From positions 1 through 23,116 of IMG/VR virus record IMGVR_UViG_3300009011_000433: 23,116 nucleotides of DNA. One strand, 5' to 3'. Shown here piece after piece: positions 1 through 23,116 of this stretch. Position 1 is the first letter of the stretch. Every line of letters begins with the position of its first letter. A program made the translations under genes and the position numbers. The notes under the pieces are model-generated. The model was not told the DNA's origin, did not search any database, and saw only the letters and a list, made by a program, of their open reading frames with translations. The DNA is from a virus.

Positions 1-340
1 AAGCTGGTTATTCATAAATTAGTTATTTGTATTGGAAAACAAAGTGTTAGAATTGTATGGTTGGGATGTTTTGATATATACAATTATCTCGAATTTTAAC
101 CTATTGAAAATACAAAGGTTTACAACTTGTTCCAATCACTTACAATCCAAACTAGACTCGGCGGATTCTACTTTTTCTATAGTGTGCCTGTGGGTTGTAT
201 TGTTTTATAAATATTATTAAAATTAATGACTTATGTTTAAAAAGTGGCGTATTTTATTGAGACTAAAAAGCGCTTGTAGACTATTTGTAGACTGTTGAGA
301 AACATGATTAAATCAAAGTTCGCTAAAACTGGTTTAAGAC
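1..340. other. Non-coding left flank upstream of integrase
   Basis: No convincing gene is visible here. A 62-codon open frame at 32-220 starts at TTG, lacks a ribosome site and resembles no family I know. The stretch is AT-rich and ends in the integrase leader. It contains a 9-bp direct repeat (listed separately) and probably includes the prophage end or integrase-binding sites. With only one prophage end in the window, the attachment core cannot be defined. No tRNA cloverleaf was recognised on either strand. Confidence 0.5.
274..293. repeat. Tandem 9-bp direct repeat upstream of int
   Basis: TTGTAGACT occurs at 274-282 and again at 285-293. The 11-bp period is about one helical turn, so both copies lie on the same DNA face. 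Closely spaced short repeats next to an integrase gene are typical of integrase arm-type or excisionase binding sites. That role is inference; the repeat itself is seen directly. Confidence 0.5.
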
Positions 341-1603
341 ATGAAACTCAACAAATCTAATGTTGATGCTATTCCATTGACAGATAAAGGTCAAAAAATA
401 TATCGAGACTCAGAACTAATCGGTTTCGCAGTTCGGGTAACCAATAAAAGCAAAACATATATCGTTGAGCGTCGCCATGAAGGTGAGCTTTTTAGAGTAA
501 CGATTGGCAAGACGACTGATCTACCTGCTACAAATGCCCGGGCAAAAGCGCAGATGATTCTTGCAAAAATATCAAATAATGAATATGAGAAACTAACCAG
601 ACTAAAGAATGTTTCAAATCCTTTGGAAATTACGGTGAATGAAGCACTTCAAATTTATATTGATAGAAATGACTTTAGACCAAAGACCATAAAGCAATAC
701 AACACATACTTTAATCTTTATTTAGGGTGGGGCAATAGAAAGCTTTTCCAGATTACCAAGCAGGAAGTCTTAGATCGTTTTATTGAGGTATCAAACATAA
801 GTGAATCGTCAGCAAATGGCGCTGTATCTCTTTTAGGTACGTTATGGAAATACATTCACGTTCTTTATTCAACAGACGAAGCCCCCATCCTTAAAACGAA
901 TCCGGTTGACATTATTTCTGTAACTAAAGGATGGAACAAGATTGCTAGTAGAGATAGACATCTACACAAAGATATCATTCACAAATATTACAATGCAGTA
1001 CTTAACTATGAAGATGAGCTGAATCTTGAAAATACAGCAAGATCAAATACACATCGGGATATAGTTTTGATGTGCATGTATACAGGATGTCGAAAACAGG
1101 AAGCGTGTTCTTTAAAGTGGACTGATGTAAATATTAAAAATGGTACCTTAACTTTTAGAGATACCAAAAATGGTACAGATCATACTTTTCCAATCGGTGA
1201 CCATTTACATAGTATTTTGCGAGAACGCTGGTTATTAAGAGAAAACGATTGGGTTTTCCCAGCTACAAAGATGCCGACTTCTTGGAATATGCATGCTACA
1301 AAAGTGGATACATTGTTGAATAGAGTAGGTAAGCAAGTCGACTATTACGTTTCAATGCATGATTTTCGACGTACATTTGCCACTATATGCAACCTTTTAA
1401 GATTCAACATCTATGTGACAAAAAGACTTCTTAATCACACAGCTAAACCTAGGGTAGATGTAACGGGAGGTTATGTACAAATACCTGATGAGGAATTAAA
1501 AGCATCAATGAATATGATTGAGGCGGTTTATCAAGGCAAAATCGATTGCTTTAACTATCAATCTGTTTGGGCTGAAAGATTAAAAGAAATAAAGGCGGTT
1601 TAA
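341..1603 (+). CDS. int: Tyrosine recombinase, phage integrase
   Basis: Site-specific recombinase that integrates and, with an excisionase, excises the phage. The 420-aa length is usual for the family. The N-terminal part (about 1-90) resembles the arm-binding domain of P4-type integrases, followed by a SAM-like core-binding domain (about 95-190) and the catalytic domain. The full catalytic set is visible: Arg251 (TGCRKQEA), Lys276 (DTKNG), His340-x-x-Arg343 (HDFRR), His366 (LLNHT) and the nucleophile Tyr378 (GGYVQ). The ATG at 341 gives the intact domain. It lies convergent to the excisionase-like gene, with only 6 bp between the stops and a shared hairpin there. The enzyme should be active as written. 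Family assignment is firm; the attachment target is unknown. Confidence 0.95.
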   Translation: MKLNKSNVDAIPLTDKGQKIYRDSELIGFAVRVTNKSKTYIVERRHEGELFRVTIGKTTDLPATNARAKAQMILAKISNNEYEKLTRLKNVSNPLEITVNEALQIYIDRNDFRPKTIKQYNTYFNLYLGWGNRKLFQITKQEVLDRFIEVSNISESSANGAVSLLGTLWKYIHVLYSTDEAPILKTNPVDIISVTKGWNKIASRDRHLHKDIIHKYYNAVLNYEDELNLENTARSNTHRDIVLMCMYTGCRKQEACSLKWTDVNIKNGTLTFRDTKNGTDHTFPIGDHLHSILRERWLLRENDWVFPATKMPTSWNMHATKVDTLLNRVGKQVDYYVSMHDFRRTFATICNLLRFNIYVTKRLLNHTAKPRVDVTGGYVQIPDEELKASMNMIEAVYQGKIDCFNYQSVWAERLKEIKAV

Positions 1604-1611
1604 CCCGCCTT
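1592..1611. terminator. Hairpin shared by convergent int and xis-like genes
   Basis: AAGGCGG (1592-1598) pairs with CCGCCTT (1605-1611) around a 6-nt loop. The hairpin spans both stop codons of the convergent genes. T-runs on either side are short, so a bidirectional terminator is plausible but weak. Confidence 0.5.
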
Positions 1612-1879
1612 ATATCGTTGCAAGTTGTGCCGTGTTTAGCACAGTCTTGCTTTGTTCATACTTTAAAACGTCCTTCTTTTTATATGAAACACGTCTACCA
1701 ATTTTTGAGAAAGGCATTGAAGATTGGTCACAGCGCATTCTAGCTAAAGTCCATGGAGAACAATCCAGATAAAGTGCCACAACTTCTTGTGGGAATTTCT
1801 GTTCTTCATTTGCATTGATGAAGCGATCTAAATATTCCTGCTGTTCTGCATCAGTTAGATTTCTCAAATCTTTTAGCAT
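1610..1879 (-). CDS. Excisionase-like HTH protein
   Basis: An 89-aa basic protein. Residues from about 28 to 75 look like a winged helix-turn-helix of the excisionase/AlpA (MerR-like) type: a VVALYLDCSPWTLARM helix pair, then a GRRVSYKKKDVLKY wing. Such proteins bend attachment-site DNA and steer integrase toward excision. A strong Shine-Dalgarno (GGAGGAGGT) lies just before the ATG. It is the last gene of the leftward recombination operon and abuts int tail to tail, the usual place for xis. Making xis from an early repressible promoter while int has its own would favour excision after induction. The function is inferred from fold and position; a general transcription regulator is the alternative. 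Confidence 0.65.
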   Translation of the reverse strand: MLKDLRNLTDAEQQEYLDRFINANEEQKFPQEVVALYLDCSPWTLARMRCDQSSMPFSKIGRRVSYKKKDVLKYEQSKTVLNTAQLATI

Positions 1880-1890
1880 TTACCTCCTCC

Positions 1891-2034
1891 TTACTTTCTC
1901 CAAGTCGCTTCTTTAAATTTAGCCTCATCAACCAAGTTGTCGATTTGAGACGGGTTCACATTGTCGTAGTAATGGTTCATCAGGTTACCGAAAACAATCA
2001 GAGTTCGGGCTGAGGATGAATAACGGAAGCTCAT
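1891..2034 (-). CDS. Hypothetical 47-aa phage protein
   Basis: The frame begins MSFRYSSSARTLIVFGNL and ends ATWRK. Its start codon overlaps the stop of the upstream 79-aa gene (ATGA, 2031-2034), so the two should be translationally coupled. A strong ribosome site for the next gene follows its stop by a few bases. It has no membrane segment and no recognised domain. Support comes from the uninterrupted operon packing: without it a 150-bp hole would be left in an otherwise tight operon. No function can be assigned. Confidence 0.65.
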   Translation of the reverse strand: MSFRYSSSARTLIVFGNLMNHYYDNVNPSQIDNLVDEAKFKEATWRK

Positions 2035-2270
2035 ATATATTCCTCCATAGCTTCAAAAGCCTGTTTACGGGCTGAAGCCTGATTCTTGAGTAAAGAGATA
2101 TGAGCATCTTTAATTAACTCATTACTCTGCATGACACGTTGTTTAGCATGGAGGGCAGAGGTCGCTTCAATACGACCTCTTAGAGTGCCGTTGCCATGTA
2201 GTTTGGCAACATATCTAAAGATATAGGTACTTAAGCGCTCCAACCCTCCATGTCCTTTTTTGCCTTGCAT
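2031..2270 (-). CDS. Hypothetical 79-aa early phage protein
   Basis: A small basic protein with a central helical stretch (GRIEATSALHAKQRVMQSNE) and no recognised domain. The ATG at 2270 lies inside the annealing-protein gene (40-bp overlap). A GGAGGG run near 2250 may instead serve a shorter form using the TTG right after it; the exact start is uncertain. It belongs to the recombination operon between the annealing protein and the 47-aa gene. Auxiliary roles in recombination or in blocking host nucleases are common for such genes, but nothing in this sequence shows that. Confidence 0.6.
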   Translation of the reverse strand: MQGKKGHGGLERLSTYIFRYVAKLHGNGTLRGRIEATSALHAKQRVMQSNELIKDAHISLLKNQASARKQAFEAMEEYI

Positions 2271-2878
2271 GCCTTCACAATCTGGCTTTCAAAGCTGGTG
2301 CCTTTGAAGCGTTTATAGATTGTGCCGAGATCTGCCTCATTCTGTGTATGTTGAATCGCTTGTAACGCTTGCTGGAAATCAGCCGTAAGTTGTTGGGCTG
2401 CATTCGGCTGTTGCTGCGGGTTTTGTGGTGTTTGCTGCTGTTGAGCTTGAGCTGCCGTTTGTTGAGTCTTTTCTTCCTCAGGTAAGTCTTCACCCGCATA
2501 GATATATAGACCTAAACCGTGTACGGCAATACCTTTAACCAGACAACGCATCATGGCCTTGTTGATATCAAAAGCATTCGGTTTAGCAATCGCTTTATTG
2601 CGATAGTCCATGACAGGTAGGAACATGTACATGGTTTTACCAAATACGGTGACATCACAATGAACCATCATAGATCCATCCGGAAAATACATTGGATCGC
2701 GAAAAGCCCAGTTTGCTTGTGGGTCTATGCGCATGAGTTTGTCCACGGCCCACGCCCAAGACAGATATGACATGTTGTTTTTCTTTTCGATATGTCCAGA
2801 TACGCTAATTGCTGCTAACTGTTCAAAGTGGTTAGTACTTTCATTGTTTAAAACTGCTGGATTAATTGCTGCATTCAT
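2231..2878 (-). CDS. DUF1071 / Sak-type single-strand annealing protein
   Basis: Phage single-strand annealing proteins coat ssDNA and pair complementary strands during phage recombination and replication. Residues from about 36 to 135 match the DUF1071 family (Sak single-strand annealing): MSYLSWAWAVDKL, then the PMYFPDGSMMVHCDVTVFG strand region, then AFDINKAMMRCLVKGIAVHGLGLYIYAGEDLP. A Gln-rich linker (about 138-170) leads to a small C-terminal tail. I chose the ATG at 2878 (215 aa) because AAGGAT precedes it and the family's N-terminus fits; an upstream ATG at 2914 adds 12 unlikely residues. No partner exonuclease is visible in the operon. The family call is strong; activity is inferred from the family. 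Confidence 0.8.
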   Translation of the reverse strand: MNAAINPAVLNNESTNHFEQLAAISVSGHIEKKNNMSYLSWAWAVDKLMRIDPQANWAFRDPMYFPDGSMMVHCDVTVFGKTMYMFLPVMDYRNKAIAKPNAFDINKAMMRCLVKGIAVHGLGLYIYAGEDLPEEEKTQQTAAQAQQQQTPQNPQQQPNAAQQLTADFQQALQAIQHTQNEADLGTIYKRFKGTSFESQIVKACKAKKDMEGWSA

Positions 2879-2889
2879 TTTTCTTATCC

Positions 2890-3219
2890 TTATTTTGAAC
2901 CAGTAAAGCCGCACTTCTTCTTATAAGCTTTGCGGTCATATGAAGGGATGTTGCTAAGTTCTAGGGCAGTTGCTAATGTTTTTTTGCGTTGGAAGCTAAT
3001 CTCATTCATTAAGGTGGCATAAACCTTAGGGCGCTTCGTCTTAAATTCTTCAACATTTAAAGGTGTCTTCACTTCACCTTTTACTGTGTACAGCACACTA
3101 CCGTTTGCATTAGCTGCATAAATAGTCCAGCCAATACGCACAGAGTAGAGACCCGTTAAGCGGTCATGGCCTATATAGGCTTTTATGCCGTCTGGATGTG
3201 GTTTGAATTGAGCATTCAT
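2890..3219 (-). CDS. Hypothetical 109-aa protein of recombination operon
   Basis: Starts MNAQFKPHPDGIKAYIGHD; the ATG at 3219 has GGAGGCT at a good distance, so I prefer it to a start 48 bp upstream. The N-terminal half looks beta-rich (LYSVRIGWTIYAANANGS) and the C-terminal half is basic and ends in a Lys-rich helix (SYDRKAYKKKCGFTGSK). No family was recognised. It lies 11 bp upstream of the annealing-protein start and 2 bp after the TM peptide, so it is clearly in one operon. A DNA-associated accessory role is possible from charge and context only. Confidence 0.65.
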   Translation of the reverse strand: MNAQFKPHPDGIKAYIGHDRLTGLYSVRIGWTIYAANANGSVLYTVKGEVKTPLNVEEFKTKRPKVYATLMNEISFQRKKTLATALELSNIPSYDRKAYKKKCGFTGSK

Positions 3220-3221
3220 GA

Positions 3222-3410
3222 TTAGCCTCCCATCATCCAAGATGCAGCGGCTACAGCAATCACCCAAAGGATGAATGAAAGGGCAATGAATATAAGAAAA
3301 TCGATGACGTTCGCTTTAATGGTGGCGAAACGAGAAGGGCGCTGTTCTTCAACAGTTGGGTGTTGATACAGGCGTGAAGTCGTTTGACTAGGAATAGGGT
3401 TTTGTTTCAT
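3222..3410 (-). CDS. Single-pass membrane peptide, first gene of leftward operon
   Basis: A 62-aa protein with a polar N-terminus (MKQNPIPSQTTSRLYQ...) and one hydrophobic segment at about 36-60 (FLIFIALSFILWVIAVAAA). The ATG at 3410 follows GAGGTAAG; a longer frame starting 39 bp upstream would run into the leader hairpin. As first gene behind the putative left promoter it should be made early after induction. Small TM proteins at this position in other phages include superinfection-exclusion and growth-control proteins, but no specific match can be claimed. Confidence 0.6.
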   Translation of the reverse strand: MKQNPIPSQTTSRLYQHPTVEEQRPSRFATIKANVIDFLIFIALSFILWVIAVAAASWMMGG

Positions 3411-3429
3411 ACTTACCTCGCAGTTATGC

Positions 3430-3465
3430 AAAGCCCCGTCTCCGTCCAAAGTTTCGGGGCTTTTT
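3430..3465. terminator. GC-rich hairpin with T-run in leader of leftward operon
   Basis: AAAGCCCCG (3430-3438) pairs with CGGGGCTTT (3455-3463) around a 16-nt loop, followed on the + strand by two more Ts. Read rightward it looks like an intrinsic terminator. Read leftward it sits in the untranslated leader of the recombination operon, about 20 bp before the first gene, with only a short T-run. It may insulate the region or act as an attenuator. Confidence 0.55.
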
Positions 3466-3480
3466 GTTGTCTACGAGATA

Positions 3481-3509
3481 AAGGTAAGTTAACTTACTAA
3501 AATAGTCAA
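3481..3509 (-). promoter_or_regulatory. Putative leftward early promoter (pL-like)
   Basis: Reading leftward, TTGACT (3509-3504) is followed after 17 bp by TACCTT (3486-3481). The -35 box is good and the -10 poor. The 14-bp operator-like palindrome lies in the spacer and overlaps the -10, so a bound repressor would block it. The transcript would begin with the leader hairpin and run through the recombination operon. Confidence 0.5.
3484..3497. promoter_or_regulatory. Operator-like perfect palindrome in left promoter
   Basis: GTAAGTTAACTTAC is a perfect 14-bp palindrome. It shares GTAAG/CTTAC half-sites with the sites between cI and cro. A further half-site AAACTTAC ends at 3531. This is the pattern expected of a CI-type repressor controlling both early promoters. 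Confidence 0.65.
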
Positions 3510-3629
3510 TAGTTAAGATAATTAAACTTACTTTTTTGTGGGAAATATGGTAAAAATACTGACTATTGCCTAGGTGCAAAAATATAGGGGGTTATCTTGA
3601 ATCACCAAGAAGTTATAATAATGCGATTA

Positions 3630-4025
3630 CTAATGGCTAGTATCATTTTTAATATTATTACTTTGATTTGTATTGTTATTTTGAGTATTAGTATTATTCA
3701 TATTTACTGAAAAATATATAGTGAGAACGATTGAGATAATTGAAGCGATAGCAGCAATACAAGAGACAATAAAAGTGGGTGTCACTGTCCAATGTGGTTT
3801 GCTAGATTTTTCAATTTGTCTAATTAGTAATTCATTACTAATTGATTGCATTATCGGTAAAGGAATTATACCTTTATATTTTTCTCCATTTAGTAAAGCG
3901 AATAAATCTTCATCAGTTAAAGCCTTAATTTCTTTAGAGGTAAGTTTTAATGGATTAAGATTTAATGTTTTTAATGGAGGTTCTTTGGATATAGCTTCCG
4001 CTATAATTTTATTTAAGTTATCCAT
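3630..4025 (-). CDS. Small single-pass membrane protein, cargo
   Basis: A 131-aa protein: a cytosolic-looking helical N-terminal part (1-77, with LTSKEIKALTDEDLFALLNG), one strongly hydrophobic segment at about 82-106 (TPTFIVSCIAAIASIISIV) and an Asn/Thr-rich C-terminal tail. AGGTT precedes the ATG at 4025. It lies 49 bp downstream of the adenine methyltransferase on the same strand and is AT-rich like that gene and the ATPase, so it may be the third member of that cargo unit. Proteins of this shape could anchor a complex or disrupt the membrane; neither is shown. No family was recognised. Confidence 0.55.
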   Translation of the reverse strand: MDNLNKIIAEAISKEPPLKTLNLNPLKLTSKEIKALTDEDLFALLNGEKYKGIIPLPIMQSISNELLIRQIEKSSKPHWTVTPTFIVSCIAAIASIISIVLTIYFSVNMNNTNTQNNNTNQSNNIKNDTSH

Positions 4026-4074
4026 TTTTAACCTATAGTTATTTCTAATCGTGGATTAGGAATAGTAGTTGCTA

Positions 4075-4935
4075 TTATAATTCTAACTCGACTTGCTTTC
4101 CAAGAATATTTACGGGCTTTATGGAATCACAATAAATCATAACTTCCGACCCTTTCATTTTAAAATAAGCACTATAATTTAAATCATAGTCATCTTGTCT
4201 ATAGCCCTTATAAATATTCTTAATCTCCTCGCAGTTATCATAAGAGACGATCCATTTTGTTTGGATTTTATCTAGAGCTTCTCTGATCTGTACATGATTC
4301 TCATGCATATAGAAATTGCGATAGAGGCCTTGGCCCTTAACATAGTATGGGGGATCAAGATATATTAGAGAATTATTTGGTAGGAGATTGTCAACTTTAT
4401 GAAGTAATTCTAAAGCGTCGTACTGGTATACTTTAATCCGGTTGCTATGATTACCTATTTTTTCGATACGTTTTGATAAATTTTCTTTATGGAAACGAAC
4501 ATCTAATTTGTAGTTACCATTTTGATTTTTTCCACCAATTACACCTCCTTTTAAGATGCCTGATCGATTTGTACGATTCAAAAAGAATGTAGCAAAACCA
4601 TGTTCAAGTTGACTAAAATCTAGGGGATTAGAAAGAATATGTTTCTGTCTATGCCATTCCTCAATAGTTACAGGGGTATCATTAATGAGCTTGAGTAATG
4701 ATTCTGTATCATTAATAATTGACTTCCAAAAATTAAAAACTGCAATATCATAATCATTTATATGGATATTTTTACAGTATCCACTAAAAAGTAAATCTAA
4801 AGCTACACCAGCCCCTCCCGCATATGGTTCGAGATAATCTGCGGTAAGACCATTTGTTTCCATCAGTTTTTTTACGAATGGAGCAAATTTTCCTTTACCG
4901 CCAGGATAGCGCAATGGGGTATGATAGATACTCAT
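4075..4935 (-). CDS. D12-class DNA N6-adenine methyltransferase (cargo copy)
   Basis: Transfers a methyl group from AdoMet to adenine N6 in DNA; MethyltransfD12/Dam-like family. At 286 aa it is full length: RYPGGK (9-14), motif I YLEPYAGGAG (34-43), the RTNRSGI region (121-127), catalytic motif IV DPPY (194-197) and WIVSYDN (228-234). It begins 20 bp after the ATPase stop without a clear Shine-Dalgarno, so it is probably translated by coupling. It differs clearly from the second D12 enzyme at 8364 (RYHGGK, EPFGGGAS). Its place beside an OLD-like ATPase suggests it marks self DNA, or that it is an orphan methylase carried with it. The target sequence cannot be read from the protein; GATC is the family's commonest. 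Confidence 0.9.
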   Translation of the reverse strand: MSIYHTPLRYPGGKGKFAPFVKKLMETNGLTADYLEPYAGGAGVALDLLFSGYCKNIHINDYDIAVFNFWKSIINDTESLLKLINDTPVTIEEWHRQKHILSNPLDFSQLEHGFATFFLNRTNRSGILKGGVIGGKNQNGNYKLDVRFHKENLSKRIEKIGNHSNRIKVYQYDALELLHKVDNLLPNNSLIYLDPPYYVKGQGLYRNFYMHENHVQIREALDKIQTKWIVSYDNCEEIKNIYKGYRQDDYDLNYSAYFKMKGSEVMIYCDSIKPVNILGKQVELEL

Positions 4936-4955
4936 AGCATATTAAAACATATAAA

Positions 4956-6806
4956 TTATTCGGAAGGCCACTTTCGATTAGAAATAAAAGAAATTGCCAT
5001 GCTGAGTTTGCTCATAAAATGGTCGACTTGCTCTGAATTGTCCTTTGTCCATCTGTCTATCAATTTAATATCTTCAAATAATGTTTTGTGCTTCTTAAAC
5101 CATGCTTTCATTAGTTCTCTATACTTAACATTCGTAAGGTTTTTTTCAAAGTCTAAGTTCAAGACGCTATTATTAAAATAATCATAATCTGTATTACCAT
5201 TATTTATTTCATAAATCTCATCCCAAAATTCAGTATCATAATTTGTTAGTTTGTCTAATAAATAATCATATATTATACGCTCCGGAGTTCTTAGCTTTTG
5301 AGGGGTATTTTCGTCAAAAGAAGAAGATCCCGGTAAACTAATAATATTTGGATTTTCATCTAATATATTGCGATTTGATTTTTCAGTATTTATATCATTA
5401 TCTGCAATAATTATAACTTCTTTAAAAAAATCATCTGCTTTAGATAAGCTTAATAGAATTGAACAACTTAATTTTAATGACACTGGTTTCAAATCAACAG
5501 AGTAAGCAAGCACTGTATTTGTTATATTTTTTGCAATAAGTAATTGTTGATAAAACCAAACTGCCTCATCATCTTCAAAATAAATTTTGATTTCTTTATT
5601 ATTTGGTTTTACTTTAGTATTTAATGATAATTGATTGTTTTTAATGTCAAAATACGAGGGATTTTTAAAAACTCTCGGGCGATAAGTATCATGTAAATAT
5701 ACAACTTTATCTAAAATTTTATTATTAGATATTAACTGCTCTTTGGGAATAGTTAATATCTTTTTAAAGATAGTTAAAGAATGTGTGGTAAAAATAATTT
5801 GTAGATTTAATCTTCTAGCTTCTTGTTTTAATAGCTCAATTAGGCTTTCTTGAGCAATATGATGTAGACCAGTATCTATTTCATCAATTAATAATATTCC
5901 GCCTTCATAAAGCTCTTTATATTCTCGTTTTAGGCTATAGAAAGAAACTAAAGCTGTAAAAATTGAACTTAATGAATCTTGTCCTAAAGAAATGGCAAAA
6001 GGATTATGTTGAAGACTTGGTATTTTGAATTTCTTGTGTGAATATTTTACATCTAAGTCAATAATACTATTATCATCTTTATTTAAATCATAATTAATTA
6101 CCCTTTTGAATAAAGAAGAGAAGTATTCCTTATCCTCATCATGCATATTTCTAATACGCTTAGTTTTAATGCTTTCTTTTATTTCACCAATTGGAGTCAT
6201 GCGACTCATACCAAGATAAATAGTTGGTATAGGCATTTTGGCATCATCACCTATATGTAGATATTCGCCAAGAGAACGATTAACACTTCGAGGTACAACT
6301 TTATATCTAACAGTTTTTTGTGTTACTTTCGATTTATTTTCTGCTGGTAACGGAGATGAAATACTTTCTTCCTCGCCTTCTTCAGAACCCTCAGTTGTAG
6401 TACTTTTTATAGGGTCACTATGGGCTGAAACATTACACTTTTTAATAAATTCATTATAGTTATTTGAATTTAATTCAACTTCTTTTTTTAGTTCATAAAT
6501 AAACTCAAAATGTCCCTTTTTCTGTAAATCACCTTGATAGTCATTTTCATCAAGGTGGAATAGCTCTTGAAAATTTGCTTGAAAAGGTAAATCAAAATAG
6601 CTTTTTTTCTTAATATAACTTTTTGTTTTTGCATTGGCTGCAGAACGTCCGCTGACTCCACTGCAATTAGCAATCAAACCCAAAAGAGTTGATTTACCTA
6701 TTCCATTTAAGCCGCCAATAACGGTTAATCTATCACCAATTTCTATTTCAATAGACTTTAATTTTCGAAAACCATTAGCATCAAAAGTAACTTTTTTTAA
6801 TTTCAC
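4956..6806 (-). CDS. OLD-like ABC-type ATPase with C-terminal TOPRIM-like nuclease domain
   Basis: A 616-aa, two-part protein. The N-terminal ATPase has Walker A GLNGIGKST (32-40), an ABC-type signature-like SLGQDSLSS (273-281), Walker B ILLIDEID (304-311, Asp308-Glu309) and an H-switch TTH (340-342). An acidic Glu/Ser linker interrupts it at about 138-152. The C-terminal part looks like a TOPRIM domain: IYFEDDE (Glu411) and IIADND (Asp469, Asp471), the acidic metal sites of OLD-family nucleases. Such ATPase-nucleases act in phage defence (P2 Old, Gabija GajA, PARIS AriA). The stop is 20 bp before the methyltransferase; the start is 17 bp after the repressor stop, so expression from the repressor transcript in lysogens is likely. 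There is no clear Shine-Dalgarno. The architecture is firm; the defence role is inference. Confidence 0.85.
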   Translation of the reverse strand: MKLKKVTFDANGFRKLKSIEIEIGDRLTVIGGLNGIGKSTLLGLIANCSGVSGRSAANAKTKSYIKKKSYFDLPFQANFQELFHLDENDYQGDLQKKGHFEFIYELKKEVELNSNNYNEFIKKCNVSAHSDPIKSTTTEGSEEGEEESISSPLPAENKSKVTQKTVRYKVVPRSVNRSLGEYLHIGDDAKMPIPTIYLGMSRMTPIGEIKESIKTKRIRNMHDEDKEYFSSLFKRVINYDLNKDDNSIIDLDVKYSHKKFKIPSLQHNPFAISLGQDSLSSIFTALVSFYSLKREYKELYEGGILLIDEIDTGLHHIAQESLIELLKQEARRLNLQIIFTTHSLTIFKKILTIPKEQLISNNKILDKVVYLHDTYRPRVFKNPSYFDIKNNQLSLNTKVKPNNKEIKIYFEDDEAVWFYQQLLIAKNITNTVLAYSVDLKPVSLKLSCSILLSLSKADDFFKEVIIIADNDINTEKSNRNILDENPNIISLPGSSSFDENTPQKLRTPERIIYDYLLDKLTNYDTEFWDEIYEINNGNTDYDYFNNSVLNLDFEKNLTNVKYRELMKAWFKKHKTLFEDIKLIDRWTKDNSEQVDHFMSKLSMAISFISNRKWPSE

Positions 6807-6823
6807 TCTAAGCTCACATAATT

Positions 6824-7471
6824 TTAAACATCCCTATACAACCCAACGACTTTTCCAACCAATTTACATCCTTCTCGGAGTGGTATGATCTTTTCATGCC
6901 ATTTAGGGTTTAAGGGTTCTAAGTACATACCGTTGCTTTCTACAATCAATTTCTTGAAAGTTGCTTCCGTTTCCCCGTCGCATGCAACGATAACCAAATC
7001 ACCTGTTTTTAAATCACTTATTTGAAAGTCAGGATTTACATATATTTTGTCACTTGGTCTAAAGTCTGGAGACATGGACTCTCCAACTACAATTAAACCG
7101 TAACCGTTTTTTCCACATTTAGGGTTTGGTGGTAACCATTCCTTAAATTCAGTACCCATTGGAATTGAATCGGCAGTAGTCCAAGTTCCTGCTTGTACCC
7201 AAGAAATAACAGGCACTAAACGACCTGCTATTGGAAATGGTGTAGTTACATTTTTATCTAGTGAATCACTCCCTTTACCACTTAACAGGTAATCAGAAGT
7301 AACCCCTAAAATTTGTGCTAATGCCATCAAACTATCGTGCTTAGGTAAGTTCTCATCCTTTTCCCAATAAATTACTGATGTTTTCGAAACTCCAATTGCA
7401 TCAGCAACTTGTTGTTGAGTTAGTTTTTTAGACTTTCTCAGATTCTTTAAACGAGTACCTAAAGTTTCCAT
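6824..7471 (-). CDS. CI-type repressor, XRE HTH plus S24 peptidase
   Basis: The lysogeny master repressor. Residues 5-63 are an XRE helix-turn-helix (LTQQQVADAIGVSKTSVIYWE). Residues from about 85 to 213 are an S24/LexA-like domain with the cleavage bond Ala94-Gly95 (WVQAG), catalytic Ser132 (GESMSP) and Lys173 (ATFKKL). It should therefore self-cleave with activated RecA, making the prophage inducible by DNA damage. Length 215 aa is usual. It is divergent from cro across a 100-bp switch region with three operator-like sites, and is followed closely on its own strand by the ATPase/methyltransferase cargo. Very confident. Confidence 0.93.
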   Translation of the reverse strand: METLGTRLKNLRKSKKLTQQQVADAIGVSKTSVIYWEKDENLPKHDSLMALAQILGVTSDYLLSGKGSDSLDKNVTTPFPIAGRLVPVISWVQAGTWTTADSIPMGTEFKEWLPPNPKCGKNGYGLIVVGESMSPDFRPSDKIYVNPDFQISDLKTGDLVIVACDGETEATFKKLIVESNGMYLEPLNPKWHEKIIPLREGCKLVGKVVGLYRDV

Positions 7472-7492
7472 AGTTTTTTGCCAGTTCCGTTC

Positions 7493-7506
7493 GTAAGAAA
7501 TCTTAC
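7493..7506. promoter_or_regulatory. Operator-like site 1 (cI-proximal)
   Basis: GTAAGAAATCTTAC: 6-bp arms GTAAGA/TCTTAC are perfectly complementary around two central bases. It is the first of three sites whose starts are 25 bp apart (7493, 7518, 7543), all within the cI-cro intergenic region. Confidence 0.65.
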
Positions 7507-7509
7507 CAT

Positions 7510-7538
7510 TTGATAAGGTAAGTTTTATGTGTTTAAAT
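7510..7538 (+). promoter_or_regulatory. Putative rightward early promoter (pR-like)
   Basis: TTGATA (7510-7515) is 17 bp from TTAAAT (7533-7538), giving a start near 7545. Operator site 2 fills the spacer and site 3 covers the start point, so bound repressor would shut it off. It would drive cro and the early operon. Confidence 0.5.
7518..7531. promoter_or_regulatory. Operator-like site 2, within pR spacer
   Basis: GTAAGTTTTATGTG keeps one good half-site (GTAAGTTT); the other half is degenerate. Its complement ends AAACTTAC like the second site near the left promoter (to 3531). It lies in the spacer of the putative rightward promoter. Confidence 0.5.
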
Positions 7539-7542
7539 AAAG

Positions 7543-7556
7543 GTAAGTAAAGTTAC
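7543..7556. promoter_or_regulatory. Operator-like site 3 (cro-proximal)
   Basis: GTAAGTAAAGTTAC, with half-sites GTAA/TTAC and 10 of 14 palindromic positions, 25 bp on from site 2. It lies over the expected transcription start of the rightward promoter and just before the cro ribosome site. Confidence 0.55.
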
Positions 7557-7573
7557 TTTTATTGGTGGAATGC

Positions 7574-7759
7574 ATGACCAAAACAGAAGCATTGGCCTTG
7601 TTGGAGTGCGGTGTTACTGAATTAGCCTACAAATTAAGTATTAGTACTCAAGCAATTAGCCAGTGGCCTGAAGAAAAAATCCCTTTAGCGCGCGAATATC
7701 AAATTCGAGATTTAGCCGAAGGCAAAGAGCCCTTAAAAAGCAAAGTTGCTGTTGGTTGA
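7574..7759 (+). CDS. Cro-like HTH repressor
   Basis: A 61-aa protein (MTKTEALALLECG...) with the compact Cro/YdaS-type helix-turn-helix GVTELAYKLSISTQAISQW, which reads like a lambda Cro-type recognition helix. It is the first gene right of the switch and divergent from the CI gene, the classic cro position. GGTGGA sits just before the ATG at 7574; upstream TTG/GTG codons in frame are less likely. It should bind the same operators as CI and favour lytic growth. Only the DNA-binding domain is present, as in Cro. Confidence 0.8.
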   Translation: MTKTEALALLECGVTELAYKLSISTQAISQWPEEKIPLAREYQIRDLAEGKEPLKSKVAVG

Positions 7760-7769
7760 GGAAATCAAT

Positions 7770-8033
7770 ATGAGCCTCGAAAAAGAAGATCTTAGATTGA
7801 AGATGCTTCCAGACATGATGGAGCGTTTGAGATTGATCGCGGATGTCCGTGGTAATGAGTATGCGCATCAAGCTGTTGTCCTCTTAGAAAAAGCCCTTAT
7901 GGGTGAATATCATGAAGTTAGCTTAATGCTTGAAAGAGCAGATAAAAATAGGCACAAGAGGGAGCGTTTGGGAATACGTAGGAAAGTTGAGGTAAACCCA
8001 GAATCACAAATTTTAGAAATGAAAAAAGCCTGA
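7770..8033 (+). CDS. Arc-like ribbon-helix-helix protein
   Basis: An 87-aa basic protein. Residues from about 5 to 42 (LRLKMLPDMMERLRLIADVR) fit the Arc/MetJ ribbon-helix-helix pattern: a short strand LRLKML, helix DMMERLRLIADV, turn RGNEY, helix AHQAVVLLEKAL. The C-terminal half is Arg/Lys-rich. TGAGGAA precedes the ATG; the gene starts 10 bp after cro. By position it could be a CII-like early regulator or an Arc-type repressor. The stop codon lies inside the left arm of a terminator-like hairpin. Fold moderately supported, role inferred. Confidence 0.6.
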   Translation: MSLEKEDLRLKMLPDMMERLRLIADVRGNEYAHQAVVLLEKALMGEYHEVSLMLERADKNRHKRERLGIRRKVEVNPESQILEMKKA

Positions 8034-8052
8034 TGGATGAGATCAGGCTTTT
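8024..8052 (+). terminator. Terminator-like hairpin inside early operon
   Basis: AAAAGCCTGAT (8024-8034) pairs perfectly with ATCAGGCTTTT (8042-8052) around a 7-nt loop. It overlaps the stop codon of the Arc-like gene. The T-run is short (four), so it may only reduce transcription into the replication genes unless antiterminated. Confidence 0.65.
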
Positions 8053-8082
8053 AGGCATTCAAATCTATAGCGAGATTAGAAC

Positions 8083-8367
8083 ATGAGCAATTTATCAGAA
8101 CAACCAGTTGAACTCAACTCACAGGAGTTTGTAGTAGGTGACATGGTAGTTATTCAAAACCACATTTTGGGGCCGCTTGGTAGCGATAGTATTTTCTGCA
8201 TCATAGAAATAAAAAGTGACTTTCTTGGTGATCATGTCTCTATGACTGACATCAACGGAAAAGTTTGGACATCTGGAGTGAGGTATATACGTCATGCCAC
8301 TGTTGCAGAAAACCAATTAAAACGCCGATTAACTGCAGAAGAATTAGCACGGGCGGAGGTGTCATGA
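8083..8367 (+). CDS. Hypothetical 94-aa early phage protein
   Basis: Begins MSNLSEQPVELNSQ; the middle is beta-rich (FVVGDMVVIQNHILGPLGSD, FCIIEIKSDFLGDHVSM) like a small SH3/KOW-type barrel, and the C-terminus is a charged helix (LKRRLTAEELARAEV). There is no clear Shine-Dalgarno. Its stop overlaps the methyltransferase start (ATGA), so the two are coupled. No family recognised. Confidence 0.65.
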   Translation: MSNLSEQPVELNSQEFVVGDMVVIQNHILGPLGSDSIFCIIEIKSDFLGDHVSMTDINGKVWTSGVRYIRHATVAENQLKRRLTAEELARAEVS

Positions 8368-9197
8368 GTAGCTTAAAACATCCGCTTATCCGTTATCACG
8401 GTGGTAAGTTCCGGATTGCTGATTGGGTTATCTCACATTTTCCCGTCCACAAAACTTATGTTGAACCATTTGGTGGCGGAGCATCAGTTCTATTTACTAA
8501 AGAGCCTAGTGTTATTGAGGTCTATAACGATTTAGATAATGAGGTCGTGAATTTATTCAAAGTACTGAGAGAACCAGACCAACGAAGATGTTTAGAAGAG
8601 AAATTGTATTTAACACCATTTTCTCGCACTGAATTCTATGATGCTTACGATGAAACTGAAGATCCTGTAGAAAAAGCCAGAAGGATGATTATTCGAGCTC
8701 AAATGGGATTTGGTTCAGCTGGAGCAACTAAAGGAAAAACAGGTTTTCGAATGGCGGGAGGCCGACAAAAGAATTATGAAATTGCATTATGGGAACGTTA
8801 CCCAAATCGATTATTACAATTTGCTGAACGATTAAAACAGGTCCTTATCGAAAACCAGCCAGCTGCAAAAGTGATTAACCAATATGACGATGAGAACACA
8901 TTATTTTTTGTGGACCCACCGTATGTAAGAAGTACTCGAACATCAAACATGACAGCTTATCGATTCGAGATGAGTGATCAGGACCATATCGATTTATTAG
9001 ATCTATTAAACCAGGTCAAAGGTAAAGTCATTTTATCGGGTTATGACCATGAGATTTACAACTCACGCTTAACACACTGGGTGAAGAAAACTAAAGCGGT
9101 ACAAGCCTCAGGAAATAGAGGGGGTGTGAGTCGCCAAGAATGCCTTTGGATTTCTCCAAATGCCCAACAAAGCGATTTATTTGGAGTGGGTTTATGA
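8364..9197 (+). CDS. D12-class DNA N6-adenine methyltransferase (early operon copy)
   Basis: Dam-like adenine methyltransferase of 277 aa with RYHGGK (10-15), motif I YVEPFGGGAS (32-41), catalytic DPPY (184-187) and VILSGYDH (222-229). Phage-encoded Dam enzymes methylate phage DNA and protect it from host restriction, or mark replicated DNA. A strong GGAGGT precedes the ATG at 8364, which overlaps the upstream stop; a start 99 bp earlier is in frame but falls inside the upstream gene. Its own stop overlaps the replication-protein start (ATGA). It is the second D12 enzyme in this prophage and only distantly similar to the one at 4075, so the two probably have separate origins. Confidence 0.9.
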   Translation: MSSLKHPLIRYHGGKFRIADWVISHFPVHKTYVEPFGGGASVLFTKEPSVIEVYNDLDNEVVNLFKVLREPDQRRCLEEKLYLTPFSRTEFYDAYDETEDPVEKARRMIIRAQMGFGSAGATKGKTGFRMAGGRQKNYEIALWERYPNRLLQFAERLKQVLIENQPAAKVINQYDDENTLFFVDPPYVRSTRTSNMTAYRFEMSDQDHIDLLDLLNQVKGKVILSGYDHEIYNSRLTHWVKKTKAVQASGNRGGVSRQECLWISPNAQQSDLFGVGL

Positions 9198-10156
9198 GTC
9201 TAGATGCCACTAATTGGGCTTGGAAAGTTCATATCCCGACTAAGAAAGGCGGTTCATTACCTGCTTTGAAACTAGTTGTTTTGCTATCTATGGCCGATCG
9301 CGCAAGTGAGGATCATACCTGTTATCCAAGCGCTAAACGTTTAGCAGCGGACTGCAAAATTGACAGAAAAACTGTGATGAAGATTCTTGCTGAACTCTCC
9401 GATGATGGATTAATTACTGATACTGGAGAGCGCAAAGGTCAGACAAAACAGGTAGTCGTTTACCGCTTGAATGGTGTAGTTGGCCGTGAAGATACAGTCC
9501 CAACAATGGGACTATTAGAAGGTGGAAATTTAGATGGAAAGAGTACCAACGTTGGAACAGTCCCAACAGTGGAACAGTTCCAACAATTCCATGAAAGAGT
9601 CCCAACAATTCCGGTAAACGGTCCCAACGTTGGGACACGGAATCTTTTAAAGAATCTTTCAGATGAATCTAAAAATAAAAAAACATGGTTGAGTTTGAAA
9701 AAACTTGGTGAAGAAATTCGTTTGGCAACTGATCAGGAAACTTACGAGCAGATCAAAAACGCGACTTGGTTTGATCGGGAGCTTCGAGCATTTGAACTCT
9801 ACAACGCCGAGAAGAATCTTTGTGATGAGCTCATGCATTACCACTTTGCAGATTGGTTAATCAACGCATGTGGCAAATACCAAGCACGTGAACAGGCAAA
9901 GATCCAAAACACAGCGATGCAGGTTCGAGTCCCGCAGGGGGAGTCAAATCAACTCAGCGACAAACAGGTCCACACCTTCGCTCAAAAACTCTCACAACAT
10001 CCTGAATTCGCAAGCCAGTTTGCAGCTGCAGGGGAAAGCTACGATCAACTCGCTGCACGTATCGCCGTAAAACTTAGCGATCCAGTTCAGGCCAAACAAT
10101 GGGAATCGTATCTCAAGCAAGTCGGCTTCAAAGGCTCATTGCAGGGGGCGGCATGA
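9194..10156 (+). CDS. O-like phage replication initiator with HTH
   Basis: A 320-aa protein. Residues from about 8 to 95 form the winged helix-turn-helix usual in phage replication proteins: LPALKLVVLLSMADRA, YPSAKRLAADCKIDRKTVMK, LSDDGLITDTGERKGQ. The middle (about 101-148) is encoded by six iterons, giving repeated VPT/VGT peptides. This is the lambda O design: an initiator binding an origin within its own gene. The C-terminal half (150-320) is helical and unrecognised. No separate helicase loader (P/DnaC) or DnaB follows, so the C-terminus or the host must recruit helicase. The ATG at 9194 overlaps the methyltransferase stop. Confidence 0.8.
   Translation: MSLDATNWAWKVHIPTKKGGSLPALKLVVLLSMADRASEDHTCYPSAKRLAADCKIDRKTVMKILAELSDDGLITDTGERKGQTKQVVVYRLNGVVGREDTVPTMGLLEGGNLDGKSTNVGTVPTVEQFQQFHERVPTIPVNGPNVGTRNLLKNLSDESKNKKTWLSLKKLGEEIRLATDQETYEQIKNATWFDRELRAFELYNAEKNLCDELMHYHFADWLINACGKYQAREQAKIQNTAMQVRVPQGESNQLSDKQVHTFAQKLSQHPEFASQFAAAGESYDQLAARIAVKLSDPVQAKQWESYLKQVGFKGSLQGAA
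9497..9636. repeat. Six iterons inside the O-like gene, probable replication origin
   Basis: Six 16-bp palindromic repeats resembling GTCCCAACNNTGGGAC lie at 9497-9512, 9543-9558, 9560-9575, 9577-9592, 9599-9614 and 9621-9636. The last (GTCCCAACGTTGGGAC) is a perfect palindrome. Start spacings are 46, 17, 17, 22 and 22 bp. An AT-rich stretch follows at about 9641-9690, as an unwinding element would. Position and structure match the lambda origin. Confidence 0.8.
9640..9690. other. AT-rich stretch beside iterons, possible unwinding element
   Basis: A run of mostly A and T (including AATAAAAAAAC near 9675) lies directly right of the last iteron. In lambda the initiator bound to iterons melts an adjacent AT-rich stretch. 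The same layout here is seen; the function is inferred. Confidence 0.5.
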
Positions 10157-10236
10157 CAGACCTCTACGATGTCAACGTAGCGCTCTTGGAAAGTGAGCTC
10201 AACGCTTTTGAAAAGGGGTTTGCATGTCTAGCATGA
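10153..10236 (+). CDS. Possible 27-aa coupled peptide
   Basis: The frame MTDLYDVNVALLESELNAF... begins with an ATG overlapping the replication-protein stop and has GGGGGCGG just upstream. It ends 13 bp inside the next gene. Its charge pattern looks protein-like and it fills an otherwise empty 67-bp gap. It may exist mainly to couple translation of the nuclease. Real expression is uncertain. Confidence 0.4.
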   Translation: MTDLYDVNVALLESELNAFEKGFACLA

Positions 10237-10646
10237 GCCTTGCTGAATACCGTGAATTATTTCCAGTGAAAAGCAAGAAACGTCGCTCAGAAAAGCAAGG
10301 TACTAGACAGCCAAGTGAAGGCGAGACGGTACTAGCAACGCACTTAAGAGCATGCAAGATCAGTTTTGAGCAGGAATATAAATTCCACCCAAAACGAAAA
10401 TGGAGAGCAGATTTTTTTATTACGGGAACAAAGATTTTGGTAGAGGTTGAAGGCGGTATCTGGATGGCAGGTGGTGGACGTCACACAAGGGGCAAGGGCT
10501 ACATCGGGGATATGGAGAAATATAACTCGGCGGCAATGATGGGATTTACAGTTTTAAGGTTCAGTACAGAGCAAGTGAAGTCGGGTTTAGCGGTTCAGCA
10601 GATAGAGAAAATGGTTGGGGGAATGAATGACACTAATGATCGATAA
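10224..10646 (+). CDS. PD-(D/E)XK-type nuclease, DUF559/Vsr-like
   Basis: A 140-aa protein with a Vsr/DUF559-like nuclease core: Glu34 (SEGET), Asp63 (WRADFF), and Glu74-x-Glu76 (LVEVEGG), then GRHTRGKGYIGDMEKYNSA and MGFTVLRFS. In these small enzymes the Asp and ExE(K) residues bind the metal. It lies between the replication protein and the Q-like gene, where lambdoid phages keep a Holliday-junction resolvase (RusA or NinB/NinG), so branched-DNA cleavage is a reasonable inference. AAAGGGG precedes the ATG at 10224. Fold fairly sure; substrate unknown. Confidence 0.7.
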   Translation: MSSMSLAEYRELFPVKSKKRRSEKQGTRQPSEGETVLATHLRACKISFEQEYKFHPKRKWRADFFITGTKILVEVEGGIWMAGGGRHTRGKGYIGDMEKYNSAAMMGFTVLRFSTEQVKSGLAVQQIEKMVGGMNDTNDR

Positions 10647-11133
10647 GAAGCATGTTATGCACTCAGTGGACTGGACACGGTTCGATCTGGAAGGCTGGTT
10701 ATATCAGTTTGGTGCATGGCTAGATCAAAAGAGTTTTACCGGTATTCCTTCTGGCGCATATAGCAACCCAATTGCCTCAGCAATGGTACAAGTTGAAAAG
10801 CAACGCCGTTTAAAACGGTTAGGTAAGAAGAAACAACGGGAAATCATTGCCAATTACTTTGTGAGCGAAGCAGATCCGTTTCGTAAAACTAAATCTAAAA
10901 CCCAATGCCAGATTGATGACAATGAAGCCCGTGCAATACAACGATTAGTTTTAGATTTAATGGGGCAGAGTGAAGTCATGGATGAATGGATGGACGCGAT
11001 TATTGACCGTTACTTCCGTGGACAGTCATGGCCAGAGATGGTTAGAGAAGATCGTTCGCAATCAGATGCACGTAGTGATGTGAAGTGTGGATTGGCAGTG
11101 TTGCATTGTCGGTATGGGTTTATTGAGTATTAG
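10627..11133 (+). CDS. Q-like antitermination protein
   Basis: A 168-aa basic protein at the end of the early operon, where the late-gene regulator normally lies. The C-terminal part (about 112-168: MGQSEVMDEWMDAIIDRYF, SWPEMVREDRSQSDARSDVKCG) looks like the helix-turn-helix of Q/sigma-region-4-like antiterminators (compare RusA-Q pairs of lambdoid phages). It overlaps the nuclease by 20 bp, with GGGGGAAT before the ATG at 10627. Q would let RNA polymerase read through the terminators noted among the late genes. The family match is from memory and moderately sure. Confidence 0.6.
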   Translation: MTLMIDKKHVMHSVDWTRFDLEGWLYQFGAWLDQKSFTGIPSGAYSNPIASAMVQVEKQRRLKRLGKKKQREIIANYFVSEADPFRKTKSKTQCQIDDNEARAIQRLVLDLMGQSEVMDEWMDAIIDRYFRGQSWPEMVREDRSQSDARSDVKCGLAVLHCRYGFIEY

Positions 11134-11202
11134 TTCATTATTTAGTTGTGATCTTTTCAAATGGGGAAGTTGGAAACTAATCCGAATTGGTTTAATGTGC
11201 CG

Positions 11203-11211
11203 GTATAGTGG
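11203..11211 (+). promoter_or_regulatory. GTATAGTGG box, possible late-promoter -10
   Basis: The 9-mer GTATAGTGG occurs here, 70 bp after the Q-like gene, and again at 15479-15487 just before the late genes. TATAGT would make a good -10 box, but no -35 is clear. A Q-dependent late promoter would be expected in one of these two places. Confidence 0.3.
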
Positions 11212-11251
11212 GTTGTTGGTTCATAGTTGATTTTAAGTGGTTAATCAAATA

Positions 11252-11280
11252 CCTTGATAAATCCTATTGTTCTATCAAGG
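11252..11280 (+). promoter_or_regulatory. Inverted repeat over ribosome site of propeller/TPR gene
   Basis: CCTTGATA (11252-11259) is perfectly complementary to TATCAAGG (11273-11280), with a 13-nt loop. The right arm contains the AAGG of the only Shine-Dalgarno before the ATG at 11293. As RNA it could hide the ribosome site; as DNA it could be an operator. Confidence 0.4.
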
Positions 11281-11292
11281 ATTACTAGCTGT

Positions 11293-12231
11293 ATGATGTT
11301 TCGAACACATATACTTGATGATGAGCGTTTTATAATTATAGATAAACTAGATTTTTCTGGACGGTGTTCAAAATCATCTTCCGGGGAGTGGTACATTTGT
11401 TGGAAAGATGGGGTTACCACATCAGAAGGAAGCCTATTAGGATTTAGAGATAGTGGTCATGGGAGTTATGCTTTATATAATAAGAAACAGGAAAAAGTTA
11501 TTTTAAGTAGTAAGTTGGAACGTCCAAATGCTGGTATGGTTGCTGATAATGGTACCTTCTGTATTAGTGATTGGCATTTTGGGGAGGGTCTGTTTGGTAC
11601 AATCTACACATTTTTAGCTAATGGTGAAAAAGCTATTGGCAAGAGATTTGAGGCTAATATTTTTAACTGCGCCATTTCTGATAATGGTTTGTATGTGATT
11701 TGCCAAACTTGTGAGAATAAAGCTTCGGAAGATGGAAATTTGCTTACTTTATTTAATGTAAAAACGGGTGGAGTTCTTTTCTCAATAAACCCGATGACTC
11801 CGTGGGCTGATCAATATATTTTTGATGTTAATAATAGAAGGATTGGTGTCACTATTCGAGATGGTGGAACATATTATTATGATTTTGAAGGTAAGTTTTT
11901 AGATGAAAAGAAATATGATGAGGAACAACTAGCTTCTAGTCGTTATGAAGTAGTTATCAATAAAGCCCAGAATATTTTGAAATCAGAAAATTTAGATTTT
12001 TATCAAGCTAATAGAGTAATAGAAGCAATTGACTATGCTCTTACTATTCTTAATAAAGATGAATTTCATTATAAAACATGGGCAGCTACTGCTTATAAAA
12101 CACAAGGTTTAGCATATGAATTTATTGGTAATGATCAAGATGCTCTTTTAGTTTACCAGATAGCTTTAGGTCTAAATCCAAAAATTGGATTAAAACGGAA
12201 GATTGAGAATTTGAAGAAAAAACTAATCTAA
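11293..12231 (+). CDS. Beta-propeller-like protein with C-terminal TPR, cargo
   Basis: A 312-aa, AT-rich cargo gene. The N-terminal 210 residues show repeated aromatic/Gly strand patterns (SSSGEWYICWKDGVTT, GMVADNGTFCISDWHFGEG, CAISDNGLYVICQTCE, FDVNNRRIGVTIRDGG), typical of WD40/Kelch-like propeller blades. The C-terminal 80 residues are helical and end in a TPR-like pair (AYKTQGLAYEFIGNDQDALLVYQIALGLNP). There is no signal peptide. The start is the ATG at 11293, with AAGGATT upstream; an ATG at 11296 is equally possible. It is convergent with the membrane-protein gene, only 3 bp between stops. Function unknown; a sensor or scaffold is possible. Confidence 0.7.
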   Translation: MMFRTHILDDERFIIIDKLDFSGRCSKSSSGEWYICWKDGVTTSEGSLLGFRDSGHGSYALYNKKQEKVILSSKLERPNAGMVADNGTFCISDWHFGEGLFGTIYTFLANGEKAIGKRFEANIFNCAISDNGLYVICQTCENKASEDGNLLTLFNVKTGGVLFSINPMTPWADQYIFDVNNRRIGVTIRDGGTYYYDFEGKFLDEKKYDEEQLASSRYEVVINKAQNILKSENLDFYQANRVIEAIDYALTILNKDEFHYKTWAATAYKTQGLAYEFIGNDQDALLVYQIALGLNPKIGLKRKIENLKKKLI

Positions 12232-12234
12232 TAA

Positions 12235-13167
12235 TTAATTTACTTTTAATGTAGATGTTAATTTAACTTCACCAACCTCTGTAATTCCATTCTTAAAATT
12301 TAAGTAGCTAATATTTGCAATTGGTTTTATGAGATAATCGGGATTATCAGCAGAACTCTTATCTTTCAATGTATAATCCTTTAATCTTATAGCCACAAGG
12401 CAGTTTGTTGAACCACAAATTAGAATTTTTCCTTTGAGTGGATAACTAATATTCTTATAAGTTTTATTTAAGTAGTCTTGTACTATTTCATCTTTAAAGA
12501 AAATAGGCCTATCTTCTGTTTTAAAGGAAGTTTCTGCATGAGCCTTGCCACTATTTTCTATTCCTATAAAGAATTTTAATATAGTAAGTACTAATATATA
12601 CATTAGGATGAGATAGAAGTAATAACGGCCGAACTCTTTGACTCCTTCCTCAATTTTTTTGTGATCTTGGTTTTCTTTCCAACCTACAAATTTATAAAGT
12701 GCGATATGAGTATTTAATCTTACTAGGTGGATTAGATATCGGGTAGGGCGTGTTTCTTTTGATATATTCCCAATTTTATTTTTACTTTCTTGTTTTAAAT
12801 AAGAAATTTTTAGATACCAAGATGTGGGTAGCCTTCCATAACTATCAAACCAATTATATATAAATACTAATGGAAACAATAAAAAATAGGCTAAGCCTCT
12901 AAAAATACTAATGTGAATTTGTTTATCGTATAAGGTATTTATTAGTGAAATAATTAGTAGCCCTGAAAAAAAAGCAAAGATTCCTATGAAACCATTTAGT
13001 CCCCCCAATTTAAGATACTCTTGAAGTGTAAGTCCTAAAGCTCCTTCACTGTAATCAAAATATCCCATAAAACTACTAACAAAAGAATTCCCTGATATAT
13101 ATGTAAAAACAGTTAAAGTAGTGGTTAAAAAAGTAAGATCTAAAAAAATATTTTTTCTGATAGCCAT
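12235..13167 (-). CDS. Multi-pass membrane protein, third gene of Nudix-HNH operon
   Basis: A 310-aa protein with about four hydrophobic segments (about 8-27, 58-78, 90-107 and 182-203), a basic cytosolic loop between the third and fourth, and a soluble C-terminal domain of about 105 residues containing ILICGSTNCLVAI. Its ATG is 5 bp after the HNH stop, with no separate ribosome site, so it is probably coupled to that gene. Base use is more AT-rich than in the upstream two genes. No family recognised. It could be an unrelated passenger, or the membrane component of the operon. Confidence 0.65.
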   Translation of the reverse strand: MAIRKNIFLDLTFLTTTLTVFTYISGNSFVSSFMGYFDYSEGALGLTLQEYLKLGGLNGFIGIFAFFSGLLIISLINTLYDKQIHISIFRGLAYFLLFPLVFIYNWFDSYGRLPTSWYLKISYLKQESKNKIGNISKETRPTRYLIHLVRLNTHIALYKFVGWKENQDHKKIEEGVKEFGRYYFYLILMYILVLTILKFFIGIENSGKAHAETSFKTEDRPIFFKDEIVQDYLNKTYKNISYPLKGKILICGSTNCLVAIRLKDYTLKDKSSADNPDYLIKPIANISYLNFKNGITEVGEVKLTSTLKVN

Positions 13168-13172
13168 TTATA

Positions 13173-13988
13173 CTAACTCTTTATATTTAAAAGCTTCTGT
13201 TTATCAGCCTCTGCATTCACAACATGCATTTTCTTATGGCAATTCGGGCAAAGCGCTACTGTATTTTCGACAGTATCTGGTCCGCCATGCGCTAACCATT
13301 CAATATGGTGAGTTTCCAGGTAGGGCTCACCATTTTGATCTTTAAAAGGGGCAGGTTGTTCACAGAGCTGACAAACCCCATTAGCTAAACGCTTCGCAAG
13401 TTGGGCAATCGAATCGGAACGAATAAAATATTTCGTCTTTGTATTGCGATAGCTGACTTGCGTTTGTGCTGTAGCCTGGGCATCTGCCATCAACTGCTCA
13501 ATAGATTTCTTCTTATACTTACGCTGTTTTTTCTGACTTGTGCGCTCTATAGTCTCTACGTTAATAGATGTATTCGAATCAGATAATTTAACCGGGAATA
13601 TCCAGACTAATCGATCTTGTTTATTGGCATCAGGTTGAATCTTTTGATATGGATCAGCTACGAGAGTAACAGGACCTTGATAGATATATTCCTTATCGAC
13701 AAACACTTCAAAAAGATGAACTGAAACGCCGTTAGTATGACTCTCAGCTAATGTTCTATTTTGACTTTTTAATTCCTGGTCACCGACCTGGCCCATACCT
13801 GTGTAATGCAGTTCATCACCGATCCATCGATCTTCATAGACGGATTCTACATGGTTTGAAACAATGATAAGGGTATTGGTCTTATGAGATCTACGCATTC
13901 CGCCCTGAGGTGAGCAAAGGAAGTAATCACATAATCCATCATTATCTAAAATGGTACCTGGTTTTAATCGTCTAAAATCTTTCAACAT
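13173..13988 (-). CDS. SRA-like/HNH endonuclease, McrA-type modification-dependent restriction enzyme
   Basis: A 271-aa, two-domain enzyme. The N-terminal part (about 10-135) resembles the SRA-like modified-base reader of ScoMcrA-type enzymes: NHVESVYEDRW, LHYTGMGQVGDQ, VHLFEVFVDKEYIYQGPVTL. A Lys-rich linker (150-165) follows. The C-terminal part is a Zn-stapled HNH nuclease: Cys206-x2-Cys209, His227-His228, Asn242, CPNCH (247-251), His255. Enzymes of this build cut DNA carrying 5-methyl- or 5-hydroxymethylcytosine (type IV restriction). It overlaps the Nudix gene by 7 bp and is followed 5 bp later by the membrane protein. Architecture well supported; the preferred modification is not readable. 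Confidence 0.82.
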   Translation of the reverse strand: MLKDFRRLKPGTILDNDGLCDYFLCSPQGGMRRSHKTNTLIIVSNHVESVYEDRWIGDELHYTGMGQVGDQELKSQNRTLAESHTNGVSVHLFEVFVDKEYIYQGPVTLVADPYQKIQPDANKQDRLVWIFPVKLSDSNTSINVETIERTSQKKQRKYKKKSIEQLMADAQATAQTQVSYRNTKTKYFIRSDSIAQLAKRLANGVCQLCEQPAPFKDQNGEPYLETHHIEWLAHGGPDTVENTVALCPNCHKKMHVVNAEADKQKLLNIKS

Positions 13989-14392
13989 GCTGCAGTCTTA
14001 TTATCAAGTAAGTATTTCACGATGGGGATATCAGCAGCAGCCCAGTCGAGCTGTTCTAATTCATCGATAGTGCGCCATTGTACATCCTGGTGCTCACTTA
14101 ACGCCAATTCTTCAATAGTCTTAGTCACGCACATAAAAGTGGCCAGCTCGATATTAAAGTTGGGGTAGGCGTGCTCTACAGTTAATAGATACGCTGTTAC
14201 TTCTATATCAAGATTGAGCTCTTCTTTAACTTCTCGAATGAGTGCTTGCTCGAGTGTTTCTTCAGCTTCGACTTTGCCGCCCGGGAATTCATACTTATTT
14301 GATAAATAGGGATACTTATGTTCACCTTTAAGGGCACATAAAATTTTATCCTGGTGTTGGATGACTGCAGCGACGACCTCTAGAGATTTCAT
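13982..14392 (-). CDS. Nudix hydrolase, MutT/NudG-like
   Basis: A 136-aa nucleoside-triphosphate pyrophosphohydrolase. The Nudix box is complete apart from one Gly-to-Asn change: G39-x5-E45-x7-R53-E54-V-x-E57-E58-x-N-L. The N-terminus (EVVAAVIQHQDKILCALKG) and FPGGK fit the MutT/NudG branch, whose members hydrolyse oxidised dGTP or modified dCTP (5-methyl, 5-hydroxy) to monophosphates. I chose the ATG at 14392, where the family N-terminus begins; the open frame extends 135 bp upstream through AT-rich non-coding-looking sequence. The overlap with the SRA-HNH gene suggests a shared task, perhaps keeping modified nucleotides out of the cell's own DNA. Family sure, substrate inferred. Confidence 0.85.
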   Translation of the reverse strand: MKSLEVVAAVIQHQDKILCALKGEHKYPYLSNKYEFPGGKVEAEETLEQALIREVKEELNLDIEVTAYLLTVEHAYPNFNIELATFMCVTKTIEELALSEHQDVQWRTIDELEQLDWAAADIPIVKYLLDNKTAAC

Positions 14393-14506
14393 GCAAAATA
14401 TTTTAGATGAGTTCAATATAAATATTATGCTTTGAACTGGCTTATGTTTGCACTTAATATTTAAAAGAATATAATAAAATTTCAATATAATTAAAAGGAT
14501 AAAGTC

Positions 14507-15415
14507 ATGAAAATAATAATGGTACACGGGATCAACCAGACTGATAAAGATCCTGAAACATTGAAAAAGATATGGATAGAAGCCTTCTTAGAGGGAGTAT
14601 TTCAAGCACATATACCGAATGTTCCAGCTACAACAGAATTTGAGTTTATTTACTATGGAGATCTGGTAAAGGATTATTCAAATACCCCAACTTCTAATAA
14701 AGTGTTGTTTGATTTACAGACCAGTGGATTTCATGCTTTTGAAAAAAACTTTAATGATTTGTCATTAGATGAGCAGGATATTTTAATCAATATTGCTGAC
14801 TCGATGGACGGAGATAGTACTGATGAGATGGGAACATTACCTATTGAAGGAATTCCTGTTAATTTAAAAAGTACTTTAGCTCCATATTCCTTTATAGATA
14901 AAGGTGCGAAGGCACTGATCAAAATTACGAGTAGATTTCAAAAGCTTCATACGTGGGTACTTAAGGTATTTGCCAAAGAGGCAAATCTATTTCTTGAGAA
15001 TGAACAATATAGATCACAAGTGACAGAAAGATTATTGAGTAAGATAAAAGAGGATTCCAATGAAGAAATTGTATTAGTTGGCCATTCTCTTGGTAGTGCT
15101 GTTTGTCTAGATGCTCTACAGCATTTAAATTCCTCTTATAAGATTTCTCGGTTAGTAACTTTAGGCTCTCCTTTAGGCATTCCTGTATTTTATAAATATT
15201 TCAAAGATCGTACTAAACCTTCTTCATTAAAAGGAGATTGGTTTAACTTTTATGACACGGATGACTTTGTTTCGGCTTATTTATTAACGAACCCTCCATA
15301 TAATGTTAAACCTGAGATTCAGAATTTAAGGGCAAAAACACAGTATTTTCAACCTCACTATATTGTTGGATATTTGGATGATGCTCTTGTAGTTAAAAAA
15401 ATCTTAGGTGTTTGA
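14507..15415 (+). CDS. Alpha/beta hydrolase, lipase/esterase-like
   Basis: A 302-aa protein with the alpha/beta-hydrolase landmarks: an N-terminal HGIN oxyanion loop (MKIIMVHGIN), nucleophile elbow GHSLGS (Ser194), a likely acid Asp250 or Asp252 (FYDTDDF) and His284 (QPHYIVG). It has no signal peptide, so it is cytosolic. A long insertion (about 55-165) could be a lid. AAAGGAT lies well placed before the ATG. It is divergent from the Nudix gene across 114 AT-rich bases and followed by a terminator, forming its own unit. Substrate unknown; serine hydrolases and phospholipases occur as effectors in some defence systems, which is only suggestive here. Confidence 0.75.
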   Translation: MKIIMVHGINQTDKDPETLKKIWIEAFLEGVFQAHIPNVPATTEFEFIYYGDLVKDYSNTPTSNKVLFDLQTSGFHAFEKNFNDLSLDEQDILINIADSMDGDSTDEMGTLPIEGIPVNLKSTLAPYSFIDKGAKALIKITSRFQKLHTWVLKVFAKEANLFLENEQYRSQVTERLLSKIKEDSNEEIVLVGHSLGSAVCLDALQHLNSSYKISRLVTLGSPLGIPVFYKYFKDRTKPSSLKGDWFNFYDTDDFVSAYLLTNPPYNVKPEIQNLRAKTQYFQPHYIVGYLDDALVVKKILGV

Positions 15416-15450
15416 GATAATTGAATGGTAGTTAGAAGTTCAGAGCTTGA

Positions 15451-15462
15451 CCCTGTACAGGG
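15451..15462. promoter_or_regulatory. Perfect 12-bp palindrome CCCTGTACAGGG
   Basis: A perfect palindrome in the intergenic region, 17 bp before the second GTATAGTGG box. It does not have the CTGT-N8-ACAG spacing of LexA sites. It may be an operator for the following late region or a remnant of the ancestral late-promoter area. Confidence 0.35.
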
Positions 15463-15478
15463 GAAATGCTATTTTTGC

Positions 15479-15487
15479 GTATAGTGG
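15479..15487 (+). promoter_or_regulatory. GTATAGTGG box, second copy
   Basis: Same 9-mer as at 11203. It precedes the late genes and lies 33 bp before a terminator hairpin, the arrangement of a Q-responsive late promoter (short leader RNA ended by a terminator until Q acts). No -35 box is evident, which would not be unusual for such promoters. Confidence 0.35.
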
Positions 15488-15519
15488 TCGAATTGTAAAT
15501 GAAGATCATAAAAGATATT

Positions 15520-15547
15520 AAAAGCTCATCGAAAGGTGGGCTTTTTT
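15520..15547 (+). terminator. Intrinsic terminator with GAAA loop
   Basis: AAAAGCTCATC (15520-15530) pairs with GGTGGGCTTTT (15535-15545), including two G-T pairs, around a GAAA tetraloop, followed by a T-run to 15547. It could end the hydrolase transcript, or a short late leader. Confidence 0.8.
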
Positions 15548-15704
15548 GTTTCTGAGAATAATTTAATATTATTGGTAGCTATTAGAGTGTTACTTAAGAT
15601 CTTATTAGATATTGATGAATAGAGAATTTATTAAAAAGATAAGTTTAGAAACTTTATTAAAATTATGTTATAAATTAGTCTTTTAAATTTAAAAGGTTAT
15701 ACTC

Positions 15705-15956
15705 ATGACAAATGATCAAAAAGCTTATTTTTATTATGTAACTTTCTCCTTTAAAACGGCTGATGGTCAATTAGGCTTTTATTCTATGGATTTGAATCTA
15801 AATACAGATAAGATCAATATTAATTTACAAAAAGAACTTAAAGAGCATTGCTTGGCTGAGTTTAAGGCAAAAAATAATGGTTTAGTATTTAGTAATTTTA
15901 ATCTTATTAGTATCTCGCCGTTGGGATATATGTCTGCTGATGAATATCAGGGATAG
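15705..15956 (+). CDS. Hypothetical 83-aa cargo protein
   Basis: Begins MTNDQKAYFYYVTFSFKTAD; alternating hydrophobic residues suggest a beta-sheet half, then a Lys-rich helix (NLQKELKEHCLAEFKAK). AAAAGGTT precedes the ATG. It is AT-rich and set between two terminators (15520 and 15959), so it looks like an independent cassette (moron) in front of the late operon, with an AT-rich leader of about 150 bp that could hold its promoter. No family recognised. Confidence 0.6.
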   Translation: MTNDQKAYFYYVTFSFKTADGQLGFYSMDLNLNTDKININLQKELKEHCLAEFKAKNNGLVFSNFNLISISPLGYMSADEYQG

Positions 15957-15958
15957 TT

Positions 15959-15982
15959 AAAAACCACCTCCGGGTGGTTTTT
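15959..15982 (+). terminator. Intrinsic terminator after 83-aa gene
   Basis: AAAAACCACC (15959-15968) and GGTGGTTTTT (15973-15982) form a 10-bp stem with a TCCG loop. It begins 2 bp after the stop codon. Confidence 0.85.
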
Positions 15983-16007
15983 CATTTTTCAAGATCCGGA
16001 TTCTTTT

Positions 16008-16655
16008 ATGAAGCAAGAAGTCGACTTTCATATTCCCATCCGCCCAATGCCTCCAGAATGGATCTTTGAATTGGATACACCAAACTTTGCACCAGCTCCA
16101 GAAATGTGGGAATGGATAGGCAAGGTATTTCTAAATCCAAAATCAAAATTATTTAATCCTGACCATCTGCATTTACGGTCATTTCGTTGGCCAGATATTG
16201 CTGTGATGTGGGCTAAATCTGGTTTTAAAAAGCAAGGTCGTCAGGTCATCGGTACTACTGAAAAAGTCATGATTAATGCAGGTGGCTGGAAGAAAGAGCG
16301 ACAAGAAGAACAATTCATCCAGTGGTTTGAATATGTCCCTGAATATCTCATTACATTAGATGCTTCATATTCCCGTATAGCTAGTGATGTGAACTTTTGT
16401 GCTTTGGTTGAGCATGAGCTTTATCACATTGCACATAAGAAAGATGAGTGGGGAACACCAGCATATAACAGAGAAACAGGCATGCCAAAGTTAACAATAC
16501 AAGGACACGATGTTGAAGAATTCACAGGCGTTGTACGCCGATATGGAGCAAGTGAGGATGTCAAAAGAATGGTTGAAGCAGCAAATACAAGACCAGAGAT
16601 ATCACGTGCTGATGTTCACTATGCATGTGGCACTTGTTACTTGAAGGTGGTTTAA
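16008..16655 (+). CDS. Phage zincin metallopeptidase
   Basis: A 215-aa protein of the phage-associated putative metallopeptidase family, often found just upstream of terminase. The zinc motif HELYH (136-140) is intact, with a likely third ligand in GHDVEEF (167-172). There is a conserved-looking Cys pair at the end (YACGTCYL). Its natural substrate is not known to me; roles in head assembly or clearing a host protein have been suggested by position only. It lies 25 bp after a terminator and 22-46 bp before terS. Confidence 0.75.
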   Translation: MKQEVDFHIPIRPMPPEWIFELDTPNFAPAPEMWEWIGKVFLNPKSKLFNPDHLHLRSFRWPDIAVMWAKSGFKKQGRQVIGTTEKVMINAGGWKKERQEEQFIQWFEYVPEYLITLDASYSRIASDVNFCALVEHELYHIAHKKDEWGTPAYNRETGMPKLTIQGHDVEEFTGVVRRYGASEDVKRMVEAANTRPEISRADVHYACGTCYLKVV

Positions 16656-16701
16656 ATTTTTTTGCCATTCTTCTTAGATGTACTTAGATGGAATGGTTGA
16701 A

Positions 16702-17178
16702 ATGGCACGTATTAATAAGAAGGTGAAATTATTCATCGTGAGGATGCTTGCCGAATTTGAAACACCCACTGAGGCAGCTAAAGCGGTTAAAGAAATATTT
16801 AATGTAGAGGTAACCCCGCAACAATGTGAAGCATACGATCCTACAAAGAAGATTGGAAAAGACTTAAGTCAGGAGTTTCGAGATTTATTCTTTGTGTGCC
16901 GCCGTAAAGCCAATGAAGAGCTTGAAGCAATACCCATAGCAAATAAAAGATATCGGTTACAGTTGCTTCAAGGTCTAGCCGATAAATACCCGGATAATCC
17001 AATGTTGATACCTAGATTTGCTGAGCAAGCAGCTAAGGAAATGGGGAATCAATACACGAATAAACAAGAGCTAACTGGCGCTGGTGGTGGACCACTTCAA
17101 AGCGAGAACGTAACCCAAGTTGTTGCAACGCCTGAACAGATACGGCAGGTGTTAGATGAACTCAAAGGTAAATACTAA
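16702..17178 (+). CDS. Terminase small subunit, DUF2280
   Basis: A 158-aa DNA-recognition subunit of the packaging motor. The N-terminus MARINKKVKLFIVRMLAEF and the EVTPQQCEAYDP segment match the DUF2280 small terminases, with a helix-turn-helix at about 5-50. The ATG at 16702 fits the family's N-terminus; in-frame ATGs at 16678 and 16693 would add 8 or 3 residues. The C-terminal tail (TPEQIRQVLDELKGKY) probably contacts the large subunit. It overlaps terL by 23 bp. Confidence 0.8.
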   Translation: MARINKKVKLFIVRMLAEFETPTEAAKAVKEIFNVEVTPQQCEAYDPTKKIGKDLSQEFRDLFFVCRRKANEELEAIPIANKRYRLQLLQGLADKYPDNPMLIPRFAEQAAKEMGNQYTNKQELTGAGGGPLQSENVTQVVATPEQIRQVLDELKGKY

Positions 17179-18682
17179 GCTGTTAGAAATGCAGTTAGAG
17201 CGAGAGCTCTGTGAGAAAGAACATTTATTCTTTACACGTCGATTTTTCTTACCACGTATGGGTTTTAAGTTTTCAGTAAATTGGCATCATGAATATATTG
17301 CCGACAAGATTGACGAGGTTATTGCGGGGAAGGTTAAGAACTTAGTGATTAACGTTCCACCGGGTAGTGGTAAAACTGAGTTGCTTACCAACCTCATTGC
17401 ACGTGGTATAGCTCGTAATACCCGATCACGCTTTCTGTATTTGTCATTCTCACAGTCACTTGTAGAGGATGTATCTGCAACGGCAAGAAACATTGTTAAG
17501 TCAGAAGATTTTCAAAACCTTTGGCCCATTAAGATATCGACAAGTACAGATGCTAAATCAAGCTGGAAAACTACAGTTGATGGTTATGACGCTGGTCATG
17601 TGTATTCTGCATCAATGGGTGGGCAGGTCACTGGTCGCCGTGCCGGCACGTTAGCAAATGAGGGCTTTACTGGTGCGATTATTCTGGATGACCCGTTAAA
17701 GCCTGAGGATGCATTTAGCCAAACAGCAAGACGTAAAGCTAACCGTAAGATTTTAAACACGGTCAACTCGCGTAAAGCTAAATCTGATACGCCCATTATT
17801 CTGATCATGCAGCGTTTGCATGTTGAGGATCCGACTAACTTTGTGATGACTGGTAATGTGCCTGGTGAATGGGAACAGATCAGTATTCCTGCGCTCATTG
17901 ATGATGAGTACATCCGTAAGCTACCAGAGCACATACAGAGCAAAATTCCACGTAATGTTGAGCGAGATGCGAAAGGCCGACAAAGTTATTGGCCATTAAA
18001 AGAATCTTTACTCTCATTACTGCAGTTAGAAAAAGGTGGTGAGGATAAAGACGGTGCCACGGTATCGCGGTACACCTTTGCTAGCCAATACATGCAACAC
18101 CCTAAAAAGCTGGGTGGTGATCTTGTTAAGGCTGAATGGTTTGGCCGTTATGAAGAATTACCACTTCTTAAATGGCGAGCGATTTGGGCAGATACCGCGC
18201 AAAAGACTAAAGAGCATAACGACTACTCAGTGTTTTTATGTGCTGGCCTTGGCTATGACAATAACCTCTACATCATTGATGTGAAGCGCGGCAAATGGGA
18301 AGCACCAGAGCTATTGAAAGAAGCTAAATCCTTTATTAATAAGCATAAGGATAGCAATACCAAGATTGGCAAACTTCGCTATATGGCCGTAGAGGATAAA
18401 TCGAGTGGTACCGGATTGATCCAATCCATATCTAGACAAACCACATTGCCTATTCGGGCAATTCAGCGTGATACAGACAAGCTCACACGAACCATGGATG
18501 TAGTGTTCTACGTTGAAGAGCGCCGTGTCTGGTTGCCAGCAGAAGCACCATGGCTTTTGAACTACATTGAAGAAATCGAAGGACTCACAGCTGACATGTC
18601 ACATGATCATGATGACCAGTGGGACCCAACCATTGATGCGATTAATGATTCATTAGCCAAGAAGCCAACTGTATTTGATTAG
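17156..18682 (+). CDS. terL: Terminase large subunit
   Basis: The 508-aa packaging ATPase-nuclease. ATPase part: Walker A PPGSGKTE (68-75), Walker B AIILDDP (174-180), and coupling region LIMQR (216-220). RNase-H-like nuclease part: Asp346 (AIWADTA), Glu413-Asp414 (AVEDKSSG) and the acidic DHDDQWDP cluster (484-491). Length and motifs are complete. The ATG at 17156 lies inside terS and gives translational coupling; an ATG at 17189 is the alternative. The gene is more GC-rich than the cargo, consistent with a phage backbone gene. Confidence 0.95.
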   Translation: MNSKVNTKLLEMQLERELCEKEHLFFTRRFFLPRMGFKFSVNWHHEYIADKIDEVIAGKVKNLVINVPPGSGKTELLTNLIARGIARNTRSRFLYLSFSQSLVEDVSATARNIVKSEDFQNLWPIKISTSTDAKSSWKTTVDGYDAGHVYSASMGGQVTGRRAGTLANEGFTGAIILDDPLKPEDAFSQTARRKANRKILNTVNSRKAKSDTPIILIMQRLHVEDPTNFVMTGNVPGEWEQISIPALIDDEYIRKLPEHIQSKIPRNVERDAKGRQSYWPLKESLLSLLQLEKGGEDKDGATVSRYTFASQYMQHPKKLGGDLVKAEWFGRYEELPLLKWRAIWADTAQKTKEHNDYSVFLCAGLGYDNNLYIIDVKRGKWEAPELLKEAKSFINKHKDSNTKIGKLRYMAVEDKSSGTGLIQSISRQTTLPIRAIQRDTDKLTRTMDVVFYVEERRVWLPAEAPWLLNYIEEIEGLTADMSHDHDDQWDPTIDAINDSLAKKPTVFD

Positions 18683-18690
18683 AGGAAATT

Positions 18691-20037
18691 ATGACTGAAA
18701 ATAAAAAGTCCGATGCAATTGGCGATGCAGGGGCATATACAAACTTTGTCTCAAATATTGGTACAGACCGCGATAAGGCATCACATGGAACTTTCGTTAA
18801 GAAGGTTATTCCAGATGAGCAATTAGAGGCAGTTTATCAACATTGGTTAGCTAAGCGAATTGTTAACCGCCCAGCAAGTGACATGCTTCGAGCTGGTTGG
18901 TTCTATGAGGGGATTCAGGATAATGATTTAGAGAAGCTTAAGGAGGCGTGTAAGGCTTTTAATTTAGATGGGGTGCTCTTATCTAGCTTGGTCCTTTCTC
19001 GATTATATGGCGTTTGCTATGTGCTCTTAGGTACGGTGGACGGCGGCAACTTAGATCAACCGTTTGATTTAAACAAATTGGGCATCGGTCGTTTAGAGTT
19101 TTTCACCGTACTCAAGAAAAAGCAGATTGAAGCCGATACTTTAAAGTACTTGCCTCCAAATGAAGCAGGCGGGCTGCTAAAGCAACCTGAATTTTACAAG
19201 CTTAAACTCGATGGCAAATCTAACCAACGGATCCACCACACACGCTTAATTAAATTTGGTCATGCAGATGTGGTCAATGAAGAGCCTGTAAGTGTTTTAC
19301 AGGAAGTTTACGAGGACCTTTTAGATCATGCTGCTGTAAAGAAGGCTACTGCCAGTCTGGTCCATGAATCAAAAATTGATGTGATTAGAACACCGGACTT
19401 AGTCGAGAAGATCAAAGAGGATATGAAAGCAGTTGCTGAACGCTTTCTTAGTGTCGGTTTGCTGAAAGGGCTTAACGGTATGCTCGTCTTGGATAAAGAA
19501 GAAGAGTATGACTCTAAATCGTATAGCTTTGGCGGCTTGCCGGATCTAATGCGTGAATTCTCAATTCAAACTGCTGGTGCTGCGGATATACCTTATACAA
19601 TTTTATTCGGTCAATCGCCTGCTGGGATGAATGCGACGGGTGAGCATGACACTCGAAACTATTACGACAGTATAGCAACCAAGCAAACATGGTCATTGAA
19701 GCCGTTCATGTTGAAGCTTTTACGAGTCATTGTACAAGCTACATTTGGTCGTCAAATTCCAAGTTTGGAAGTTGTATTTAATCCGCTATGGCAATTGGAT
19801 GGCAAAGTTCGAGCGGAAGTCGAAAAGGCGAATGCAGAACGGGATGACAAATATCTTCAAATGGGTGTCATTACAGAGCCACAAATAGCAAAGCAGCTTG
19901 TTATTGACGGTGTTTATTCAGTAATTGACGAAGAGCATATCAAAGGGCTTGAGACAATGGTGAAGCTTAATGACAACGATAATACAGATACTGAAGCCAC
20001 ACCTCCAGCAAGCGAAGAAGCGCAAGAAAGGGCGTAA
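18691..20037 (+). CDS. Portal protein, DUF1073 family
   Basis: The 448-aa dodecameric vertex protein through which DNA is packaged. The family signature is visible: RIVNRPASDMLRAGWFYEG near the N-terminus, the RIHHTRLIKFGHADV stretch, and PYTILFGQSPAGMNATGEHD with YYDSIATKQ in the stem/wing region. DUF1073 portals are sometimes fused to an anti-CBASS (Acb1) phosphodiesterase domain; this 448-aa form has no room for one. GAGGAAA precedes the ATG, 8 bp after terL. The gene overlaps the MuF-like gene by 68 bp. Confidence 0.88.
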   Translation: MTENKKSDAIGDAGAYTNFVSNIGTDRDKASHGTFVKKVIPDEQLEAVYQHWLAKRIVNRPASDMLRAGWFYEGIQDNDLEKLKEACKAFNLDGVLLSSLVLSRLYGVCYVLLGTVDGGNLDQPFDLNKLGIGRLEFFTVLKKKQIEADTLKYLPPNEAGGLLKQPEFYKLKLDGKSNQRIHHTRLIKFGHADVVNEEPVSVLQEVYEDLLDHAAVKKATASLVHESKIDVIRTPDLVEKIKEDMKAVAERFLSVGLLKGLNGMLVLDKEEEYDSKSYSFGGLPDLMREFSIQTAGAADIPYTILFGQSPAGMNATGEHDTRNYYDSIATKQTWSLKPFMLKLLRVIVQATFGRQIPSLEVVFNPLWQLDGKVRAEVEKANAERDDKYLQMGVITEPQIAKQLVIDGVYSVIDEEHIKGLETMVKLNDNDNTDTEATPPASEEAQERA

Positions 20038-20782
20038 AGCTTCCAAGCCTAGAGCAGTACATGTAAATCGCCGTGTAGAGCTGTATTACACACGGCAATT
20101 ACTGGCTATTTCAAAGTTTTGTCAGGACCAAACTAAGGATCTAGTCATTCCAACGGTAGGCCAGAACATCGGTGATGCTTGGTTTTCGGACATGATGTGG
20201 ACGTTTCGGGAAAAACTAACAAAGTATGTTGTTGAGGTTTCTCGACCATTGGCCACAAAAGTTGTAACTGATACACAAAAGGAAGTAGACAAGCAGATTG
20301 CAGAGCACACCAAATCAATTATTGGTGTAGATCTCACGCCGTTCTATCGAGCTGCTGATATTCAGAATGAAGTAGATCTAAATATTACGGCTAATGTCAG
20401 TTTGATTAAGTCTATTCCCCAGCAATACGCCGATAAGCTTGAAGTGCTAATCACAAATGCCTTGCAGACAGGACAAACAAATCAGGATCTAGCTAAAGAG
20501 ATTAAGGCATTAGGACAATCTACTGATTATCGCGCACGTCTTATTGCTAGTGATCAAATGGGTAAGATCAATGGACAGATCAACAAAGCTAGACAGCTTT
20601 CAATGGGTGTTGAGACATACACGTGGCAAACTGCCAAAGACGAGCGAGTACGTCCAGATCATCAACATAAGCAGGGCAAAACCTTTAGATGGGATTCACC
20701 GCCAGCGGGTGGACATCCCGGTCAGCCTATTCGTTGTCGTTGCACAGCCTTGCCTAACTATGAGGATATATTGATTGAATAG
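19970..20782 (+). CDS. MuF-like minor head protein
   Basis: A 270-aa phage Mu F-type head morphogenesis protein, packaged in small numbers and acting with the portal. The hallmark end is present: RPDHQHKQGKTFRWDSPP, GGHPGQPIRCRCTALP (about 234-262), where the Cys/His/Arg set is typical of the family. The N-terminal basic stretch (AKKRKKGRKASKPR) is encoded within the portal overlap and may not be native to all relatives. The last nine codons and stop overlap an opposite-strand cargo gene. Confidence 0.85.
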   Translation: MTTIIQILKPHLQQAKKRKKGRKASKPRAVHVNRRVELYYTRQLLAISKFCQDQTKDLVIPTVGQNIGDAWFSDMMWTFREKLTKYVVEVSRPLATKVVTDTQKEVDKQIAEHTKSIIGVDLTPFYRAADIQNEVDLNITANVSLIKSIPQQYADKLEVLITNALQTGQTNQDLAKEIKALGQSTDYRARLIASDQMGKINGQINKARQLSMGVETYTWQTAKDERVRPDHQHKQGKTFRWDSPPAGGHPGQPIRCRCTALPNYEDILIE

Positions 20783-21344
20783 AGTCGATAATTTTTTTTA
20801 CATCTTCGACTCTTCTATCATAACCTTCATTTGCACTATGGATTTTACCTTTGATTGGAATGAGAAATTCCAAATACATTTCTAAATCTTTATAAGTAAC
20901 TGAGCTGTCATTTTTAGAAAGTCCTTCAATGAGTTGATTTATAACTTCTTTTGAACTTTTCATTAAATTCAATGGAATTTTTATATATTCAGCATACGTA
21001 TATTCACTACCCGGCATTTTATCACTTAACTTTTGATTAAATATTCCAGCAAACTGAGAAAATGTTTCTTCAAATTTTTTATGCTTATGCTCAATTGAAT
21101 ACATTAATTCTTTGCATTCATATGCGATTTTTAAGATTGATAATTTTAAATTAAAAGTTGTTAATCTTATATCTTCTGCTTGTTGATCATTAGCAAACTG
21201 AATTTGCTCTCTAGCATATTTAATTTGTTCTTTTGCATATGCAGCAGCTTTAATTGCCAGTCCCATAGCAAATAAACCCATTAGGGTTTGTAATTGACCT
21301 GAATTACAGCCTATCCAGTCCCATAAAGTAATAAGAGGATTCAT
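20754..21344 (-). CDS. Membrane-anchored coiled-coil cargo protein on opposite strand
   Basis: A 196-aa protein with one N-terminal hydrophobic segment (about 17-36, QLQTLMGLFAMGLAIKAAAY), then a charged coiled coil (KEQIKYAREQIQFANDQQAE) and a helical cytosolic domain. It is strongly AT-rich and opposes the late genes, so it must have its own promoter right of 21344. This is the hallmark of a moron expressed in the lysogen. Its final eight codons and stop run antisense through the end of the MuF-like gene (29-bp overlap). It could be a superinfection-exclusion or defence protein; no family recognised. Confidence 0.7.
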   Translation of the reverse strand: MNPLITLWDWIGCNSGQLQTLMGLFAMGLAIKAAAYAKEQIKYAREQIQFANDQQAEDIRLTTFNLKLSILKIAYECKELMYSIEHKHKKFEETFSQFAGIFNQKLSDKMPGSEYTYAEYIKIPLNLMKSSKEVINQLIEGLSKNDSSVTYKDLEMYLEFLIPIKGKIHSANEGYDRRVEDVKKIIDSIQSIYPHS

Positions 21345-21395
21345 CTATATAACCTATTTTATTTTCTACTTAGTTTAATTCTTACTCTTCTAAAG

Positions 21396-21418
21396 AACCA
21401 CCTAAACAGGTGGTTTTT
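21396..21418 (+). terminator. Intrinsic terminator, first copy of duplicated junction
   Basis: AACCACCT (21396-21403) pairs with AGGTGGTT (21408-21415) around AAAC, followed by Ts to 21418. It lies between the opposite-strand cargo gene and a remnant of a head-gene start. Confidence 0.8.
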
Positions 21419-21433
21419 ATTTGGATGAAATTT

Positions 21434-21487
21434 ATGAAACATATTTACCGTTTCATGGATGGTGACTTTATTTTAAGGATATTTTGA
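21434..21487 (+). pseudogene. Remnant duplicate of the DUF2213 gene start
   Basis: The 17-codon frame MKHIYRFMDGDFILRIF stops at TGA. It parallels the start of the intact gene at 21822 (MKTIYHLKIGDFAPS). At DNA level ATTTATGAAA, ATTTACC and TGGTGACTTT are shared in the same order and spacing, and a similar terminator lies just upstream of each. This is an insertion scar: a cargo gene separates two copies of the junction. Confidence 0.7.
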
Positions 21488-21542
21488 TTGATTAAATAAT
21501 AGACTTTGTTAAATTAAAATATTATTTCTAAAAGGAATTGTT

Positions 21543-21764
21543 ATGTATACCGTTGATCAGTTATGTCAAATTGCTTCTTATGGTGGAGGATTAGAATTAA
21601 ATGCTAAATCTTATACCCATGACCAATTATCAACTATAGCGAGTTATGCCTCAAATAAAGGTGCTCGAATCACAATAGATCTTATAGATAGAAAGTTCAC
21701 AAGTGATCAACTTTGTACCATAGCTTCCTTCGGAAAAGGCTGTGTAAGCTTTAAAAATTTATAA
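21543..21764 (+). CDS. 73-aa cargo protein made of three short repeats
   Basis: Three repeats begin YTVDQLCQIASYGGG (2-16), YTHDQLSTIASYASNKG (about 24-40) and FTSDQLCTIASFGKG (about 52-66). Each is followed by a short beta-like stretch (LELNA, ARITIDLI, CVSFKN). The pattern is helix-turn-strand, as in a small alpha/beta solenoid. AAAAGGAA is well placed before the ATG. The gene lies between two terminators and two copies of the DUF2213 start region, so it is a discrete inserted cassette. The repeats point to a protein- or nucleic-acid-binding surface; the target is unknown. Confidence 0.65.
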   Translation: MYTVDQLCQIASYGGGLELNAKSYTHDQLSTIASYASNKGARITIDLIDRKFTSDQLCTIASFGKGCVSFKNL

Positions 21765-21781
21765 ACAAACTGTCAAAAAGT

Positions 21782-21807
21782 AAAACCCACCGAATGGTGG
21801 GTTTTTT
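21782..21807 (+). terminator. Intrinsic terminator after 73-aa gene, second copy of junction
   Basis: AAAACCCACC (21782-21791) and GGTGGGTTTT (21796-21805) form a 10-bp stem with a GAAT loop, then Ts to 21807. It sits 14 bp before the DUF2213 gene start, aligned with the terminator at 21396. Confidence 0.88.
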
Positions 21808-21821
21808 ATTGAGCGCAATTT

Positions 21822-23018
21822 ATGAAAACTATTTACCACCTAAAAATTGGTGACTTTGCTCCAAGTGAATCATCACGCTCATATACACCAGAAGGTTATT
21901 TGAAATGCGTAAACGTTCGCTTGGGCAAAGCACCTCAGGTACGCCAGTACTATGCGTATGAGTTCCCAAACTTAGAAGGTTTTTCAGCAGATCAGACGAT
22001 TAATGTTTACACATCGGCTGAAGAGCTTTTTAAGCCGGCAGCGATTAAAAGTTGGGATGGTGCAGACGCTACAGATTATCACCCACCCAAGAACGAAATT
22101 AATGCTGCTAACTGGAAGGACTACCACATTGGCTATTGTGAGAACGTCCGCCAAGAAGGCGAATATCTATTGGGCGATTTGCTCATTAAGGATAAGGACA
22201 GCATTGATTTAATCCAGAACAACGAGCGATTGGAAATGTCGCTCGGTTATGGAGCCACATTAGTTCTAGAACAGGGTACTGCGCCAGATGGCACAGTGTA
22301 TCAAGCCCAATTTATCAATTTTATTGGCAATCACGTAGCACTCGTTAAATACGGTCGCTGTGGTGGTGATTGCCGCATCGGTGACCAAAAGCAAACTCCA
22401 CCAGAGGGGAAAACAATGGAAGTAATTGTAAACGGTATGCGTTTTGACATCGGCGATAACAAGCCCTTGGCAGATGCATTAAAGATCCAGCAAGAGCAAA
22501 TCGATAACTTAAAAGCTGCAAAACTTAAAGTCGGTGATAAGCAATTTTCTATCGGTGATGAATTGAACGCAGTTCAAGCGGTAGTAGATCAATTGCATAC
22601 CGACAAAACCACGCTTGAGCAGAAAGTCGGTGATCTGGAAAAGAACCAGATGACACCAGAAAAACTCGAACAAGCCGCTACCGAACGTGCTGCTGTCATT
22701 GCTGACGCTAAAGCATTGGTGCCAACAGTTAAAACCGAAGGATGCACATGCGAGCAAATCAAGCGTGATGTGATTGCGGCTAAAGCGGGTGATGCCTTAG
22801 TGGGTGCAGTGCTGGGTAGTGTTGCTGTGGGCGATGCAAAACCAGATCAAATAGACACAGTATTCCGCGCCTTATCTGCTGTGAAAGGTACACAACCCTC
22901 AAATCCTGTAGGTGATGCACTTAACCAACAACAGCAAGTAAATGCTGGTGATGGTAAGCCTCAAGGAGATGAGAACAAAACAAACAACAAAAGAGAAGCT
23001 TGGAAACAAAGCTTCTAA
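21822..23018 (+). CDS. DUF2213 prohead protease with C-terminal scaffold
   Basis: A 398-aa protein. The N-terminal part (about 1-190) matches DUF2213 capsid-maturation proteases: WDGADATDYHPPKNEI, LLGDLLIKDKDSIDLI, the likely nucleophile region LEMSLGYGA and the catalytic-His region GNHVALVKYGRCG. The C-terminal half is charged and helical (IQQEQIDNLKAAKL, VVDQLHTDKTTLEQKVGDLE), as in an internal scaffold, and ends in a low-complexity tail (NQQQQVNAGDGKPQGDENK). Protease-scaffold fusions are common in this position before the capsid gene. The ATG at 21822 has no strong Shine-Dalgarno and follows a terminator by 14 bp, so it depends on antiterminated late transcription or an unseen start. Confidence 0.85.
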   Translation: MKTIYHLKIGDFAPSESSRSYTPEGYLKCVNVRLGKAPQVRQYYAYEFPNLEGFSADQTINVYTSAEELFKPAAIKSWDGADATDYHPPKNEINAANWKDYHIGYCENVRQEGEYLLGDLLIKDKDSIDLIQNNERLEMSLGYGATLVLEQGTAPDGTVYQAQFINFIGNHVALVKYGRCGGDCRIGDQKQTPPEGKTMEVIVNGMRFDIGDNKPLADALKIQQEQIDNLKAAKLKVGDKQFSIGDELNAVQAVVDQLHTDKTTLEQKVGDLEKNQMTPEKLEQAATERAAVIADAKALVPTVKTEGCTCEQIKRDVIAAKAGDALVGAVLGSVAVGDAKPDQIDTVFRALSAVKGTQPSNPVGDALNQQQQVNAGDGKPQGDENKTNNKREAWKQSF

Positions 23019-23036
23019 GTATCTGGAGAAAAGAGA

Positions 23037-23116
23037 ATGTCATTAACACCTCAAGCAATTCCGGGTATGCGTGCACGTTTGCACATGCCCGAAGAAATCT
23101 TATCTTTGGCAGTCGC
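23037..23116 (+). CDS. Head protein, 5' end only (cement or capsid)
   Basis: The frame begins MSLTPQAIPGMRARLHMPEE and runs off the window after 26 codons. TGGAGAAAAG precedes the ATG, 18 bp after the DUF2213 stop. Position right after a protease/scaffold gene suggests a decoration/cement protein or the major capsid protein; too little is present to choose. Confidence 0.55.
   Translation, partial: MSLTPQAIPGMRARLHMPEEILSLAV

What the first reader, a model, noticed from the sequence alone, without database searches (positions are those of the whole stretch)
3630..6806. Repressor-linked OLD-like ATPase + D12 adenine methyltransferase + membrane protein: candidate undescribed defence module
Seen: an ABC-type ATPase with a C-terminal TOPRIM-like acidic set, an adenine methyltransferase 20 bp later, then a TM protein, all on the cI strand with a 17-bp gap to cI. 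Known: OLD-family ATPase-nucleases serve in P2 Old, Gabija and PARIS; methyltransferases protect self DNA in restriction systems. Inference: the methylase may mark self DNA, so that the ATPase-nuclease attacks unmethylated invaders, which would be a restriction-like OLD system. I know of no named system with exactly this pair plus a TM subunit, but I cannot search.
Basis: partly seen in the sequence, partly recalled or inferred. Interest (0 to 1): 0.78.

Follow-up and report, generated by a model that had tools for sequence, protein, structure and literature searches.

The report
Methylase-paired OLD nuclease in phage lysogeny operon
An Acinetobacter prophage carries, in the operon that keeps it dormant, a two-gene module found across many bacterial phyla: an ATP-driven OLD-type nuclease next to a DNA methylase; the same methylase is elsewhere paired with the unrelated effector of a proven anti-phage system (PD-λ-5), so it looks like a 'self' mark shared by interchangeable attack proteins.

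Summary
The genes are real: cI repressor, 616-aa ATPase, D12 adenine methylase and 131-aa membrane protein, all on the minus strand with the stated gaps. The ATPase is an OLD-type ABC ATPase with a C-terminal TOPRIM-like domain: Walker and H-loop residues plus the TOPRIM Glu, DxD, a metal-B acidic residue and a Lys are conserved in 92/92 relatives.

ATPase and methylase form a conserved pair (142 of 160 relatives from two database scans, at least 12 phyla). The membrane protein is not part of it.

New here: the methylase belongs to the PD-λ-5_B clade. Members of that clade almost always lie beside either this ATPase or PD-λ-5_A; 25 loci carry both effectors with one methylase. Effectors were exchanged repeatedly: near-identical methylases sit beside ATPases only 25% alike. 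In the window the module lies inside the immunity operon between candidate operators, the λ rexAB position.

Most likely: a restriction-like, m6A-gated OLD nuclease. Methylation marks self, and unmarked DNA licenses the TOPRIM nuclease. Whether it cuts the invader or aborts infection is untested. It fits no named system: OLD classes 1–4 lack the methylase, and PD-λ-5 lacks the ATPase. New variant of a known kind.

The parts
4956..6806 (-). OLD-like ABC ATPase with C-terminal TOPRIM-like nuclease domain, 616 aa
   Evidence: (phrog_3940 E 6e-92, function unknown)
6690..6713 (-). Walker A region, residues 32-39 (G32, K38 92/92)
5880..5900 (-). Walker B region, residues 303-309 (D308, E309 92/92)
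4959..5597 (-). TOPRIM-like domain plus helical extension, residues 404-616
   Evidence: model of 396-616, pLDDT 94.6, pTM 0.90; top matches are Xcc OLD C-terminal regions
5574..5576 (-). TOPRIM glutamate E411 (92/92)
   Evidence: counterpart by spacing of Bp OLD E400 (PMC6755086)
5394..5402 (-). TOPRIM DxD, D469-N-D471 (92/92)
   Evidence: counterpart of Bp OLD D455/D457
5280..5282 (-). E509 (E or D in 92/92), candidate metal-B ligand
   Evidence: counterpart of Bp OLD E508
5106..5108 (-). K567 (92/92), candidate catalytic lysine
4075..4935 (-). D12 N6-adenine methyltransferase of the PD-lambda-5_B clade, 286 aa; DPPY at residues 194-197
   Evidence: (PD-Lambda-5_B E 1.5e-122)
6824..7471 (-). 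cI-like repressor (HTH + S24 peptidase), first gene of the operon; host of the module, not part of it
3630..4025 (-). 131-aa single-TM protein; same operon, judged a passenger and not a conserved subunit
7514..7562 (+). candidate repressor operators in the cI-cro gap (oR-like), AAGGTAAGT repeats
3480..3535 (+). candidate matching operators downstream of the TM gene (oL-like)
   Evidence: pattern AAGGTAAGTTAACTTAC, 5 matches against 0.12 expected, all in these two intergenic regions

Best explanation
A two-gene, methylation-gated OLD nuclease system carried by a λ-like Acinetobacter prophage in its lysogenic (cI) operon. The D12 methylase places N6-methyladenine at a fixed sequence on host and prophage DNA. 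The OLD-like protein is an ABC-ATPase sensor/clamp fused to a TOPRIM-type two-metal nuclease. When DNA lacking the mark enters, ATP-driven engagement of the ATPase dimer licenses the TOPRIM domain, most likely to nick or degrade that DNA (restriction-like superinfection defence). Shown here by computation: conserved pairing, OLD-type catalytic residues, membership of the methylase in the PD-λ-5_B clade, exchange of effectors around it, immunity-operon position. Inferred: the m6A activity and a single shared target site, self/non-self gating, and DNA rather than RNA as the substrate.
For: Conserved pair: a methylase lies within two genes in 67 of 80 ATPase loci from cellular genomes (4 of the other 13 are at contig ends) and in 75 of 80 viral contigs (the other 5 end at the ATPase). 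Reverse: 17/18 close methylase relatives have the ATPase directly upstream, the 18th lying near a contig start; 39/41 wider clade members lie next to the ATPase or PD-λ-5_A; in Acinetobacter genomes 9/9. Residues: Walker A K38, Walker B D308/E309, H342, E411, D469/D471, acidic 509 and K567 in 92/92, the set that works in Bp OLD (E400, D455/D457, E508 and a conserved lysine; PMC6755086). Fold: top Foldseek hits OLD, SMC heads, GajA, retron Eco8; isolated C-terminal model, top three are Xcc OLD C-terminal regions. Self-mark role: one methylase serves two unrelated effectors, including 25 loci holding both with one methylase, and the recognition-like hairpin LNRTNRSGI..GVIGG..Q.G.YK is the same whichever the partner. 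The methylase's PD-λ-5 context is a proven defence system in E. coli (PMC9519451). In the window the module sits in the λ rexAB position between candidate operators.
Against: No activity has been tested. The TOPRIM fold match of the isolated domain is moderate (Z 6.4, Foldseek E above 0.1). TOPRIM effectors in PARIS cut tRNA, so RNA is possible. ATPases swap while the methylase stays constant, which is odd if the ATPase itself carried matching sequence specificity. PD-λ-5_A has no recognisable nuclease in Pfam, so the shared role of the methylase may be antidote or trigger rather than protection of a cut site. Nine ATPase homologues with some room on the contig lack a nearby methylase.
Confidence: 0.5

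Rival explanations
1. Abortive-infection version: the OLD-like protein is a toxic effector (DNA or tRNA nuclease). The methylase, or the mark it makes, acts as antidote/licence; when a phage blocks methylation, degrades host DNA or brings unmarked replicating DNA, the effector fires and kills the infected cell.
For: PD-λ-5, which shares the methylase, was described as a compact 'RM+Abi' system (PMC9519451); its A subunit has a ParB-like GNRR motif and an invariant distal R...H pair reminiscent of HEPN; PARIS and retron OLD/TOPRIM proteins act abortively; fast ATPase turnover beside a constant methylase suits a sensor of changing phage triggers.
Against: The OLD set with the extra acidic residue and lysine matches the DNA-cutting class 2 OLD enzymes; nothing shows toxicity.
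Confidence: 0.28
2. The methylase and ATPase act as one complex: the methylase's recognition domain finds the site and reports its methylation state, and the ATPase-nuclease cuts on command, so that specificity lies in the methylase and the ATPase is an exchangeable motor/cutter.
For: Explains why ATPases 25-28% identical sit beside methylases 94-98% identical and why PD-λ-5_A can substitute.
Against: No interface predicted here; the partners vary so much that a conserved interface would be expected to leave a trace, which was not looked for; gene orders vary.
Confidence: 0.12
3. Two independent phage genes: the methylase shields phage DNA from host restriction and the OLD-like gene is a stand-alone exclusion gene; adjacency is only shared residence in the lysogeny operon.
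For: Phages often carry orphan D12 methylases, and the window itself has a second one.
Against: The pairing holds across at least 12 phyla, on plasmids and chromosomes, in both gene orders, and in both search directions.
Confidence: 0.05

Closest known systems
PD-λ-5 (Vassallo 2022, PMC9519451)
   Same: Same methylase clade (PD-Lambda-5_B, E 1.5e-122); prophage-borne; effector plus methylase in one operon; sometimes all three genes together.
   Different: Effector is the ParB-like PD-λ-5_A there and an OLD ATPase-TOPRIM protein here; no PD-λ-5_A in the window. The E. coli locus examined has no ATPase.
Gabija (class 2 OLD, GajAB)
   Same: ABC ATPase + TOPRIM in one chain with the same catalytic constellation; GajA among the top structural matches.
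   Different: Partner is a UvrD-like helicase in Gabija, a D12 methylase here.
P2 Old / TsOLD (class 1 OLD)
   Same: Prophage exclusion gene; TsOLD (6p74) is the best Foldseek match.
   Different: Class 1 is a single gene; this one is paired with a methylase.
PARIS (class 4 OLD, AriA/AriB)
   Same: OLD-ABC ATPase with a TOPRIM effector; found in prophages.
   Different: No DUF4435 AriB; the AriA hits here match the ATPase region and PADLOC's AriA model has the length of generic AAA_21; a methylase is present.
Retron-Eco8 (class 3 OLD)
   Same: ATPase-TOPRIM effector; structural match 9lpa and PADLOC ATPase-Toprim_I-B match over residues 272-531.
   Different: No reverse transcriptase or msDNA here.
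WonAB (V. cholerae WASA-1 prophage, PMC12137116)
   Same: Two-gene prophage system built on an OLD-ABC ATPase next to a regulator.
   Different: WonB is a PD-(D/E)xK nuclease and there is no methylase.

Membership tests
OLD family nuclease (any class) | N-terminal ABC ATPase with Walker A, Walker B and H-loop | tested here: met
   K38, D308/E309, H342 invariant in 92 relatives; ABC/SMC/PtuA head fold Z about 18
OLD family nuclease (any class) | TOPRIM glutamate and DxD, with extra acidic residue and lysine | tested here: met
   E411, D469/D471, E/D509, K567 in 92/92; spacing as in Bp OLD (PMC6755086)
OLD family nuclease (any class) | C-terminal TOPRIM fold | tested here: inconclusive
   High-confidence model with four main strands, E411 after the first and DxD near the third; top three VIA matches and the sixth are OLD C-terminal regions, Z 6.4-5.5 over the whole domain, but Z is below 8 and Foldseek on the domain alone gives no E under 0.1
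OLD class 2 (Gabija) | Adjacent UvrD/PcrA/Rep-like helicase (GajB) | tested here: not met
   Neighbours are cI and a D12 methylase
OLD class 3 (retron) | Adjacent reverse transcriptase | tested here: not met
   No such gene beside it; no Rfam match in the window
OLD class 4 (PARIS) | AriB (DUF4435 TOPRIM), separate or fused | tested here: not met
   No DUF4435 match; AriAB model matched only in the ATPase region, best stretch 11-61
OLD class 1 | Single isolated gene | tested here: not met
   Conserved methylase partner in most loci
PD-λ-5 | PD-λ-5_B methylase | tested here: met
   E 1.5e-122; inside the clade in the tree
PD-λ-5 | PD-λ-5_A effector | tested here: not met
   PDLC04017 finds nothing in the record; a profile built from 23 PD-λ-5_A proteins, run on all window ORFs, left the window labelled ATPase-only
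Type II restriction-modification | Site-specific adenine methylase | not testable with these tools
   D12 fold and DPPY present; site and activity unknown
Type II restriction-modification | Cognate endonuclease blocked by that methylation | not testable with these tools
   Needs biochemistry

The most novel reading that the evidence does not exclude
One clade of adenine methylase acts as a common 'self licence' read by at least two unrelated, interchangeable effectors: an OLD ATPase-TOPRIM nuclease and the ParB-like PD-λ-5_A. Phages and bacteria exchange effector cassettes around a constant methylase, making a modular family of methylation-gated immunity to which PD-λ-5 and the window's module both belong.
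Probability: 0.5. Interest if true: 0.8.

Novelty: new variant of a known kind. Interest (0 to 1): 0.64.

Why it matters
It would add a methylase-coupled class to the OLD nucleases (now four classes, none with a methylase) and recast PD-λ-5 as one member of a larger family in which a fixed methylation mark serves exchangeable effectors. It makes testable an open question in phage defence: how OLD/TOPRIM effectors know self from non-self. The natural swaps, in which nearly the same methylase sits beside ATPases only 25% alike, are ready-made experiments that separate recognition of the mark from recognition of the phage.

Tried and rejected
TM protein as a subunit: rejected. Filing as PARIS because of the PADLOC AriA hit: rejected, since that model has the length of Pfam AAA_21 and the match lies in the ATPase region. 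Filing as PD-λ-5: rejected, A gene absent. PDC-M38A, Septu PtuA and AbiLi hits are weak ATPase-domain matches. TOPRIM by sequence against PDB: no significant match for the C-terminal profile, so it rests on residues and the model. Small genes after the methylase in other Acinetobacter prophages (L100-L116) are a different protein. Rfam search: nothing. Krishnan 2020 (gkaa726), the most likely place for an earlier prediction, is not held. Literature searches for a named OLD + methylase system found none. Searches failed on input errors or wrong handles.

Full report
OBSERVATION. The window is a 23,116-base IMG/VR record of an Acinetobacter prophage: 27 Acinetobacter phage records match parts of it at 80-90% identity. 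On the minus strand: cI-like repressor 6824-7471, 17 bp, ATPase 4956-6806 (616 aa, GTG), 20 bp, D12 methyltransferase 4075-4935 (286 aa), 49 bp, 131-aa single-TM protein 3630-4025. The cassette is poor in G+C (27-32% against about 40% around). Pfam gives AAA_21/AAA_15 and MethyltransfD12. A nearly identical set lies in a second prophage contig (L010).

POSITION. The 17-mer AAGGTAAGTTAACTTAC has 5 matches with up to 3 mismatches against 0.12 expected, all at 3481-3531 and 7540-7559; a further AAGGTAAGT copy is at 7515. These two intergenic regions flank the cI-ATPase-MTase-TM operon and look like oL and oR, placing the module where λ carries rexAB (λ comparison from general knowledge). No extra promoter stands out, so co-transcription with cI in the lysogen is likely but inferred.

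THE ATPASE. PHROG 3940, function unknown, covers the whole length (E 6e-92). A 92-member alignment (A3, 23-51% identity to the window) keeps K38, D308/E309, H342, E411, D412, D469, D471 and K567 in every sequence and an acidic residue at 509 in all. Bp OLD uses E400, D455, D457, E508 and a conserved lysine for two-metal cleavage (PMC6755086); order and spacing agree. The full model has pLDDT 89.3; best Foldseek matches include TsOLD (E 3.4e-10), GajA and retron Eco8, though the ABC part alone could drive these. The C-terminal 221 residues modelled alone (pLDDT 94.6, pTM 0.90) give Xcc OLD C-terminal regions as the three best VIA matches (Z 6.4-6.0, 155-160 residues), with Bp OLD and retron Eco2 close behind. 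Z is moderate and Foldseek on this piece is not significant, so the TOPRIM assignment rests on residues, topology and these matches together.

PAIRING. Profile scans fetched 80 loci from cellular genomes and 80 from viral contigs, the best of 237 and 169 relatives. A D12 methylase of one family lies within two genes in 67/80 and 75/80. All 5 viral exceptions and 4 of 13 cellular ones end at the ATPase. The cellular set spans Bacillota, Bacteroidota, Pseudomonadota and at least nine more phyla. Gene order varies (MTase upstream in 19), so the link is not one inherited operon. Several loci lie beside type I or III restriction helicases. Reverse searches agree: 17/18 close methylases have the ATPase directly upstream, the 18th near a contig start; 39/41 wider clade members have the ATPase or PD-λ-5_A near; 9/9 loci in 149 Acinetobacter genomes and 4/5 in 247 genomes of a Bacteroidales MAG's order, the fifth a broken methylase. 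More distant phage Dam enzymes have neither partner.

LINK TO PD-λ-5. The methylase is a PADLOC PD-Lambda-5_B protein (E 1.5e-122). A ~460-aa neighbour family in 22 ATPase loci is PD-Lambda-5_A (E down to 7e-214; RefSeq 'ParB N-terminal domain'). With more loci, 25 hold ATPase, PD-λ-5_A and exactly one methylase-clade gene, in several orders, often with overlapping ends (in L276 the ATPase is seen only as a 79-aa piece at the locus end). PD-λ-5 protects E. coli from nearly all of ten phages tested and was called a compact RM+Abi system (PMC9519451). The E. coli locus examined, in a P2-like prophage, has A and B but no ATPase. The window has B and the ATPase but no A.

EFFECTOR EXCHANGE. On a tree of 159 methylases the partner label changes 21 times (minimum 2; strongly supported branches alone force at least 8 changes for the ATPase-only group). 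ATPases 25-28% identical sit beside methylases 94-98% identical (L150/L156, L036/L082). In L150/L156 the DNA is 93-98% identical on both sides while the ATPase gene does not align. The methylase hairpin LNRTNRSGI..GVIGG..Q.G.YK, which I take by analogy with Dam for the base-reading region, is the same whatever the partner. Reading: the mark is constant and effectors are cassettes.

THE TM GENE. Only the sister prophage has a full homologue among ATPase loci. Its residues 31-80 recur in Acinetobacter phage YMC11/11/R3177, in the cI operon, without ATPase or methylase. It is a passenger of the same operon.

MECHANISM. Best: m6A marks self; the OLD ATPase-TOPRIM protein acts on unmarked DNA. Rivals: abortive effector with the methylase as antidote; a methylase-guided complex; unlinked genes. 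The first three share the gating step; what the nuclease cuts and whether the cell survives cannot be settled here.

NOVELTY. OLD classes 1-4 are defined without a methylase (PMC10568477). No library or paper searched names this pair. OLD-ABC ATPases in RM-like systems were predicted by Krishnan 2020 (cited in PMC12839542), which could not be read, so a prior computational mention is possible.

Noticed in passing
window 13173-14527 (-), with 12235-13167 (-): Weak SRA-like plus HNH endonuclease (type IV methyl-directed restriction, PADLOC mREase_IV E 4e-18) next to a NUDIX protein and a membrane protein: a second possible defence cassette in a low-GC region.
   Followed up: partly
window 8265-9197 (+): A second D12 methylase, of the ordinary phage Dam kind (phrog_56), 21% identical to the first and without an effector beside it.
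   Followed up: partly
window 14507-15415 (+): Lipase/alpha-beta-hydrolase-like ORF in the same low-GC accessory region.
   Followed up: no
L040, L041, L048, L071, L077, L078, L085, L087, L088: ATPase homologues with no nearby methylase although the contig continues; some lie beside large restriction helicases.
   Followed up: no
L173; L001:6001-7769: ATPase gene interrupted by a 310-aa ORF in one prophage and split into two frames on a Psychrobacter plasmid, while the methylase stays intact.
   Followed up: no
L102, L103, L105, L100, L116 (gene after the methylase): A different family of small (151-180 aa), possibly membrane-associated proteins occupies the slot after the methylase in related prophages.
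   Followed up: partly
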